Shown here: one piece after another, positions 1 through 64,000 of the stretch | How the letters are laid out: each line of letters starts with the position of its first letter | Numbering within the stretch: position 1 is the first letter of the stretch | Source: Catenulispora sp. EB89 | GTDB lineage: Bacteria; Actinomycetota; Actinomycetes; Streptomycetales; Catenulisporaceae | Reading direction: 5' to 3' | Length of the DNA: 64,000 bases | Assembly: GCF_041261445.1 (NCBI RefSeq) | Contig: NZ_JBGCCU010000020.1 | Location: 1 to 64,000 of the forward strand | Position numbers and translations under genes: made by a program | Notes under the pieces: generated by a model | What the model was told of the DNA's origin: nothing | Database searches by the model: none | Seen by the model: only the letters and a program-made list of their open reading frames with translations

Positions 1-107
1 GCGTGGGGGCGCGCGCGCGCGGCGGCGGGGGGGGGGCGCGGCCGGGGGGGGGCGGGGGGCCCCCCCCCCCCCCCCCCCCCGGCCGCGGGGCCCCCCCCCC
101 CCCCCCC
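1..107. other. G/C homopolymer foldback at window edge
   Basis: The first 107 bases are almost only G and C. A GC-dinucleotide and G-run stretch (1-59) is followed by a 21-base C run (60-80), then GGCCGC, then another 17-base C run (91-107). GCGGCC at 38-43 and GGCCGC at 81-86 flank the G and C runs, so the block is a foldback palindrome centred near 62. No coding signal is visible. It reads like a contig end or sequencing artefact rather than biology. Confidence 0.6.
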
Positions 108-142
108 GACTCTTTATACGTACTCGGAATGCGTACTCAGAC

Positions 143-820
143 TCACACGCTCTCGGGCAGCCGCCAGTCGATCGGCTCCTGCCCGAAGCCGGCCAGGGCC
201 TCGTTCACCGCGGAGAACGGCTTGGAGCCGAAGAACAGCTTCGCGGACAGCGGCGAGGGATGCGCGCCCTGGACGATCGCGTGCCGCGAGGAGTCGATCA
301 GCTTCGCCTTCTTCTTGGCGTGGGCGCCCCACAGGACGAACACCACCGGCTTCTCGCGCGCGGAGACGTCCTTGATGACGGCGTCGGTGAACTTCTCCCA
401 GCCGCGGTCCTTGTGGGAGGCCGGCTCGTGCGCGCGCACGGTGAGCACCGTGTTGAGCAGCAGGACGCCCTGGTCGGCCCAGGCCTTCAGGTAGCCGTGC
501 TTGACCGGCGGGATGCCCAGGTCGGTGTCCAGCTCCTTGTACATGTTCCGGAGCGAGGGCGGGATGCGGACGCCGGGGCGTACCGAGAAGCACATGCCGT
601 GGGCCTGGCCGTCGTCGTGGTACGGGTCCTGGCCGATCAGCACCACCTTCACGTCCTGATACGGCGTCGCCTCCAGCGCCGCGAAGACCTCGTCCTCGGG
701 CGGGAACACCTGGTGCTCGGCACGCTCGTTTTTAAGGAAAGCCTCCAGGTCGGCGAAGTACGGCTGCTCGGTCTCGGCAGCCAGCACCGGCGCCCAGGAG
801 GCGGGGATGAGTTCACGCAT
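143..820 (-). CDS. ung: Uracil-DNA glycosylase, family 1
   Basis: The 225-residue product removes uracil from DNA at deaminated cytosine or misincorporated dUMP, the first step of base-excision repair in the cytoplasm. The water-activating motif GQDPYH lies at residues 63-68, with Asp65 as the catalytic base. The DNA-intercalating loop HPSPLS lies at 187-192 with His187. The length and N-terminus (MRELIPASW) match the family, so the ATG at 820 is a secure start. The gene is transcribed away from the subtilisin/CHAT module and shows no operon partner here. Its stop is 35 bases from the homopolymer edge, so downstream context is unknown. The recognition is firm. Confidence 0.97.
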   Translation of the reverse strand: MRELIPASWAPVLAAETEQPYFADLEAFLKNERAEHQVFPPEDEVFAALEATPYQDVKVVLIGQDPYHDDGQAHGMCFSVRPGVRIPPSLRNMYKELDTDLGIPPVKHGYLKAWADQGVLLLNTVLTVRAHEPASHKDRGWEKFTDAVIKDVSAREKPVVFVLWGAHAKKKAKLIDSSRHAIVQGAHPSPLSAKLFFGSKPFSAVNEALAGFGQEPIDWRLPESV

Positions 821-1014
821 GAGAAGAACCTATCCGCAGGCTGTGACACGTCTGAGCGGCGGCGAAAAACTTCTCCGAAAAAACTTCGCCCGGGATGTAT
901 CAGGGGCCGCGCAGGGTGCTCTTGTAAGTGAGCGGGTCGGGGGGCCCGCGGGCGTGGTCCAGTCGGTGTGTGTCTCTAGGGGGGACGCGCCGCCGGCCAG
1001 GCCGGGTGGAAAGG

Positions 1015-1283
1015 GTGGTGTGCCGTGACGCCGGGGGGTGGGTGCGGCACACCACCGCCGGCCAGGTGGGAGCACGTCAGGGAAGAAGAAAGAGGGGGAC
1101 CCCACGGGGGATTCCGGGGTCGCACTGCTGGGGGGAAACACGGGGCCGCGGGGAAATCCGGGGACCTGGGGGGGAACACCAGGGGGATAGTAAGGCCGGC
1201 GGCGGCAGTCTGTGGGGGAATGCCACCGCCGGAGGGGGGACAGCAAGACCGGCGGTGGCAGTCCGTGGGGGAACGCCACCGCC
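1015..1283. repeat. G-rich leader with three hairpins upstream of the subtilisin gene
   Basis: The 564-base gap 821-1384 has no credible gene but is highly structured. An 11-bp perfect stem, GTGGTGTGCCG at 1015-1025 with its complement at 1045-1055, encloses a G-rich loop. Two near-identical hairpin units follow at 1196-1232 and 1249-1283. Each pairs GGCGGTGGC-type and GCCACCGCC-type arms around a loop reading AGTCYGTGGGGGAAY. Several GGAAC/GGAAT words, which resemble ECF -35 elements, sit in these loops and between hairpins. A leader, attenuator or protein-binding array is possible; the function is not shown. The subtilisin ribosome site GGGAGG is at 1374-1379. Confidence 0.5.
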
Positions 1284-1384
1284 AGGGGGGACCGGAGGCG
1301 GGACTGGGACGGGGGTCCAGTTCCGCCTGCGGCTATTGGCAGGGCAGCATAGGTGCTGATTACGCTGTTTACAGGGAGGGCACA

Positions 1385-2569
1385 ATGACGGACCACGCAG
1401 CGCGGATGGCTCGGATACTGGAGACGCACCCGGATGTCGTCCACGTCGGCGGCACCACTGAGGCGTTGATCAAGCGCGACGAGCTGCTCATGCTCGGCGC
1501 GCACGCGGACGCCGTCCACGAGCAGGCGCGGCAGTGGGTCGACACCCGCGAGGACTTCGCCGAGCTGGGTGTCACCCGGCTGCGGCTGCGGTCCGGCGCC
1601 GGGGTGGACGCCGCCGACCTGACCCACACGCTGCGGGGCGGGGCCGGCGCGCACCGTCGGACGAGTGTGACGCCCAACCATGTGATGCAGGGCAGCCCGG
1701 ACTGGTCCGGCGGCCCGTTCGACGACCCGACCCCGACGGACGACCTGGCCGCCCCGGTCGGCGAGGACGGCACCCGGCGCGTCACCGTCGGCATCCTGGA
1801 CACCGGCATCGACCCGCATCCGTGGTTCGCCGAGACCGGCTGGTACCAGGCCTGCACGGCCGCGGACCACGAGGCCCTGAACCCGGCGGCGGAGCACGAC
1901 ATGGAGTCCGACTCCGGCCACGGCACCTTCATCGCCGGCGTCATCCTGCAGCACGCCCCGGGCACCTATCTGCGGGTGGAGCGGGTCCTGGGCGCCGACG
2001 GCGTCACCGACGAGCTGGAGGTGCTCCGCGGACTGGCGCGGATCCACGCCCGGGCCGCCGCCGACGCCGACCGCCTGGACGTCCTGAACCTGTCGCTGGG
2101 CTGCTTCACCTTCGACGACCGGCCCTCGCCGGTGCTCGCCGACGCCTTCGCACGCATCGCCCGGCACTCGGTCGTGGTGGCCGCCGCGGGGAACCACTCG
2201 TCGGACCGTCCGTACTGGCCGGCCGCGCTGAAGGACGTCGTCGCCGTCGCCGCGCTCGGCGAGGCGGACGCCGCGGGGGACTACGAACGCGCCGGCTTCT
2301 CCAACTACGGCTGGTGGGTGGACGCCGCGGCGCCCGGCGAGAAGATCGCCAGCAGCTTCCTGACCCACGGCTGGGAGAACGGGGACGAATTCCACGGCTA
2401 CGCGAAGTGGAGCGGCACCAGCTTCGCCGCACCCTTCGTCGCCGGTAAGATCGCCGCTTTGATGTCCGCCAAGGACATGACCGCGCGCGACGCCATCAAC
2501 GAGTTGCTCGCCTCGGCCGGTACCCGGATCCCCGACCTCGGGGCAGTGGTTTCGTCGGCGGGCCGCTGA
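1385..2569 (+). CDS. Cytoplasmic S8 (subtilisin-family) serine protease
   Basis: A 394-residue subtilisin-fold peptidase. The triad is visible as Asp139 in ILDTGID, His179 in SGHGTFIAG and Ser346 in SGTSFAAP, with oxyanion Asn270 in AAGNHSS. There is no signal peptide and no recognisable inhibitor-type propeptide. The N-terminal ~130 residues (motif VHVGGTTEALIKRDELLML near 19-37) are specific to this subgroup and probably regulatory. I chose the ATG at 1385 because GGGAGG lies just upstream and the longer reading frame from 1025 runs through hairpin-rich non-coding sequence. It is followed after 45 bases by a sigma factor, a 155-residue protein and a TPR-CHAT protease, so it is probably an intracellular signalling protease in that module rather than a digestive enzyme. 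The substrate is unknown. Confidence 0.93.
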   Translation: MTDHAARMARILETHPDVVHVGGTTEALIKRDELLMLGAHADAVHEQARQWVDTREDFAELGVTRLRLRSGAGVDAADLTHTLRGGAGAHRRTSVTPNHVMQGSPDWSGGPFDDPTPTDDLAAPVGEDGTRRVTVGILDTGIDPHPWFAETGWYQACTAADHEALNPAAEHDMESDSGHGTFIAGVILQHAPGTYLRVERVLGADGVTDELEVLRGLARIHARAAADADRLDVLNLSLGCFTFDDRPSPVLADAFARIARHSVVVAAAGNHSSDRPYWPAALKDVVAVAALGEADAAGDYERAGFSNYGWWVDAAAPGEKIASSFLTHGWENGDEFHGYAKWSGTSFAAPFVAGKIAALMSAKDMTARDAINELLASAGTRIPDLGAVVSSAGR

Positions 2570-2614
2570 CGGGTCCGCCCGTGACGTCCGCCCCAGACGA
2601 GTGAGAAGGCACAC

Positions 2615-3199
2615 ATGGACCGCTCCCCCGCGCTGCTGCTGAAAGCGGCGGCGGCCGGCGACACCGAGGCGTGGAACCAGATCGTCGACGACTACAGCCG
2701 GCTGGTGTGGTCGGTGGCCAGAGGCTTCCGGCTCTCGGCGGCCGACGCCGCCGACGTCAGCCAGACCACCTGGCTGCGCCTGGTGGAGAACCTCGAGCGG
2801 ATCCAGAACCCGGACCAGCTCGCGGGGTGGCTGGCCACGACGACGCGCCGGGAGGCGCTGCGCCTGCTCCGCAAGGCGCAGCGCGAGGTCCCCGACTCGG
2901 AGGAGGCCGAGGCGAACGTCTCCTTCTTCGGCGACTCCGAGGACGACGGCGACCCGGAGACCGCCCTGGTCGCCGAGCAGGATCGCAGTGATCTGTGGCA
3001 GGCCTTCGCCACGCTCTCCGAGCGCTGCCGGAACCTGCTGCGGGTGGTCGCGGTGACGCCGCTGGAGAGCTACACGGCCGTCGCCGAGGCCTTGGGCATG
3101 CGGGTGGGGTCGATCGGGCCGACCCGCTCGCGCTGCCTGGAGCACCTCAAACGGGCCTTGAAGGCTCTGAGCACCGTGCCGGGGACGACCGGGCCATGA
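2615..3199 (+). CDS. ECF-type RNA polymerase sigma factor
   Basis: A 194-residue sigma-70 family protein with only the two ECF domains. The sigma2 region is about residues 22-92 (WNQIVDDYSRLVWSVARGF, then DVSQTTWLRLVENL). An acidic linker follows at about 102-122 (FFGDSEDDGDPE). The sigma4 helix-turn-helix is about 130-185 (SERCRNLLRVV, AVAEALGMRVGSIGPTRSRCL). It would direct RNA polymerase to a dedicated promoter set. No anti-sigma with a recognisable zinc or membrane domain is adjacent. The 155-residue protein downstream is the candidate partner by position. The stop codon overlaps the ATG of a 30-codon frame (ATGA at 3196-3199), a sign of translational coupling. Family assignment is firm; targets are unknown. 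Confidence 0.92.
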   Translation: MDRSPALLLKAAAAGDTEAWNQIVDDYSRLVWSVARGFRLSAADAADVSQTTWLRLVENLERIQNPDQLAGWLATTTRREALRLLRKAQREVPDSEEAEANVSFFGDSEDDGDPETALVAEQDRSDLWQAFATLSERCRNLLRVVAVTPLESYTAVAEALGMRVGSIGPTRSRCLEHLKRALKALSTVPGTTGP

Positions 3200-3288
3200 G
3201 CAGCAGCACCACCGCGACACCGTCCGATCCATCAGTAGTCGAGCACGCTATGAAGGACCTGATCCAGGGGGAACGATGCCGAAGTTGA
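3196..3288 (+). CDS. Possible 30-residue coupling peptide
   Basis: A 30-codon frame (MSSSTTATPSDPSVVEHAMK...) starts at an ATG that overlaps the sigma-factor stop. It ends at 3288, inside the first codons of the next gene, which starts at 3276. Both junctions are of the overlapping type that couples translation. It could be a genuine micropeptide, a leader that carries ribosomes into the next gene, or chance. I recognise no family. Confidence 0.3.
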   Translation: MSSSTTATPSDPSVVEHAMKDLIQGERCRS

Positions 3289-3743
3289 CGAACGGGGCCT
3301 CAGCGGAGGACATCGGACTCCTGTCCGCCCTCGGTGAGATGTTCGACGAGGTCGATCCGGTGCCGCAGGAAGTGGTACGGGCCGGCTACGCCGCCTTCAC
3401 CTGGCGCACCATCGACGCCGAACTGGCCGAACTCGCCGAGGACTCGATGCTGGCCGGAGCCGGCACCACCCGCGGCACCGACACCAGGCTGCTGACCTTC
3501 GAGGCGCCCAGCGTCTCGGTGGTCGTGGAGGTCACCGAGATCGGGGACCGGCGCAAACTCGTCGGGCAGTTGATCCCGGCGTGTTCGGCGACGCTGCGGA
3601 TCGAGCACCCGGCGGGGGCCACGACCGTCGCGGTCGACGAGCAAGGCCTGTTCAGTGCCGAGTCCCTGCCGGCGGGACCGGCGCGGGTCGCGCTGAGCGT
3701 GCCCGGCGGGGGCGCAGTGGTCACCAGTTGGGTGACCGTCTAA
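3276..3743 (+). CDS. 155-residue protein of the sigma/CHAT module, function unknown
   Basis: The product has a helical N-terminal half, with residues 20-60 holding DEVDPVPQEVV and FTWRTIDAELAELAEDS. A beta-rich C-terminal half (about 65-155) resembles a small carboxypeptidase-regulatory or Ig-like sandwich, judged by the strand pattern and the glycine/proline turn EHPAGATTVAVDEQGLFSAESL. There is no signal peptide or membrane segment. The ribosome site AGGGGGA is six bases before ATG 3276. It sits between a sigma factor and a TPR-CHAT protease. By analogy with Csx30 in type III-E loci it could hold the sigma factor and be a protease substrate. That is inference from position, with no sequence similarity shown. 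Confidence 0.75.
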   Translation: MPKLTNGASAEDIGLLSALGEMFDEVDPVPQEVVRAGYAAFTWRTIDAELAELAEDSMLAGAGTTRGTDTRLLTFEAPSVSVVVEVTEIGDRRKLVGQLIPACSATLRIEHPAGATTVAVDEQGLFSAESLPAGPARVALSVPGGGAVVTSWVTV

Positions 3744-3786
3744 AGACCCGGTGCGCGACCGCGCTTCCCCCGCGGCCGCCGCCGTG

Positions 3787-3815
3787 ATCGCCGCCGCGCC
3801 GGGCGCGGCGGCGAT
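3787..3815 (+). other. Intercistronic hairpin before the TPR-CHAT gene
   Basis: An 11-bp perfect stem (ATCGCCGCCGC at 3787-3797 with GCGGCGGCGAT at 3805-3815) has a 7-base loop and no following T run. It lies in the 121-base gap between the 155-residue gene and the CHAT gene. It could be a partial terminator or RNA-stability element that sets lower CHAT expression. Confidence 0.45.
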
Positions 3816-3864
3816 AAAGCCTGTCGGGTGTGAGAAATCGGCCCACATTTGAGACAGTGTCCGC

Positions 3865-6669
3865 ATGCCATCTTCCGCCGCCGACCGGCTGACGCGTGCT
3901 CTGGAAGCTCTGGACTCGGTGTTCGCCCAGCCGGCGACGGCCCGCGAGGCCGCTCAGGCCGTCCTGGACGAGGACGACGACGACGAGGCCGCCGCCATAG
4001 CCTGGCGCGCGGTCGGCCTGGCGAGCCGGGAGAGCGGCGATCTCGCGCGCGCGGCACGGACCACGAGACGCGCCATCTCGGTGGCTGAGAAGGCCGGGGT
4101 GCCCTACCGGGCCGCGCAGGCCCGCATGACGCTGGTGGTCATCCTCGCCGACCGGGGGAACACCGACGGCGCCCTGGCCGAGGCGGCGCTGGCGGACAGC
4201 GTGCTGACCGGCGTCGACCGCGCGCGGCTGCGGGTCAACCTGGGCCTGGTGCTGGGCCGGACCGGCCGCACCGCCGAGGCGCTGGCCGCCTTCGACAGCA
4301 GCCAGCCGGTGCTGCGGGCCGACGGTGACACGCAGTGGGAGGCGCTGCTGGTCAACATGCGCGGCATCATCCACGCCATGCAGGGCCGCTACCGCGAGGC
4401 CGCCGCGGACCTGCTGCGCGGCGAGGAGCTCACCACCGACAACGGCTACCACCTGCTGCACGCGATCATCCAGCTGAACCTCGGCTGGGTCGCCCGGCTC
4501 ACCGGCGACGTCCCGGGGGCGCTGACCCGCCTGGACCGGGCCGCCGCGCTGTACGCCGAGCACGGCAAGGGCGGGACCAATCTGGCGGTCGACCGCGCCG
4601 ACATCCTGCTGGCGGCGGGCTTGGCCGCGGAGGCCCGCGCCATCATCGCCGGTTCCATCGCGGAGCAGGAGGCCACCGGATACCGCTACAACCTCGCCGA
4701 GTTCCACCTCTACGCCGCCCGGGCCGCCCTGGCCGACAACGATCCCCCGGCCGCCGCGGCCGCGGCGCGCCGGGCCCGCAGCATGTTCGGGCGGCAGCGT
4801 CGCGGAACGTGGGCGGACCTGGCCCGGCACGTCGAGGTGGCGGCCCGGTTCGCCAGCGGCGAGCGCGGCCCGGCCCTGTTGCGGGTGGCGGTCGAAGTGG
4901 GCGACAGGATGGCCGCCGCCAAGTGGTCGGTCCCGCCGCTGGAGGCGCGGCTGCTGGCCGGGCGGATCGCGGTCGGGATCGGGCAGCGCGAGCAGGCCCT
5001 GTCACTGTTCGAACAGGTCGCCGGACACCGGAACCGCGGAGTGGCCGAGGTCAGGGTTCTGGCCTGGCACGCGCAGGCGCTGCACGCGCTCACCGCGAAC
5101 CGCGCCTCGGCCGCCGAACGCGCCCTGCACGCGGGGCTGCGCGTCCACGCCGAGAACAACGCCGTCCTGGGCGCCACCGACCTTCGGGCGCACGCGGCGG
5201 CGCGTGGTGAAGAACTGGCGAAACTGGGCTTGCAACTGGCTTTGAAGCGCGGGGACGCGCGGGCGGTGCTGCGCTGGGCCGAGACCTGGCGCGCGGCGTC
5301 GCTGCGGCGCCGTCCGGTGCGGCCGCCGGACGACGAGCAGTTGGCCGCCGACCTGGCGGAGCTGCGGCGGGTGGTGGCGGACCTGGCGACGGTGGAGGCG
5401 CCGACGACCCTGGGGTCTTCGCGCTCTGAGGTGTCGCGGCTGAACGCCGAGCGGCTGCGGCTGGAGGCGGCGATCCGCGACCGGTCGCGGTACGCGCGCG
5501 GCACCTACGCGCCGGAACCGCCGTTCTCCCCCGCCGCGCTGGCCGGCGCGCTCGGGGAGCGGGTGCTGGTGGAGTTCGTGCGGCTGGACGACGACCTGCA
5601 CGCGGTGACGGTGCGGGACGGGATCGTGCGGCGGCACCGGCTGGGGTCGTACGCGGCGGTGCTGAAGCAGCTGGACGTGGTGCGGTTCACGATGAACCGG
5701 ATGTCGCGGCGGTTCGGGTCGGCGGCGATGCAGGTGGCCGCGGTGCAGGCCTACGACCACAGCCGGCAGGTGCTGGACGGCCTGCTGTTCGGGCCGGTGC
5801 GGCGGGCGCTGGACGGGCCGGGGCTGGTCGCGGACCGGCCGCTGATCGTGGTGCCGACCGGGTCGCTGCACGCGCTGCCGTGGACGGCGCTGCCGACGTG
5901 TGCGGGGCGGGCGGTGAGTGTGACGCCTTCGGCGCGACTGTGGCTGGCCGCGGCGAATGCTGCGGGGGCGGGGGCGGGTGGCGCCGCCGGTGCGGGCGCC
6001 GGAGCCGGTGCTGCTGCGGGTGCCGGAGCCGGAGCCGCCGCCGGGGCCGCTGCGGGTGCCGTAGCCGGTGCTGCCGCCGGTCCCGTCGCCACGGTCGGCC
6101 CCGCCGGCTCCGGCACCATCGCGACCTCGGCGACCGGCCTGGGCACCGTCCTGATGGCCGGCCCGGGCCTGGACCACGCCGAACCGGAGATCGCCGCGCT
6201 CGCGGCCCGCTACCCGGACGCGGTCGTCCTGTCCGGAGCCGCGGCCACCGCCACCGCCGCCGCCCGCGCCCTGGACGGCGCCTCGCTGGCGCACGTCGCC
6301 ACCCACGGCCGGTTCCGCGCCGACCACCCGCTCTTCTCCAGCCTGGACGCCCACGACGGCCCGCTGTACGTCTACGACCTCGAACGCCTCGGCTCGACCC
6401 CGCAGACACTGGTCCTGTCAGCGTGCGAATCGGCCCTGTCCGGCGTCCGCCCCGGCGACGAACTGATGGGCCTGGCCTCCGCGGTCTTCGCCCTCGGCAC
6501 CCGCACCCTGATCGCCAGCGTCACCCCGGTCGACGACTCCGACACCCGCACCCTCATGCTCGCCCTGCACGCCGCCCTGGCATCCGGCCGCCCACCGGCG
6601 GCAGCACTGGCCGAGGCGTCAGCGGCGACGGGGATCGGCGGGTTCGTGTGCTTCGGGTTCGGCGGCTGA
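3865..6669 (+). CDS. TPR-CHAT caspase-like protease
   Basis: A 934-residue protein with a long helical-repeat (TPR-like) N-terminus, about residues 1-450, for example AAIAWRAVGLASRESGDLARAAR. A CHAT domain follows at about 570-934. The cysteine-protease dyad is His814 in VATHGRF and Cys854 in LSACESALSG, at the usual ~40-residue spacing. CHAT proteases are caspase/separase relatives; TPR-CHAT forms are typically activated by a bound signal and cleave a partner. A strand-flanking loop at about residues 694-760 is almost pure Gly/Ala, unlike the rest of the protein. I see no clear ribosome site before ATG 3865, so an in-frame later start or a leaderless transcript is possible. It is the last gene of the subtilisin-sigma-155-residue module and ends at a convergent terminator. 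Confidence 0.92.
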   Translation: MPSSAADRLTRALEALDSVFAQPATAREAAQAVLDEDDDDEAAAIAWRAVGLASRESGDLARAARTTRRAISVAEKAGVPYRAAQARMTLVVILADRGNTDGALAEAALADSVLTGVDRARLRVNLGLVLGRTGRTAEALAAFDSSQPVLRADGDTQWEALLVNMRGIIHAMQGRYREAAADLLRGEELTTDNGYHLLHAIIQLNLGWVARLTGDVPGALTRLDRAAALYAEHGKGGTNLAVDRADILLAAGLAAEARAIIAGSIAEQEATGYRYNLAEFHLYAARAALADNDPPAAAAAARRARSMFGRQRRGTWADLARHVEVAARFASGERGPALLRVAVEVGDRMAAAKWSVPPLEARLLAGRIAVGIGQREQALSLFEQVAGHRNRGVAEVRVLAWHAQALHALTANRASAAERALHAGLRVHAENNAVLGATDLRAHAAARGEELAKLGLQLALKRGDARAVLRWAETWRAASLRRRPVRPPDDEQLAADLAELRRVVADLATVEAPTTLGSSRSEVSRLNAERLRLEAAIRDRSRYARGTYAPEPPFSPAALAGALGERVLVEFVRLDDDLHAVTVRDGIVRRHRLGSYAAVLKQLDVVRFTMNRMSRRFGSAAMQVAAVQAYDHSRQVLDGLLFGPVRRALDGPGLVADRPLIVVPTGSLHALPWTALPTCAGRAVSVTPSARLWLAAANAAGAGAGGAAGAGAGAGAAAGAGAGAAAGAAAGAVAGAAAGPVATVGPAGSGTIATSATGLGTVLMAGPGLDHAEPEIAALAARYPDAVVLSGAAATATAAARALDGASLAHVATHGRFRADHPLFSSLDAHDGPLYVYDLERLGSTPQTLVLSACESALSGVRPGDELMGLASAVFALGTRTLIASVTPVDDSDTRTLMLALHAALASGRPPAAALAEASAATGIGGFVCFGFGG

Positions 6670-6688
6670 GCGGCGGGCCCCCACAACA

Positions 6689-6730
6689 AAGCGCGGGCGC
6701 CGCCGGCCACCGCCGACAGCACCCGCGCTT
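6689..6730. terminator. Bidirectional terminator between convergent genes
   Basis: AAGCGCGGG at 6689-6697 pairs with CCCGCGCTT at 6722-6730 (9 bp). The A and T ends give short U tracts in both directions. It sits between the CHAT gene (+) and the VOC gene (-). Confidence 0.7.
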
Positions 6731-6784
6731 GAAAATCCTCGCGGACTCCTCAGACCGAGCAGCCCCGCAGACCGGGGAAACCCC

Positions 6785-7429
6785 TCAGTCGATCCGCACG
6801 CTCCCGGCCGCGCAGCGGAAGTGCACCGCGAGCACGCCGGGCTCCTCGGCGTCGATCCAGTCGACCTTCACTTCCTCGAGGGGGTCGTGGTCCGGGGAGC
6901 CGCCGATCCAGGACAGGACCTGGGTGCGGTCGCCGCTGATCTCCAGGCGTTCGAAGGCCGGGATGCCGTTCACCGCGCCGGCGCCGGGGCGCTGGTCGGC
7001 GGCGATCTCCCAGGCCAGGAAGTAGGGCAGCTGCGGGTCGGCCATCAGGTCGAGGACGCCGAGCTGCTTCCAGCGCAGGTCGAAGCCGTCGGGGCGGACC
7101 CGGTGGCCTTCGGCGGCCGGACGGCCCAGGCGCTGCTCCCACGGGGTGATGTCGTCGACGCCCACCACCCAGCCGAGCCAGCCGCCGCCCTCGTCGGCGC
7201 GGGCCTTGACGGCCTTGCCGAACGGTGCGGAGTCGGTGGCGGGGTGGTCCAGCGGGGCCACGACCTCCACGTAGGAGCCGCCTGCCAGGGGCAGCACGAA
7301 GTTGCGGGTGCCGAAGCGCGGGTGGACGCCGCCGTCGCGGAACGTCGCGCCGAGCAGCGTTCCGAGCCGGTTCACCGTGGAGCCGAGCTCGGAGTTGGAC
7401 ACAGCATAAGAAACGTGATCGAGACGCAC
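6785..7429 (-). CDS. VOC-superfamily (glyoxalase-like) protein
   Basis: A 214-residue protein that opens MRLDHVSYAVSN, the classic first strand of a vicinal-oxygen-chelate module with its metal-site histidine (His5). The first module (about 1-120) includes FVLPLAGGSYVEVVAPLDHP. A second, degenerate module fills about 125-214. The family covers glyoxalases, extradiol dioxygenases and resistance proteins. The long single-chain form is usually annotated only as VOC or glyoxalase-like, and no substrate can be read. The gene is monocistronic and converges on the CHAT gene across a terminator. ATG 7429 is followed at once by the conserved first strand, which supports the start. Confidence 0.85.
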   Translation of the reverse strand: MRLDHVSYAVSNSELGSTVNRLGTLLGATFRDGGVHPRFGTRNFVLPLAGGSYVEVVAPLDHPATDSAPFGKAVKARADEGGGWLGWVVGVDDITPWEQRLGRPAAEGHRVRPDGFDLRWKQLGVLDLMADPQLPYFLAWEIAADQRPGAGAVNGIPAFERLEISGDRTQVLSWIGGSPDHDPLEEVKVDWIDAEEPGVLAVHFRCAAGSVRID

Positions 7430-7637
7430 GGTTCATACTCTGCCCTGCGGATGCCCCAATAACCCAATCGGGGCCGTCCGGGTGCCCCTTACCCGGGATT
7501 CCGGTACGTTCCGCGCACGCGTCATCACCGGTGGCGACGAATGGTCACACTATTGGCGTTTTCGGACGGCTTAATTGGCACGTCCGCGCGGTCTCGTCGC
7601 CGCCTGATGGCCGCCTGATCGCCGCCTGACCGCCGCC

Positions 7638-8432
7638 TCATCGCCGCTTCCAGACCGCCTCGCGCTTCTCGGCGAACGCGCGCGGCCCCTCCTTGGCGTC
7701 CTCGGTGGCGAACACCGGCCAGCCGATCTCGAACTCCCGGGCCAGCCCGTCGGCCTCGCTCATCCCGGAGGTCTCCTTCACCGAGCGCTTCACCGCCTCC
7801 ACCGACAGCGGCGCGGCGGCGTTGACCAGCGCGGCGATCTCCAGCGCCTTGTCCAGCGCCTTGCCGTCGTCCACGACGTGCCCGACCAGCCCGATGTCCC
7901 GCGCCTCGGCGGCGGTGTACGGGCGGCCGGTCAGCAGCATCTCCATGGCGTGGCTGTAGGGGATCTGCCGCGGCAGCCGCACTGTGGAGCCGGCGACCGG
8001 GAACAGGCCGCGCCGCACCTCGAACAGCCCGAAGGTGGCCGAGGACGCCGCGACCCGGATGTCGCAGGCCTGGATCAGCTCGGTCCCGCCGGCCACCGCG
8101 TAGCCCTCGACCGCGCCGATCAGCGGCTTGCGCGGGCTGTAGTGCCGCAGCAGGGCCTTCCAGTGCAGGTCGGGGTCGGCTTTGAGGCGGTCGGCGTAGA
8201 CGGAGCCCTGCGCCATGTTCATCGCCTTCAGGTCCATCCCGGCGCAGAACGCTCCCCCGGCGCCGGTGAGCACGATGGAGCGGACGTCGTCGTCGGCGTC
8301 CGCCTCCACCCACGCGTCGGCCATGCCGACCAGCATCGGGAGCGAGAGCGCGTTCTTGGCCTCGGGCCGGTTCATGGTGACGACCAGGGTGTGGCCGTCG
8401 CGCTCGACGGTGCAGTGCTCGGTGCCGGCCAT
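7638..8432 (-). CDS. Enoyl-CoA hydratase/isomerase (crotonase family)
   Basis: A 264-residue crotonase-fold enzyme of the kind that hydrates or isomerises enoyl-CoA thioesters in fatty-acid or side-chain beta-oxidation. The oxyanion-hole signatures are AFCAGMDLKAM (about 60-70) and IGAVEGYAVAGGTELIQACDIRVA (given in parts; about 103-126). The first glutamate of the usual hydratase Glu pair corresponds to the Glu in GGTELI, and the second is less clear, so hydratase versus isomerase is open. I place the start at ATG 8432 (MAGTEHCTVERDG). The 31 codons upstream in frame encode STLSTLSTPST from a 9-bp tandem repeat and look non-coding. GAGGGG lies 11 bases ahead of this ATG. Confidence 0.88.
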   Translation of the reverse strand: MAGTEHCTVERDGHTLVVTMNRPEAKNALSLPMLVGMADAWVEADADDDVRSIVLTGAGGAFCAGMDLKAMNMAQGSVYADRLKADPDLHWKALLRHYSPRKPLIGAVEGYAVAGGTELIQACDIRVAASSATFGLFEVRRGLFPVAGSTVRLPRQIPYSHAMEMLLTGRPYTAAEARDIGLVGHVVDDGKALDKALEIAALVNAAAPLSVEAVKRSVKETSGMSEADGLAREFEIGWPVFATEDAKEGPRAFAEKREAVWKRR

Positions 8433-8457
8433 GGTGTCCGTGTCCCCTCGTCGCCGG

Positions 8458-8493
8458 GTGCTCGGTGTGCTCAGCGTGCTCAGTGTGCTCGGT
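8458..8493. repeat. Four tandem 9-bp repeats
   Basis: Four copies of GTGCTCRGY run head-to-tail at 8458-8466, 8467-8475, 8476-8484 and 8485-8493, just upstream of the crotonase start. They vary at two positions. Nothing else is visible in this short gap. Confidence 0.85.
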
Positions 8494-8580
8494 GCGTAGC
8501 ACGAAACTGAAACACGTTCTACCAACAGGCGCGGCAGAGGACAAGGGCCGCGGGACGCGCGCGGCGTGGCGACGCCGAGC

Positions 8581-9669
8581 TCAGCCAGGCGGTGCCGACC
8601 CCAGCCGCGCGACCGCGGCGGCCCGCAGCTCCTCGGACTCCAGCGGATCCGTCGACAGCCGCCCGATCAGGACCCGATTACGCTTGGTGAGCGGCGCGTG
8701 TTCCACGCCGTGCAGCCGCACCTGCGACTCGCAGTCGAGCAGGGCGTCGCCGAGGAACCAGCCCGAGTCGTAGGGGTTCAGGGCCACGATGGCCTTCAGG
8801 TAGTCGATGCGTTCGGAGGAGTGCGGCGAGTTCCGCCACAGCCAGCTGACACGCCGGTCGCCGACGGCGGCCGCGGGCAGCCCGATGCGGGCGAAGGCGT
8901 CGGTGAACACCGACAGGCCGCACCAGTCGTGCCGGCGGACCCGCTGGTCGAAGCGGGCCAGCAGAACGGGGAGATCCGTCTCGTCGCCGTGGTGGCTCAG
9001 CACGGAGGTCCCGATGAAGGCCAGCGGGTGGTGGTCCATGTCGACGACCCAGCGTCGGGCGTGGTCGAGGGCCGCGGCGCCGAGCAGACGCACCGCTCGG
9101 GGAAGCCCGGACATGGGACGCGGCGGGTCGCCGTGGACCAGCTCCTCGGCCAGGTCGAGCAGCGCCGGGTCCGGGTCGCGCCGCGCCAGTTCGAACAGGA
9201 CCGGGCGTTTGGCGTCGTTGGCGGTGCCAGGGGCGGCGGGGGCGCGCAGGAGGGCGAACAGCTCGTCGTGGGGCGTGTCGCGGTAGGGGCGTTCGCGCTT
9301 CATCTGAATGCGCTTGACGACTTCATCGGCGTCCTCGGCCTCTGATTCGCCCGATACGGCGTCGGCGTCGGCGTCGCCCAGCAGACGGAGCACCTGGGCC
9401 GCGAGGTCGGACCCGCAGTCGGCGACGGGGTCCAGCGGCAGGCGGAGGTCGCGCACGAGCCGGGCGAGGTAGATCTCGCGCTCGTCGATCGTGGTCATGT
9501 AGCGGTGGTCGCGCGCCAGGCACGCATAGATCAGCGCCGGCGCCTCCGGATCGGTCATCGCCCGATAGGCACCTTGGCCCCGGCCGCGCTGGAGCATTCC
9601 TTCCAGCGATCCCGGTCTGGCGTAGGACCAGTCGTCGTCTGCGGTTTCGGTTTGTTCGTCAGCTGTCAT
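8581..9669 (-). CDS. Hypothetical protein, possible helical (HEAT-like) repeats
   Basis: A 362-residue soluble protein that I do not recognise. The N-terminus is acidic and polar (MTADEQTETADDDWSY). A central helical region holds RPVLFELARRDPDPALLDLAEELV. The C-terminal part has leucine/aspartate-rich helices such as ETDLPVLLARFDQRVR and SERIDYLKAIVALNPYDSG, reminiscent of HEAT-like repeats in actinobacterial proteins of unknown function. No signal peptide, membrane segment or catalytic motif is visible. It is divergent from the DinB-like gene at 9729 with about 60 bases between, so the two probably share a control region. Codon use is typical, so it is very likely a real gene. Confidence 0.8.
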   Translation of the reverse strand: MTADEQTETADDDWSYARPGSLEGMLQRGRGQGAYRAMTDPEAPALIYACLARDHRYMTTIDEREIYLARLVRDLRLPLDPVADCGSDLAAQVLRLLGDADADAVSGESEAEDADEVVKRIQMKRERPYRDTPHDELFALLRAPAAPGTANDAKRPVLFELARRDPDPALLDLAEELVHGDPPRPMSGLPRAVRLLGAAALDHARRWVVDMDHHPLAFIGTSVLSHHGDETDLPVLLARFDQRVRRHDWCGLSVFTDAFARIGLPAAAVGDRRVSWLWRNSPHSSERIDYLKAIVALNPYDSGWFLGDALLDCESQVRLHGVEHAPLTKRNRVLIGRLSTDPLESEELRAAAVARLGSAPPG

Positions 9670-9728
9670 CGCGCCGAGTGTCGCTCGCCGCCGCCGTCCA
9701 GACCACCGGATTTCGATACCGTGCTCCC

Positions 9729-10241
9729 ATGAAAGGTCACGATCTCCTCGTCGACGCCTTCGGGCGGGTCAACGAATGCGTCCACGCCGCCGTCGACGGC
9801 CTGAGCCTGGACCAGCTGCACCGGCGCCTGGACGACGACGCGAATCCGGTCGGCTGGCTGGTCTGGCACCTGACGCGGGTGCAGGACGACCACGTCGCCG
9901 ACGTCGCCGGGTTCGAGCAGGTGTGGACGGCGCAGGGTTTCGACGCGAAGTTCGGCACCCCGTACCCGGTGGCGGCCGTCGGCTACGGGCAGTCCTCGCG
10001 CGAGGTCGGCAAGCTGAACGTGCCGTCGGTGGAGGTGCTCACCGAGTACCACGACGCCGTGCACGCCGCGACCGTCGCCTATGTCAGCGGCCTGGCGGAC
10101 GACGACTTCGACCGGGTCGTCGACACCCGGTGGGACCCGCCGGTGACGCTGGGCGTGCGGCTGATCAGCGTCGTGTCCGACACGCTGCAGCATGCCGGGC
10201 AGGCGGCCTACGTGCGCGGGATCCTGCTGCGCGAGGCGTAG
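9729..10241 (+). CDS. DinB/DUF664 family protein, putative mycothiol-dependent enzyme
   Basis: A 170-residue four-helix-bundle protein of the DinB/YfiT fold. The metal-site histidines are visible in VWHLTRVQDDH (about 43-53) and LQHAGQAAYVRG (about 155-166), the usual layout of this superfamily. Actinobacterial DUF664 proteins are linked to mycothiol-dependent transferase reactions; the substrate is not readable here. I chose ATG 9729 (MKGHDLLVDAFGRVN), because the upstream in-frame extension does not resemble the family N-terminus. Divergent from the hypothetical gene at 8581-9669. Confidence 0.82.
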   Translation: MKGHDLLVDAFGRVNECVHAAVDGLSLDQLHRRLDDDANPVGWLVWHLTRVQDDHVADVAGFEQVWTAQGFDAKFGTPYPVAAVGYGQSSREVGKLNVPSVEVLTEYHDAVHAATVAYVSGLADDDFDRVVDTRWDPPVTLGVRLISVVSDTLQHAGQAAYVRGILLREA

Positions 10242-10273
10242 GCGGCCAGCCCGACACAGCGTGCTTACTGTAC

Positions 10274-11953
10274 TTACTGGCGCTCGGCCAGCTGCTCGGC
10301 GTACAGGGACACCGGCGCGACCGGTGTCCCGGCCGACACTGTCACCGCCGGGAACCCGGGCACCAGCGGCGCCGAGGCCTTGCCGAGCGCGCCGAAGTCC
10401 CAGTTGTACGACGTCGGCGGGCTCTGGAAGGCGTAGGTCCCGGTGTCGGTGTTCCACGCGACCTGCGTCGCGCCGGCCCAGCCCTGGCCGCTGCCCTCGT
10501 TGTTACGGTCGATCAGCGACAGCTCGGTCGGCGACGTGCCGCCGTTGCCGTCGCGCATCACCAGGTGGTCGTAGAGCGTCCCGGAGGCCCAGCGCTGGTG
10601 CGGGCCGGCGTCGAAGCGCTTGCCGCCGACGTCGGTCGCGGTGCAGTCGCTGAAGACGTTCGGGCCGGCGGTCAGCGCCTGCGTGGCCCAGGCGTGCAGG
10701 TTGCTGCCGGAGACCTGGCAGCGCAGGACCAGGGACTGCTGGCCGGCGAGTGTGTAGGCGACCGGCTGGGCGTGGATGTCCTGCGGGATCGCCTTCTCCA
10801 TGCCGAGCGCGGAGGTGTCCTCGATGGTGACGCGCTTGGCGCTCTCACCGACGTCACCCATGCCGGAGCCGAAGTCGTCGGCGACGATGTCGCGGGCCCA
10901 GCCGCCGTCGACCGCGCCGAAGGAGGCGAAGGCGGACTGGAAGTAGCCCTGGGTCGCGTAGTTCGGGGCGGTGGTGAAGGCGAGGCCGTCGGCGGAGAGG
11001 TGTTCGACGCCGACGTTCGTGATGCGGCCCGGGAAGGTGTAGGGCCAGAGCACGGCGTGCGTGTACTGCTTCTCCAGGGCGTTCGTCAGCGGGATGTCGA
11101 TCGTGACCGTGTTCGTACTGGCGGAGATGGCGGTGATGGTGCGCTCGAACTGCAGGCCGGTGTCGGGCTTCCACTGGACAGTGCCGCCGCTGGAGCGCTG
11201 CGGGATCTTGTCCATGCCGATGGCATGGATCCAGTTCTGCTCCTGCGGGCGCTGCACGACCACGTTTTGGCCGACCTTCAGGCCGGCGGTACTGGCGACG
11301 TGGAAGGTGGTGGCACCGATCGGGACATAGGCGTCGGTGACGGCGACCTTGGGACCTGCGGCCTGGCGCTGGCCGGTGCCGGCGAGGGTGACGACGGCGC
11401 GCGGGGCGCCGGTGGCGACGAGGCGGGTGCCGGAGGGGCCCGAGCCGGAGCCGCGCAGGACGACGCCGGAGGCGCTGATGGTGAGGGCGCCGGCGAGGCG
11501 GAAGGTGCCGGGGGCCAGGAGGACGGCGCCGCGCAGGCCGTCGGGGGCCAGGGGCAGGGCGCCGACCTTGGCGAGGGCGGCTTGGATGCGGGCGGTGTCG
11601 TCGCCGGTGGGGTCGGGTTGGAGGGTGACGGCGACCGGGGCGGTGGGGAGCGGGGACTTGCCGTTGGCGTAGCCGGCGTAGGAGAAGTCCGGGATGCGGT
11701 TGCCCTGGGAGTCGGAGCCGTAGGTCAGGTGGTTGCCGGCGAAGGTGATCCAGGCGGTGGAGGCCGAGTTGGCCGCGGCCTCGGCCGGGGCCGAAGTGGA
11801 CGGCGCGGCGGCGGAGGTGGACGCGGCGGCCGCGGGCTGGACCGTGACCCGCGACGAGGTGTCGGCTGCGGCGTTCCGGCCCGGTTGGCAGGCGGTGGCG
11901 GCCAGCAGGACGACAGGCAGGGCGCTGAGGGTGCGCAGAGCTCGACGATTCAC
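10274..11953 (-). CDS. Secreted beta-helix lipoprotein (pectate-lyase-like)
   Basis: A 559-residue exported protein. Residues 1-21 form a signal peptide (MNRRALRTLSALPVVLLAATA), with Cys22 in a loose lipobox, so it is probably lipid-anchored. An Ala/Ser/Thr/Pro linker (about 30-65) precedes the folded part. From about residue 110 the protein has repeating short strands typical of a right-handed parallel beta-helix, for example PTGDDTARIQAALAKVG, GAVLLAPGTFRLAGALTISA and GVVLRGSGSGPSGTRL. This opening is characteristic of pectate-lyase-superfamily domains. A polysaccharide-active enzyme or adhesin is likely; catalytic residues cannot be assigned. It converges with the DinB gene and is divergent from the M28 peptidase. 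Confidence 0.85.
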   Translation of the reverse strand: MNRRALRTLSALPVVLLAATACQPGRNAAADTSSRVTVQPAAAASTSAAAPSTSAPAEAAANSASTAWITFAGNHLTYGSDSQGNRIPDFSYAGYANGKSPLPTAPVAVTLQPDPTGDDTARIQAALAKVGALPLAPDGLRGAVLLAPGTFRLAGALTISASGVVLRGSGSGPSGTRLVATGAPRAVVTLAGTGQRQAAGPKVAVTDAYVPIGATTFHVASTAGLKVGQNVVVQRPQEQNWIHAIGMDKIPQRSSGGTVQWKPDTGLQFERTITAISASTNTVTIDIPLTNALEKQYTHAVLWPYTFPGRITNVGVEHLSADGLAFTTAPNYATQGYFQSAFASFGAVDGGWARDIVADDFGSGMGDVGESAKRVTIEDTSALGMEKAIPQDIHAQPVAYTLAGQQSLVLRCQVSGSNLHAWATQALTAGPNVFSDCTATDVGGKRFDAGPHQRWASGTLYDHLVMRDGNGGTSPTELSLIDRNNEGSGQGWAGATQVAWNTDTGTYAFQSPPTSYNWDFGALGKASAPLVPGFPAVTVSAGTPVAPVSLYAEQLAERQ

Positions 11954-12075
11954 CGCAGCAGGCTGACATGGGGCGTGTAGGAATCGAGTAAAGAAGGTTT
12001 ATCCCATTGCGCGGGGCCCGGTCGCGAGTAGGTTCCGCAGCGACGGCCACTCCCCCTGTTCTCCGGAGGCGCATC

Positions 12076-13539
12076 GTGACAGAGCATGGATCTCCTCGTT
12101 CGGGCCCGACCCGGCGGCAGGCCCTTTCCGGCGCGGCGGTCGTGGGGGCCGCCGCCACGTTCGCTGCCGCCCCGGCGTCCGCGGCGGCGTCCGCGGATGC
12201 CGCCTCAGCGCACGGCATCGGGACGACGCCGATCGGCATCGGGCGTCAGAAGCCGAGCCGGGAGCTGCGCGAGCTGCTGGCGCAGGTCGATCCGGCGCGG
12301 CTGAAGGCGACGGTGCTGAAGCTGACGACGTTCGGGACCCGGCACACGCTGTCCAGCCAGACGGATCCGGCGCGCGGGATCGGCGCGGCCACCGACTGGG
12401 TCGCGGCGCAGCTGGAGGCGATCGCGGCGACGTCCGGCGGGCGGATGACCGTGGCGCGGCAGAGCTTCGTGCAGCCGGTGTCCTCGCGGATCCCGGTGCC
12501 GACGACGATCACGAACGTGATCGCGACGTTGCAGGGCACCGCTGCGACGGAGCGGGTGTACGTGGTCACCGGGCACCTGGACTCGCGGGTCACCGACGTC
12601 ATGAACTTCACCAGCGACGCGCCCGGGGCCGACGACGACGCCTCGGGCGTGGCGGCGGTGCTGGAGATGGCGCGGCTGTTCGCCACCCGCAGCTTCGCCG
12701 GGACGCTGGTGTTCGCCACGGTCGCCGGGGAGGAGCAGGGACTTTACGGCTCGGCGTACATGGCGGCGCAGATGAAGGCGTCCGGGGCGGACGTGCAGGG
12801 GATGTTCAGCAACGACATCGTCGGTGCCAGCAGCGCCTGGGACGGCACGGCGCCGGAGCCGCACACGGTGCGGCTGTTCGTCGAGGGCGTGCCGACGTCG
12901 GAGACCCCGGCGCAGGCCGCGGTGCTCCAGGAGGTCGGCGGCGAGAACGACGGGCCCTCGCGGCAGCTGGCGCGCTTCGCGCAGGACGTGGCGGTGAACG
13001 AGGCGACGGACATGGACATCCGCGTGGTCTGGCGCCGAGACCGCTACCTGCGCGGGAGCGACCACATCTCGTTCCTGCAGCAGGCGTACCCGGCGGGGCG
13101 GTTCACCGAGCCGCGCGAGAACTTCAACCACGAACACCAGGACACCCGCGTCGCCGACGGCGTGCAGTACGGCGACCTGGCGGAGTTCTGCGACTTCGAC
13201 TACCTGGCGCGCGTGACGCGGGTGAACGCGGCGACGCTGTGGTCCCTGGCCGCCGGGCCCGGCACGCCGAAGGGCGTGACGATCCTGACCACGCCCCCGC
13301 CGAACTTCAGCGGGACCAACGCCACGACGCTGACCTGGACCCGCGGCGACGACGCGGGGCTGACGGGCTACGAGGTGGTGCTGCGGGAGACCACGGCGGC
13401 GGTGTGGACCGAGGCGCTGGCGGTCGGGGACGTGACGACGGTGACGCTGCCGATCGCGAAGGACAACGTGCAGTTCGGGGTGCGGGCGGTGGGGGCGGGC
13501 GGGTTGCGGAGTCCGGTGGCTTTCCCGGTTGTGGGGTAG
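12076..13539 (+). CDS. Exported M28-family zinc aminopeptidase with C-terminal FN3-like domain
   Basis: A 487-residue secreted metallopeptidase. A twin-arginine signal (TRRQALSGAAVVGAAATF) leads to an Ala-rich cleavage region near residue 38. The M28 di-zinc ligands are visible: His167 (TGHLDSR), an Asp in GADDDASG (186-191), Glu219/Glu220 (AGEEQGLYGS), Asp247 (SNDIVG) and His330 (GSDHISF). The last ~90 residues (from about 395) form a fibronectin-type beta sandwich (TLTWTRGDDAGLTGYEVVLR). The GTG at 12076 is chosen because GGAGG precedes it by six bases and it yields the Tat signal. It probably trims extracellular peptides. Confidence 0.92.
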   Translation: MTEHGSPRSGPTRRQALSGAAVVGAAATFAAAPASAAASADAASAHGIGTTPIGIGRQKPSRELRELLAQVDPARLKATVLKLTTFGTRHTLSSQTDPARGIGAATDWVAAQLEAIAATSGGRMTVARQSFVQPVSSRIPVPTTITNVIATLQGTAATERVYVVTGHLDSRVTDVMNFTSDAPGADDDASGVAAVLEMARLFATRSFAGTLVFATVAGEEQGLYGSAYMAAQMKASGADVQGMFSNDIVGASSAWDGTAPEPHTVRLFVEGVPTSETPAQAAVLQEVGGENDGPSRQLARFAQDVAVNEATDMDIRVVWRRDRYLRGSDHISFLQQAYPAGRFTEPRENFNHEHQDTRVADGVQYGDLAEFCDFDYLARVTRVNAATLWSLAAGPGTPKGVTILTTPPPNFSGTNATTLTWTRGDDAGLTGYEVVLRETTAAVWTEALAVGDVTTVTLPIAKDNVQFGVRAVGAGGLRSPVAFPVVG

Positions 13540-13625
13540 GCGGCGCGGGCACGGCGGTTCGGCGGCCATCCAGCTGCCTCCCGCACCGGCGCGCATGTCG
13601 GTGCGCGGGGGTAGCGTCGGGGGTG

Positions 13626-14152
13626 ATGACCTCGGTGTATGCGGAGCAGCGGGCACGGTTTGCGCCGGGCCGTTTTGTGGCGTGCACGTGGACGCAGGTG
13701 GCTGTCGGGGCCGGTGCGCATCGGCAGGTGGTCGTGCCTGACGGCTGCACTGACCTGATCTGGCATGAGGGGACGTTGCGGCTCGTCGGGCCGGATCGGG
13801 GGCCGTGGGTCGAGGAGTTGGCGGCGGGGTCGGCGTTCGCGGGGGTGCGGTTGCGGCCTGGGGCGGCGCGGCTGGTGGTGGGGCGGATGCCGGTTGACGA
13901 GGTGCGGGATGTGCAGGTGCCGTTGGAGTTGGTGGCCTCGGATGTCGCGGCGTTGAAGGAGTTGGCGGCTGCGGCCGATTCGCCGGAGGCCGTGGCGGGG
14001 GTGCTGGAGAGGTACGTGGGTGCGCTCGCGGCGCGTTATGAGCCCGACGCGGCGGTCGAGCAGGTGGTCAGGCTGTTCAAGCGCACTTCACCCGTGAGGT
14101 GCGGCGGCTGGCTGGGATGACGCCGACCGAATTGCTCGGGTCGGGCGAGTAG
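13626..14152 (+). pseudogene. AraC-family regulator broken by internal deletion
   Basis: The 5' part encodes an intact AraC-type N-terminal domain (FVACTWTQVAVGAGAHRQVVVPDG..., DUF6597-like) up to about codon 150 (EQVVRLF). The sequence then shifts to another frame that reads QAHFTREVRRLAGMTPTELL from 14078 to a stop at 14150-14152. That segment is the extreme C-terminal end of an AraC helix-turn-helix domain. Most of the DNA-binding domain (roughly 65-75 residues) and the frame are missing, while the original frame stops at 14120. The result is a non-functional relic, or at best a lone sensor domain. Start ATG 13626. Confidence 0.8.
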
Positions 14153-14261
14153 GGCTAGCCCCATTTCCCGCACCGCGGTGGCTCCGCAGAATTGATCACG
14201 TCGCAAAGCCCTGCTGCTCTGCGTTCTGCGTCACCCAACCGATCTTCTACGGGGAGCCATC

Positions 14262-15458
14262 GTGAACCCTCTCGTCCGCCGCGCCGCGGTCCTCGCCATC
14301 GCCTGCTCGACGCTCGCCGGCCTCACCGCCGTGTCCGGCGCAGCCGCCTCGGCAGCGAGCGCGGCGCCCGCCTTCCCGCCGCTGAACCCCGCCGCGCTCC
14401 AAGCCGCGATCCAGACCCGGCCCGGCGACGACGCCGCCGGCGACATCGTCCGCGTCGGGGAGCCGGGCGTGCTGTGGACGGGATCCACCGTCGACGCCGA
14501 GACCGGTCGGCAGATCCCGCCGGACGCGCACTTCCACGCCGGGAGCATCGCCAAGACGTTCGAGACCGTCGTGATCCTGCAGCTCGCCGCGGAGGGCCGT
14601 ATCGACCTCGACCAGACCATTCAGCACTACATGCCCGGCCTGCTGCCCCACAAATTCGCGCCGATCACCGTCCGCCAGCTCATCAACTTCACCAGCGGAC
14701 TGCCGGACGTCGACGAGGGCGCGCCTCCGGTGAGCACCGACCAGGTCATCGCCACGCGCTACACCTACCGGACGTTCGACCAGATCATCCAGGAGACGCT
14801 GCGCCCCGCCGGCCGGCCGGGGCCCGGGCCGCACTTCGCGCCCGGCACCGAGCAGGAGTACAACTCGCTCGGCTTCCGGATCGGCGGCGCGCTCATCGAG
14901 CACGTCACCGGCCACTCCTACAAGCAGGAGCTCACCGCGCGCGTCCTGCGGCCCCTGCACCTGACGCAGACCTCCGTCCCCGAGGACGACCCGGTCATGC
15001 CGCGCCCCTACCTGCACGGCTACATGACCGACGACGAAGGCCGGCCGATCGACGTCAGCGAGCAGGGCGGCGACCCCTCGAACCTGATCTCCACCCCCGC
15101 CGACCTGGACCACTTCATCACCGCGCTGATGCAGGGCCGCCTGCTGCCGCCGGCGCAGCAGAACGAGCTGTTCGCGATCCCCACCGACAGCACCGGCCAG
15201 CCGCTGCCGTTCGTCAACGGCAGCTCCTGCCCGAAGGTGGCCTGCTTCGGCGCCGGGCTGATGTCCACGAAGCTGCCCAACGGCGTGGTCCTGTGGGGCA
15301 AGACCGGGCACGACGACGGCTACGCCAACGGCATGTTCGCCACCAGGGACCTGTCGATCCGCGCGGTGTACTCGGTGTCGAACCTCAGCGTGGACTTCTC
15401 CGCGCCGAGCCCGCTCAGCCAGCGCCTGATCGAAGCGGTCCTGACGCCGGCGAAGTAG
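14262..15458 (+). CDS. Exported serine hydrolase, beta-lactamase/DD-peptidase fold
   Basis: A 398-residue protein with a signal peptide (1 to about 34, ending AAASAASAAPA). It carries the class C beta-lactamase/DD-peptidase motifs: SxxK at Ser95-Lys98 (AGSIAKTF), the Tyr motif YNS at 200-202 and KTGH at 347-350. This family (Pfam Beta-lactamase) includes D-alanyl-D-alanine carboxypeptidases, esterases and true lactamases. The actual substrate cannot be decided, so a resistance role should not be assumed. The GTG at 14262 follows GGGGAG by six bases. A 6-bp tandem repeat starts at the stop codon, then a terminator follows. Confidence 0.9.
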   Translation: MNPLVRRAAVLAIACSTLAGLTAVSGAAASAASAAPAFPPLNPAALQAAIQTRPGDDAAGDIVRVGEPGVLWTGSTVDAETGRQIPPDAHFHAGSIAKTFETVVILQLAAEGRIDLDQTIQHYMPGLLPHKFAPITVRQLINFTSGLPDVDEGAPPVSTDQVIATRYTYRTFDQIIQETLRPAGRPGPGPHFAPGTEQEYNSLGFRIGGALIEHVTGHSYKQELTARVLRPLHLTQTSVPEDDPVMPRPYLHGYMTDDEGRPIDVSEQGGDPSNLISTPADLDHFITALMQGRLLPPAQQNELFAIPTDSTGQPLPFVNGSSCPKVACFGAGLMSTKLPNGVVLWGKTGHDDGYANGMFATRDLSIRAVYSVSNLSVDFSAPSPLSQRLIEAVLTPAK

Positions 15459-15478
15459 AGGTAGAGGTAGAGGTAGAG
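15455..15478. repeat. Tandem 6-bp repeat overlapping a stop codon
   Basis: Four copies of GTAGAG run from the stop codon of the serine hydrolase onward (15455-15478). The unit supplies in-frame TAG codons, so it may have grown by slippage. Confidence 0.85.
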
Positions 15479-15492
15479 GCGACACAAAGCAG

Positions 15493-15519
15493 CCCGCGAG
15501 CAGAGAAACGCCTCGCGGG
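15493..15519. terminator. Terminator after the serine hydrolase
   Basis: CCCGCGAG at 15493-15500 pairs with CTCGCGGG at 15512-15519 around an 11-base loop. It lies between convergent genes and has no strong T run. Confidence 0.6.
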
Positions 15520-15533
15520 TCTGCGCCTGCGCC

Positions 15534-16448
15534 CTACAACCGCCCGTAAGCCCGCAGCACCCGCAGCGCCTTCACCGTGACCCCCGGCCGCGCCTCCACC
15601 TCCGTGGTCGCCGACCACTTCGCCCAGGAGATCGGCCACCCGCCGTCCGAGTCCTGCGACGCCGCCAGGTGGTCCAGGCTCCGCTGCATCTCCTCGTCGC
15701 TGAACCAGGCCCGGGCGAGGCTGTCAGGGCTCGGCGCGTAGTCGTACGGCAGGTGGTACTCCCCCGGCGCGTAGCCCGGGGCGACCGGCGTGTCCTCCGG
15801 GTGCGCGGGGTCCAGCAGCACCATGCGCTGCTCGCGCAGCAGCTTGCCGAGCCGGTCGGCCTGCTCGCGGGCCCAGGCCCGGTCCGGCGCCGACGCCAGG
15901 AACATCAGCGCCGACTCCACTCCGTAAGGGTGCGTCTGCTCCATCGCCTCCACTCCCCGGCGCGCGAACTCCACCGCGCCGGGGATCCAGGGGTGCGTGA
16001 CCCCGCTGCGCAGGACCGGGCCGAGGATCTGGCCGGTGGACAGGACGTCGGCGGCGGGCTCGGCGGCGACCGGGAGCCACGGCGGACGCGGGTACGCGCC
16101 CAGCGTCGGCAGCACCGCCGGCACGCCGCCCTCGGCGGTGGTGACCGTGCTCAGCCAGTCCAGCACCGGCGTCACCGACGCCGGGTCGAGCCGGCCGGCG
16201 TCCTCCAGGATCATCAGGGCCGTGGCTGCGGTCAGCGGCTGGGGCTCGGGCCCGCGGATGTCCGGTTCGAGTCCGTACGCGTAGGCACCGTCGGCGGTCC
16301 GGTACGCGGCGAGCGCCGCCGCCAAGCCGGAACCGTCCGGAGCCCGGCCGAAAAGGACTTCGAAGCGGCGTTGTTCGAGCACGCGGCCCGAGGTCCACAG
16401 GAAGGTCTCGGCGCGCTCGGTGATCTGGGCGGTCTGGTTCGCGGTCAT
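15534..16448 (-). CDS. Prenyltransferase/squalene-cyclase-like alpha-alpha barrel protein
   Basis: A 304-residue protein built from repeating helix pairs of the prenyltransferase/squalene-oxidase-repeat type. QDSDGGWPISW near 265-275 and RTADGAYAYGLEPDIRG near 49-65 show the QW-like pattern. The acidic DxDD motif of true class II cyclases is not apparent, so enzymatic activity is uncertain. It may be a structural or binding version of the fold. ATG 16448 gives a start at MTANQTAQITERAETFL. The longer frame adds a basic stretch (APRRSFGC) that looks non-coding. It converges on the serine hydrolase. Confidence 0.75.
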   Translation of the reverse strand: MTANQTAQITERAETFLWTSGRVLEQRRFEVLFGRAPDGSGLAAALAAYRTADGAYAYGLEPDIRGPEPQPLTAATALMILEDAGRLDPASVTPVLDWLSTVTTAEGGVPAVLPTLGAYPRPPWLPVAAEPAADVLSTGQILGPVLRSGVTHPWIPGAVEFARRGVEAMEQTHPYGVESALMFLASAPDRAWAREQADRLGKLLREQRMVLLDPAHPEDTPVAPGYAPGEYHLPYDYAPSPDSLARAWFSDEEMQRSLDHLAASQDSDGGWPISWAKWSATTEVEARPGVTVKALRVLRAYGRL

Positions 16449-16606
16449 GCAGCCGAAGCTACGCCGGGGCGCCCGGGGCGTCTTGAACGTTCCGGCCATG
16501 GTGCCGTACACCACAGCCGCCCCGCACGACAGGTGCAGGGTCCTGCTCTAAGGTCGGCTATGACGTAGCAGTGAACATGTTCGGAGTTTCGTAGGGAGCC
16601 ATAGTC

Positions 16607-17596
16607 GTGAGTGCACCGCATATCGGTTACGCCGCCATGTTGGAGCAGTTCGGTCCGATCGAGGTCACGGAGTACTCGGCGCTGGCCGAGCAGCACGGCT
16701 TCACCGGGACCATGGCCGCCGACCACTTCCAGCCCTGGGTGCCGCAGCAGGGGAACGCCCCCTTCGTGTGGAACGTGCTGACCGCCATCGGCGAGCGCAC
16801 CACCACCGACATGGGCCCCGGCGTGACGTGCCCCTCCTTCCGCATGCATCCGGCGATGGTGGCGCAGGCGTCGGCGACGCTGGAGGCGATGTACCCGGGG
16901 CGGCACTGGCTCGGGCTGGGGTCCGGGGAGGCCCTGAACGAGCACATCATCGGCGGGTACTGGCCCGAGGCGCCGACCCGGGTCGCGATGATGTTCGAGG
17001 CCATCGAAGTGATCAACAAGCTGTTCACCGGCAAGGACGTGAAGCACTCCGGCAAGTACTACACGCTGGAGACCACCCGGCTGTGGACGCTGCCGGCCGC
17101 GCCGCCGCCGATCTACATCGCCGCCGCCGGCCCCTACACCTCGCGCAAGACCGGTGAGCTGTGCGACGGCATCATCACCCCGGGCGCGGCGCACTCCAAG
17201 GTGGAGGGCGTGTTCCGGAACTTCGCCGAGGGCGCGCGCAAGGCCGGCAAGGACCCGGACACCATGCCGAAGATCCTGCAGCTGCACCTGTCGTGGGCGA
17301 CGACCGACGAGGAGGCGCTGGCCAACGCCGTGACCGAGTGGCCCAACGGCGGGATGAAGTTCCCCAAGCAGGACATCCGCTCGCCGTTCGACTTCGAGCA
17401 GATGGCCAAGCTGGTGCGGCCGGAGGACTTCGAGGGCCGCATGGTCATCTCCTCCGACCCCGACGTGCACCGCGCCTCCATCCAGGCCTTCCTGGACCTC
17501 GGCGTGGACCGGATCTACCTGCACAACGTGGGCCGCAACCAGGCCGAGTGGATCGAGGTCTTCGGGCGCGAGGTGCTGCCGAAGCTGACCCGGTAG
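16607..17596 (+). CDS. F420-dependent LLM-class oxidoreductase (glucose-6-phosphate dehydrogenase-like)
   Basis: A 329-residue TIM-barrel enzyme of the luciferase-like monooxygenase superfamily that uses coenzyme F420. FTGTMAADHFQPW (about 32-44) and GRHWLGLGSGEALNEH (about 97-112) match the F420-dependent glucose-6-phosphate dehydrogenase-like subgroup. F420 enzymes of this sort feed hydride to F420 for redox reactions; the substrate is not certain from sequence. The GTG at 16607 follows GGGAG. No F420 biosynthesis gene is nearby. A strong compound hairpin follows the stop. Confidence 0.9.
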   Translation: MSAPHIGYAAMLEQFGPIEVTEYSALAEQHGFTGTMAADHFQPWVPQQGNAPFVWNVLTAIGERTTTDMGPGVTCPSFRMHPAMVAQASATLEAMYPGRHWLGLGSGEALNEHIIGGYWPEAPTRVAMMFEAIEVINKLFTGKDVKHSGKYYTLETTRLWTLPAAPPPIYIAAAGPYTSRKTGELCDGIITPGAAHSKVEGVFRNFAEGARKAGKDPDTMPKILQLHLSWATTDEEALANAVTEWPNGGMKFPKQDIRSPFDFEQMAKLVRPEDFEGRMVISSDPDVHRASIQAFLDLGVDRIYLHNVGRNQAEWIEVFGREVLPKLTR

Positions 17597-17620
17597 GCGC
17601 TGTTCGGATGGTGTGATGGT

Positions 17621-17662
17621 GGGCCGACTGGCCCGGATGGCTGACATCCGGACGGTCGGCCC
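17621..17662 (+). terminator. Compound hairpin terminator
   Basis: An outer stem, GGGCCGAC at 17621-17628 with GTCGGCCC at 17655-17662, encloses an inner stem, CCGGATG at 17633-17639 with CATCCGG at 17645-17651. It lies 25 bases after the F420 oxidoreductase. Confidence 0.75.
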
Positions 17663-17763
17663 GCGCTGTGCCGCAACCCGGAGCGCGGACGGTCGTTGAC
17701 GATCACCAAAGGGGTGCTGTGTTCACCCCGATTCGTGATTTCGTCGACTCCTCAAGGACATCC

Positions 17764-18336
17764 ATGCACGGGTTCGTGAAGAAGGGTCTGCTGCTCTCGC
17801 TGGCCGCGGGCTCGCTGATGGTCGGCAGCGCCGGCGCGGCCGCGGCGGCCGACTCGGCCACCACCGAGGGCGCCGCCGCCGACAGCCCCGGGCTGGCCGC
17901 CGGCAACGTCGCGCAGGCCGCGGGCGACGTGCCGGTGCAGGTGTGCGGGGACGCCGGGAGCCTGGCCGGGGCCGTGGACAACGCCCTGGAGAACCGCTGC
18001 ACCACCTGGTACAACCGCTCCTCGGTCCGCGGCGAGGCCGCGAACGACCCGGGCGCGGTGTCCGGCGACGTCGTCGGCGGCGCGCTGAACACCCCGGTGC
18101 AGGGCTGCGGCCTGACCGGGACGGCGGCCGGCGTGGACTCCGAGGTCGCCGGGAACTCCTGCGACGACCTGGACACCTCCTCGAAGGCCGTCGCCGCGAC
18201 GTCCAACGACCCCGGCGCGGTGTCCGGCGACGTGGTGCAGGCGTCGGTGAACGCGCCGGTGCAGCTGTGCGGCGACGCGGTGTCGGTGGGCAGCTTCGGC
18301 ACCGGTGCCGAGGACAACCACTGCGTGAACGGCTGA
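17764..18336 (+). CDS. Chaplin-like secreted protein with three chaplin domains
   Basis: A 190-residue exported protein. A signal peptide spans about residues 1-29 (KKGLLLSLAAGSLMVGSAGAAA). Three chaplin-type domains follow, each with a cysteine pair exactly 18 residues apart: Cys61/79, Cys115/133 and Cys169/187. Each domain keeps the PGxxxGxVxxxxxxxPVQxCG pattern. Chaplins are amyloid-forming surface proteins that let aerial hyphae of streptomycetes break the water surface. This one is divergent: the usual hydrophobic runs are weaker and more acidic, and there is no LAxTG sorting signal. ATG 17764 follows an AGGA site. It marks a sporulating, mycelial host. Confidence 0.8.
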   Translation: MHGFVKKGLLLSLAAGSLMVGSAGAAAAADSATTEGAAADSPGLAAGNVAQAAGDVPVQVCGDAGSLAGAVDNALENRCTTWYNRSSVRGEAANDPGAVSGDVVGGALNTPVQGCGLTGTAAGVDSEVAGNSCDDLDTSSKAVAATSNDPGAVSGDVVQASVNAPVQLCGDAVSVGSFGTGAEDNHCVNG

Positions 18337-18375
18337 GCCGAGCTCGGAACGTGGCTCCGAGCCACGACCGGGACC

Positions 18376-18580
18376 GGGCTCGAACCGGGCTCGAACCGGG
18401 CTCGAACCGAACCGAGGTTGAACCGAGCTCGCACCGAACCGGGCTCGAACCGCGGCCGAGTCCAACTCCAAGTCCGAGTCCGAGTCCGAACTGAGCTCGA
18501 TCTGAGGTCCGGCTGAGGTCCGGTTGAGCTTGATCGGAGCTCACGCCGGCCTCACGTCGGCCTCACGCCGACCTCGAACT
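18376..18580. repeat. Mosaic of short tandem repeats downstream of the chaplin gene
   Basis: GGGCTCGAACC occurs three times in tandem (18376-18408) and again at 18441-18451. GTCCGA units, CTGAGGTCCGG units and CTCACGYCGGC units follow in successive blocks to about 18580. No gene is visible in 18337-18782; this repeat block and the hairpin after it fill the gap. Confidence 0.8.
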
Positions 18581-18602
18581 GAGCGCATCGCGCTCCCCCT
18601 CC

Positions 18603-18646
18603 CCGGCTCCGGCCCTCGCTGCGGCGCATGCGAGAGCCGGAGCCGG
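18603..18646 (+). terminator. Long stem-loop, probable terminator
   Basis: CCGGCTCCGGC at 18603-18613 pairs with GCCGGAGCCGG at 18636-18646. CTCGC/GCGAG extends the stem inwards, and a T-containing tract follows near 18655-18666. It would end chaplin-gene transcription. Confidence 0.65.
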
Positions 18647-18782
18647 ACTTTCCGAGGTCTTTTGATCGCTCTTTCGAGGGAACAAGGGGTTGGCTCGGCG
18701 TGTACTCCCCGCTGCTGGCAGCACACTGACCGTCAGGTCCGCAGCCCAGCGGGGCGCGGCGAGATGGGGAGGTGGGGGGCGC

Positions 18783-19478
18783 GTGGCGACCCGGCACAGA
18801 AAACCCGGTCCGATACGCAAGACCGCTGAGACGCTGCTGGGCGGTGCCGCGGGCATCGGGGCGGTGACCGCGGTGGCCACCGTGCTGCACACCGGCGCGG
18901 GCGCCCCCGCCGCGGCCGGCACGTCCGCGCACTCCGCTCCGGCGCGGCCCGGGGCGTCGACGTCCGGCGCGGGCGCCGATCCCGCGGTGGCGGTGACCGG
19001 CGACACGCCGGTCGCGGACACGGCGGCGCCCGGAGATCCGGTGCCCAGCGCGAACGGTTCGGTGACACCCTCGGACGCCGGCGGCACGGATCCGCGCATA
19101 CAGTACGAGCCCACCCACGCGGCTCCCTCGGCCTCGCGCACCTACGGGACGAACGACCCGCTGCCGACCTCGCAGGGCACGACCACGCCGCCCCCGGTGA
19201 CCCGTTCGCGGCCCTGGACGCCGCCGACCGGGGAGCCGAGCCAGCCCGGCCAGCCCAGCCAGCCGACGCAGACCCCGAGCGGTCCGAGCGGTCCGGTCAC
19301 CACCCCCGGCGGCCCGACCTCGACGCCGACGTCCTCGCCCTCGCAGCCCGGCGGCGGGAACGGCGGAAACGGAACCGGCGGCGGGGGCGACGGCGGTCTG
19401 GGCGGTCTGCTCGGCGAGGTGCTGGGCACGCTCGGAACGGTGACCAACACGCTGCTCGGCGGACTCGGAAAGCACTGA
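18783..19478 (+). CDS. Secreted or anchored Pro/Gly/Ser/Thr-rich low-complexity protein
   Basis: A 231-residue protein with a basic start (MATRHRKPGPIRK) and one hydrophobic segment (about 17-42) that is a signal peptide or anchor. The remainder is low-complexity: Pro/Ser/Thr-rich with GQPSQPTQTPSGPSGP-type repeats and a Gly/Asn stretch. It ends in a hydrophobic leucine/glycine tail (GGLGGLLGEVLGTLGTV...). No enzyme motif is visible. It follows the chaplin-like gene, so a cell-surface role is plausible but unproven. The GTG at 18783 is preferred because GGGGAGG lies upstream. Confidence 0.65.
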   Translation: MATRHRKPGPIRKTAETLLGGAAGIGAVTAVATVLHTGAGAPAAAGTSAHSAPARPGASTSGAGADPAVAVTGDTPVADTAAPGDPVPSANGSVTPSDAGGTDPRIQYEPTHAAPSASRTYGTNDPLPTSQGTTTPPPVTRSRPWTPPTGEPSQPGQPSQPTQTPSGPSGPVTTPGGPTSTPTSSPSQPGGGNGGNGTGGGGDGGLGGLLGEVLGTLGTVTNTLLGGLGKH

Positions 19479-19934
19479 TCCGGCCGGATAAGCCCCTGTC
19501 AAACCCCGCCAACCTCCGCAGCCCCATCTTTGTCAGTGGTTTGACATTCGTGCCGGCTGCGGAATCATGGTTCTGGTACCACGTTCGGTTTCCGCACCTC
19601 GGCGCGATAGCCGTCGCGCTGTTGACTGGCTACCTTGAACTGCACGAGTGCGGAGGCTGAGACGGGAGCGGAGGATGACGCGGCGGGTGAAGCCGGTGGT
19701 GTGGCGCTGCTGTGCTGCCCCGCCCGGCCCGGCGTCGTCCGTCCCCGGCCCCGCCGGGAATGACATTTCCCTGATCTTCAGGTCCCGGTGCCACGATCGG
19801 GGGCACCAGCTATCGCCGCGACCGCTCCGGGGCATGACGTCCAAGGCTGGGCCGCTGGTCGGACGGCCACCCGACCGGGCGGAAGCGCCGCGCCGGATGG
19901 GGCAAACGACCGCGCACGGTGAGGATGTGTCGGC
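19479..19934. other. Intergenic region upstream of the SpoIIE phosphatase gene
   Basis: 456 bases without a gene I can support. A 96-codon frame (GTG 19648 to TGA 19938) overlaps the phosphatase ATG as ATGA, but its Cys/Arg/Pro-rich composition looks random and I rate it unlikely (about 0.2). TTGACT at 19622-19627 is a possible -35. The sequence is otherwise unremarkable. Confidence 0.5.
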
Positions 19935-22886
19935 ATGATTGTGTCTGGGCCCCCGCCGGGGTCCGCACGGACCACCCACAGGACGGCGGGAATGGCGTCG
20001 GCGTTCGACCTCTCCGGTTTCTCGGTCACCGACATGGTCGTCGCCTCCGGCGAACTGCGAGCCGCCACCGCCGGGGCCGCCACCATGGAGGAGGGCTCCG
20101 CGGCCATCGTGGACTGGCTGCGGCACGCCTTCACCGACCCCGCGACCGGCCGGCCGGCGTTCGCCCTGGCCCGCATGTTCCACACCGTCACCTGGGACCG
20201 CCTCACCCCCGACCTGCGCTCCTACGTCAACACCCGGGACCCGGCGGCGGCCGCCAACGACGACGGCCTGCCCTACCTGACGCTGCTGGCCACCTCCGGG
20301 GACCACCCGCACTGGGGCGACCGCCGCAACAGCCGCGACCACCAGGCGATCCCGCTGTCCGCCTCGGACGTGGTGCGGCGCGCACCGCTGGCGCTGGCGC
20401 TGCTGGACCGGCTGCTGGGCCTGCAGCCGACGGCCGAGCCGGTGCCGGCGCGGCCGCACGGCGTCGGCGGCGGGGCCGGCGGCGAGGCCTCGGGGCTCTC
20501 GGCGCGACTGCGGGACCGGTTCGACGTCTTCCATGTGCCCGAGGCGTTGGGCAGCCCTTATGTGCCGACGCCGGAGTTCGTGCGCGACTACCAGATCCGC
20601 TCGGCGATCGCACTGGGCGCGGTGCTGGACTCCGGCGGGCCGGACCATCCGGATCTGCCGGGGGTGCGGAACACGTCCCTCTACACGGCGCTGCTGTATT
20701 CGCGGGTGCGGATCCCGGCCGAGACCGCGGCGCTTTTCCGGACGCTGGCCGCGGCGATCCGGCTGGCGCTGACGCCGCTGCTGGCAGTGCCCTTGTTCGC
20801 GCCCTCTTCCCCGGCGGCCGGACACCAGGTGTTCGGGGCGCGCAACGGGAACGGGACGGGTACCGGCCTCGGCGGCGCGAGCGGCACCGGGGGCGGCGTG
20901 AGCGCCGGGCCGGCCGGGAACGGCGTCCCGGGGCCGGGGCCAGGGCCGTCGGGGAACGGCAATGGGAACGGGAACGGGAACGGCAATGGGCACCGGCCGT
21001 CGGTGACGCTGGTGCCGCAGCAGGCCTCCGCGCCGCCTCCGTCGTCCTCCTCGGTGCCCGCCTCCCCCGGCGACGGCGGCGCCGCGGCGCTGGCCGCCGA
21101 GGCCGAGCTGCGGGCCTCGCAGCGGCGGCTGACGCAGGAGACCCGGATCGTCGAGACGCTCTACATGATCGGGCAGTCTCTGCACCGGGAGCTGGACACC
21201 CGCAAGATCGCCAAGCTCGCCACGGACGCCGCCACCACCGCGATCGACGCCGAGTTCGGGACCTGCTTCTACACCCTGACCTCGACCAACGGCCAGGCCC
21301 AGACCCGGTTCGCGCTGGCCGGCACGATCCCGGCCGAGCGCTTCGAGAACCTGCCGATGCCGCGGCCGACCTCGCTGGTGGGCGCGGCGTTCCCGGGGAC
21401 GGCGCCGATCCGCTCCGGCGACGTCACCGCCGACCCGCGCTACGGGCAGCGCGCGCCGTTCCACGGCCTGCCGCCGGGGCATCCGCCGGTGAAGTCGTTC
21501 CTGGCGCTGCCGATCACCACGATCGGCGGCACGGTGCTGGGCTCGATGTACTTCGGGCACTCCGAGCCGAACCGGTTCACCGAGCGCGACGAGCAGATCG
21601 TGAAGGGCATCGCCGGCCAGGCGGCCTCGGCGATGGACAACGCGCGGCTGTACCGGCTGGAGCGCGAGACCGCGGTGGAGCTGCAGAACTCGCTGCTGCC
21701 GGCCTATCCGCCGCAGCTGGCGGAGCTGGAGATCGCGTTCACGTACCTGCCCGGGGCGCAGGGCACGCAGGTCGGCGGCGACTGGTTCGACGTGATCCCG
21801 CTGTCCGGCGGCCGGGTGGCGCTGGTCATCGGGGACGTGATGGGGCGCGGGATCCGGGCCGCGGCGATCATGGGGCAGCTGCGGACGGCGGTGCGCGCGT
21901 ACGCGGTGATGGACCTGCCGCCGGGGCAGATCATGCACCTGCTGAACCGGCTGGTCTGCACGATGCCGGCCTCGGCGGCGAGCAGTTCGGCGGCGCTGAA
22001 CGCGCTGAGCGCGACCGGGACGCACCCGGCCGGGATCGGGGCGCTGGGGCCGGCCGACGACGGGGTGGCCGAGCAGATCGCGACCTGCGTCTACGCCGTC
22101 TACGACCCGGCCGAGGAGGTGCTGACCTGGGCCAGCGCCGGGCACATGCCGCCGGCGCTGATCACCCCGCAGGGCACGGCGAGCCTGCTGGAGGACGACC
22201 TCGGGATGCCGCTGGGCATCGAGGAGGCGGTGTTCGACGAGAAGATCCAGCCGCTGGCCGGCGGCAGCAGGCTGCTGCTGTACACCGACGGCCTGGTGGA
22301 GTGCCACAACGCGCCGCTGACGGAGCGCCTGAACCGGCTCTCGACAGAGCTCGTCCGCGCCGACGACGGACCGCTGGCGCTCTCCTCGGCGCCGCTGGGG
22401 TCCGAGACGGTGCAGCGCACCTGCGACCGGCTGCTGCACGCGATGCTGTCCGGCGACGAGCACGACGACGTGGCGCTGCTGATGGTCCGGACCCGGCCCA
22501 CGCGCATCCGCAAGGCGGCGCTGGACCTGGACCCGGACCCGATGGCGGCGCGGGCGGCACGGCGGTTCGTGACGTCCACGCTGGCCGAGTGGGACCTGGC
22601 GCACCTGACCGACGACGTGCTGTCGGTGGTGACCGAGCTGGTCACGAACGCCACCCAGCACGCCGCGACGACCAGCCAGCTGGCGCTGCGCTCGCATCCG
22701 GGGCGGCTGATGGTGGAGGTCGCCGACTGCGACGGCCGGATCCCGCGGCCGGCGGTGACGCAGGCGATGGACGAGCGGCACCGGGGGCTGCTGATAGTCG
22801 CGCAGCTGTCGCAGCGGTGGGGGGTGCGGCCGACGGAGCGCGGGAAGATCGTGTGGGCCGAGATGAGCGGGGGCGAGGCGGAGTAG
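19935..22886 (+). CDS. Multidomain SpoIIE-type PP2C phosphatase with GAF and HATPase domains
   Basis: A 983-residue soluble signalling protein. Residues 20-290 form an N-terminal sensor domain common before actinobacterial SpoIIE phosphatases (FSVTDMVVASGELRAA, ARMFHTVTWDRLTPDLRSY). A disordered Gly/Asn/Pro linker (about 300-380) follows. A GAF domain lies at about 400-570 (FLALPITTIGGTVLGSMYFG). The SpoIIE/PP2C phosphatase is at about 580-800 (GGDWFDVIPLSGG, GDVMGRG, DDVALL). An RsbW-type HATPase is at about 850-983 (TELVTNATQHA). Such proteins dephosphorylate anti-anti-sigma factors and can also phosphorylate them, linking a signal to sigma-factor release. ATG 19935 or 19992 could be the start; the second begins MASAFDLSGF. 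Confidence 0.92.
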   Translation: MIVSGPPPGSARTTHRTAGMASAFDLSGFSVTDMVVASGELRAATAGAATMEEGSAAIVDWLRHAFTDPATGRPAFALARMFHTVTWDRLTPDLRSYVNTRDPAAAANDDGLPYLTLLATSGDHPHWGDRRNSRDHQAIPLSASDVVRRAPLALALLDRLLGLQPTAEPVPARPHGVGGGAGGEASGLSARLRDRFDVFHVPEALGSPYVPTPEFVRDYQIRSAIALGAVLDSGGPDHPDLPGVRNTSLYTALLYSRVRIPAETAALFRTLAAAIRLALTPLLAVPLFAPSSPAAGHQVFGARNGNGTGTGLGGASGTGGGVSAGPAGNGVPGPGPGPSGNGNGNGNGNGNGHRPSVTLVPQQASAPPPSSSSVPASPGDGGAAALAAEAELRASQRRLTQETRIVETLYMIGQSLHRELDTRKIAKLATDAATTAIDAEFGTCFYTLTSTNGQAQTRFALAGTIPAERFENLPMPRPTSLVGAAFPGTAPIRSGDVTADPRYGQRAPFHGLPPGHPPVKSFLALPITTIGGTVLGSMYFGHSEPNRFTERDEQIVKGIAGQAASAMDNARLYRLERETAVELQNSLLPAYPPQLAELEIAFTYLPGAQGTQVGGDWFDVIPLSGGRVALVIGDVMGRGIRAAAIMGQLRTAVRAYAVMDLPPGQIMHLLNRLVCTMPASAASSSAALNALSATGTHPAGIGALGPADDGVAEQIATCVYAVYDPAEEVLTWASAGHMPPALITPQGTASLLEDDLGMPLGIEEAVFDEKIQPLAGGSRLLLYTDGLVECHNAPLTERLNRLSTELVRADDGPLALSSAPLGSETVQRTCDRLLHAMLSGDEHDDVALLMVRTRPTRIRKAALDLDPDPMAARAARRFVTSTLAEWDLAHLTDDVLSVVTELVTNATQHAATTSQLALRSHPGRLMVEVADCDGRIPRPAVTQAMDERHRGLLIVAQLSQRWGVRPTERGKIVWAEMSGGEAE

Positions 22887-23003
22887 CGCGCTTCGTTACG
22901 CGTTACGCGTCACGGTCACGCGTCAAGCTGAGAAGACTGTTTCAGCCGGGCCGGGCCGCGCCGCGCCGAAGTCCGAAGCTCAGCCCCGGTCTGTTTCCTG
23001 CTT

Positions 23004-23177
23004 CTACTCGCCCTGCTTCTGCTTGGCCTTCTTCTCCTTCGCCAACGGCGCCCCGCCGCTGATCCCGGCCGCGATGGACGTGGTCGAGGCGGCCTGCGCC
23101 ACCGTCGTGCCGAGGTCGGTGTAGATCGGCGCCTTGGCCGCGCGGAAGGCCCTGCGAAGCCGCTTGAAGAACTCCAT
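23004..23177 (-). CDS. Small hypothetical protein (57 residues)
   Basis: MEFFKRLRRAFRAAKAP opens a 57-residue basic protein that ends KEKKAKQKQGE, with a small hydrophobic Ala/Ser/Thr centre (TTVAQAASTTSIAAG). I recognise no family. Its basic, helical start suggests an RNA-binding or membrane-surface peptide. It shares the minus strand with the large membrane-protein gene at 23200-25017 and lies 22 bases after it, so the two are probably one operon. The gap between it and the phosphatase gene contains three ACGCGT words and nothing else. Confidence 0.55.
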   Translation of the reverse strand: MEFFKRLRRAFRAAKAPIYTDLGTTVAQAASTTSIAAGISGGAPLAKEKKAKQKQGE

Positions 23178-23199
23178 GGCCCGCAGGCTACACGCTCGC

Positions 23200-25017
23200 C
23201 TACAGCAAGGGCCGAAGTTCCTCGCGCACCCGGCGCTCGACCACCGCGAGCGCGAGGTTCGCGTCCTCGCGGGCGAACGGGGCGCCCTCGCGGTCCACGA
23301 GCGGGCCGCGGGTGCCGGGCCAGCCGCCGGCAACGCCGAGTTCGCGCAGCGACGTGCGGGCGCCGTTGGCGGCCGGGAGACCGCCGGCCGCGGCGCGGTC
23401 CAGGGTGGCCCGGCGGTGGCGCCAGCGCCAGGGGTCCGCGGTGGCTCCGGCGGCGCCGCGCGGGGCGGCGAACAGCAGGCGCGGGACGGCCGCGGCGGCG
23501 TGCCAGCCCTCGACGAGGGCCGCGGAGACGCCGAGGCCCGGCAGGCGGTCCACGCCCCGGTAGCCGGCCGCCACCGGCTCCAGGACCAGGCCGTGGATCT
23601 CGACCAGGGCCAGGCCCGGGGCTGCGGAGGCCGACAGGTAGACGGTGACCACGGTCTCGGCCGGGTTCGCCATGATGCGGAAGCGGCGGAAGACGCGGGG
23701 GTTGGCGGTGCCGCGCGGGGAGGGCAGCAGGCGCAGGGAGGCGTCGGTGGTCTGGCCGACGGCCAGCACCGGGCCGGTGGCGACCACGAAGTCGTCCCAG
23801 GCCACCTTGTCCAGCAGGCCCTCCGGACCCAGGCCCGGCACGCCGGCGGCCAGCGCCTCGGTGACGCGCTCGATCAGGTCCTCGACGTCGTAGCGGATCG
23901 GGCCGGTCTCCAGCAGCCAGCGGCGGCGCAGGACCTGGCGTCCGGAGCCGGCGAAGGGGCGCGCGGGGTCGGCGAGGACCTGGCGGTCGGAGGCGGCGCG
24001 CGCCGCGAGTTCGGCCAGCGCGCGGCGGGCCCAGACGGTCTCGGTGGTGACCCAGCGGTGCGTGCCGAAGCGGTCCCGGCGCAGCTTGTCGACCAGCACG
24101 TGGCGGGTCGCCAGGCGTTCGGCGACGACGATCAGCCAGGCCGTGAGGATCCCGGCCAGCGGCGCGAAGATCCACGCCACGAACGGGCTCCCGGGCCCGG
24201 CGTCGTGGAAGCGCGCCGGGACGGCGAGGCCGAAGGGCCGAGCCAGGCCGGCGGCGGAGGCGATCGCACCGGCGCCGGCGACGCCCCACACCAGCGCCAC
24301 GAAGCGGGCCAGCGGGGCGAACGCGGGCGTGACGGCAGGGGACGGGGACAGCGACTGGGGCCGCGCCTCGATGCTCTCCGGGCCGGTGCCGTCGGTCCCG
24401 CTGCCGCCGCGCGCGCTGCCGCCGGCACCGGAGAGCAGCAGGCGCAGACCGGCGCCCCAGACCAGCCAGGCGCCGACCGTCCAGACCGACACCAGCAGGG
24501 CGACGACGATCAGCGCCACGAGCGCCAGGTCGCGGTGCAGGCGCCGGGTCCGCGCGGCCAGCGCGTGCCGGAGCACCAGGACCTCGTCGACGCCGGTGGA
24601 GGGGGCCGGGGCGCGGCCTTCGTCGAAGACGAACTCCTTCAGGGCGCGGCGAGTCAGGGCGGCGTCGAGGTGGACGGCCGCGCAGAGGTAGCGGGTGGCT
24701 TCGTCGCCGGGGGCGGGGGCGGACCAGGTGGGGGCGGGGGGCGGGGTGGGGGTGGTCGGGGCGTTGGGTACGGGGCTGGTCACCGGCTCCGTAGTCTCGA
24801 CGCCGGAGTCGGGGGTCGTCTCCTCCGCCCTGGCCCGCGCACCGCCGCCGAACAGGACCTCGCCGAGGATGTCGGAAGCGCGGCGTAACCGGCCGGCCTC
24901 GCCCGACCGGGTCTCGCCGGTCTCCGGCTCGTTGCCCTCGGGCTCACCGGCTCCCGGCTCGGCGTCGTCACCTCCGGCCGACCCAGCACCGTCCGCCGCC
25001 CGGCCCGCCGCCTTCAA
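23200..25017 (-). CDS. Membrane protein of unknown function
   Basis: A 605-residue protein with an acidic, Pro-rich cytoplasmic N-terminus (about 1-100) and three likely membrane helices: about 163-190 (LALVALIVVALLVSVWTVGAWLVW, in parts), 235-262 and 285-305. A long soluble C-terminal region follows, with no motif I recognise. The layout (an acidic head, a few membrane segments, a globular tail) fits an uncharacterised actinobacterial membrane protein. The start is a TTG at 25017; GGGGAG lies seven bases ahead of it on the coding strand. Later ATG or GTG codons cannot be excluded. The 165-base gap to the GDPD gene holds the divergent promoters. Confidence 0.7.
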   Translation of the reverse strand: MKAAGRAADGAGSAGGDDAEPGAGEPEGNEPETGETRSGEAGRLRRASDILGEVLFGGGARARAEETTPDSGVETTEPVTSPVPNAPTTPTPPPAPTWSAPAPGDEATRYLCAAVHLDAALTRRALKEFVFDEGRAPAPSTGVDEVLVLRHALAARTRRLHRDLALVALIVVALLVSVWTVGAWLVWGAGLRLLLSGAGGSARGGSGTDGTGPESIEARPQSLSPSPAVTPAFAPLARFVALVWGVAGAGAIASAAGLARPFGLAVPARFHDAGPGSPFVAWIFAPLAGILTAWLIVVAERLATRHVLVDKLRRDRFGTHRWVTTETVWARRALAELAARAASDRQVLADPARPFAGSGRQVLRRRWLLETGPIRYDVEDLIERVTEALAAGVPGLGPEGLLDKVAWDDFVVATGPVLAVGQTTDASLRLLPSPRGTANPRVFRRFRIMANPAETVVTVYLSASAAPGLALVEIHGLVLEPVAAGYRGVDRLPGLGVSAALVEGWHAAAAVPRLLFAAPRGAAGATADPWRWRHRRATLDRAAAGGLPAANGARTSLRELGVAGGWPGTRGPLVDREGAPFAREDANLALAVVERRVREELRPLL

Positions 25018-25182
25018 CCCGCACTCCCCACGCTCGCTCGCGCCCTCGCGCCCTGAAGCAGATCATGAACCGCGCTCCCCCCGGACTGCGATCGCATCAG
25101 AGTATGGACTACCGGCCGACTGTGCAGCCCGCCACGCGCAGTTTGATGAAGTTGTGACCCGCGGATTGGGATACTTGCCGCC

Positions 25183-25977
25183 ATGTCCGCCGCTCATCCC
25201 CGCCACGCCTTCCTCGACCACCCCGGGCCCATCCCGTTCGCCCACCGGGGCGGCGCGGACGGTCCGGCCGGCGAGAACACGATGTCCGCCTTCAAGATCG
25301 CTGTCGAGAGCGGCTACCGGTACCTGGAGACCGACGTGCACGCCACGGCCGACGGCGTCCTGCTGGCCTTCCACGACCGGCGGCTGCAGCGCGTCACCGA
25401 CACCCGGGGCCGGATCAGCATGCTCACCGCCGCCGAGGTCGCCACCGCGCGGATCGGCGACGAGCCGATCCCGACGATGGCGGAGCTGCTGGAGGCGTTC
25501 CCGGAGGCGCGGTTCAACATCGACGTCAAGGAGCCCAACGCGATCGCCCCGCTGACCGCGCTGCTGCGGGACGCCGACGCCGTCGACCGCGTCTGCGTCA
25601 GCTCCTTCTCCGACACCCGGCTGGGCGCGATGCGCGAGGCGTTCGGGCCCGAGCTGTGCACCAGCGCCGGACCGCGCGAGGCGTTCCGGATCTGGCGCGC
25701 CTCCCGCAAGCTGAGAACCGGGGAGACACCTGACGCCGCTACACTGCCGCACCTGGCCGCCGCGTGCCTCCAACTGCCGCCGGCGCTGGGCCGGATCGTG
25801 GTGGTCGACGAGCGGCTGCTGGCGGCGGCGCACGCGGCCGGGCTGCCGGTGCACGTCTGGACCGTGAACGAGGCCGCTGACATGGAACGGTTGCTCGACC
25901 TGGGCGCGGACGGCATCATGACCGACCGGCTGGACACGCTCAAAACCGTGCTGACGAAACGAGGGACCTGGCCCTGA
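25183..25977 (+). CDS. Glycerophosphodiester phosphodiesterase (GDPD family)
   Basis: A 264-residue TIM-barrel phosphodiesterase that hydrolyses glycerophosphodiesters to glycerol-3-phosphate and an alcohol. The metal and catalytic residues are visible as His21-Arg22 (FAHRGG), Glu31 (AGENT), and Glu49, Asp51 and His53 (LETDVHATADG), with FNIDVKEPN near 110-118. There is no signal peptide, so it is cytoplasmic. Its stop overlaps the ATG of the MFS transporter (TGATG at 25975-25979), so the two are translationally coupled. A shared role in uptake and breakdown of lipid head-group products is a reasonable inference. Confidence 0.93.
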   Translation: MSAAHPRHAFLDHPGPIPFAHRGGADGPAGENTMSAFKIAVESGYRYLETDVHATADGVLLAFHDRRLQRVTDTRGRISMLTAAEVATARIGDEPIPTMAELLEAFPEARFNIDVKEPNAIAPLTALLRDADAVDRVCVSSFSDTRLGAMREAFGPELCTSAGPREAFRIWRASRKLRTGETPDAATLPHLAAACLQLPPALGRIVVVDERLLAAAHAAGLPVHVWTVNEAADMERLLDLGADGIMTDRLDTLKTVLTKRGTWP

Positions 25978-27464
25978 TGCCGATCGACGACACCGCCGAC
26001 GCGTTCACCGCCGACGGCGCCGCCGCGGGCGGTGCCCAGGCGCTCGCCGCCGGGCCGGCCGTCGCCGGCACCGTCCCGACGCTCACCAACCCTGCCGCCG
26101 AGCGCACGGTCGACCCGGCCGCCGCTCCCGACCCGGCCCCCGACCCGGCCCAGATCTCCCGCCGCAAAGGCTGGTACCGCTACGCCTGGGGCGCCCACGC
26201 CTTCCCCACCACCGTCACCGCGGTCTTCCTCGGCCCCTACCTCACCGACATCGCGCGCAACGCGGCCGGCGGGGAGAACCACTACCTGCACCTGGCCGGC
26301 CTGAGCGTGCGCGCCGAGTCCTTCTACCCCTTCGCCGTCACCGCCGCCGCGCTCCTGCAGGCCGCGGTCCTGCCGCTGGTCGGGGCCGCCGCCGACCGCT
26401 CCGGACGCACCCGCGGCCTGCTGGCCGCCGCGATGGGCCTCGGGGTGGTGGCCACGCTGCTGTTCTACACCGTGACCGGCGGCGCGTATCTGTGGGGCGG
26501 CGCGCTGTTCCTCGCGGCCTCGCTCGGGTACTCCACCGCCAACGTGCTGGCCAACGGCTACCTGCCGACGCTGGCCGCCCCCGACGAGCGCGACGCGATC
26601 AGTTCCAAGGGCTGGGCCGTCGGCTACCTCGGTGGCGCCGTGCTGCTCGCCGTCAACCTGGTCATCTACACCGCGCACAGCCCCCTGGGCCTGAGCCAGT
26701 CGCACGCCGCGCGGGTCGCGCTGGCCTCGGCGGGCCTGTGGTGGCTGGTGTTCGGCACGGCCGGCGTGCGGCGGCTGACCGCCGGCACCTCCCGGCTGCC
26801 GCAGGCGCAGCGGCCGGAGTCGGGGACCGGCTACCGGCAGCTCGGCCGGACGCTGGCCGCGCTGTCCCGCAACCGCAACGCGCTGCTGTTCCTGCTGGCG
26901 TACATGGCCTACAACGAGGGCGTGCAGACGGTCATCTCCTTCGCCTCGACCTACGGCACCAAGGAGCTCGACCTCGGCCAGTCGGTGCTGGCCAGCGCGA
27001 TCCTGGTGGTGCAGTTCGTGGCCTTCGGCGGGGCGCTGTGGATGGGGCGGCTGGCCGCGCGGCACGGCACGCGCCGCACCATCAGCGGCTCGCTGCTGGT
27101 CTGGATCGTGCTGCTGGCCTCGGCGTTCGCGATGACCAAGCACGCCGCCTGGCAGTTCTACGTCCTGGGCTGCGCGATCGGGCTGGTGCTCGGCGGCACG
27201 CAGGCGCTGTCGCGCTCGCTGTTCGCGCAGATCATCCCGGCCGGGCAGGAGAGCGAGTACTTCGGGCTCTACGAGGTCAGCCAGAACGGCGTGGCCTGGA
27301 TCGGGTCGCTGACCGTGGCGCTGGCGATCCAGTTCACCGGGTCCTACCGGCTGGCGATCATCTCGCTGGTGGCGTTCTTCGTGCTGGGGCTGGTGCTGCT
27401 GGCGCGGACCGATCTGCGCACGGCGATCCGCACCGCCGGAAATCCGGTGCCCGAGCGTCTGTAG
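25977..27464 (+). CDS. MFS transporter, UMF1/Atg22-like
   Basis: A 495-residue integral membrane protein with about 12 predicted helices, beginning after a ~60-residue Ala/Pro-rich cytoplasmic head. SRRKGWYRYAWGAHAFPTT (about 60-78), SLGYSTANVLANGYLP (about 183-198) and the late LGGTQALSRSLFAQIIP (about 407-423) match the UMF1/Atg22-like branch of the major facilitator superfamily. Substrates in this branch are poorly known. The start overlaps the preceding GDPD stop, so it is co-translated and may carry a product of that enzyme, such as a glycerophosphodiester or glycerol-3-phosphate. A weak hairpin lies at 27482-27500. Confidence 0.88.
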   Translation: MPIDDTADAFTADGAAAGGAQALAAGPAVAGTVPTLTNPAAERTVDPAAAPDPAPDPAQISRRKGWYRYAWGAHAFPTTVTAVFLGPYLTDIARNAAGGENHYLHLAGLSVRAESFYPFAVTAAALLQAAVLPLVGAAADRSGRTRGLLAAAMGLGVVATLLFYTVTGGAYLWGGALFLAASLGYSTANVLANGYLPTLAAPDERDAISSKGWAVGYLGGAVLLAVNLVIYTAHSPLGLSQSHAARVALASAGLWWLVFGTAGVRRLTAGTSRLPQAQRPESGTGYRQLGRTLAALSRNRNALLFLLAYMAYNEGVQTVISFASTYGTKELDLGQSVLASAILVVQFVAFGGALWMGRLAARHGTRRTISGSLLVWIVLLASAFAMTKHAAWQFYVLGCAIGLVLGGTQALSRSLFAQIIPAGQESEYFGLYEVSQNGVAWIGSLTVALAIQFTGSYRLAIISLVAFFVLGLVLLARTDLRTAIRTAGNPVPERL

Positions 27465-27674
27465 CCGCCGCGGGCCGAACGGGACCGCCCGGGACGGTCC
27501 GTGCCGCACGGCCCTTTCGGGGCTTTCCCCAGGTCGTCATCACGCTGTGTGATAAACCCCACGTCGCACTACTCCTATGAGCTGACTCAAGACGTTTGCC
27601 CGTTTTTGCCCGGTGGAACCGTTCCGTGGGAGGCTCGGGGAGCACACCCGCCCGCGCCGACCGGCCACGGCCCC

Positions 27675-27702
27675 GGAACAAAACGTGCGCCGCGACGCGT
27701 TG
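27675..27702 (+). promoter_or_regulatory. Candidate SigR-type promoter for rbpA
   Basis: GGAAC at 27675-27679 and GTTG at 27699-27702 are separated by 19 bases. This resembles the SigR (thiol-oxidative stress) promoter consensus, though the spacing is at the long end. RbpA in Streptomyces is known to be SigR-controlled. The start would lie about 25 bases before the rbpA ATG, and GGAGG follows at 27722-27726. Confidence 0.5.
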
Positions 27703-27734
27703 TGAGCGGGTGAGACGATCTGGAGGGAACACCA

Positions 27735-28244
27735 ATGAGCGAGCGGGCACTGCGCGGGACGCGCCTCGGCGCGACCAGCTATGAAAGCGACGCGGGGATC
27801 GACTTCGCCCCCCGCCAGGACATCGAGTACGTGTGCCCGAACGAGCACCACTTCGTGATGCCGTTCTCGGTGGAGGCCGACGTGCCGCCGACGTGGGAGT
27901 GCAAGGTCTGCGGGGCCGTGGCCCTGATCGTGGACGGCACCCCGCCGGAGGAAAAGGCCGGCAAGCCGGCGCGGACCCACTGGGACATGCTTCTGGAGCG
28001 GCGCACGGTGGCCGACCTGGAGGAAGTGCTGGCCGAGCGGCTGGCCGTGCTGCGTGACGGCGGCATCGCCAACCACGAGGTCATCCGCCCCGCCCCGGCG
28101 CGCACCATCGCCGGCCGGGCCAAGAAGTCGGCGGCCGCCGCCAAGGCGTCCTCGGTCAAGACCCCGGCCGCCCCGGCCGGCAAGCCGAAGACCACCGCCG
28201 CGCGCTCCGGCGCGCGCAAGGCCGCCGCGCACACGTCCGACTGA
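27735..28244 (+). CDS. rbpA: RNA polymerase-binding protein RbpA with a long basic tail
   Basis: RbpA is an actinobacteria-specific factor that binds RNA polymerase and the principal sigma factor and stabilises open complexes. Residues 1-110 are clearly RbpA: SERALRGTRLGATSYESD at the start, a zinc-type core with Cys34, Cys56 and Cys59 (WECKVCG), and the sigma-interaction stretch ARTHWDMLLERRTVADLEE (79-97). The product is 169 residues, whereas family members are usually about 110-125. The extra ~55 residues (115-169) are rich in Lys, Ala and Pro (AKKSAAAAKASSVKTPAAP), like a histone-H1-style tail. ATG 27735 has a clear GGAGG. It is a single gene with its own terminator. Confidence 0.95.
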   Translation: MSERALRGTRLGATSYESDAGIDFAPRQDIEYVCPNEHHFVMPFSVEADVPPTWECKVCGAVALIVDGTPPEEKAGKPARTHWDMLLERRTVADLEEVLAERLAVLRDGGIANHEVIRPAPARTIAGRAKKSAAAAKASSVKTPAAPAGKPKTTAARSGARKAAAHTSD

Positions 28245-28364
28245 TCCGACCGGGCGGGAGGCTCTGTGCGAGGGCGCGAGAGCGTCATCCGCGCACAGAA
28301 CCCATCGTTACGTCTACAGTAGGAACAGCGCAGTCACCCCTTGGGTGTGACTCGCCCACGATCC

Positions 28365-28410
28365 CCGAGCCGCACTGCATCCCCCCGACAGTGCGGCTCG
28401 GGCCTTTTTG
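28365..28410 (+). terminator. Strong intrinsic terminator after rbpA
   Basis: CCGAGCCGCACTG at 28365-28377 pairs with CAGTGCGGCTCGG at 28389-28401 (13 bp, perfect). GCC then a five-T run follows. This is the clearest intrinsic terminator in the window. Confidence 0.9.
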
Positions 28411-28516
28411 TGCCCAGCTCGCACCGCGGCACCGGTCCGGGCCTGTGGCGAGTATAGTCCGAGCCTGACAAACTCACAGCTGAACCGCGGGCCAACCCCG
28501 GTTGAATTCGCGGCCG

Positions 28517-28579
28517 GATTCGGTGTTGGATCCGGCTCCGGTGTCGGCTCCGGTATCGGTTCCGGTATCGGCTCCGGCC
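28517..28579. repeat. 12-bp tandem repeat block
   Basis: Units of GGCTCCGGTATC and near variants (GGATTCGGTGTT, GGTTCCGGTATC) repeat about five times. The block lies between the rbpA terminator and the ppm1 stop codon, in a 349-base gene-free interval that otherwise holds only the terminator. Confidence 0.85.
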
Positions 28580-28593
28580 GCACAGCTCAGCTT

Positions 28594-29334
28594 TCAGCGA
28601 CGCCCCAGCAGCCGGCGCAGGCGGTACTGCATCCCCCAGACCGTGGTGCGCCACAGCGCCTCGGCGACGATGTTCGTGCTCATCTTCGACGCGCCGAGTT
28701 CGCGTTCGACGAAGGTGATCGGGACCTCGACCACCTTCATCCCGGCCCGCACCGTGCGCCACGCCAGGTCCACCTGGAAGGTGTAGCCGGCGCTGGCGAC
28801 CGTGGAAAGCTCTATGCGCTCCAGCGTCTCGCGGCGGAAGAGCCGGTAGCCGCCGGTGGCGTCGGCCAGCTTCATGCCGGTGACCAGCCGGACCCAGGTG
28901 TTACCGCCCTTGGACAGGATCTCGCGGTGCTTCGGCCAGCCCACGGTCTTGCCGCCGGGGACGTAGCGCGAGCCCAGGACCAGGTCGGCGTTCTGCTCGA
29001 CCAGGGCCTTGAGCATCACCGGGAAGTCCTCGGGACGGTGCGAACCGTCGGCGTCCATCTCGCAGATGACGTCGTACTCGTGCTCGATCCCCCAGGCGAA
29101 CCCGGCCAGGTAGGCCTTGCCCAGGCCCTCCTTGCCGGCCCGGTGCAGGACCTTGACCCGCTCGTCGCCCTCGGCGAGTTCGTCGGCGAGCTTGCCGGTG
29201 CCGTCCGGGGAGTTGTCGTCGGCGACCAGCACGTGCACGTCCGGGTTCGACGCGTGCACGCGGGCGACGATCTTGGCCAGATTCTCCGCCTCGTTGTACG
29301 TCGGGATGATCACCAGGACGCGCAGGTTCGTCAA
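28594..29334 (-). CDS. ppm1: Polyprenol-monophosphomannose synthase
   Basis: A 246-residue GT2 glycosyltransferase that moves mannose from GDP-mannose to polyprenyl phosphate, making the donor used outside the membrane for lipoglycans and protein O-mannosylation. VIIPTYNEAENL (about 8-19), the DxD-type MDADGSHRPED (about 92-102) and GSRYVPGG (about 118-125) are visible. The start is TTG 29334: its first bases overlap the lnt stop (TTGA at 29334-29331), and AAAGG lies about nine bases ahead. In mycobacteria the synthase and acyltransferase domains are one fused protein; here they are two coupled genes, as in streptomycetes. Confidence 0.93.
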   Translation of the reverse strand: MTNLRVLVIIPTYNEAENLAKIVARVHASNPDVHVLVADDNSPDGTGKLADELAEGDERVKVLHRAGKEGLGKAYLAGFAWGIEHEYDVICEMDADGSHRPEDFPVMLKALVEQNADLVLGSRYVPGGKTVGWPKHREILSKGGNTWVRLVTGMKLADATGGYRLFRRETLERIELSTVASAGYTFQVDLAWRTVRAGMKVVEVPITFVERELGASKMSTNIVAEALWRTTVWGMQYRLRRLLGRR

Positions 29335-31043
29335 CGTGCTCGGCCTTTCACAGCGGTCTGGAGGTCGGCGTCGCTGGCGGGTCCGCTCGGGGCCCCCTCG
29401 CCGTCCGGGGTACCGGGCAGGGTATCGGCTGGAGTTCTGAAAGCCGGAATCAGGGCACGAGTACGCCGGAGTGTCGTGGCGGCGCCGCCGAGTCCGATCG
29501 CGGCGAGCAGCCCGAGCAGCGCGAACACGTACTCCGGCCAGGCGCCGACCCGGTCGGCCAGGGTGATCGAGGTGTTGCGGCGGACCTGCATGTCCAGGTA
29601 GCGGGCCTGGTACTCGCCGGTCTGGGCCAGGATCCTGCCGTGCGGGTCGATGACCGCCGAGACGCCGGAGGTGGCGGCCTCCATGGTCCAGCGGCCGTGC
29701 TCGACGGCGCGGAAGCGGGCGATCGCCAGCTGCTGGTAGGTCTGGCCGGTGCCCATGTAGGAGGCGTTGTTGCTGGGGACCAGCAGGACCTGGCCGCCGC
29801 CGTTGACGGCGTTGCGGACCACGTCGTCGTAGGCGACCTCGAAGCAGATCACGGCGGCCACGGTGACCCCGCCGAGGGTCAGCACGCCCTTGCCGTGGCC
29901 GGGCACGAAGTCGCGCGGGATCATGTTGAACCGCGTGATCATCTTGGTCAGGATGCCGCGGAAGGGCAGGTACTCGCCGAAGGGCACCAGGTGCGTCTTG
30001 TCGTAGGTGGCACCCATGCCGCCGCCGGGGTCCGGGGTCCAGACGATCAGCCGGTTCAGCACGTTGGTGCCCGCGGCGTTGGCGTTGATCACCGCGCCGA
30101 CCAGCACCGGGACCCCGACGTCGTCGACCGCCTGCTGGATCTCGGCGGCCACGCCGGGGTCGGAGTAGGGGTCCATGTCCGAGCCGTTCTCCGGCCAGAC
30201 CACCAGGTCCGGCTTCACGGCCTTGCCCGAGCGGATGTCGGCGGCCAGGACCTCGGTCTCCTTGACGTGGTTGTCCAGGACCGCGGCCTCCTGCTGGTCG
30301 CGGCCGAAGCCGACGCGCGGCACGTTGCCCTGGATCAGCGCGATGCGCACCGGCGTCCCGGTGTCCGGGGACTGCAACGGCACCGCGAAGCCCGCGGCGG
30401 GGATCGCCAGGGCCCCGACGACCATCAGCGCGGCCCATCTGATCGCGGCGGCCTGCCGGTCCCGGCGCAGGATCACCACGGCGCGCCACAGCAGCGTGCC
30501 GGACAGCGCCACCAGGAAGGTCACCAGCGGCGCCCCGCCGACCGCCGCGAGCGGGGTGAACGGCGAGTCCGGCTGGGAGAACGCCAGCCGGCCCCAGGAG
30601 AAGCCGCCGAAGGGCCAGCGCGAGCGGCCGAACTCCTCGGTGACCCACAGGCAGGCCTGCCACAGCGGCGCGAAGCGCATCACCGACACCCGCGCCATGC
30701 CCCACCCGAACGGGATGAAGTAGAGCGACTCGATGACGCCGACGGCTTCCTGCGCGCCGGGGCCGAAGACCCGCAGCCACTGGAACATCACCCAGCAGAA
30801 GCCGGTCCCGAACCAGAAGCCGATGAGCATCCCGCGCCGGCCGGTACGCCCGGACACCATCGCCGAGAACGCGGCCACCGCCAGCGGGGCGACCGGCCAC
30901 CAGCCGACCGGAGCGAAGGCCAGGTTCAGCGCGGCCCCGGCGAACAGCGCCAGCGCCGCCAGGCGCACCGCCTCGGCGCTCGGCCGGCCGGGCCGCCGCA
31001 ACCACCGCCGCCGGCGGGCACCGGCCTCATCCACGTTCGCCAC
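29331..31043 (-). CDS. lnt: Apolipoprotein N-acyltransferase
   Basis: A 570-residue membrane enzyme that adds the third acyl chain to the N-terminal cysteine of lipoproteins. About six membrane helices (residues 25-215) precede a nitrilase-fold catalytic domain with Glu285 (VVWPENGS), Lys349 (YDKTHLVPFGEY) and Cys400 (VICFEV). The spacings match E. coli Lnt (267/335/387). A last membrane helix lies at about 508-530, followed by a Pro/Gly-rich tail. The start is a GTG at 31043; AGGGTGGG lies ahead of it. It is coupled to ppm1, its usual partner in actinobacteria. Confidence 0.95.
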   Translation of the reverse strand: MANVDEAGARRRRWLRRPGRPSAEAVRLAALALFAGAALNLAFAPVGWWPVAPLAVAAFSAMVSGRTGRRGMLIGFWFGTGFCWVMFQWLRVFGPGAQEAVGVIESLYFIPFGWGMARVSVMRFAPLWQACLWVTEEFGRSRWPFGGFSWGRLAFSQPDSPFTPLAAVGGAPLVTFLVALSGTLLWRAVVILRRDRQAAAIRWAALMVVGALAIPAAGFAVPLQSPDTGTPVRIALIQGNVPRVGFGRDQQEAAVLDNHVKETEVLAADIRSGKAVKPDLVVWPENGSDMDPYSDPGVAAEIQQAVDDVGVPVLVGAVINANAAGTNVLNRLIVWTPDPGGGMGATYDKTHLVPFGEYLPFRGILTKMITRFNMIPRDFVPGHGKGVLTLGGVTVAAVICFEVAYDDVVRNAVNGGGQVLLVPSNNASYMGTGQTYQQLAIARFRAVEHGRWTMEAATSGVSAVIDPHGRILAQTGEYQARYLDMQVRRNTSITLADRVGAWPEYVFALLGLLAAIGLGGAATTLRRTRALIPAFRTPADTLPGTPDGEGAPSGPASDADLQTAVKGRAR

Positions 31044-31764
31044 CCGGGACCCACCCTAGAAAAGATCTGCGGACACACCTTGTGCGCACCCTATACGAGC
31101 GGTGTCTGAGTCCAGGGTCTCAAGGTTGGGGGGTTCGGGAAACAGTCGTAACCTGCTTGAAAGCTGGAGGACATCTTCGGCGGTGAGCATCAAGAAGCGT
31201 CCAGCGCAGCTGCGGAAACAGCAGCCGGCGGGTGCCCGAGCACGCGAAAACCCGGCGGCACCCTTCGGACCGGCCGCGGACCCGTTGGTTGCGAGTCCCG
31301 CGCGCCGTTGTCTACTGGATCCGCCGGGTTCCCGGTGAAGACCCACCATCTTTCGCCGCATCCGCCGCCGTGCCCCCGTCGAGTCGCCCCGGCGCCGGAT
31401 CGCACCGCGACGAGACAGGACCACCGTGCGACGCGTGCGGCCGGTGGACGTGGTCACCGACGCTACCCGGACTCCAGGGACTCCTGTCAACCAGTGATCC
31501 GACCAGTCGTGGCCTGCGCGAACGCAACAAAGGCGCAGGTCAGGCAGGGGACGGCGAAAGCCGGTGGGGCCGGTGACGATCACTCGGAAGGGCGCGGGGG
31601 ATTTTTGTGATCGAACCGTGTCGAAAGCGCCGGGCGTGGTGCGGCGGGGCGGGGCGTGGTGGATCGGGGTCGCCGGGGCGGCGGCTCACGACCTCAACGC
31701 GGCGGGGGGCGGGGCGAGACGACAGGGTGATTCCGGGTGTGAGCTTGGGGGATTCTCGTAAGCG
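31044..31764. other. Gene-poor region upstream of lnt
   Basis: About 720 bases between lnt and the foldback element. Several frames of 70-175 codons exist, but none has codon bias, a conserved motif or a convincing ribosome site. I call no gene. The lnt promoter must lie at its left end. The sequence may include decayed coding remnants. Confidence 0.5.
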
Positions 31765-33213
31765 GGTTGCGGTTTGGGTGTGGGTTTACAGGCTTTTTTA
31801 CGGCTTCGCGTGGGTGTGGCTGGTTCGGGGTGCGGTGGTGGCGGGTCGGGTGGTTGGGTGGCGGTGGTGGTGTTCACGCCCCCGGCACCGGTGGGGCCTC
31901 GTTGGCTGCGGTCGGTGACGGGGGAAGGTCGCAACCCACAACCAAAACCACAGGCCACGGGCCACAGGCCACAGGCGTGGTGAAGGGCCGGCGCCTCCGG
32001 CGGGGGCCTCGGCTCCCTCGGGGAACTGGCGCGGGTCCCTGGGGTGGCCGGGTCGGGCGGGGCGGTGGCGGCTGGTGGGGTGGTGCGGTTCGTTCCCCTC
32101 GGTCGCGTCGTCAGCCCTACGGGTACAGCGCCGAACCCCGGGAGTAAAGTCCACGCGCTGCGGTCTGGTGGGCCGGTGGCGGTCGGGTACGGCGCGGACT
32201 TGACTCCCGGGAACCGGCACTGTAGGACAAGCCCTGCCGACGCGACCGAGGGGAACGAACCGAAAACCAGCCACAGGTGTGGATGGTCTCGGGGCACGAC
32301 GGCGCGGGCCGGGCGCTGGAGCCGCTGCGGTCGCCGAAGATACCGGGCTCGGGTTCGCTGATCGCCGCCGGTTGGTCGGTCGGTGGTCCATCGATGGGCG
32401 GGCGGCGGTTGGCAGGCTCGTTCCTGGCTGCGGCAAGCTGGCCAGGCCCGTGTGGTGACCGAGGGCCGGCGAACTGTGCCGGCCGATCTGTGCCCGCCGA
32501 TCTGTGCCCGCCGATCTGTGCCCGCCGATCTGCGGCCCCTGCCGGTGCGGGGCTGACTTGCTGCCCTGCGGCGGCCGCGTTGCCGTGATCGAGGCCGCAG
32601 GCGGGAGCGCTGACCGGGGGCCACAGCACAGGAGATCGCTCGACCGGCGGCCAGCCTCAGGGACCTGTGCTCGCGCTACCCCGAACCTGTCAAAGCCCTG
32701 GCTGGTTTTCGGTTCGTTCCCCTCGGTCGCGTCGGCAGGGCTTGTCCTACAGTGCCGGTTCCCGGGAGTCAAGTCCGCGCCGTACCCGACCGCCCCCGGC
32801 CCACCAGACCGCAGCGCGTGGACTTTACTCCCGGGGTTCGGCGCTGTACCCGTAGGGCTGACGACGCGACCGAGGGGAACGAACCGCACCACCCCACCAG
32901 CCGCCACCGCCCCGCCCGACCCGGCCACCCAGGGACCCGCGCCAGTTCCCCGAGGGAGCCGAGGCCCCCGCCGGAGGCGCCGGCCCTTCACCACGCTTGT
33001 GGCCTGTGGCCTGTGGCCCGTGGCCTGTGGTTTTGGTTGTGGGTTGCGACCTTCCCCCGTCACCGACCGCAGCCAACGAGGCCCCACCGGTGCCGGGGGC
33101 GTGAACACCACCACCGCCACCCAACCACCCGACCCGCCACCACCGCACCCCGAACCAGCCACACCCACGCGAAGCCGTAAAAAAGCCTGTAAACCCACAC
33201 CCAAACCGCAACC
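31765..33213. repeat. Long foldback element 1 (1.45 kb)
   Basis: Left arm 31765-32273 and right arm 32699-33213 are inverted copies of about 510 bases. By eye they differ only by one 7-bp repeat-number indel (near 31977), one 1-bp indel (near 32044) and one substitution. Each arm itself contains a nested imperfect inverted repeat (about 32088-32154 with 32197-32262 on the left). The same module, marked by TTCCCCTCGGTCGCGTCG, therefore occurs four times in alternating orientation. The ends read inward as GTGGGTTTACAGG then TTTTTTACGGCTTCGC. No transposase, target duplication or convincing gene is present. Long frames across the arms are reading-frame shadows. Confidence 0.9.
32274..32698. repeat. 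Unique spacer of foldback element 1 with a 14-bp tandem repeat
   Basis: This 425-base centre separates the two arms. It contains three exact tandem copies of CCGATCTGTGCCCG (32483-32496, 32497-32510, 32511-32524) and a partial fourth. I see no conserved gene. The repeat has no spacers, so it is not a CRISPR. Confidence 0.85.
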
Positions 33214-33291
33214 AGGCCGCCCAGCCAACCGCAGCTCACCCCCGCCGCACCCGCCCCCGCACCCCCCAGCCCCCTCTACCCCTCTACCCCT

Positions 33292-34953
33292 CTACTCCTC
33301 CCCCAGCCGCCCCGAGTCGAACACCGTCCGTCCCCGCACCACCGTCCGTGCCGCGGTCGGCAGCGGCCGTCCCGGCGTCAGGTCCGGCAGCCCCGGCACG
33401 CCCGAGCGCGGGTCCGTGGACCAGGCCGACAGGCGCTCGTCCGCGGCCTGCACGACCACGTCCTCCGGCGCCACGTCCCATACCGCGTACGTCGCCGGCT
33501 CGCCGACCCGCAGCACGCCGGTCGCCGTGGCGCGCGAGCCCAGCGCGCGCCAGCCGCCGCGGGTGTGCGCCGCGAACGCCGCGCGCACCGAGATGCGCTG
33601 TTCCGGGGTCTGGTGGAACGCCGCCGCGCGCACCGTGCCCCACGGGTCCAGCGGCGTCACCGGCGCGTCGGAGCCGAACGCCAGGGGCACGCCGGCCTTC
33701 TGCAGCTCCGCAAAGGGGTTCATCGCGCGGGCGCGCTCGGCGCCCAGCCGCTCCACATACATACCGTCGGCGCCGCCCCAGGCCGCGTCGAACGCCGGCT
33801 GCACGCTGGCCACGATTCCGAAGTCCAGCAGCCGCTGGATGCCGCCGGCCGGGATCATCTCGGCGTGCTCCACGCGGTGCCCGATCCGGTAGAGCGCGTC
33901 GCGCCCGACCTTCGCCGCCGCCGCGTCGAAGCCGTCCAGCAGGGTCGCCATCGCCGCGTCGCCGATCACGTGGAAACCGGCCTGCGTCCCGGCCTGCGTG
34001 CACTCCACCACGTGCGCGGCCACCTGCTCAGCGCTCGCATACGAGGCGCCGAGCGTGTCCTTGTCCGCGTAGGCGTGGCTCAGGCACGCGGTGTGCGAGC
34101 CGATCGCGCCGTCCAGGAACAGGTCGCCGCCGGCCCCGACCGCGCCGAGGAACGAGGCCTTCTGCACCGCGCCGAACTCGCCCCAGTACCCGAACACCTC
34201 GGGGCCGCGCAGCTCCAGCCCCGCTGCCAGCGCCTGCAGGAAGTCCGCCTCGCCGCTGATGTCCGGGCCGCCGCACTCGTGCACCGCGCCGATGCCCAGC
34301 TCCGCGGCCCGCCGCAGCGCCGCCGACTGGTACGCGCCGCGCTCCGCGGCGTCCATCAGGTCGAACGCGGCCTTGCGCACCAGATGGTGCGCCTGCTGCC
34401 GCAGCTGCGCCGACCCGTCGAAACCGACCGCGCCGCGCGCCTGCGGCACCGCGGCGAGCAGGGCCGAGGACGCCAGTGCGCTGTGCACGTCGACGCGCGA
34501 GAGGTAGGCCGGCCGGCCGTCGACCGCACGATCCAGTTCCTCCAGCGTCGGCGCGCGCCGCTCGGGCCATTTCGAGTCGTCCCAGCCCTGGCCGCGCAGC
34601 ATCGCGCCGGCCGGGAGGCTTCGGGCGAAGGCGGCGATGCGGTCCAGCGCGTCGGCCAGCGACTCCGCGCCGTGCAGGTCGAGGCTGAGCAGGTTCAGGC
34701 CGGTGGAGGTCAGGTGCACGTGGGCGTCCACGAACGCCGGGGTCACCAGCGCGCCGCGCAGCTCGACGATCTCGTCGACGGAGCTGGCGTGCGCGACGTC
34801 GGCGGCGCTGTCCGAGCCGAGCCAGGCCACCGCGCCGTCCTCGACCAGCATCGCCGTCGCGAAGGGCTCCTCCGGCGAGTGGATGACGCCGCCGCGCAGC
34901 AGCACGCGCGCCGGGAGCGGACGGTCGGGGTCGGGCAGGGCGGTGTTCGTCAT
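33292..34953 (-). CDS. Amidohydrolase, YtcJ-like
   Basis: A 553-residue metal-dependent hydrolase of the amidohydrolase superfamily. Metal and active-site motifs are visible: DAHVHL (about 76-81), FHVIGD (about 335-340), the paired histidines of HRVEH (about 364-368) and FGSDAPV (about 434-440). YtcJ-like members have an N-terminal beta domain, seen here as ARVLLRGGVIHSPEEPFATA. They hydrolyse varied amides or related bonds; the substrate is unknown. The ATG at 34953 follows no strong ribosome site on the strand. Its stop lies about 80 bases from the edge of foldback element 1, so that element sits just downstream. Confidence 0.9.
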   Translation of the reverse strand: MTNTALPDPDRPLPARVLLRGGVIHSPEEPFATAMLVEDGAVAWLGSDSAADVAHASSVDEIVELRGALVTPAFVDAHVHLTSTGLNLLSLDLHGAESLADALDRIAAFARSLPAGAMLRGQGWDDSKWPERRAPTLEELDRAVDGRPAYLSRVDVHSALASSALLAAVPQARGAVGFDGSAQLRQQAHHLVRKAAFDLMDAAERGAYQSAALRRAAELGIGAVHECGGPDISGEADFLQALAAGLELRGPEVFGYWGEFGAVQKASFLGAVGAGGDLFLDGAIGSHTACLSHAYADKDTLGASYASAEQVAAHVVECTQAGTQAGFHVIGDAAMATLLDGFDAAAAKVGRDALYRIGHRVEHAEMIPAGGIQRLLDFGIVASVQPAFDAAWGGADGMYVERLGAERARAMNPFAELQKAGVPLAFGSDAPVTPLDPWGTVRAAAFHQTPEQRISVRAAFAAHTRGGWRALGSRATATGVLRVGEPATYAVWDVAPEDVVVQAADERLSAWSTDPRSGVPGLPDLTPGRPLPTAARTVVRGRTVFDSGRLGEE

Positions 34954-35006
34954 GCGGAACAGTGTCTCGTATGCCCGGGCGGGGCCCGGACCAGCCCTCG
35001 CCCTGG

Positions 35007-35041
35007 CGATCAGCTCACGCTGAACGATCAGCTCACGCTGA
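35007..35041. repeat. 18-bp direct repeat
   Basis: CGATCAGCTCACGCTGAA at 35007-35024 is followed directly by a second copy at 35025-35041, identical for 17 bases. It lies between the Lrp gene's stop and the amidohydrolase start. Confidence 0.9.
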
Positions 35042-35056
35042 CGGACCGCCCCGGGC

Positions 35057-35506
35057 TCAGGCCGGCGTCGTCCCGCGCGTCCGCGCCTCGAACGGCGTCG
35101 AGAGCACGACCGTGGTCCGCGTGGAGACCTCGGCGGCGGTCCGGATCCGGGACAGCAGCGACTCCAGCTGCCCGGGCGTCCCGACCCGCACCTTCAGGAT
35201 GTAGTTCTCGTCCCCGGCCACGCTGTAGCAGTCCTCGACCTCTTCCAGGCCCTTGAGCCGGTCCGGCACGTCGTCCGGCGCCGCCGGATCGATCGGCTTC
35301 ACGGAGATGAACGCCGTCAGGCTCAGCCCCAGCGCCTCGGGGTCCACCACGGCCCGGAACCCCCGCAGCACCCCGCGCTCCTCCAGCTTCTGCACCCGCT
35401 GGTGCACCGCCGAGGTCGACAGCCCGATCAGTTTGCCGAGGTCGGTGTAACTCATCCGGCCGTCGGCGACCAGGGCCGCCACGATGTGCTTGTCGATATC
35501 GTCCAC
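35057..35506 (-). CDS. Lrp/AsnC-family transcriptional regulator
   Basis: A 149-residue regulator. The N-terminal helix-turn-helix (MDDIDKHIVAALVADGRMS, DLGKLIGLSTSAVHQRVQKL) spans about 1-45. A C-terminal ligand-binding RAM domain follows (FISVKPIDPAAPDDV, EVEDCYSVAGDENYILKVRV). Such proteins sense amino acids or related small molecules and often control nearby metabolism. It lies divergent from a kinase relic and downstream of the amidohydrolase gene region. The effector and targets are unknown. Confidence 0.93.
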   Translation of the reverse strand: MDDIDKHIVAALVADGRMSYTDLGKLIGLSTSAVHQRVQKLEERGVLRGFRAVVDPEALGLSLTAFISVKPIDPAAPDDVPDRLKGLEEVEDCYSVAGDENYILKVRVGTPGQLESLLSRIRTAAEVSTRTTVVLSTPFEARTRGTTPA

Positions 35507-35562
35507 GCGCTTACCGTAAATCCTGCGGCACCCGGCCGCCTACACGGCATACCCTGCGGATC

Positions 35563-36123
35563 GTGGCCGATCCGAAGATGCCCCCACCCGTCTCCCGACC
35601 ACCGCCCCCACGGAGGCGCTGCGCGCCCCCAGCCTTGACCGAAACCGACACCGATACCGGCCTGGTGGGGCGTCTGCTGGCGGAACAGTTCCCGCAGTGG
35701 GCCGATCTGGCGATCCGGCGCGTGGAGTCCACCGGCACGGACAACGCGATGTTCCGCCTCGGAGGAGAGCTGTGCGTGCGGCTGCCGCGCATCGACGGCG
35801 CCGTGGACTCGCTGCGGCGCGAGCAACGGTGGCTGCCGCGGCTCGCGGCGCGGGTGCCGCTGGCCGTGCCGGTGGCGCTCGCGGTCGGGGAGCTCGGCGA
35901 CCCGGCCGTGGACCTGCTGCCGGCGTGGAACCTGTTCGAGGGCGAGGCGCGGGCCGCGTTCCGTGCGGCGCTCGGCGTGGACGACGACACCTGGGAGCGC
36001 GGGCGCGGCTGGGCCCTGTCGATCGCGCTCGTGGCGCTGCCGTACTACACGCGGCTGGGCACCAACCCGCGGATCGTCGCAGACTCCTGGCACGACATCG
36101 ACGCGTTGCTGAAAGACGCTTGA
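35563..36123 (+). pseudogene. Phosphotransferase (APH family) missing its catalytic core
   Basis: An aminoglycoside-phosphotransferase-type kinase of 186 codons where the family has about 300. The N-lobe is intact (VGRLLAEQFPQWADLAIRRV, STGTDNAMFRLGGELCVRLPR). The frame then jumps from VALAVGE directly to GDPAVDLLPAWNLFEG, the last part of the C-lobe. The hinge, the HGDLHPGN catalytic loop and the Asp of the metal motif (IDFGxxGxGDP) are gone. About 110-120 residues have been lost in frame, so it cannot act as a kinase. The GTG at 35563 or TTG at 35634 could be the original start. Internal deletion, not truncation, is the cause. Confidence 0.75.
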
Positions 36124-36135
36124 GCCCCCAGCAAC

Positions 36136-36156
36136 TTGAGTCTCCATCTACTGGAG
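36136..36156 (+). promoter_or_regulatory. MerR-type operator and promoter
   Basis: TTGAG (36136-36140) is followed by the dyad CTCCATCTACTGGAG (36142-36156), whose 5-bp arms are perfect complements. This is the layout of an overlong-spacer MerR promoter. It sits 17 bases before the MerR-family ATG, which suggests autoregulation. Confidence 0.65.
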
Positions 36157-36172
36157 CCCCGAAGGTAGGCGC

Positions 36173-37123
36173 ATGAGCGCGGACGACACCCTCTACACCA
36201 TCGGCGACCTGGCCCGGCGCACCGGACTCCCGGTGAAGACGATCCGGTTCTACGCCGATGCGGGCGTCGTCCCGGAGACCGGCCGCACCCCGGCCGGCTA
36301 CCGCGTCTACGACGTCGGCGCCGTCGCTCGCCTGGATCTGGTGCGGACGCTGCGCGAGCTCGGCGTCGACCTGCCGACCGTGCGGCGCGTGCTGGCGCGG
36401 GAGGCGACCTTGGCCGAGGTCGCCGCCGCGCACGCCGAGGCGTTGGACGTGCAGATCCGGACGCTGCGGCTGCGACGTGCGGTGCTGGGCGCGGTGGCAG
36501 CGCGGGGTGCTTCACACCAGGAGATGGATCTGATGCACAGAATCGCCCGCATGTCCGACGCCGACCGCAAGCGCATGATCGAGGACTTCGTCGACAGCTG
36601 CTTCGGCGGCGTCGACGCCAATCCCGAGCTGGTCGAGCTGGTGCGCGCGGCCACTCCGGACCTGCCCGACGACGCCACGCCGGAGCAGGTCGAGGCGTGG
36701 ATCGAGCTGGCCGAGCTGACGCAGGACCCGGATTTCCGGGCGAGCGTGCGGCGGATGGCCGAGTATCAGGCCGCTGAGCGCGCCGCGGGCGACACCACCG
36801 GCCTGCACGAGGGGCTGACGGCGCTGGTGCGCGAGCGCATCGGCCGGGCCGTGGCCGACGGGATCGGGCCGGAGTCGCCGGCCGCGGATCCGGTCATCGC
36901 CGAGCTCGCCGCGCAGTACGCCGCCACCTTCGGCAAACCCGACGACCCGGCGCTGCGCGAGTGGTTGTGGCGCCGGCTGGAGGTCGCCGCCGACCCGCGT
37001 GTTGAGCGGTACTGGAGGCTGCTGGCGGCCGTCAACCGGTGGCCGGAGCCGGAGGCGCTGGGGCCGGTGTTCGACTGGTTCCTGCGGGCTCTGCGGGCGC
37101 GGATGGGGCGCTTCGGGGAGTAG
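36173..37123 (+). CDS. MerR-family transcriptional regulator, long form
   Basis: A 316-residue regulator whose first 70 residues are the MerR winged helix (YTIGDLARRTGLPVKTIRFYADAGVV). A coiled helix (about 70-115) follows. A 200-residue C-terminal helical region is more extended than the usual small effector domain. It lacks the cysteine pattern of metal-sensing MerR proteins and resembles the multidrug-type TipA-like architecture. It sits behind its own CTCCA-TGGAG operator, so it probably binds there. Ligand unknown. A short hairpin terminator follows the stop. Confidence 0.88.
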   Translation: MSADDTLYTIGDLARRTGLPVKTIRFYADAGVVPETGRTPAGYRVYDVGAVARLDLVRTLRELGVDLPTVRRVLAREATLAEVAAAHAEALDVQIRTLRLRRAVLGAVAARGASHQEMDLMHRIARMSDADRKRMIEDFVDSCFGGVDANPELVELVRAATPDLPDDATPEQVEAWIELAELTQDPDFRASVRRMAEYQAAERAAGDTTGLHEGLTALVRERIGRAVADGIGPESPAADPVIAELAAQYAATFGKPDDPALREWLWRRLEVAADPRVERYWRLLAAVNRWPEPEALGPVFDWFLRALRARMGRFGE

Positions 37124-37124
37124 T

Positions 37125-37149
37125 CGCTCCTTTCAGACTTTCAGGAGCG
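37125..37149 (+). terminator. Terminator after the MerR gene
   Basis: CGCTCCT at 37125-37131 pairs with AGGAGCG at 37143-37149 across an 11-base loop. Units of CTTTCAGRAGCGGCAG then repeat about three times up to 37185 and run into the HAD gene's 3' end. Confidence 0.55.
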
Positions 37150-37173
37150 GCAGCTTTCAGAAGCGGCAGGTTT

Positions 37174-37695
37174 TCAGGACGCGGCGGGGCGGCGGTCGTC
37201 GGGATCACCGCCCCGCTCCGGCTCACCGCTCTGCTCCGCGTCCCCGTCCCGCACCGTCCGCAGCCACCGCCCCAGCACGTCGAAGTCCACCCCGGTCAGC
37301 CCGAGCAGCGACCGCACGTGGTGCACCAGCGCGCGCCCCGGATGGTTGTCCGCGACCCACTCCCGGTCGGCGGCCGTGACCTCGTCGTCGGCCCACGCGA
37401 AATCCCGCCCGCCGGCCCACTGCACGATCTGCCGCGTCTTCCAGTGCAGGTTGAAGTGCATGTCCACGGCGTCCTCGGCCAGCGTCGTGGCCTGCCACTC
37501 CACCACCGGCAGCCGCGGCAGCCCCAGGCGCGGCGCGATCTCGTCGTTCGCTCCGTGTTCCCACGCGGTGGCCCAGACCAGCTCCCCGGGGAGCGCGGCC
37601 AGCCGCACCCCGAGATCGACCCCGATATCGTCAAGTTCCGCGCCGAAGGGCAGCACGACCCCGTCGACGTCCAGGAACAGCAGCGGCGCGCTCAT
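37174..37695 (-). CDS. HAD-fold protein of the RNA-repair-associated type
   Basis: A 173-residue HAD-fold protein with the DxD nucleophile motif near the start (LLFLDVDGVVLPFGAE; Asp8 and Asp10 from MSAPLL). A Trp-rich middle follows (VWATAWEHGANDEIAP), then the late Asp pair FAWADDEVTAAD. The combination resembles the HAD domain found in Swiss-army-knife RNA-repair proteins, but here it stands alone. Phosphatase activity is plausible; substrate unknown. ATG 37695 is chosen over a GTG three codons upstream. It converges with the MerR gene. Confidence 0.75.
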   Translation of the reverse strand: MSAPLLFLDVDGVVLPFGAELDDIGVDLGVRLAALPGELVWATAWEHGANDEIAPRLGLPRLPVVEWQATTLAEDAVDMHFNLHWKTRQIVQWAGGRDFAWADDEVTAADREWVADNHPGRALVHHVRSLLGLTGVDFDVLGRWLRTVRDGDAEQSGEPERGGDPDDRRPAAS

Positions 37696-37970
37696 ACTGA
37701 CCACGGTATGTCAGTGTCCTCAGAATGCCAGCCGAAGCGGCGGATCACGCCACCGTCCGCCCGGGTGCGCCAGGCGGCGGAGGCCACGTACGCCCCGGCA
37801 GTCACTCGAGTGTGTCCGGTTCCTGTCAGACCCCTGCTCTACGGTGGGTCACGGTCCGCCGGGCGGCACGATGTGGCAGGCTTGGGGACTAGGGCCAGTT
37901 ATCTGTCCAATCACCGAGTCACCAAGTCATCCAATCACCGGATCGCCGAACCCCCGAGAGGACCACTGCC

Positions 37971-38948
37971 GTGCCGCAGAAGCCGCAAGCGAGCCCGGCG
38001 GCCGCCGCCTCGATCGAGGCCTGGACCGAGCGCGTCATCACCGAGCGCGAGGTCAGCAAGTCCCGCGCCCGCCAGCTCCGCTGGGTGGCCGGGGAGCTGG
38101 CGCTGGTCCGCAACCACGAGGACTTCCCGTTCCGCGCCGCCGACAACGCCGCCGACCTGCTCCAGCCCGGCCCGATAACGGCCTACCTCGACCTGGCCGC
38201 CCGCGGCGAGCTCCGGCGCCGTGCCAAGGCCGGCGACGCGCACGCCACCACCGCCTCCATGCGCATCCGCGCCGACTGCCTGAAGATCCTCGGCGAGCAC
38301 GGCGGAATCCTGGTCGCGGTCGCGGACCGCCCGGGCCTGCCGGAACTGCGCGAGACCGTGGACGGCCCCTCCCGCTCCCAGCTGCGCGACTACCTCGCGC
38401 GCCGCGCGGAGACCGCCGGGGCGCCGGCCGGGCGGGTCCGGCTGTTCGCGCTGATCGGCGTGGAGCTCGACACCGGCGCCCGGGTCGGGGAGCTCGCGGC
38501 CCTGACCCTCGCCGACCTCGCCGACGACCTCAGCACCCTGCGAGTGGTCCGCCGCCCCCAGGCCCGCACGGTCAGCGAGGCGGTCCACGACACGGTGAAG
38601 CTCTCCGACGGCACCCGCGCCGCCCTCAGAGCCTGGCTCGAGGTACGCGAGACGCTGGTCCAGCCGCTGCACGGCAGCCCGAAGGCGCTGTGGGTCTCGG
38701 TCATGCCCAACCACGCCGGCCGCCTCAACGTCGAGGGCGAGGCCATCCGCCGGCCCCCGGGCATGCCGCTGATGCCGCGCGGCATGCAGCGCGCCTACAC
38801 CCGCGCGGTCGTGGAGGCGAACATGAACCTGGCCGGCTCCCCGGGGTGGATCCCGCTGCCGGTGCGCTTCGAGCAGCTGCGGCGGGCCGTCACCGAGCGC
38901 CAGCGGCGCGAGGATGACGTCGACCTCGACGCGACCGTCGAAAGCTGA
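37971..38948 (+). CDS. Integrase-fold (tyrosine-recombinase-like) protein lacking catalytic residues
   Basis: A 325-residue protein. The N-terminal helical core-binding region is about 13-115 (EAWTERVITEREVSKSRAR). A C-terminal half shows the first recombinase motif around Arg171 (ELDTGARVGELAALTLADL). The later HxxR box and nucleophilic tyrosine are not found: the C-terminal segment reads MQRAYTRAVVEANM and RFEQLRRAVTERQRRED. It may bind DNA without recombining it, or be a conserved actinobacterial relative of unknown role. The GTG at 37971 starts MPQKPQASPAA. The 275-base gap before it holds ATCACC/GTCACC tandem words near 37911-37950. A perfect terminator follows the stop. Confidence 0.7.
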   Translation: MPQKPQASPAAAASIEAWTERVITEREVSKSRARQLRWVAGELALVRNHEDFPFRAADNAADLLQPGPITAYLDLAARGELRRRAKAGDAHATTASMRIRADCLKILGEHGGILVAVADRPGLPELRETVDGPSRSQLRDYLARRAETAGAPAGRVRLFALIGVELDTGARVGELAALTLADLADDLSTLRVVRRPQARTVSEAVHDTVKLSDGTRAALRAWLEVRETLVQPLHGSPKALWVSVMPNHAGRLNVEGEAIRRPPGMPLMPRGMQRAYTRAVVEANMNLAGSPGWIPLPVRFEQLRRAVTERQRREDDVDLDATVES

Positions 38949-38959
38949 AGACAAAAACT

Positions 38960-38993
38960 GCGGCGGCCCGTGGAAGAATCCACGGACCGCCGC
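38960..38993. terminator. Terminator between convergent genes
   Basis: GCGGCGG (38960-38966) pairs with CCGCCGC (38987-38993), and CCGTGGA pairs with TCCACGG inside it. The inner loop is short. It lies between the integrase-fold gene (+) and the Q-rich membrane protein (-). Confidence 0.85.
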
Positions 38994-39057
38994 TCCCCTA
39001 TGTGCTAAACGCAGGATTCAGCAGCCGCTGCTGAAGGTACCCCGTGCGCTGGCGTGG

Positions 39058-40173
39058 TTACTGCTGCTGAGGCGGCTGCTGGCCGGGCATGTAGCCGGGC
39101 TGCACAGCCTGCGTCGGCTGGTTGGCCGCCGGGTCGTAACCGCCCCACTGCTGCTGGCCCTGCTGCGGCGGCTGCGGGTTGCCCCACTGCTGCTGCCCCT
39201 GCTGCCCCTGCTGCCCCTGCTGCCCCTGCTGGGGCGCCGGCTGGCCCTGCTGCGGCTGCGGCTGACCCCAGCCGCCCTGCGGGGGCTGCTGACCCTGCTG
39301 CGGCGCCTGGTAACCCTGCTGGGCCTGCTGGCCCGGCTGACCCGGCTGCGCGTAGCCGGCCGGCTGCTGGTAGCCCTGCTGCTGGTACCCCGGCTGGTTG
39401 TAGGCCGGCGTGGCGGAGGCCGCGGCGCCGCCGGAGTTGATCGACAGCTGCGCCAGCACCGCCAGCACCACGGCGATCAGTGCGGCGGCCAGCGCCAGGT
39501 AGGCGCCGATGCCCAGGCCGATCGAGTACTTGGTGCCCGCCGGCAGGCCGGCGTCCGGGCCGGTGAACGCCTTCTTGGCGTCGCTGGCCTTGCCGTTGAA
39601 GTAGATCGCGGCGATGACGGCGAACAGCAGCGCGCCACCGGAGCCGCCGACGGTCACCCAGCCGGCGATCGCCGTCTTCATCACGACCACCAGCACCACG
39701 CCGACGATCGCCACCACGGCGGTGACGAGCAGGAGCCAGCCCCAGATCGCGACGATGTCCTTCGCGGTACCGCTCTGGCCGCCCTTGGAGGTCGAGACCT
39801 TGGCGATCGCGCTGATCGTGGTGGTCTGACTCTGGCCGCCGATCGCGGCGGGCAGCGTGAGCTTGATGCTGGCCCACGCCAGGAACACGCCGATGGCCGC
39901 GACCACGGACAGGCCGCCGGCCGCGTAGAAGCCCCAGACCTTGCCCCAGGTCGCGCCGCCACCGCTGGCGGCGGTGCCGCCGGCGTACGAGGCGCCGGCG
40001 CCGTACTGCTGCTGGGCCGGCTGCGCCTGCCCGTACTGGGGCTGCTGAGCGCCCCCCCATTGCCCGCCCTGCTGGGCCGGCTGCTGCTGTCCCCAGCCAC
40101 CCGGTTGTTGCGCGGGCTGCTGCTGTCCCCATCCCCCGGGCTGGGGGTAGTTCTGATTCGGCTGCTGCGTCAT
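39058..40173 (-). CDS. Four-helix membrane protein with Gln/Pro/Gly-rich tails
   Basis: A 371-residue protein. The N-terminus (about 1-60) is a Gln/Pro/Gly repeat (MTQQPNQNYPQPGGWGQQQ). Four hydrophobic helices occupy about 80-105, 145-170, 178-195 and 220-245 (for example VWGFYAAGGLSVVAAIGVFLAW). The last ~115 residues are Gln/Pro/Gly repeats again (QQGQQGQQGQQGQQQW). Prion-like low-complexity tails facing the cytoplasm are likely. I recognise the general actinobacterial membrane-protein style but not a function. ATG 40173 (MTQQPNQ) is preferred over an upstream in-frame start. Confidence 0.75.
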   Translation of the reverse strand: MTQQPNQNYPQPGGWGQQQPAQQPGGWGQQQPAQQGGQWGGAQQPQYGQAQPAQQQYGAGASYAGGTAASGGGATWGKVWGFYAAGGLSVVAAIGVFLAWASIKLTLPAAIGGQSQTTTISAIAKVSTSKGGQSGTAKDIVAIWGWLLLVTAVVAIVGVVLVVVMKTAIAGWVTVGGSGGALLFAVIAAIYFNGKASDAKKAFTGPDAGLPAGTKYSIGLGIGAYLALAAALIAVVLAVLAQLSINSGGAAASATPAYNQPGYQQQGYQQPAGYAQPGQPGQQAQQGYQAPQQGQQPPQGGWGQPQPQQGQPAPQQGQQGQQGQQGQQQWGNPQPPQQGQQQWGGYDPAANQPTQAVQPGYMPGQQPPQQQ

Positions 40174-40319
40174 GGGCAGCACGGTACATGGTCCGCCGAT
40201 GTACTGATAAGACGATCCGCGACCAGATGTCAGTTGGCCCCGATTCGTCCCGGTCTGGGAATGCCGGGATTTTCCTCGGGGCCCGCCTTTTTACGTATTC
40301 GCTTGTACGGTGCCTGTCA

Positions 40320-41480
40320 TCAGGCCCGCGTCAGCGTCCTACTGATAACGAGCCGCTGCACCTGATTGGTTCCCTCGACGATCTGCAACACCTTCGCCTC
40401 GCGCATATAACGCTCGACGGGGAAGTCCGCGGTGTAACCGTAACCCCCGAAGACCTGCACGGCGTCAGTGGTCACCTTCATCGCCATGTCGGTGCAGAAC
40501 AGCTTCGCCATCGCCGCCTCGGTCCCGTACGGCAGCCCCGCGTCCCGGCGCCGCGCCGCGTTCAGGTAGGCCGCGCGCCCGACGGCCACCGAGGTGGCCA
40601 TGTCGGCGAGCATGAACCCGACGCCCTGGAACTCGGCGATCGGGTGCCCGAACTGCTGCCGCGACTTGGCGTACTCCACCGCCGCGTCCAGCGCCGCCTG
40701 CGCCAGGCCGACCGCGCACGCCGCGATCCCCAGCCGGCCGGCCTCCAGCGCCGACAGCGCGATGGAGAAGCCCTGGCCCTCCACGCCGATCAGCCGCTCG
40801 GCCGGGACCCGCGCGCCGTCCAGCAGGACCTGCGCGGTGACCGAGCCCCGCATGCCCATCTTGTTCTCGGGCTTGCCGAAGGACATCCCCGGGGTGCCGG
40901 CCTCGGCCAGCAGGGCGCTGACACCCTTGGCTCCGTCGTCGGAGGTGCGCACCATCAGGGTGTAGAAGTCGGCGCGGCCGGAGTGCGTGATCCAGGCCTT
41001 GGTACCGGTGACGGTGTAGGCCTCGCCGCTGTCGTCCTTGTCCCGCACCGCACGCGTGGTCAGCGCCGCGGCGTCGGACCCGGACTGCGGCTCGGACAGG
41101 CAGTACGCGCCGAGCTGGTCGCCGCCGAGCATGCCCGGCAGCCACTTCTCCTTCTGCTCCTGGGTCCCGAAGTTCGCCAGGCCGTAGCAGGCCAGGGAGT
41201 GCACCGAGACGCCGAGGCCGATGGTGAGCCAGTGCCGCGCCAGCTCCTCGACCACCTGCAGGTAGACCTCGTACGGCTGACCGCCGCCGCCGTACCGCTC
41301 GTCGTACGGCAGGCTCAGCAGGCCGGCCTGGCCGAGGGTCCGGAACACCTCGCGCGGGAAGCGCTCGGCGGCCTCGTACTCGGCCGCGCGCGGCGCGAGC
41401 TCCTTCGCGCAAAGATCCTGAACCAGCTCAAATAGGGCACTCGACTCATCGGTGGGGAGAGTCCGCTCCACGGCGACCAT
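40320..41480 (-). CDS. Acyl-CoA dehydrogenase
   Basis: A 386-residue FAD enzyme that oxidises acyl-CoA to enoyl-CoA. GAYCLSEPQSGSDAAAL (about 120-136) and the later ADFPVERYMREAKVLQIVEGTNQVQRLVI region (in parts) are standard. The catalytic glutamate is in VEGTNQVQR (about 369-377). The protein is the usual length for the family. Its ATG at 41480 overlaps the stop of the M24 peptidase (shared base, TGATG), so the two are translationally coupled. With the enoyl-CoA hydratase elsewhere in the window it suggests beta-oxidation of an unknown substrate. Confidence 0.95.
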   Translation of the reverse strand: MVAVERTLPTDESSALFELVQDLCAKELAPRAAEYEAAERFPREVFRTLGQAGLLSLPYDERYGGGGQPYEVYLQVVEELARHWLTIGLGVSVHSLACYGLANFGTQEQKEKWLPGMLGGDQLGAYCLSEPQSGSDAAALTTRAVRDKDDSGEAYTVTGTKAWITHSGRADFYTLMVRTSDDGAKGVSALLAEAGTPGMSFGKPENKMGMRGSVTAQVLLDGARVPAERLIGVEGQGFSIALSALEAGRLGIAACAVGLAQAALDAAVEYAKSRQQFGHPIAEFQGVGFMLADMATSVAVGRAAYLNAARRRDAGLPYGTEAAMAKLFCTDMAMKVTTDAVQVFGGYGYTADFPVERYMREAKVLQIVEGTNQVQRLVISRTLTRA

Positions 41481-42598
41481 CAGATGTCCACCACCACGAG
41501 CTCGCGGGTGGTCAGGTTCAGGCGCTCGCCGCCGTCGGCGGTGCACACCGCGATGTCCTCGATGCGCGCGCCGTGCTTGCCCGCGAGGTAGATGCCGGGC
41601 TCGACGGAGAAGGCCATGCCGGGCTCCAGGGGCCGCGCGGAGCCGGCGACGATGTACGGCTCCTCGTGCGTCTCCAGGCCGATGCCGTGACCGGTGCGGT
41701 GGATGAACTTCTCGCCGTAGCCGGCGGCGGTGATCAGGTCGCGGCCGACCGCGTCCAGCTCCTCGGCGGTGATGCCGGGGCGGATCGCCTCGCACTGCGC
41801 GGTCTGCGCGGCCAGCAGCACCGCGAAGTACTCGGCGTACTCCGCCGAGGGCGCGCCGAGGCTGTAGTTGCGGGTGGAGTCCGAGCAGTAGCCGTCGGGC
41901 ATGGCGCCGCCGATGTCCACGACCACCTGGTCGCCGGCCTGGATCACGCGGTCGGACAGCTCGTGGTGCGGGGAGGCGCCGTTCGGGCCGGAGCCGACGA
42001 TGACGAAGTCGACGGTCGCGTGCCCGGCGGCCAGGATCGCGTCGGCGATGTCCTGGCCCACCTCGCGCTCGATCCGCCCGGGGCGCAGCCACTCGGGCAC
42101 GCCGCGGTGCACGGCGTCGATGGCGGCCGCCGCCGCACGCAGCGACTCCACCTCCGCCGCGGTCTTGCGCATCCGCAGGTCGCCGAGCACCTGGCCGGCC
42201 AGCGTCTGCTCGGCGCCGGGCAGCACCCGGCGGAAGTTCAGGACCTTCTCGGCCCACATGTGGTTGTCCAGGCCCACGGTCCGCAGGCCGGTGGGCAGCC
42301 GGGAGGCGACCAGCGCGTAGGGGTCGTCGGTCTCGGCCCAGGCCGCGATGTCCAGGCCGAGCCCGCCGAGCGGGGAGGCCTCGGCCGCGGGCTTCTCCAG
42401 CGCTGGCACGACCATCAGGGGGTCGCCGCTCGCGGGCAGGACCAGGCAGGTCAGACGCTCCAGCGGCAGCGCCTCGTACCCGGTCAGGTAGCGCAGGTCG
42501 GCACCAGGGCTGATCAGGAGGGCGTCCATACCGGACTCGGCGGCTGCCTTTTGGGCGCGGGCGAGGCGGTCGGTCAGATCATGTGTGTGGTGTGTCAC
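41480..42598 (-). CDS. Xaa-Pro peptidase/M24 family metallopeptidase
   Basis: A 372-residue pita-bread-fold peptidase that cleaves an amino-terminal residue ahead of proline. The dinuclear metal ligands are visible in VDIGGAMPDGYCSDSTRNY (two Asp), RTGHGIGLETHEEP (His), SVEPGIYL (Glu) and ARIEDIAV (Glu). A creatinase-type N-terminal domain (about 1-150) supports the family. It is coupled to the acyl-CoA dehydrogenase, an unusual but recurrent actinobacterial pairing. I chose GTG 42598 (MTHHTHDLTDRLARAQKA); ATG 42631 is an alternative. Confidence 0.92.
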   Translation of the reverse strand: MTHHTHDLTDRLARAQKAAAESGMDALLISPGADLRYLTGYEALPLERLTCLVLPASGDPLMVVPALEKPAAEASPLGGLGLDIAAWAETDDPYALVASRLPTGLRTVGLDNHMWAEKVLNFRRVLPGAEQTLAGQVLGDLRMRKTAAEVESLRAAAAAIDAVHRGVPEWLRPGRIEREVGQDIADAILAAGHATVDFVIVGSGPNGASPHHELSDRVIQAGDQVVVDIGGAMPDGYCSDSTRNYSLGAPSAEYAEYFAVLLAAQTAQCEAIRPGITAEELDAVGRDLITAAGYGEKFIHRTGHGIGLETHEEPYIVAGSARPLEPGMAFSVEPGIYLAGKHGARIEDIAVCTADGGERLNLTTRELVVVDI

Positions 42599-42702
42599 GA
42601 GGGCCAGGATAGTGGCCGCGCGGTGATCCATCGATGCGGAGGAATCAGCAGATGTCCGGCGTGGCTCGCCCCGGCGCGCGCCGACGTAACACACGCCACA
42701 GC

Positions 42703-42750
42703 GGTGCCGCGATCGAGCGCGACGGCGGTACCGCGATCGAGCACGACGGC
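42703..42750. repeat. Two tandem 24-bp repeats
   Basis: GGTGCCGCGATCGAGCGC... at 42703-42726 and its 22/24 copy at 42727-42750 lie in the 215-base gap between the M24 peptidase and VOC genes. GATCGAGC words are shared. No gene is visible there. Confidence 0.85.
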
Positions 42751-42813
42751 GCGTGCCACCGCATGCCGCCCGCCACCGCGACAGCCTCGCGTGCCGCGAC
42801 TATCGTCGGCCTC

Positions 42814-43206
42814 ATGAGCGCGAATGCAGCCGCGATCGGCATCGTCGTCGCAGACCTGCCCGTGTCCGTCGCCTTCTACGAGCACTTCGGCCTCACGTTC
42901 ACCGACTCCGACGCCGCGCACGGCCACGCCGAGGCCGAGCTCGGCCCGGGCCTGCGCCTGCTGCTCGACACCGAGGAGTCCATCCAGTCCTTCACCTCCG
43001 CGTGGACCCGGCCGTTCGGCAGCCCGCGCACGACCGTGTGCTTCCAGTTCGAGACGCCGCACGACGTGGACGCCAAGTTCGGCGAGCTGATGGAGGCCGG
43101 GTACCACGGGCTGCGCGGGCCGTGGGACGCGCCGTGGGGTCAGCGTTATGCGTCGGTCATCGATCCGGACGGCAGCGGGGTGGATCTGTTCGCGCAGCTC
43201 CAGTAG
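42814..43206 (+). CDS. Small VOC-superfamily protein
   Basis: A 130-residue single-module glyoxalase-fold protein (AAIGIVVADLPVSVAFYEHFG at the start, in parts; final strand RYASVIDPDGSGVDLFAQL). The paired beta-alpha-beta-beta-beta layout and acidic residues fit a bleomycin-resistance/glyoxalase-type fold. The usual first-strand metal histidine is replaced (IGIVVAD), so it may bind rather than catalyse, or lack a metal. The ATG at 42814 is the first start that gives this fold. It is a single gene. Confidence 0.85.
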   Translation: MSANAAAIGIVVADLPVSVAFYEHFGLTFTDSDAAHGHAEAELGPGLRLLLDTEESIQSFTSAWTRPFGSPRTTVCFQFETPHDVDAKFGELMEAGYHGLRGPWDAPWGQRYASVIDPDGSGVDLFAQLQ

Positions 43207-43287
43207 CTCTAAGCAGCACGCTGCGAAGGCCGGTGGGCGTTAGGATCGCCGGATCGTCGGAGACAACGGGAGCGTCGGGAGCGTCAT

Positions 43288-44328
43288 GTGAGCGCGGGGG
43301 GCCGGGGCGGCGCCGGGAGCCGGGGCGACGGCGGGGGCACGTCCTCGCCGACGCTGGAGACGGTCGCGGCCGCCGCCGGGGTGTCCCGCGCGACGGTGTC
43401 CCGGGTGGTCAACGGCGGCACCCGGGTCTCCCCGGAGATCCGCGCCGCCGTGGAGGCGGCCATCGCCGAGCTCGGCTACTCCCCCAACCGCGCCGCGCGC
43501 TCCCTGGTGACCCGCCGCACCGGCTCGGTGGCGCTGGTGGTCAGCGAGCCGGAGGCGCGGGTCTTCAGCGACCCGATGCTGGCCGGCATCACCCGCGCCA
43601 TCGGCAAGGCGCTGGCCGAGACCGACCTGCACCTGGTCCTGATGATGGCCCCGGCCGACGCGGCGCGCCGCCGCCTGACCCGCTACCTGCTCGGCGGCCA
43701 CGTCGACGGCGTGCTGCTGATGTCCCTGCACGGCGACGAGCCGCTGCTGAAGGAGCTGGCGAAGGCCGCGCTCCCGGTGGTCCTGATGGGCCGGCCGATG
43801 AGCCCCCTGCCGATCCCGCACGTGGACTCCGACAGCGTCGACGGCGCCCGCCAGGCCACCGCGCACCTGCGCGCCCTCGGCCGCACGAAGATCGCCACCA
43901 TCGCCGGCCCCGCGGACATGTGCGCGGGCGTGGACCGGCTGCTGGGCTACGTCGAGGCGCTGAACGGCGCGCCCGGCATCGTCGCGCACGGCGACTTCAG
44001 CATGGCCTCCGGCGAGGCCGCGATGACCGAGCTGCTGCGCCGCGAACCGGACCTCGACGGCGTGTTCGCGGCCAGCGACCTGATGGCCGCCGGCGCGCTG
44101 CGGGCGCTGCGCGCGGCCGGCAGGCGGGTCCCGGAGGACGTGGCGCTGGTCGGCTACGACGACCTGGACGTCGCCGAGCTCACCGAGCCGCCGCTGACCA
44201 CGATCCACCAGCCGCTGCCGGACATGGCGCGCGCGATGGTCGCCTCGCTGCTGACGCAGATCGGCGGGGAGCACGCGCCGGAGTCGGTGGTGCTGCCGAA
44301 CGCTTTGGTGGTGCGGGCTTCGGCGTGA
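43288..44328 (+). CDS. LacI-family transcriptional regulator
   Basis: A 346-residue repressor with a Gly/Ser-rich head. The LacI helix-turn-helix is about 21-66 (PTLETVAAAAGVSRATVSRV, NGGTRVSPEIRAAVEAA). A periplasmic-binding-protein-like sensor follows (FSDPMLAGITRAIGKALAE, VFAASDLMAAGALRALRAAG, VALVGYDDLDVAELTEP). The sensor would bind a sugar or similar ligand, but no catabolic gene sits directly beside it. The GTG at 43288 is used; GGGAG lies upstream. The effector is unknown. Confidence 0.95.
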   Translation: MSAGGRGGAGSRGDGGGTSSPTLETVAAAAGVSRATVSRVVNGGTRVSPEIRAAVEAAIAELGYSPNRAARSLVTRRTGSVALVVSEPEARVFSDPMLAGITRAIGKALAETDLHLVLMMAPADAARRRLTRYLLGGHVDGVLLMSLHGDEPLLKELAKAALPVVLMGRPMSPLPIPHVDSDSVDGARQATAHLRALGRTKIATIAGPADMCAGVDRLLGYVEALNGAPGIVAHGDFSMASGEAAMTELLRREPDLDGVFAASDLMAAGALRALRAAGRRVPEDVALVGYDDLDVAELTEPPLTTIHQPLPDMARAMVASLLTQIGGEHAPESVVLPNALVVRASA

Positions 44329-44346
44329 TCGGCGTGCGGGGCGCTG

Positions 44347-45195
44347 TCAGGCTGCTGAGGTCGGTGCCCCGAAGCGCGCGACGTAGTGCCACACGCGCTT
44401 GAGCGCCTGCGGATCGTACTTCCCGGTCGCGGCGGCCTCGCCGATCACGCGCGGCGTCAGCAGGCCGTCGGCCGGCGCGATCTCCCGGGCCAGCTCGATG
44501 AATTCGAGGCCGCGGTAGTCCGGGTGGCGGGCCATCTCCTCCAGCGTCAGCCGGAATCCCGGATGCCACTCCAGGCGGCAGGGCAGTTTCATCGCCAGTA
44601 CCTCGACCTCCGTGCCCTGATAGCAGGGGTCGAGCACCAGCGCCTCCATGTCCCGGTCGAGCCGCACCGGGCCGTGGACCTGCGCCTCGATGTAGTCGTC
44701 GAGGGCGTCAGCCTCGGTGTCGGCGAGCGCCAGCGCGATCAGGTCCATGGCGGTCGCGACGCCGAAGTTCTCCGGTTCCAGGTAGCTGTCCGGGTAGCAG
44801 AACGTCGCGCGCTCCACCGCCTCCGCGGTGAGCACGAAGTGCGCCGATCCGAACCTCGGCGCGGCCCCGACGTGCTTACCGCGGAAGTCCAGCGCGCCGT
44901 AGACCGGCCGTTCCTCGGCCGGGGCCGAGTCATACGCACCGCCGAAGATGCGGCTCTCCCAGCGCCAGCGGTCGCCGCCGGGGTGGGCGGTGAGGCCGCC
45001 GTTGCTCGTGCCGGTGACGAACTGCGAGCGGTAGACCCCGGCCGTCGCCAGCGCCGCCAGGATCGGGGGCTCGCCGCGGTCCGGGTGGAAGTTGAGTGTG
45101 ACCCGCAGTGCCGGGTCGAGCGCCGGTCCCGCCGACCGCGCCGCCACGTGTGCCACCGCCCGTCGCGCCGGCTCCGACATCCCCTCACTCGCCAT
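44347..45195 (-). CDS. DUF3626-family protein
   Basis: A 282-residue protein with the conserved DUF3626 signature: VTLNFHPDRGEPPILAALA (about 33-51), VYRSQFVTGTSNGGLTAHPG (about 54-73), then RWRWESRIFGGAYDSAPAEE. The family is widespread in actinobacteria and its function is unknown. The tryptophan/tyrosine-rich loop and strict TGTSNGG motif suggest an enzyme active site rather than a structural role, which is inference. ATG 45195 (MASEGMSEPARR) begins after an 18-codon in-frame extension judged non-coding. It converges with the LacI gene. Confidence 0.8.
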   Translation of the reverse strand: MASEGMSEPARRAVAHVAARSAGPALDPALRVTLNFHPDRGEPPILAALATAGVYRSQFVTGTSNGGLTAHPGGDRWRWESRIFGGAYDSAPAEERPVYGALDFRGKHVGAAPRFGSAHFVLTAEAVERATFCYPDSYLEPENFGVATAMDLIALALADTEADALDDYIEAQVHGPVRLDRDMEALVLDPCYQGTEVEVLAMKLPCRLEWHPGFRLTLEEMARHPDYRGLEFIELAREIAPADGLLTPRVIGEAAATGKYDPQALKRVWHYVARFGAPTSAA

Positions 45196-45240
45196 GGCCG
45201 CAGTATGCCCGACGAGTGATCGCCGAGGCCGATCATTTTC

Positions 45241-45320
45241 GCCGCTCACACCGGCTGATCACGCCAGCCGCTCACGCCGGCCGACCACACCAGCCGATCA
45301 CGCCGGCTGATGGCACCAGC
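45241..45320. repeat. Degenerate ~13-15-bp tandem repeat array
   Basis: CCAGCCGCTCACGCCGG-like units, with GATCACGCC and GACCACACC variants, repeat about six times between the DUF3626 start and the ROK stop codon. There is no gene in this short interval. Confidence 0.85.
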
Positions 45321-45323
45321 CGC

Positions 45324-46502
45324 TCACACCTCCCCGATGATCCCGGCCATCCCCTCCGCCGACAGCAGATGCCGCGCCGCGAGCCGCACCGCCCCCAGCA
45401 TCCCGGCGCGCTCCCCCAGCACCGAGGTCTCGATCGCCAGGCTCCGCGTCGCCAGCGGCAGCGCGCGCCGGTAGATCACCGCGCGCACGTCGGCGAGCAG
45501 GTCCTCGTGCAGCTGCGCGAGGATGCCGCCGATCACGATCGTGTCCGGGTTGTGGAACGACACCAGCGAGGCCAGTACCTCCCCGATCCGCTGGCCGGCC
45601 AGGCGGACCTGCCGCCGGGCCGCGGCGTGCCCCTCGGAGACCAGCCGGACCACGTCGGCGGCGCGCGGCGCGTCCGCGCCCTGCGTGCGCAGCGCCGCCG
45701 CGATCGCCGCGCCGGAGGCCACCGCCTCCACGCAGCCGGTGTTGCCGCAGTGGCAGAGCACGTCCTCGTGTCCCGGCAGCTGGATGTGGCCGATGTCGCC
45801 GGCCGCGCCGGAGGCGCCGCGGTGCAGGACGCCGTCGGAGACGATGCCGCAGCCGATCCCGGTGCCGACCTTCACGTACAGCAGGTGGCGGCTGGCCTGG
45901 CGGTGCGTGTACTCGCCGAGGGCCATCGCGTTGACGTCGTTGTCGACCAGCACCGGCGCGGCGTAGCGGCCTTCGAAGAACGCCGGCACGCGGCAGCCGT
46001 CCCAGCCGGCCATGATCGGCGGCCGCACCACGGTGCCGCTGGCGAACTCCACCGGGCCCGGGACGCCGATCCCGACCGCCCGCAGATGCGCGGCCGGGCG
46101 GCCCGCCTCGGCGAGCAGTTCCTCCAGATCGGCGCGCACGCCGGCCAGGACGGCGTCGGGCCCGGCGTTGATGTCGATCGAGCGGGCCCGCTCGGCGAGC
46201 ACGCGGCCGGACAGCGTGGCGACCGCGAGCCGGCTGTGGGTGGCCCCCAGATCGCAGCCGGCGACGACGATCCGCGCGTCCGACAGGTCCAGCGCCAGCG
46301 GCGGCCGGCCGCGGTCGGCGACCGCCGGTTCGGTCTCGACCAGGAGCCCGCGCTCGATGAGCAGATCCACGCGCTGCGCTATGGCCGCCCGGGACAGCCC
46401 GGTGGCTCCGACGATCGCCGAGCGCGTGGTGGCCGCACCGTCCGCGACCAGCCCGGCGAGCTCGCTGAGCGACGCCATGCGCCGCCTGGCGGCACTGTTC
46501 AT
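45324..46502 (-). CDS. ROK-family transcriptional repressor
   Basis: A 392-residue regulator. The winged helix-turn-helix (about 8-60; ATTRSAIVGATGLSRAAIAQRV) precedes a ROK/actin-like sugar-kinase fold (VVAGCDLGATHSRLAVATL). The ROK zinc motif CHCGNTGCVEA and GHIQLPGHE are both present. These proteins repress sugar-use genes and release DNA on binding a sugar or sugar phosphate. It is divergent from a four-gene oxidoreductase/isomerase operon with a ~165-base control region, so it very probably represses that operon. Confidence 0.93.
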   Translation of the reverse strand: MNSAARRRMASLSELAGLVADGAATTRSAIVGATGLSRAAIAQRVDLLIERGLLVETEPAVADRGRPPLALDLSDARIVVAGCDLGATHSRLAVATLSGRVLAERARSIDINAGPDAVLAGVRADLEELLAEAGRPAAHLRAVGIGVPGPVEFASGTVVRPPIMAGWDGCRVPAFFEGRYAAPVLVDNDVNAMALGEYTHRQASRHLLYVKVGTGIGCGIVSDGVLHRGASGAAGDIGHIQLPGHEDVLCHCGNTGCVEAVASGAAIAAALRTQGADAPRAADVVRLVSEGHAAARRQVRLAGQRIGEVLASLVSFHNPDTIVIGGILAQLHEDLLADVRAVIYRRALPLATRSLAIETSVLGERAGMLGAVRLAARHLLSAEGMAGIIGEV

Positions 46503-46546
46503 CAGACCCCTCCCGACCGCCGCCGGCGCATGATCCCCGGCCGCTT

Positions 46547-46593
46547 CTTTATGACAGAACTAAGCCTAATGATGACTCTTGTCAGTCGTAAAG
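46547..46593. promoter_or_regulatory. Candidate ROK operator in the divergent control region
   Basis: An AT-rich island in an otherwise GC-rich gap. CTTTATGACAG (46547-46557) and CTTGTCAGTCGTAAAG (46578-46593) are imperfect inverted arms with matching TGACA/TGTCA cores. The placement between the ROK gene and the oxidoreductase operon fits a repressor site. Confidence 0.4.
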
Positions 46594-46667
46594 AGCGGCC
46601 ATATCGTCGATCCCGGGGCCGGTGAGGGTCGGCCCCTGTGGCGGGAAAACGGCGCTCGGGAGGGCAG

Positions 46668-47837
46668 ATGACGGTGCGGGCGGGCATAGCCGGAGCGGGA
46701 ATGGTCGCGGCGGTCCACGCCGACGCGATCCGCCGCGCCGGGGCCTCGGTCGTGGGCGTCGCCGCCTCGACGCCGGAGCGGTCGAAGGCGGCGGCCCCCA
46801 GAGTGGGAGCGGGCCGCGCCTTCGACTCCGCCGAGGAACTGGCGGTGTCCGACGAGATCGACGTGCTGCACGTCTGCACCCCGAACGCCCTGCACGGCCC
46901 CCTGGTCCGGGCGGCGCTGTCGGCCGGCAAGCACGTGGTCTGCGAGAAGCCGCTGTCGCTGACCGGCGCGGACTCCGAGGCGCTGGTCGAGCTGGCCGCG
47001 AGCACCGGACTGGTGAACGCGGTCCCGCTGGTCTACCGCTACCACCCGATGACCGTGGAGGCCCGCGAGCGGGTCCGGCGCGACGAACTCGGCCCGATCC
47101 GCCTCATCCACGGCCACTACCTCCAGGACTGGCTGGCCCGGCCGGAGGACAACAACTGGCGCGTGGACCCGGCCGTCGGCGGGGCCTCGCGAGCGTTCGC
47201 CGACATCGGCTCGCACTGGTGCGACCTGGTCGAATGGATCAGCGGGCACCGGATCAGCGAGCTGACGGCCGCCACCCAGACGGTGCTCCCGCAGCGCTCG
47301 GCGGCCGGCCGCGAGACTTTCACCGGATCCGGGGGCGAAAGCCCGCCGGAACCGGCGGAAACGGAGCGGATCGCGGTCACCACCGAAGACGCCGTCCAGG
47401 TCCTGTTCCGCACCGACCGCGGCGCCACCGGCGCCCTGGTCGTCTCCCAGGTCTCGCCGGGCCGCAAGAACCGGCTCTGGTTCGAGATCGACGGGGCCGA
47501 GCGCAGCGTGTCCTACGACGGCGAGGACCCCGAGTCCCTGCTGCTCGGCGGCCGGGACCGCACCGAGATCGTCCGCCGCGACGCGCTGTCGGAGCCGGCG
47601 AACCGGATCAACGCGGTCCCCGCCGGCCACCCCTGGGGCTACCGCGACTGCTTCGCGGCCTTCACCGCGGACGTCTACGCCGCGATCCGGGACCCTCGGG
47701 CTTTCGCCGAGAGTGCCGAGACGGCCGCCCGAGCCGTCCCGGCGTTCCCGACCTTCGCCGACGCCGCCCGCACCGCCCACATCACCGACGCGGTCCTGGC
47801 CTCGGCCGCGCACCGCTCCTGGATCGAGGTGTCCTGA
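46668..47837 (+). CDS. Gfo/Idh/MocA-family oxidoreductase
   Basis: A 389-residue NAD(P)-dependent dehydrogenase of the glucose-fructose oxidoreductase family. The Rossmann GIAGAGMVAAVHADA (about 6-20) and HVVCEKPLSL (about 87-96), with the catalytic Lys in EKP, are visible. The C-terminal half contains the substrate domain (DIGSHWCDLVEWISG). Enzymes of this family oxidise or reduce sugars and inositols. The ATG at 46668 follows GGGAGG and is preferred over a GTG 10 codons upstream. It is the first gene of the ROK-linked operon; the next gene starts three bases after its stop. Confidence 0.92.
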   Translation: MTVRAGIAGAGMVAAVHADAIRRAGASVVGVAASTPERSKAAAPRVGAGRAFDSAEELAVSDEIDVLHVCTPNALHGPLVRAALSAGKHVVCEKPLSLTGADSEALVELAASTGLVNAVPLVYRYHPMTVEARERVRRDELGPIRLIHGHYLQDWLARPEDNNWRVDPAVGGASRAFADIGSHWCDLVEWISGHRISELTAATQTVLPQRSAAGRETFTGSGGESPPEPAETERIAVTTEDAVQVLFRTDRGATGALVVSQVSPGRKNRLWFEIDGAERSVSYDGEDPESLLLGGRDRTEIVRRDALSEPANRINAVPAGHPWGYRDCFAAFTADVYAAIRDPRAFAESAETAARAVPAFPTFADAARTAHITDAVLASAAHRSWIEVS

Positions 47838-47839
47838 CC

Positions 47840-48760
47840 ATGAAGCTCGGCTTTCTCACCGCCTGCCTGCCGCAGGTCCCGCTCGCGGACATCGCCGCCT
47901 GGGCCGCCGAAAACGATTACGCCGCCCTGGAGGTCGCGGTCTGGCCGAAGGTCGGCGGCCGGGAGTTCGAGGCCAGCCACATCGACGTCGCGCACTTCGA
48001 CGAGGGTCAGGCCGGCGAGGTCACCGAGCTGTTCGCCAAGCACGGCCTGACGCTGTCCTCGCTGGCGTACTACGAGAACAACCTGCACCCCGACGAGGAG
48101 CGCCGGCAGGAGATCGCCGCGCACGTGCTGCACGCGATCGACGCCGCGGCGCTGCTCGGCGTGGAGACCGTCGGCACGTTCGTCGGCCGGCACCCGGGGC
48201 TGAGCGTGAAGGAGAACATCGCGCTCGCCGACCGGACCTTCCCGCGGCTGGTCGACTACGCCGGCGAGCGCGGCGTGAAGATCATCATCGAGAACTGCGT
48301 CATGGAGGGCTGGCACCCCGACGGGTACCCGGGCAACCTGGCGTACTCCCCCGAGCTGTGGGAGTGGATGTTCTCCCTCGGGCTGTACCTGAACTACGAC
48401 CCCTCGCACCTGCTGTGGATCGGCATCGACCCGGTGACCGCGCTGAAGCCCTACGTCGACCGCATCCCGCACGCGCAGGCCAAGGACACCCAGCTGGACC
48501 CGCTGGCGCGCGACCGCTACGGCTTCTTCGGCAAGACCCTGAGCCGCGAGCACCCCTGGGACGAGGGCTGGTGGCGCTACCGCGTCCCGGGCCTGGGCCA
48601 GGTGGACTGGAGCGGCGTGGTGGACGCGCTGTACGAGGGCGGGTTCACCGGGGTGCTGAGCGTGGAGCACGAGGACCCGGTGTGGGGCGGCACCGAGGAG
48701 AAGGTCAAGCAGGGCCTGCAGATCGCCCACCGCACGCTGTCGCCCCTCATCGTCGGATAG
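47840..48760 (+). CDS. Sugar phosphate isomerase/epimerase (xylose-isomerase-like TIM barrel)
   Basis: A 306-residue AP-endonuclease-2-type TIM barrel (MKLGFLTACLPQVPLADIA). The metal-binding acidic and histidine residues occur in VKIIIENCVMEGW (Glu), LYLNYDPSHLLWIGIDP (Asp/His), HAQAKDTQ (His/Asp) and VLSVEHEDP (Glu). Relatives isomerise or epimerise ketoses, inosose or tagaturonate-like sugars. It lies three bases after the first oxidoreductase and before a second isomerase, so the operon probably converts one sugar or cyclitol in successive steps. Confidence 0.93.
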   Translation: MKLGFLTACLPQVPLADIAAWAAENDYAALEVAVWPKVGGREFEASHIDVAHFDEGQAGEVTELFAKHGLTLSSLAYYENNLHPDEERRQEIAAHVLHAIDAAALLGVETVGTFVGRHPGLSVKENIALADRTFPRLVDYAGERGVKIIIENCVMEGWHPDGYPGNLAYSPELWEWMFSLGLYLNYDPSHLLWIGIDPVTALKPYVDRIPHAQAKDTQLDPLARDRYGFFGKTLSREHPWDEGWWRYRVPGLGQVDWSGVVDALYEGGFTGVLSVEHEDPVWGGTEEKVKQGLQIAHRTLSPLIVG

Positions 48761-48843
48761 CCGGGCCGCCACCGCCCGCGGCGTACGCCGCCGTCCATCG
48801 CTGAACCGCTTAACCGCCGAACACTTCTAACCGAGGCCAGGCC

Positions 48844-49599
48844 ATGACCCGCAACCCGAGCGTGCAGCTCTACTCCGTCCGCGACCACCTGACCGACTCG
48901 ACGCAGCGCGAGAGCACCCTGAAGCGCCTCGCCGACATCGGCTTCACCGCCGTCGAGCCCTACGACCCGACGAACGACCCGGCGGGCTTCCGCGCCCTGG
49001 CCGACGACCTGGGCCTGAGCGTCTCCGGCGCGCACGCCATGGCGCTGCTGCGCGAGCCGGACCCGGCGCCGGTGTTCGAGGCGCTGGCGACCATCGGCAC
49101 CGACCTGGCGATCCTGCCGGCCGGCATCCCGGAGGACGACTTCAAGACCCACGACGGCCTCAAGCACGCCGCCGACACGCTGAACGCGCTGGCGGCCAAG
49201 GCCGCCGAGGCCGGCCTGCGCTTCGGCTACCACAACCACTACTGGGAGTTCGAGCCCGTCCTCGACGGCCGGCACGCCCTGGAGATCCTGGTCGACCTGG
49301 TCGACCCGGCGGTGGTGTTCGAGATCGACACCTACTGGTCCACGGTCGGCGGCGCCGACACCCCGGCGGTCCTGGAGCGCCTCGGCGAGCGCGTGGTGGC
49401 GCTGCACGTCAAGGACGGCCCGGCCGTCAAGGGCGAGCCGAACGTGGCCGTCGGCACCGGCGCGATGCCGGTCCCGGCCGTGCTGGCCGCCGCGCCGCGC
49501 GACGCCTGGCGCGTCATCGAGTTCGACGAGTGCGCCACGGACATCTTCGAGGCGCTGGCCGCGAGCCTGGCCTACGTGAACGGTCTGGAGGCGGCGTGA
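48844..49599 (+). CDS. Second sugar phosphate isomerase/epimerase
   Basis: A 251-residue TIM-barrel isomerase of the same superfamily but a different, shorter branch (PSVQLYSVRDHL at about 5-16). The metal residues are in GYHNHYWEFEP (His), VVFEIDTYWSTVGGAD (Asp), ALHVKDG (His/Asp) and RVIEFDECATD (Glu). The ATG at 48844 follows a purine-rich AGGCC site. Its stop shares bases with the next gene's start (GTGA at 49596-49599), so translation is coupled. Confidence 0.92.
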   Translation: MTRNPSVQLYSVRDHLTDSTQRESTLKRLADIGFTAVEPYDPTNDPAGFRALADDLGLSVSGAHAMALLREPDPAPVFEALATIGTDLAILPAGIPEDDFKTHDGLKHAADTLNALAAKAAEAGLRFGYHNHYWEFEPVLDGRHALEILVDLVDPAVVFEIDTYWSTVGGADTPAVLERLGERVVALHVKDGPAVKGEPNVAVGTGAMPVPAVLAAAPRDAWRVIEFDECATDIFEALAASLAYVNGLEAA

Positions 49600-50753
49600 G
49601 CGAGGTCAGCGGGGGCGGCGCGAACGGGGTCAGCGCCGGCGGGGGCGCCGGGGCGCGGTCGGGCCCGGTCAGCGTCGCGGTCATCGGCGCCGGCAACATC
49701 AGCTCGCAGTATCTGCGCAACCTGACCCGCTTCCCGGACCTGAAGGTCGTGGCGATCGCCGACATCGACGTCGCACGGGCCGCAGCAGCCGCCGAGGAGT
49801 TCGGCGTCCCGATCTCGGGCCCGGTCCCGGACGTCCTGGCCCTGCCCGAGGTCGAACTGGCCGTGAACCTGACCATCCCGGCGGCCCACGCCGAGGTGGC
49901 CCTGGCCGCGGTCGCCGCCGGCAAGCACGTCTACGGCGAGAAGCCGCTGGCGCTGGACCCGGCGGCGGCGCGCCAGGTGCTGACGGAGGCGGCGGCGCAC
50001 GGCGTCCGCGTCGGCAACGCACCGGACACCTTCCTCGGCGCGGGCCTGCAGTCGGCACTGCGCGCGGTCGGCTCCGGCCTGATCGGAACACCGGTCGCGG
50101 GCGCGGCGGCGTTCCAGAGTCCGGGGCCGGAGAGCTGGCACCCGAGCCCGGAGTTCCTGTTCGCCCACGGCGCGGGCCCGCTGTTCGACATGGGCCCGTA
50201 CTACCTGACGGCGCTGGTGGCGCTGCTCGGCCCGGTCCGCACCGTGGCCGCCAGCGGGCACAAGGCGCGCGAGACCCGCGTGATCGGCTCCGGACCCAAG
50301 GCCGGGACGGAGTTCCCGGTCGAGGTCCCGACGCACGTCACGGCCCTCCTGGAGTTCCGCGACGGCGCGGGCGCCACCACCACACTGAGCTTCGACTCAC
50401 CACTGCCCCGCCAGAGCATCGAGATCACCGGCACCGAAGCCACCCTCCTGGTCCCGGACCCGAACAACTTCGACGGCACCCTGCACCTCCGCCGCCGAGG
50501 CTCCAAGGACACCGAGGAGATCCCGGCCACCGGCACCTCGATCGGCCGCGGCATCGGCGTCCTGGACATGGCCCGAGCCCTGCGCACCGGCGCCGCCCAC
50601 CGGGCATCCGGCGAGCTGGCACTGCACGTGCTGGACGTGATGGCGGCGATCGCGGCCTCGACGCAGAGCGCGGCGTTCGAGGACGTGCCGGCCTGGACGG
50701 AGAAGCTGGAGACGCTGCCGGAGGGCTGGGACCCGCTGGAGGCGACGCTCTAG
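49596..50753 (+). CDS. Second Gfo/Idh/MocA-family oxidoreductase
   Basis: A 385-residue NAD(P)-dependent dehydrogenase with the Rossmann VAVIGAGNISSQYLRNL, catalytic-lysine motif HVYGEKPLAL and substrate-domain DMGPYYLTALVALLG. The N-terminal 28 residues are Gly/Ser/Ala-rich and probably disordered. The GTG at 49596 overlaps the preceding stop, so it is the last coupled gene of the ROK-linked operon. Two dehydrogenases plus two isomerases in one operon suggests stepwise oxidation and isomerisation of a single sugar or inositol; the identity is not readable. Confidence 0.92.
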   Translation: MSEVSGGGANGVSAGGGAGARSGPVSVAVIGAGNISSQYLRNLTRFPDLKVVAIADIDVARAAAAAEEFGVPISGPVPDVLALPEVELAVNLTIPAAHAEVALAAVAAGKHVYGEKPLALDPAAARQVLTEAAAHGVRVGNAPDTFLGAGLQSALRAVGSGLIGTPVAGAAAFQSPGPESWHPSPEFLFAHGAGPLFDMGPYYLTALVALLGPVRTVAASGHKARETRVIGSGPKAGTEFPVEVPTHVTALLEFRDGAGATTTLSFDSPLPRQSIEITGTEATLLVPDPNNFDGTLHLRRRGSKDTEEIPATGTSIGRGIGVLDMARALRTGAAHRASGELALHVLDVMAAIAASTQSAAFEDVPAWTEKLETLPEGWDPLEATL

Positions 50754-50930
50754 GAGCGTGGGCTCGACGCGCGCCGCCTCGCTTCATGCGATGGCGGCGC
50801 GTGGTCGTTGTCGGTCGGGTTGGTCGGGACCATGCGCATGCTCCCAGCCCGCCGAGTTGTCGGCAGCATCCGGTATACATGCACATAAGGGGCGATTATG
50901 CCCTAACAAAATGGGCGCTGCTGACCTATG

Positions 50931-51993
50931 TGTGGGTGCTGGTGGCGGCTGCGGTTTGTTTGCGGGTTGACAGTCAAGGGCCTTTTTTGACGGCTTCGCA
51001 CGGCTTTAAGAAGGATCCGCTGGGTGGCGCAGTTCGGTGGTGTGCCTGGGGACGCATTGGCGGCCGGCGGTTGTGCGTGTGCACGACCGCGCACCGGTCC
51101 GAGTCACTGCGCACACGTCACGTGGGCGGGCGGCGGCCGCGTGTGGTGGGCACCAACAGTCAAAAGCAGGCGCCTCCGGCGGGGGCACTCGAGACTCTGA
51201 GGGATCCCCAACCCCCCGCCTCGGCGGCGGTCCGTGTGTTGGTCGCCGCGTCCCGGATCCCTCGTCGCTGACGTCGCCCTAAAGGGAACCATCCCGGCCT
51301 GGCGGTGTCCAGCCGGATCGCACGCTGCTGTGGTCGGGCTGCGTTCGGCCGGACACCGCCAGTCCGGGCTGGTTGTGCAAGCACCGCCGACAGCGACGAG
51401 GGATCCGGGACAACCCCACCTGTGGGAAGGATTCCCGCGTCTCGGGCACGCCACGTCACCACCCGCAGGTGTGCGCGCCCGAGTGGACCGTGTCCACACC
51501 ACAGGCCGGGGTTGTCCCGGGTTCCCCGTCGCGTCGGCGGGCGTAGCCAAGCTGACCGGGCCGGTGGTGTCAAGTCGCACGAAACCGCACCACAGCAGCA
51601 GGGGTCCGACTTGATACCACCGGACCGGTCTGCTTCCGTCAGGCGACGACGCGACGGGGAACCCGGGACAAAGGCAACCACAAGCAGTGTCCGCCGGCAG
51701 ACAGCGCGGCCCCCCTCCCCGGAGCGAGGCCGCTCGCCGCGCAGGCGCCGCCGGAGGCCCTGTCTTTGACTGTTGGTGCCCACCACGCTCGACGATTGCC
51801 GCCTACGCAACGCATGCGCAGTGACTCGGACCGGTGCGCGGTCGTGCACACGCACAACCGCCGGCCGCCAACGCAACCTGCGGGGCACCACCGAACTGCG
51901 CCACCCAGCGGATCCTTCTTAAAACCCTGCGAAGCCGTAAAAAGCTCCTAAAACCCACCACCAAACCGCACCCGACGCACCCACCACACCCCA
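50931..51993. repeat. Nested inverted-repeat element 2 (1.06 kb)
   Basis: An outer inverted repeat (about 50931-51187 with 51735-51993, roughly 85% identical by eye) encloses three further stem-loops. Module A is 51253-51409: a 19-bp perfect stem from CCCGGATCCCTCGTCGCTG, with a second hairpin inside. Module B is 51410-51515: ACAACCCC..CCTGTGG-type arms. Module C is 51512-51671: a 25-bp perfect stem. The outer ends read inward as TTTTTTGACGGCTTCGC, like those of element 1. No transposase or gene is convincing in the region. The whole interval 50754-52078 is gene-free. Confidence 0.88.
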
Positions 51994-52078
51994 GCCACCC
52001 ACACCCACACCCACACCCACACACCAAGCAAGGGCGCCACAAAATGCCAGCGCAGCCGCCCGGCAAAACCCGGCCCGC

Positions 52079-52693
52079 CTACCGAATCCCGCCCGTCACT
52101 ACCCGCAACCGCCGCCGCACCGCGTCCCGCGGGTCCGGCTGCCGCGCCAGCAGCACCCGGGCGATCCGTCCGGCACGCGCCGCGCCCTCCGACGTCCCCT
52201 CGCGCAGCGAGGTCACCAGCGCGCCCTCGACCAGCAGCATCAGTTCCGGGGCGAGGCTCTCGTGGTCGTCGCGGCCCGCTTCGGCCAGCAGGCGGTCCAG
52301 GTAGTCCGTGACGGCGTCCTTGTGCGCGACCGCGACCTCGTGGACGGGGCTGCTGCGGTCCGCGGCCTCGACCATGGCGTTGATGAACGCGCAGCCGCGG
52401 TAGCCCGCGCCGTCGAGCCACTCCCCCAGCGCGTCGAAGACGGCGATGGGACGCTCGACGGCCGGCAGCCCGTAGCCGGTGATGGTCTCCCGCAGCCACG
52501 CGCGCCAGCGTTCGTCGGTCCGGGTCAGGACGGCGATCACCAGCTCGTCCTTGCTCGCGAAGTGCCGGTAGAACGAAGCCCGCCCCACCCGCGACACCGT
52601 CAGGATCCGCTCCACCCCCACGGCGCGGATTCCCTCTGCGTAGAACAGGTCCTCGGCCGCCGTCAGCAATCGCTCGCGCGCCTGTACCGCCAT
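52079..52693 (-). CDS. TetR-family transcriptional regulator
   Basis: A 204-residue repressor. The helix-turn-helix is about residues 22-50 (GVERILTVSRVGRASFYRHFASKDELV, in parts). The C-terminal ligand domain includes AGYRGCAFINAMVEAADRSSPVH, typical of TetR_C branches where the Cys/Asn lie near the pocket. The ATG at 52693 starts MAVQARERLL; a 42-codon in-frame extension upstream runs through the operator region and is rejected. Three 16-bp operator-like sites lie just upstream (52704-52809), so it probably represses itself. Confidence 0.92.
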   Translation of the reverse strand: MAVQARERLLTAAEDLFYAEGIRAVGVERILTVSRVGRASFYRHFASKDELVIAVLTRTDERWRAWLRETITGYGLPAVERPIAVFDALGEWLDGAGYRGCAFINAMVEAADRSSPVHEVAVAHKDAVTDYLDRLLAEAGRDDHESLAPELMLLVEGALVTSLREGTSEGAARAGRIARVLLARQPDPRDAVRRRLRVVTGGIR

Positions 52694-52703
52694 GACCGTC
52701 AAT

Positions 52704-52809
52704 GGTATCGATCGGTTCCGCGGGAGCGCCAGCGCTGAAGTGTGGAACGGAATCGAACGGTACCGTATTGAACGCAATGCGTTGACATCAGACGGTACCG
52801 ATCGGTGCC
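52704..52809. promoter_or_regulatory. Three TetR-type operators spaced exactly 45 bp
   Basis: GGTATCGATCGGTTCC (52704-52719), GGAATCGAACGGTACC (52749-52764) and GGTACCGATCGGTGCC (52794-52809) are near-palindromic and similar. Their start-to-start spacing is 45 bases in both gaps. TTGACA at 52782-52787 lies between the second and third. The set is directly upstream of the TetR gene. Confidence 0.7.
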
Positions 52810-52852
52810 GATCGCACACCGCCCGGCGCCCCCGGCGTCAGCCCACGCAAAA

Positions 52853-52883
52853 GCCCCGGCCCCCCAAAACGGGAAGCCGGGGC
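52853..52883 (-). terminator. Terminator of metK
   Basis: GCCCCGGC (52853-52860) pairs with GCCGGGGC (52876-52883). On the minus strand a short T run follows the stem, just after the metK stop at 52901. Confidence 0.7.
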
Positions 52884-52900
52884 CCAAGAAACCAAACCCG

Positions 52901-54100
52901 CTACGCGACAGCCTTCTTCAGCGCCTCGGCACGGTCGGTCCGCTCCCACGTGAAGTCCGGCAGATCCCGGCCGAAGTGCCCGTAAGCCGCGGTCTGCTGG
53001 TAGATCGGCCGCAGCAGGTCCAGGTCCCGGATGATCGCGGCCGGCCGCAGGTCGAACACCTGCAGCACCGCCTCCTGGATCTTCACGTCCTCGACCAGCC
53101 CGGTACCGAACGTCTCCACGAACAGCCCCACCGGCTCCGCCTTGCCGATCGCGTAAGCGACCTGCACCTCGCACCGCTCCGCCAGCCCGGCGGCGACCAC
53201 GTTCTTCGCCACCCACCGCATCGCGTAGGCCGCCGAGCGGTCCACCTTCGACGGGTCCTTGCCGGAGAACGCCCCGCCGCCGTGCCGGGCCATCCCGCCG
53301 TAGGTGTCCACGATGATCTTCCGGCCGGTCAGGCCCGCGTCGCCCATCGGGCCGCCGATCTCGAACCGCCCGGTCGGGTTCACCAGCAGCCGGTAGTCCG
53401 ACGTGTCCAGCTCCAGGGCGGCGATCTCCGGCGCCACCACCTGCTCGCGGATGTCCGGGGTGAGCAGGTTGTCCAGGTCGATGTCGGAGGCGTGCTGGGT
53501 CGACAGGACCACGGTGTCCAGCCGGACCGCCTTGTGCCCGTCGTACTCGATGGTCACCTGGGTCTTGCCGTCCGGGCGCAGGTACGGCACGGTACCGTCC
53601 TTGCGGACCGCGGCCAGCCGGCTCGACAGGCGGTGCGCCAGCGCGATCGGTAGCGGCATCAGCTCCGGGGTGTCGGTGCAGGCGTAGCCGAACATCAGGC
53701 CCTGGTCGCCGGCGCCCTGGCGGTCGAGCTCGTCGGTGTCACCCTCGACCCGCGCCTCATAGGCGTCGTCGACGCCCTGGGCGATGTCCGGGGACTGCGA
53801 GCCGATGGACACCGACACGCCGCAGGAGGCGCCGTCGAAGCCCTTCTTGGACGAGTCGTAGCCGATGGCCAGGATCGTCTCGCGGACCAGGTGCGCGATG
53901 TCGGCGTACGCGGTGGTGGTGACCTCGCCGGCGATGTGCACCTGGCCGGTGGTGAGCATGGTCTCGACGGCGACCCGGGACTTCGGGTCGTCCTTGAGCA
54001 GCGAGTCGAGGATCGCGTCGCTGATCTGGTCGGCGATCTTGTCGGGGTGCCCCTCGGTCACCGATTCGGAGGTGAACAGGCGGCGGACGGTACCGGACAT
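52901..54100 (-). CDS. metK: S-adenosylmethionine synthase
   Basis: A 399-residue enzyme that makes S-adenosylmethionine from methionine and ATP. GHPDK (residues 17-21) near the start, DQGLMFGYA (about 128-136) and [19 protein letters not shown] (about 265-283) are standard family signatures, and the length is right. The ATG at 54100 follows GAGGAGTACCC on the coding strand. The sequence is highly conserved and the call is secure. The next gene upstream on the same strand is coaBC. A riboswitch of a known SAM class is not visible in the 126-base gap. Confidence 0.98.
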
Positions 54101-54168
54101 GGGTACTCCTCAGTTCGCAGCGGCTGCTGACTACAGGTCGACGCGACGCCCCGGTCCCGGAACGACAC

Positions 54169-54191
54169 GCACGCGCCTGGTCGGCGCGTGC
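54169..54191. other. Perfect hairpin between coaBC and metK
   Basis: GCACGCGCC (54169-54177) pairs with GGCGCGTGC (54183-54191) around a 5-base loop. It could be a weak terminator or an RNA element in the metK leader. No match to a named riboswitch class was recognised. Confidence 0.55.
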
Positions 54192-54226
54192 TTTGTCACG
54201 AAGATCGAAACGACCGCGGCACCAGT

Positions 54227-55468
54227 TTAGTCGGTAGGGGTCCGCAGCTTAAGTACCCGGTCCCAGATGACGTCCGCGAGCCGTTCCTTCGGACCGTCCG
54301 GAATCGGGTCCTCCGAGCCGTCCGCGCCGATCACGACCGCCGCGCTGTGGTCCGCGCCGAAGGTCAGGTCCACCCCGACCTCGTTGACGACCAGCAGGTC
54401 GACGCCGTATTTCGCGAGTTTGGCGCGGCCGTGTTCGAGCCACGTCCCGTGCGCATCACCGGTCTCGGCAGCGAACCCGACCACCGTCTGCCCCGTCCGT
54501 ATCCGCTCGTGACCGAGCTCACGGAGCACGTGCGGGTTCTGGACCAGGCGAATCTCAGGGGCTGAGAGGTCGTCGGCCTTCTTGATCTTCGAATCGGCCG
54601 GCTCGGCGGGCCGGAAGTCCGCGACGGCCGCGGCCATCACCACGATGTCCGCGTCCCGGGCCGCGGCGCGCACCGCATTGCGCAATTCCGAAGTCGTCGA
54701 CACCCGCACCACATCGACCCCGGCGGGGTCCGGCAGCGCGGTGTTGGCCGCGACGAGGGTGACGCGCGCGCCCCGCGCGGCCGCCGTGCTCGCCAGCGCG
54801 TAGCCCTGCTTGCCCGAGGAGCGGTTGCCGAGGTAGCGCACCGGGTCGACCGGCTCGCGCGTGCCGCCGGCCGAGACCACGACGTGCAGCCCGGTCAGAT
54901 CGGCCTCGGCGGTGCCGCGGGCCAGCAGCGAGCGGCAGTACTCGAAGATCGCCGAGGGGTCCGGCAGCCGGCCCTTGCCGGCGTCGGCGCCGGTGAGCCG
55001 GCCGACGGCGGGCTCGATGACGTGCAGACCGCGGCGGCGCAGGGTCGCGACGTTCTCGACGGTGGCGGCGTTCTCCCACATCTCGGTGTGCATGGCCGGC
55101 GCGAAGACCACCGGGCAGGTGGCGGTCAGCAGGGTGTTGGTGAGCAGGTCGTCGGCCAGACCGTGGGCCGCCTTGGCCAGCAGGTCGGCGGTGGCCGGGG
55201 CGACGACGACCAAATCCGCGTGCCGGCCGATGCGCACGTGCGGCACCTCGTGCACGTGCTCCCACACCTCGGTGGCCACCGGCCGCCCGGACAGCGCGGC
55301 CCAGGTCGGCTCGCCGACGAAGTGCAGCGCGGCGGCGGTCGGGACCACGGTGACCGCGTGCCCGGACTCGGTGAACAGCCGCAGGAGCTCGCAGGCCTTG
55401 TACGCGGCGATGCCGCCGCCCACGCCGAGAACGACGGTGGGCGACGGCATCGAAGATTCTTCAGTCAC
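54227..55468 (-). CDS. coaBC: Bifunctional phosphopantothenoylcysteine decarboxylase/synthetase
   Basis: A 413-residue two-domain enzyme of coenzyme A biosynthesis. The flavin decarboxylase (CoaC) part is about 1-180 (VVLGVGGGIAAYKACELLRL in parts, AHGLADDLLTNTLL, FAPAMHTEMWEN). The synthetase (CoaB) part is about 190-405 (VVSAGGTREPVDPVRYLGNRSSGKQG, KIKK). It converts 4'-phosphopantothenate plus cysteine to phosphopantetheine. It lies between rpoZ and metK on the minus strand, the usual actinobacterial order. ATG 55468 or an internal ATG (MPSPTV) could be the start. Confidence 0.96.
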   Translation of the reverse strand: MTEESSMPSPTVVLGVGGGIAAYKACELLRLFTESGHAVTVVPTAAALHFVGEPTWAALSGRPVATEVWEHVHEVPHVRIGRHADLVVVAPATADLLAKAAHGLADDLLTNTLLTATCPVVFAPAMHTEMWENAATVENVATLRRRGLHVIEPAVGRLTGADAGKGRLPDPSAIFEYCRSLLARGTAEADLTGLHVVVSAGGTREPVDPVRYLGNRSSGKQGYALASTAAARGARVTLVAANTALPDPAGVDVVRVSTTSELRNAVRAAARDADIVVMAAAVADFRPAEPADSKIKKADDLSAPEIRLVQNPHVLRELGHERIRTGQTVVGFAAETGDAHGTWLEHGRAKLAKYGVDLLVVNEVGVDLTFGADHSAAVVIGADGSEDPIPDGPKERLADVIWDRVLKLRTPTD

Positions 55469-55499
55469 GCTTCGACCCTAATGGGATCAGTGCGCGACG

Positions 55500-55516
55500 G
55501 CCGACCTGGGGTCGGC
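55500..55516. other. Short hairpin between rpoZ and coaBC
   Basis: GCCGACC (55500-55506) pairs with GGTCGGC (55510-55516) around TGG. It sits 15 bases after the rpoZ stop and upstream of coaBC on the minus strand, so it may be a weak terminator. Confidence 0.45.
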
Positions 55517-55531
55517 GCCGGAATGAAGCCG

Positions 55532-55813
55532 CTACTGGATGACCGAGCCGGGCGCGCCGGCCTCGATCGGCTCGGCGGTCAGCAGGCCGGCGTTGATCTC
55601 GCGCAGCGCGATCGACAGCGGCTTCTCGTGGACGTGGGTGTCCACCAGCGGGCCGACGTACTCCAGCAGGCCCTCGGAGAGCTGGGAGTAGTAGGCGTTG
55701 ATCTGCCGAGCGCGCTTGGCCGCGTAGATCACCAGGCTGTACTTGGAGCCGGCGGCGTCGAGCAGCTCGTCGATCGGCGGGTTGATGATGCCTTCGGGCT
55801 CAGTGGCGGACAC
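55532..55813 (-). CDS. rpoZ: RNA polymerase omega subunit
   Basis: A 93-residue omega subunit. [20 protein letters not shown] (in parts), [19 protein letters not shown] and [19 protein letters not shown] match streptomycete RpoZ closely. It binds the beta-prime tail and helps assemble RNA polymerase. I use GTG 55813 because this gives the conserved [13 protein letters not shown] start; an upstream in-frame ATG would add ten residues without homology. It lies between gmk and coaBC, its normal place. Confidence 0.96.
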
Positions 55814-55926
55814 GCGTGAGGACTCCTGTCGCAGCAAGATCATTTCTGGGTCTGCACGGCCCAGACCGCCAAGGATACCAGTTTGCCGAGCCCCGACCTC
55901 CTGATCCGCCTTTCGATAAGTACAGA

Positions 55927-56532
55927 TCAGACGTTCGTACCGGTGGTGACCAGCTCGACCAGCTCAGCGGCGGCGGCCTCGACCGTGGTGTTCACGATCG
56001 TCACGTCGAACTCGCTCTCCGCGGCCAGCTCCACGCGGCCGGTCGCCAGCCGCCGCTCGATGACGTCCTCCGGCTCGGTGCCGCGGCCGCGCAGCCGCTG
56101 CTCCAGCACCTCCCAGGTGGGCGGGGCCAGGAAGACCAGGCGGGCGGCGGGCATCGCGGCCCGGATCTGGCGCGCGCCCTGCAGCTCGATTTCCAGCAGG
56201 ACCGGCTGGCCGGCGTCCAGGCGCTGCTCGACGGCGTGGCGCGGGGTTCCGTACATGTTGCCGGCGTACTCGGCGTACTCCAGGAACTCGCCCTTGGCGA
56301 TCAGGTCCTCGAAAGTAGGCCGGTCGTAGAAGAAATAGTGCACCCCGTCGACCTCTCCGGGCCGGGGCGCGCGGGTGGTGGCCGAGACTGACAGCCACAC
56401 CTCGGGGTGAACCTCGCGGACGTGCTTGGCAAGGGTTGTCTTGCCGACGCCCGACGGGCCCGACAGCACTGTCAACAGTGCGGGGGCGGTGGTGTCGGAA
56501 CCGTGGCCGTCCGTTCCGGCGCGATCGCTCAT
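55927..56532 (-). CDS. gmk: Guanylate kinase
   Basis: A 201-residue enzyme that phosphorylates GMP to GDP. The P-loop [10 protein letters not shown] is at residues 24-33. GMP-binding residues occur in [19 protein letters not shown] and in the later [11 protein letters not shown] stretch. The N-terminal 20 residues are polar and disordered. It precedes rpoZ on the same strand by about 110 bases and follows mihF, as in other actinobacteria. The ATG at 56532 is the natural start. Confidence 0.97.
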
Positions 56533-56630
56533 GAGAGAAGATCGTACCGGGCCGCAGGGCCGCGATTCCGACGGTTGTACCGCGTCACCTCACCTCGGCG
56601 TCTCAGAGAAGCGCCGGGGTTCGGTTGACG

Positions 56631-56945
56631 TCACGCGCCGAATTCACGCTCCAGCGATGCGATCTGATTGGCGCCGAGCCCACGGATACGGCGCGTCTCG
56701 GAAATATCGAGACGCTCCATGATCTGCTTGGCCCGGACCTTTCCGATGCCGGGCATCGATTCCAGAAGAGCCGAGACCTTCATCTTGCCGATGATCTCGT
56801 TCTTCTGGCCTTCGCGCACGACATCGGACAACGTCACGCCGCCCGCCTTGAGACGGAGCTTCAGGGCGGCGCGCTCACGCCGCGCTTCGGCTGCCTTCTG
56901 AAGTGCGGCCGCACGCTGTTCTGGAGTGAGGGGCGGAAGAGCCAC
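56631..56945 (-). CDS. mihF: Actinobacterial integration host factor (mIHF)
   Basis: A 104-residue DNA-binding protein required for normal nucleoid structure and, in some phages, integration. LPPLTPEQRAAALQKAAEARRERA at the start (in parts) and LLESMPGIGKVRAKQIMERL with RIRGLGANQIASLEREF match the family. The helix-hairpin-like GIGKVRA is the DNA-contact region. It is not related to the bacterial HU/IHF dimer. The GTG at 56945 follows AGAGGTG. It is the first gene of the minus-strand block and its promoter must lie in 56946-57365. Confidence 0.95.
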   Translation of the reverse strand: MALPPLTPEQRAAALQKAAEARRERAALKLRLKAGGVTLSDVVREGQKNEIIGKMKVSALLESMPGIGKVRAKQIMERLDISETRRIRGLGANQIASLEREFGA

Positions 56946-57365
56946 GCCTGTTCACCTCTGGACTTCGAGTACTGTCGGTGGACTTGTCCGAGTTCGACCG
57001 AGGCCTATGACATGCCTCGAACTCCCCCAAGACATACGGGACCTCACCTGGCGGACGAGACCCGTGGATACAACTGGTGGAACGAATCCGCAGCGTACAC
57101 CCGTAGTCGGGGGCAAGGAGAGGGGATCGGCGCTTCTCGTGAGCTGGACCGGTGTGCAAATCCGGCGAAAAGGGGGTGAGTCCGGCGTAATTCGAGGCGG
57201 AATTCAGGGCTCGAATCACACCGTCATGCCCCTGATATCGCGTCAGATACGTTTGTCCGAACCGGCATTAGGGCGCGCCGGGGTATCGGTCACGACCGCG
57301 TTCGGCCTGTGACGCATCCACGCTTTGAGCAACACCAGGACAAGGACGGAATATCGCACGGAGGT
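56946..57365. other. Gene-free region upstream of mihF
   Basis: 420 bases. I see no credible gene on either strand, and the frames that span it lack family motifs. It must contain the mihF promoter on the minus strand. I could not identify a -10/-35 pair with confidence. Confidence 0.5.
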
Positions 57366-58310
57366 TCAGAGCGCGCCGGAGAAAGTATCGCAGGACTGGA
57401 AGTTCCCTGTCTGGTAACCGGTGAGGAACCACTGCTGACGCTGCGCCGCCGAGCCGTGCGTCCAGGTTTCGGGGGTCACCCGATGCTGGTACTGGGCCTG
57501 GATCCGGTCGTCGCCGACGGCGGCCGCGGCGTCCAGTCCGTCGGAGATGTCCTGCTTCGTGAGGTCCTTGATCAGGACCCTGCCGCCGGCGTCCTTCGTC
57601 GTCGTCGCGGAGTGCGCCCAGAGCCCTGCGTAACAGTCTGCCTGGAGTTCGACCCGGACCGCACCGCTGTTCGCACCCTGTTGGGACGACTGGCTGTTGC
57701 GCAGCGCGCCGGTGAGGTTCTGGACGTGGTGGCCGTACTCGTGCGCGATGACGTAGGCCTGCGCGAACGGTCCGCCGCGCGCGCCGAACTTCGTTTTGAG
57801 GTCCTGCCAGAAACCGAGGTCCAGATAGACCGTGCGGTCGCCCGGGCAGTAGAACGGCCCGACGGCGGAGGTCGCGTTGCCGCAGGCGGTGCGGGTGGCG
57901 CCGCTGAAGATGACGGTCTGGGCCGGCGGGTACTTCTGGTTGTTGCGGGCGAAGAAGCCGCTCCAGTAGTTCTGCACGGAGTTCACCACGGCCACCACGC
58001 GGCAGTCGTCGCTGACGTTGGCGTCGGCGCCGGTGCGGCACTTGGCGGCCAGCGAGCCGCTGGTGACGGGGCCGGTGGCGGTGCCGCTGCCGGAGGAGGA
58101 CAGGGAGTTCGAGGACGTCCCGGAGCCGTCGGTGAGCGCCAGCGGCACGCCGACCACTGCGGCGATCAGCGCCAGGATCAGCCCGACCAGGCCGCCGCGG
58201 CCGCCGGGCAGGCCGAAGCCGCCGCCGAGGCCGCCGCCCCGGGAGGGGCCGGAGCCGCGCTCGTCGCGGACCTGGCCGGAGTCCAGCTGGGCGTCGTCGT
58301 CGAACTGCAT
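57366..58310 (-). CDS. Neutral zinc metallopeptidase (YpfJ-like), membrane-anchored
   Basis: A 314-residue protein. A short acidic head (MQFDDDAQLDSGQV) leads to a glycine-rich stretch and one membrane helix (about 42-62; GLVGLILALIAAVVGVPLAL). The metallopeptidase domain follows. The zinc site is HEYGHH (about 191-196), with a third ligand probably the Glu of RVELQADCYAG (about 222-232). Two cysteine pairs in the outer domain may be disulfides. Its substrate is unknown. It is downstream of mihF on the same strand but separated by 420 bases, so it is probably a separate transcript. ATG 58310 follows AGGAAG. Confidence 0.9.
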   Translation of the reverse strand: MQFDDDAQLDSGQVRDERGSGPSRGGGLGGGFGLPGGRGGLVGLILALIAAVVGVPLALTDGSGTSSNSLSSSGSGTATGPVTSGSLAAKCRTGADANVSDDCRVVAVVNSVQNYWSGFFARNNQKYPPAQTVIFSGATRTACGNATSAVGPFYCPGDRTVYLDLGFWQDLKTKFGARGGPFAQAYVIAHEYGHHVQNLTGALRNSQSSQQGANSGAVRVELQADCYAGLWAHSATTTKDAGGRVLIKDLTKQDISDGLDAAAAVGDDRIQAQYQHRVTPETWTHGSAAQRQQWFLTGYQTGNFQSCDTFSGAL

Positions 58311-58543
58311 ATCGCAATCTTCCTGGACGAATCGCCCGGGTCCGCGCCGACACGCGGGAGCGCGGTCGGGGGCACGTGGAGGCACGCGGGGAGTGCGGCG
58401 GATGGTGCGGCCGGGAGCACGGTAACGACCGCCGTCGCCCCGTGTCTAGAAATTCGAGCCCTGAGCTACTAGCCTGCGCGCGTTCCGCGAGTGTCACAGG
58501 TCACATCGGGAGTGGCGCAGGCCGCACGGAAGGAACCGCCGCC

Positions 58544-60319
58544 ATGGCGCATGGGCACCACCACCGTCCCTCCCCGCGGCGTGGCGCCCGGGTGTCGGTG
58601 CCGATCACGCTGGTCGTCGCGCTGGTGCTGGGCGCGTCCGCCGGCGGGGCGGCCTGGTACGCGGCGGGACACCGGCACGCGTCCGGTAACGGCGGGGACG
58701 GTGCGGCCGGCGGCCAGGCCGTGTGCCCGGCGACCGGGCCGACGACGGTCTCGGCGGTGGTCGCCCCGGACCTGGCCGGGGTGCTGGCGCCGGTACTCAC
58801 GCCACAGCCGGTGCCGTGCGTGCGGGTGGTGATGACGTCGGCCGACTCCGCGGACATGGCGCACTACCTGGCCGGGAGCGGCGCGGCGCCGGCGGGGGTG
58901 CGGGGGCGGCCGGACGTGTGGATCCCGGACACGTCGCTGTGGCTGGAGCTGGCGCGGGCGACCGGGACCGGGCAGGCGGCGCTGCCGCAGAACGGGAGCT
59001 CGGTGGCGGATTCGCCGACGGTCGTGGCTTCGCCGAAGCCGGTGGCGGGGTTGTTGGGCGGAGGCGGCGCGTTCAGCTGGGAGCAGTTGGTGAAGCTGGC
59101 GCTGGCGCAGAGCCAGGCGGCGCCGAGCGCTCTGAACCCGAAGGCCGGGGCGGCGCCGGTGGTGGCGATCGCCGATCCGACGCACGACGGCGCGGGGCTG
59201 TCGGCGCTGATCGTGCTGGACGGGATGCTGGCCCAGGCGGTGGACGATCCGCAGCTGAAGGTCGGGATCACCGGGTTCGTCAAGGGGATGGCGGACAACG
59301 TCGCGGGCTCGATGGCGGCGCTGCTGGCGAAGCCGGCCGCGGACGTCGCGGCGTTTCCGGCGTCGGAGCAGGAGGTGTTCCGGTACAACAGCCGCAAGCC
59401 CGCGGTGCCTCTGGCGGCGCTGTATCCGTCGGACGGCTCGGCGTCGCTGGACTATCCGCTGGTGGTGCTCAACGGCGCGGACAACGCGCACGCGGTGGCG
59501 GCGAACGCGTTGCTGACGTACCTGCAGACCACGGCTCAGGACGCGTTGCGGCAGCAGGGTTTCCGGTCGCCGGACGGGGCGCCGTCGCAGGTGCTGGCCG
59601 CGGATCCGGAGCTGCACGGGGGCCAGCTGGCGGCGGCCACGCGGGCCGACTACGGGCTGGCGCCGCAGGCGTTGGCGCTGTGGGCGACGTTGACACGGCA
59701 GCTGCGGATGCTGGCGGTGGTGGACGTGTCGGGGTCGATGGCGCAGACGGTGGCCGGGACCGGGCAGACCCGGCTGGAACTGACGGCGGGCGCGAGCGAG
59801 AAGGCGATGAAGCTGTTCGGCAGCCACGCGGCGATGGGGCTGTGGACGTTCACCACCACGCGGGACGCGCCCGGCTCGACGGTCATCGACCACGTGCTGC
59901 CGATCGCGGAGCTGGGCTCGGCGGACGCCGGCGGGGCCACGCACGGACAGCGGATGACGGCGGCGTACGGGGCGCTGGCGGACAAGCCGGGGTCGCGCAA
60001 CGGGCTGTACGACGCGCTGTTGGCGGCGTACCAGGCGGTGCAGAAGGGCTGGGACCCGACGCGGGTGAACACGGTCGCGGTGTTCACCGACGGCAAGGAC
60101 GACAACCTCAACAGCATGAGTTCGGACCAGCTGATAGCGAAGCTGCAGGCGGCGCTCGATCCGGCGCGGCCGGTGCGGGTGTTCGTGGTGGCGCTGGGGA
60201 CAGACGTGGATCTGACGCTACTGAACAAGATCACGGCGGTCACCGGCGGCGCGGCGGTTCACTTCAGCGACATGGGGCAGATGACGTCGGCGATATTGGG
60301 GAGCACTGAGACGCAGTGA
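58544..60319 (+). CDS. Secreted substrate-binding-like protein with C-terminal VWA domain
   Basis: A 591-residue exported protein. An N-terminal anchor or signal (about 17-42; VPITLVVALVLGASAGG) precedes a region like an ABC solute-binding protein (about 55-370; VVAPDLAGVLAPVLTPQPV, PDVWIPDTSLWLELARATG). A von Willebrand A domain follows (about 388-585) with an intact metal-ion motif: Asp394-x-Ser-x-Ser in VVDVSGSMAQT, and VAVFTDGKDDNLNS. The pairing of binding fold and VWA domain is widespread in actinobacteria and its role is unknown. The ATG at 58544 follows GGAAGGA. Confidence 0.9.
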   Translation: MAHGHHHRPSPRRGARVSVPITLVVALVLGASAGGAAWYAAGHRHASGNGGDGAAGGQAVCPATGPTTVSAVVAPDLAGVLAPVLTPQPVPCVRVVMTSADSADMAHYLAGSGAAPAGVRGRPDVWIPDTSLWLELARATGTGQAALPQNGSSVADSPTVVASPKPVAGLLGGGGAFSWEQLVKLALAQSQAAPSALNPKAGAAPVVAIADPTHDGAGLSALIVLDGMLAQAVDDPQLKVGITGFVKGMADNVAGSMAALLAKPAADVAAFPASEQEVFRYNSRKPAVPLAALYPSDGSASLDYPLVVLNGADNAHAVAANALLTYLQTTAQDALRQQGFRSPDGAPSQVLAADPELHGGQLAAATRADYGLAPQALALWATLTRQLRMLAVVDVSGSMAQTVAGTGQTRLELTAGASEKAMKLFGSHAAMGLWTFTTTRDAPGSTVIDHVLPIAELGSADAGGATHGQRMTAAYGALADKPGSRNGLYDALLAAYQAVQKGWDPTRVNTVAVFTDGKDDNLNSMSSDQLIAKLQAALDPARPVRVFVVALGTDVDLTLLNKITAVTGGAAVHFSDMGQMTSAILGSTETQ

Positions 60320-60444
60320 GGAGCGCCTGCCACAAGGCTTCCCACGCGATCATCGCAGGGCTCATGTATGCCCCGCGTAAGGCCCCGAAGGCCCGCCGAC
60401 CGCCCACTACGGGATTCCCGTGTTAACGATCTGGTACGAACCGC

Positions 60445-63228
60445 ATGACAGACCCGAGCCGGAATCGGGAAACTGCCTCCATGGCATTTCACTGCGGCGC
60501 GCCGACACGCGACGGAAGCCCGTGCCAACGCCACGTCCGCGAACCGAGCACCCGCTGCCCCCAGCACCGCAACCTGGGCGGCACCGCCCTCCACCCCCCG
60601 CGCCACGCGATGCGCACCATCACCCTCACCAACCCGGCCCTGACCACCGCCCCCACCGCCTGGACCACCGCCCGCGCCGACCTGATGGCGCGAGCCAGCG
60701 AACTCCGCGCCCGCACAACGCCAGCCCCCGACGAGGAGTCGCCCGACCCCGCAGCGGGCACCCCCGGTGACGAGGCACTGATGACGGAGAAGGCGCAGCC
60801 GGAGGCAGCAGCCGCCGGGCCGGTCGGCCAGCGGTCCTACCTGGACCGCGAGCGGAACCGGCGCGCACAGGCGGCGGAGGCTGGCGAGGTGGAGCGGGTC
60901 GCGGTGGACGCTGAAGATGCCGGGGATGCGGCCGAGCCGGAGACCGGTTCGGCGCGGCGCGAGGAGACCAAGTCCGAGTCGGTGCAGGTGCGCGAGCTCG
61001 CACGAGAGCCCGAACAGGTGCGCGGGGCTGGCTCGGTGCGGCGCGGGCCGGCCGAGTCCGAGCCTGCGCAGGTGCCCAAGCTCGCGCCCGAGCAGGAGCA
61101 GGAGCGCAAGGCTGGCACGGCGCAGCGCGAGGAGACCGAGTCCGAGCCGGTGCAGTTGCCCGAGCTCGCACGAGAGCCCGAACAGGAGCGCGCGGCTGGC
61201 TCGGTACGGCACCTGCAGGCCGAATCCGAGCCGGCGGCGCATGGGCCCAAGCCCGAGCAGGAGCAGGAGGCTGGCACGGCGCCGCACGAACAGGCCGAAT
61301 CCGAGCCGGTGCAGGTGCCCGAGCTCGCACGAGAGCCCGTACAGGAGCGCAGGGCTGGCGCGGTGCGGCACGTGCAGGCCGAATCCGAGCCGGCGCAGGT
61401 GCCCAAGCTCGCGCCTGAGCAGGAGCGCGAGGCTGGCGCGGCGCAGCGCGAGGAGACCGAGTCCGAGTCGGTGCAGGTGCCCGAGCTCGCACGAGAGCCC
61501 GAACAGGAGCGCGCGGCTGGCTCGGTGCGGCGCGTGCAGGCCGAATCCGATCCGGCGCAGGTGCCCGAGCAGGAGCGCGAGACTGGCGCGGCGCCGCACG
61601 ATCAGGCTGAATCCGAGCCGGTGCCCGAGCTCGCACGAGAGCCCGTACAGGAGCGCAGGGCTGGCGCGGTGCGGCACGTGCAGGCCGAATCCGAGCCGGC
61701 GCAGGTGCCCAAGCTCGCGCCCGAGCAGGAGCGCGGGGCTGGCGCGGCGCAGCGCGAGCGGGTCGAGCCCGACTCCGGGATGCGGGAGCCCGAGGCGGTG
61801 CCTGTGCAGGAGCGCGGGGCTGGCGCGGTGCGGCGTGAGCAGGGCGAATCCGAGGTGGCGCAGGTGCCTGAGCAGAGGCGGGGGGTGCGAGCCGTGGCTG
61901 GGTCGGGGCCGGAACCTGCCGTATCGGGGCCGGAATCGGGGCATGGGGCTGAGACCGGGCCTGACCTGGGTGATTCCGAGTCGGTGCGCATGTCGGGCGC
62001 GCCGATTCGGAAGGCTTCGGACAGCGTGCCTGCCATGCCGATCAGTCAGGCGTCCTACCTCGACCGGGAGCGTGCTGAGCGCAAGCGTCGCGTCGAGGCT
62101 GAGGAAGTCGCTGATGAGCCTGAGGCTGAGGCGCGGCCTGCGGAGCAGCGTCCGTTGTTGCGCAGGGAGCGGGCTTTGGATCCTGACTGGATCGGTGCGC
62201 GTCCGCTCTTTCGGGACGAGGCGCCTACCCGGCCGCTGCCGCGGATCGAGTTTGAGCCCTCTGAGCCGGCTGAGGGTGCCGATGCCGCGCCGCCACGCAA
62301 AGTGCCGCGGATCGCGCCGATGCGGAGCGTGGTGCTCGGTGCGCAGGTGGATCCGGTTGGTCAGGGGGTTGGCAGGCCGCTGCCGGGTGCTGATTCCGAG
62401 CCGGAGGCCGATCCGCCGACGCTCATCGATCGCATGCCGCCGATCGATCCTGATGAGCTTGTCGTTCCCGAGTTCCTGAGTCCCGGCTTCATTCCGCCGA
62501 TGGCACCGCTGAAGCCGACGGCCAACCGGCCGCCGCTGCCTCAGCGTCAGCGCAGGCCACGGCCTGGTCCGGCGGCTGCCGCGGCGGCTGATCCGCCGAC
62601 GCTCGTTGACCCGCACCCGGCCGTCGTACCCGCACCCACGCGCGCCGCTACGCCCACGCCCACTGCCGCTAAAGGCGGCGCTACCGCGCGCGCCGCCGCC
62701 ACCACCGGGCCGACCACGACGCCTGCCACCACCGCCGCGACCTCGGCCGCGCGCCCCGACGACATCGCCGTCCCCGACTTCATCGTCCCGGGCTTCGCCG
62801 AGCCGGCGCCGGAGCCGCCGCTGCGCACCGTGCTGTCGACGGTCCTGGGGCCCGAACTGTGGCAGCGCTGCTACGCCGAGTGGAGTCCTGCCCACTGCAC
62901 CGCGCTGGCGCGCATCGCACGCAATGTCGACGGGCTCGCGCCCTCGGCCGGGGCGGCGGTCCGCTCGACTGCCGGGGCCGGTATGCGGTGGCTCGGGGTG
63001 GCGCGGGAGCGCGAGATGCTGGCGGATCTGGTCGCCGGGGCCATCTCGCATCCGGCCGGTGCGACGTCCGCGAACCAGGCGCGGACCGTGCGGCTTTACG
63101 GTGCGGCGATCTGCATGGCGCTGAACGTGCCGCTGCGGCGCTGCGCGTGTCATCGCGATCTGGAGCGCGACGTGTCCGGGGAGCTCATCCGGCTCGGGTT
63201 GGAGGAGCTGGCTGGGGAAGTGCCCTGA
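60445..63228 (+). CDS. Large repeat protein with zinc-finger-like N-terminus and conserved C-terminus
   Basis: A 927-residue protein I do not recognise. Residues 13-45 form a zinc-finger-like module (Cys17, Cys27, Cys38, His41 in CGAPTRDGSPC and RCPQH). About 165-490 holds roughly 15 imperfect units of about 20-34 residues, for example SEPVQVPELAREPEQERAAG, rich in Glu, Pro, Gln and Val. SYLDRERNRRAQ (about 130) and SYLDRERAERKR (about 535) flank that region. The C-terminal ~130 residues are conserved-looking and contain RCACHRD. There is no signal peptide or membrane segment. Composition differs from the neighbours. It may be a scaffold protein; function unknown. Confidence 0.7.
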   Translation: MTDPSRNRETASMAFHCGAPTRDGSPCQRHVREPSTRCPQHRNLGGTALHPPRHAMRTITLTNPALTTAPTAWTTARADLMARASELRARTTPAPDEESPDPAAGTPGDEALMTEKAQPEAAAAGPVGQRSYLDRERNRRAQAAEAGEVERVAVDAEDAGDAAEPETGSARREETKSESVQVRELAREPEQVRGAGSVRRGPAESEPAQVPKLAPEQEQERKAGTAQREETESEPVQLPELAREPEQERAAGSVRHLQAESEPAAHGPKPEQEQEAGTAPHEQAESEPVQVPELAREPVQERRAGAVRHVQAESEPAQVPKLAPEQEREAGAAQREETESESVQVPELAREPEQERAAGSVRRVQAESDPAQVPEQERETGAAPHDQAESEPVPELAREPVQERRAGAVRHVQAESEPAQVPKLAPEQERGAGAAQRERVEPDSGMREPEAVPVQERGAGAVRREQGESEVAQVPEQRRGVRAVAGSGPEPAVSGPESGHGAETGPDLGDSESVRMSGAPIRKASDSVPAMPISQASYLDRERAERKRRVEAEEVADEPEAEARPAEQRPLLRRERALDPDWIGARPLFRDEAPTRPLPRIEFEPSEPAEGADAAPPRKVPRIAPMRSVVLGAQVDPVGQGVGRPLPGADSEPEADPPTLIDRMPPIDPDELVVPEFLSPGFIPPMAPLKPTANRPPLPQRQRRPRPGPAAAAAADPPTLVDPHPAVVPAPTRAATPTPTAAKGGATARAAATTGPTTTPATTAATSAARPDDIAVPDFIVPGFAEPAPEPPLRTVLSTVLGPELWQRCYAEWSPAHCTALARIARNVDGLAPSAGAAVRSTAGAGMRWLGVAREREMLADLVAGAISHPAGATSANQARTVRLYGAAICMALNVPLRRCACHRDLERDVSGELIRLGLEELAGEVP

Positions 63229-63229
63229 T

Positions 63230-63256
63230 CTCGGCTATCTCGGCTATCTCGGCGAT
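63230..63256. repeat. Three tandem 9-bp repeats
   Basis: CTCGGCTAT at 63230-63238 and 63239-63247, then CTCGGCGAT at 63248-63256, start two bases after the repeat-protein stop codon. Confidence 0.9.
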
Positions 63257-63321
63257 CGCACCGGTTCTGGCAGCGCCGCCCGCAATCTGACGCCCCATCA
63301 GATTTCCGCTACGATGCCGCC

Positions 63322-64000
63322 ATGCGAGGAATCCTGGGGTGGGGCGTCCACCTGCCGTACCGCCGCCTGGACCGCACCGCCATCGCCGCCGTGGCCGGCA
63401 CCGGCGGCGGAACCGGTACCCGCGCCGTGGCCTCCTACGACGAGGACACGACGACCATGGCCGTCGCCGCCGCCCGCGCCGCGCTGCACCCGGAGGGCCC
63501 AGGCAACGGCGCCAGCGCCGACCGCCCCAAGCTCCCCGACACCATCAGAACCCTGTGGCTCACCACCACCACCCCCGCCTACCAGGACCGTACCAACGCC
63601 ACCGCCGTCCACGCCGCCCTCCGCCTCCCCCGCACCACCGCCGCCTACGACGCCACCGGAGCCGTCCGCTCGACGACCGCCGCCCTCGACGCCGCCCTGA
63701 GCGGCACCGGGACCCACCTCGTCGTCGCCTCCGACCTGCGCACCGGCCGCCCCGGCAGCGCCGACGAGTCCGCCGGCGGCGACGCGGCCGCCGCCCTGCT
63801 CATCGGCGAGGGAACTCCCGAGACCCCGGTCCTGGCCGAACTCCTCGCCCACACCAGCACCACCGAGGAGTTCCTCGACCGCTGGCGCACTCCTGGGGAT
63901 CAGGCCTCGAAGACGTGGGAGGACCGCTTCGGCGAGACGCGCTACACCACCCTCGCCACCGAAGCCTGGAATGCCCTGCTCGCGGCGACGCCGACGGCAA
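63322..64000 (+). CDS. Thiolase-fold condensing-enzyme-like protein (KASIII/HMG-CoA-synthase-like), partial
   Basis: The 5' 226 codons of a thiolase-fold protein that continues past the window. ILGWGVHLPYRRLDRTAIA (about 4-22), DEDTTTMAVAAARAAL (about 41-56) and LWLTTTTPAYQDRTNATAVHAAL (in parts) match the HMG-CoA-synthase/KASIII-like branch. Where a catalytic Cys is expected, the sequence reads AYDATGAVRSTTAAL, so the nucleophile is absent. Members of this branch that are fused to or paired with OB-fold domains can lack Cys. The ATG at 63322 is the natural start. The product is unresolved without the missing part. Confidence 0.75.
   Translation, partial: MRGILGWGVHLPYRRLDRTAIAAVAGTGGGTGTRAVASYDEDTTTMAVAAARAALHPEGPGNGASADRPKLPDTIRTLWLTTTTPAYQDRTNATAVHAALRLPRTTAAYDATGAVRSTTAALDAALSGTGTHLVVASDLRTGRPGSADESAGGDAAAALLIGEGTPETPVLAELLAHTSTTEEFLDRWRTPGDQASKTWEDRFGETRYTTLATEAWNALLAATPTA

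Follow-up and report, generated by a model that had tools for sequence, protein, structure and literature searches.

In eukaryotes, foldback (FB) elements have long inverted arms with internal repeats, which enclose a centre that is small and variable, and the elements from Catenulispora that are described here are built likewise. In bacteria, long palindromes are usually regarded as unstable. In the excerpt of PMC10969869 on which we draw, type II MITEs are described as resembling an IS at their ends only, and QMITE2 as lying mainly in 3′ untranslated regions. For ISL3-family ISs, 8 bp is the classical length of the target duplication, with T-tract examples such as TTCTTTTT and AATTTTTC in the excerpted part of PMC7643977. 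The window analysed here, a stretch of 64,000 nucleotides from Catenulispora sp. EB89 (contig NZ_JBGCCU010000020.1), contains a long palindrome that is probably a non-autonomous foldback transposon, belonging to a superfamily that was seen only in Catenulispora among the sampled genomes.

The class A foldback and its relatives

An inverted-repeat search placed the arms of the palindrome at exactly the coordinates that an earlier note on this DNA had given. The element, which we refer to as the class A foldback, has a total length of 1449 bp and the following parts:

31765–32273, plus strand: left arm, from the inverted-repeat alignment
32699–33213, minus strand: right arm, inverted copy, from the inverted-repeat alignment
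32274–32698, no strand: centre, 425 bp, with a 14-bp tandem repeat at ~32466–32535
32086–32262, plus strand: inner hairpin module, 71-35-71, with a covarying stem
32710–32886, minus strand: second copy of the inner hairpin module, inverted
31765–31809, plus strand: 45-nt tip of the left arm, common to class B elements (see below)
33169–33213, minus strand: 45-nt tip of the right arm

Full alignment of the arms confirmed three differences between them, a gap of 7 bases, a gap of 1 base (left 32041) and one substitution (T/G at 32177/32795), corresponding to an identity of 98.3% over 516 columns with gaps and 99.8% over 508 columns without them. The 212-nt block at 31765–31976 is exactly complementary to the other arm, and the 232-nt block at 32042–32273 is complementary with a single substitution. 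The longest exact inverted repeat in the 2.4-kb segment is thus 212 nt, whereas none of 50 mononucleotide shuffles gave one of more than 20 nt. The internal module in alternating orientation that the note had described was recovered as 71-nt inverted pairs (80%) with 35-nt loops in both arms, and the tandem repeat in the centre was found as well.

The foldback contains no recognisable gene, as had been claimed: a simple codon-usage gene caller gave none between 30968 and 33292. Long open frames are present inside it (e.g., one of 476 aa), as expected because the DNA is 72% GC. A transposase is likewise absent from the foldback; related genomes encode the probable one. At the gathering threshold, no Rfam family matched the foldback, the sole sub-threshold match being mir-341 (E 1.9), and a tRNA search of it yielded none. 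The neighbours are ordinary minus-strand genes, with Pfam LNT_N and CN_hydrolase domains on the left and Amidohydro_3 on the right, placing this copy between two same-strand, i.e., non-convergent, genes. Upstream of the LNT_N/CN_hydrolase gene, window positions 31043–31648 have ~78–90% nucleotide identity across the genus, in alignments that also include the first part of that gene. The gene caller found no gene and Rfam gave no match in this stretch, which is possibly a long conserved leader, an unannotated RNA or a small gene.

The full class A arm occurs at one site in its own genome (G000, 11.9 Mb in 70 contigs). Matches to the inner arm at E 1e-8 were found in 8 of 14 genomes of the family, all eight belonging to the genus, for which 10 genomes were available. 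Class A is single-copy in the window's genome and high-copy in C. pinisilvae NH11 (G002) and C. pinistramenti NL8 (G003), with at least 81 and at least 80 inner-arm matches, respectively. A search at the level of the order matched 17 of 293 genomes, nine of them inside the genus, among the matches listed; the eight outside it (G013 and seven genomes of one other genus) gave short matches of 42–94 bp, again among those listed. A plasmid collection searched by blastn in distant mode gave no match.

Class A arms are dispersed as inverted pairs, 28 of which were measured besides that of the window. Elements with both ends set are 1.31–1.45 kb long with centres of 273–410 bp, several of the ends used for these sizes and for the neighbour counts below having been placed by hand or estimated from partial matches. 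The centres of the 28 copies, all from G002 and G003, match one another by blastn, and the window centre gave no blastn match to them at E 1e-3. In C. pinistramenti (L065–L080), the flanks of class A fall into several recurring types, as though the elements there were located within, or adjacent to, other dispersed repeats of intergenic regions.

Over the inner 290 nt, the window arms are 99.3% alike, while their identity to the G002 and G003 copies is 80–89%, which fits the earlier suggestion that the palindrome is either recent or homogenised. In G002 and G003, unlike the window copy, the arms of one copy are no more alike than those of different copies (90.2% within and 91.5% between elements in G002; 93.4% and 93.9% in G003; pairs aligning over at least 200 columns), and the class A arms of the two genomes are ~84% identical to each other. 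The near-identity of the window arms would reflect recent formation, or else correction of one arm by the other through foldback pairing.

Class B elements, their targets and a candidate transposase

A related second foldback, absent from the earlier note, was reached via the 45-nt class A tip. The features of this element, denoted class B, and of a relevant site elsewhere in the window are:

50914–52038, no strand: class B foldback, 1125 bp, with the GGCGC... terminal repeat at both ends
50906–50913, no strand: target duplication ACAAAATG, left copy
52039–52046, no strand: target duplication ACAAAATG, right copy; a single CATTCTGT (other strand) is present at the syntenic empty site in G004
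51250–51411, no strand: class B hairpin module 1
51512–51671, no strand: class B hairpin module 2, which resembles the class A module
38952–38993, minus strand: uninterrupted hairpin and T-tract, terminator-like by eye; in G004 a class B element occupies the same T-tract

The gene caller found no gene inside the window class B element. Class B is the common kind of foldback in G000, where its arm has at least 57 matches; there are at least 54 in C. acidiphila (G001), 44 in G004 and 49 in G009. Class B ends in a 25-bp terminal inverted repeat, GGCGCYSMTGMYYKATGTGTGGGTG, a pattern written from the class B flanks themselves. With 2 mismatches allowed, this motif had 40 matches in G000, compared to 0 for the reversed control. 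Among 395 other sampled genomes of the phylum it was found in one (2 matches, with 2 mismatches each), which we consider background, since the reversed control also matched one other genome.

A scan of the fetched loci for paired terminal repeats, with up to 5 mismatches per end, produced 28 scored rows corresponding to 27 elements (L145 is represented twice, with alternative candidate left ends). The flanking 8-bp direct repeats are perfect in 10 of the 28 rows, match at 7/8 or better in 12 and at 6/8 or better in 17, a level that shuffled pairings reached in 1.3 rows on average and 6 at most; the remaining 11 rows match at 5/8 or less. Four of the ten perfect duplications have one octamer in common, CATTTTGT/ACAAAATG (opposite strands), in different surroundings. 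Arm identity and the quality of the duplication were uncorrelated (Spearman 0.11, P 0.58).

Filled and empty sites were found for individual insertions. The window copy is flanked on both sides by CATTTTGT, where the close relative G004 (amidohydrolase 97% identical) has a single CATTCTGT. The flanks of this empty site match both sides of the window element by eye, the automatic alignment reaching window position 50869. The same copy is also absent from C. acidiphila and G008, and in G009 a contig starts with a class B end within this intergenic region. At the hairpin that is uninterrupted in the window (38952–38993), the G004 element in the T-tract lies between CATTTTT copies, a duplication of 7 bases only. 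With its terminal repeats, 8-bp duplications, and filled and empty sites, class B behaves as a true transposon would. Two short relatives bounded by the terminal repeat, of 260 bp (L192:4859-5118) and 281 bp (L209:4996-5276), contain outer arms only and are ordinary MITE-sized derivatives.

These observations also bear on whether the window palindrome is a false inverted join made in assembly, as the earlier note had considered, a reading that we find scarcely credible. The assembly does consist of 70 contigs, several of which end in class B arms. However, class B foldbacks are present in the finished sequence of C. acidiphila, a single circular chromosome of 10,467,782 bp according to the excerpt of its description used here (PMC3035231). 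Moreover, inverted pairs of class A arms are present in further assemblies as well, and the window arms differ at three places (two indels and one base). As a separate matter, the right end of the G004 contig C159 (L389), CTGTCTCTTATACACATC, is presumably a Nextera/Tn5 mosaic end from a library adapter apparently left in the assembly, and 180 nt of G004 sequence (L224, contig C369) look identical by eye to a G002 sequence and may represent cross-contamination.

The target octamer, considered at 19 sites (17 class B elements and 2 ISs), is 68% A/T, compared to 28% in the stretch before it. Class B elements lie between convergent genes in 28 of the 41 cases in which neighbours were called, and between divergent genes in one, while 56 of 370 other gaps in the same loci are convergent (Fisher P 1.8e-12). 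For class A, the corresponding number is 13 of 27 against the same 56 of 370 gaps (Fisher P 1.2e-4), the window copy being outside this count. Together, these counts cover 68 of 70 elements, two having been dropped because near neighbours were missing. A stable hairpin (z below −1.5 relative to shuffles) directly precedes the target tract at 6 of the 19 sites, and the description of the target as a terminator therefore holds for a subset, and as an A/T-rich tract after a gene for most.

C. acidiphila contains an intact ISL3-family IS of 1403 bp (L239:1426-2828), the transposase of which scores 266.7 bits against the NCBIfam ISL3 model (NF033550; cut-off 180). Its ends, GGCGCCCCTGACTTATCCGTGGGTTGT and GGCGCCTCTGACTCATCCGTGGGTTGT, have 3 (left) and 5 (right) mismatches to the 25-bp class B motif, and it is flanked by a perfect 8-bp duplication, CATTTTTC, located after a strong hairpin. 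Because of the nearly identical ends and the perfect duplication, this IS is the likely source of the transposase. Local alignment between the IS and the foldback showed similarity only at the ends. In G003 and G009, the class B terminal motif is also found next to matches to the ISL3 transposase domain (PF01610). ISL3 copies with other ends (GGCTCTTCGC...) in G004 and G009 have duplications of 8/8 and 7/8. In G000 there are three PF01610 matches, none with the foldback motif nearer than 7 mismatches.

Class B elements end in the 25-bp terminal inverted repeat and have no gene of their own. They insert into an A/T-rich tract with an 8-bp duplication, mostly downstream of genes and in some cases in the T-tract after a hairpin. 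We infer that they are mobilised in trans by an ISL3-family transposase, which comes from an IS whose ends are nearly identical to theirs.

We also considered the possibility that another transposase drives the foldbacks, either an IS256-family enzyme or an IS200/IS605-like enzyme acting on the hairpins. One class B foldback in G009 indeed has an IS256-family IS (Transposase_mut) in its centre (L190:3914-5433), and this foldback, with arms that are 93–98% alike, is flanked by a perfect 8-bp duplication, TTTTCTCA. However, the IS256-family IS has its own, different ends, whereas the foldback ends match those of the ISL3 IS, and relatives of the gene at E 1e-60 occur in only 2 of the 10 genus genomes, with none in three genomes that are rich in class B (G000, G001 and G004). 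The IS256-family gene was ruled out as the driver on these grounds, and a transposase other than ISL3 appears very improbable overall. A 400-aa ORF inside a class B element of C. acidiphila (L129:6682-7881), which from its appearance we take to be an IS110-type transposase, was treated as a nested insertion rather than as part of the element.

Class A insertion sites and the hairpin modules

The genes flanking the window class A site are conserved and syntenic in the relatives. The syntenic gap lacks the element in seven of them (G001, G002, G003, G005, G006, G007 and G009), and the G004 contig stops short of the site. In G008 the corresponding position is occupied by an unrelated sequence resembling an ORF, which by eye looks like an acetyltransferase (L219:3155-3789, contig C40).

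A free search found an 8/8 target duplication in none of 18 class A copies, and a search with an ISL3-like end pattern yielded none that was convincing. No terminal repeat of the class B/ISL3 type was found in the window copy, the best candidates having 7–8 mismatches. Ends resembling GGCT(S)TTCGGGG (at most 3 mismatches) occur ~50 bp outside the tip in 16 of 45 G002 and G003 flanks, the same flanks from which the pattern was derived. Because of the failed duplication test (0/18), class A is kept here as a relative of class B rather than as an ISL3-mobilised member. Since neither a duplication nor a terminal repeat was found for the window copy, we infer its mechanism from that of class B.

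These same two absences fit an alternative in which the window copy did not transpose at all, and instead arrived by homologous recombination or horizontal exchange of the intergenic stretch, with the arms then homogenised by gene conversion. The occurrence of a single class A copy in a class B-rich genome, and of arms much more alike within the copy than to those of G002 and G003, are also consistent with such a history. We nevertheless consider it unlikely, because the conserved, syntenic flanks lack the element in seven relatives, and because class A pairs, like class B elements, occur at scattered sites and are over-represented between convergent genes. The preferred reading remains that class A as a whole, with the window copy among its members, spread broadly as class B did, and that its ends would since have decayed or diverged. 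Class A is a relative of a demonstrated transposon class, and under this reading the window copy would have arrived by transposition.

The proposal in the earlier note that the palindrome is a foldback-type mobile element is thus borne out at the level of the family, through the dispersed copies of class A and the repeats, 8-bp duplications and empty sites of its sister class, while for the copy itself transposition is presumed. The search of the genome and its relatives for the arm, which that note had suggested, revealed both copies and empty sites; no target duplication was found for class A.

The tips of class A and class B are 80% identical over 45 nt, a short GCGCCTCCGGCGGGG block is also shared, and the plan of the modules is similar. 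In a direct blastn comparison of the window class A arm with the window class B element, the modules match weakly (E 0.02). They are linked by locus L099 (G000, contig C19), since one stretch of it matches both the class A module (E 4e-10) and the side of class B module 2 (E 6e-8). The locus itself (L099:5543-5966) is diverged, with a class B-like tip and one class A-like module (68%), and is possibly an intermediate or a relic.

In 20 class A modules from 8 genomes, hand-chosen from more than 100, the 48 stem pairs considered are intact in 98.2% of cells; this count leaves out five automatically predicted pairs close to the loop, several of which are mainly G-U or often broken. Double changes affect 9 of the 48 pairs and 31 of 959 cells (shuffled mean, 6.6; slid partners, 0–1), and the weakest of five covariation measures (further pair types) was reached by 20 of 500 shuffles. 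One-sided changes were seen in 2 of the 959 cells, both G-U. RNA stems usually drift via G-U. Double Watson–Crick changes with hardly any G-U are therefore better explained by the upkeep of a DNA palindrome than by that of an RNA. This pattern, counted on related sequences, suggests palindromes that are maintained as DNA, whether by selection or through strand-switch correction. Compared between genomes with the window arm, the module is 84–91% identical and the outer arm (46–213) 63–70%. With its closing stem, the module folds with a z of −8.0 as DNA and −7.8 as RNA, compared to −1.3 for the 150-nt piece without the closing stem.

The strong fold of the module as RNA, its double-changed pairs, its higher conservation and the position of the elements at gene ends could also be taken to mean that the modules are selected as RNA between genes, for example as a bidirectional terminator, a processing site or an sRNA. 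The earlier note had likewise listed a structured RNA locus among its readings. The scarcity of one-sided relative to double-changed cells (in a count that leaves out the five loop-proximal, partly G-U pairs), the lack of a matching Rfam family and the differing presence and absence between close relatives make selection as RNA a rather improbable explanation. Under the preferred transposon reading, the conserved modules would act as DNA hairpins, with bidirectional termination between genes as a possible side effect. A more specific proposal, which we put forward tentatively and with less conviction than the transposon reading itself, is that the modules of these genus-specific, kilobase-sized foldbacks are kept palindromic as DNA cruciforms or single-strand hairpins for ISL3 transposition or arm correction, and that the elements, through insertion into A/T tracts where convergent genes end, may now form boundaries between many adjacent pairs of genes.

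Relation to known systems

The Catenulispora foldbacks are of a known kind, that of non-autonomous, IS-driven palindromic elements. New are the length of about a kilobase, the long arms, the paired similar DNA-hairpin modules, the targeting of A/T tracts after genes and the restriction to one genus in the sampled genomes; we recognised no published description of them in the open-access literature searched. Catenulispora genomes carry dozens of these foldbacks of about a kilobase despite the expected instability of palindromes, and draft contigs frequently terminate within them. The family ties the ISL3 enzyme class to unusually large passengers that contain conserved DNA hairpins and tend to insert where genes are spared. 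As a natural system, it lends itself to studying how palindromes are tolerated and corrected, and whether transposons replace terminators between convergent genes.

RUP, BOX and SPRITE of pneumococcus and REP/REPIN are tied to other enzymes. In the excerpted descriptions, they resemble the Catenulispora foldbacks as high-copy intergenic palindromes, some of them terminator-like, but are much shorter. The likeness to the FB elements of eukaryotes lies in the overall architecture and implies no homology, the Catenulispora foldbacks being bacterial, and class B having ISL3-type ends and an 8-bp duplication. With ISL3-family ISs (NF033550, PF01610), class B shares a terminal repeat that is nearly that of the C. 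acidiphila copy and an A/T-rich 8-bp duplication. Unlike these ISs, the foldbacks encode no transposase, and the similarity between the two is limited to the ends. In this respect they resemble the type II prokaryotic MITEs, which in the excerpted source are likewise non-autonomous, intergenic and capable of secondary structure, with IS similarity at the ends only; the absence of a transposase gene from both window elements is a feature of prokaryotic MITEs in general. However, prokaryotic MITEs are 50–500 bp long, whereas the foldbacks are mostly ~0.7–1.45 kb (1449 and 1125 bp in the window), with arms of ~240–510 bp, inner hairpin modules and, in some copies, other ISs nested within them.
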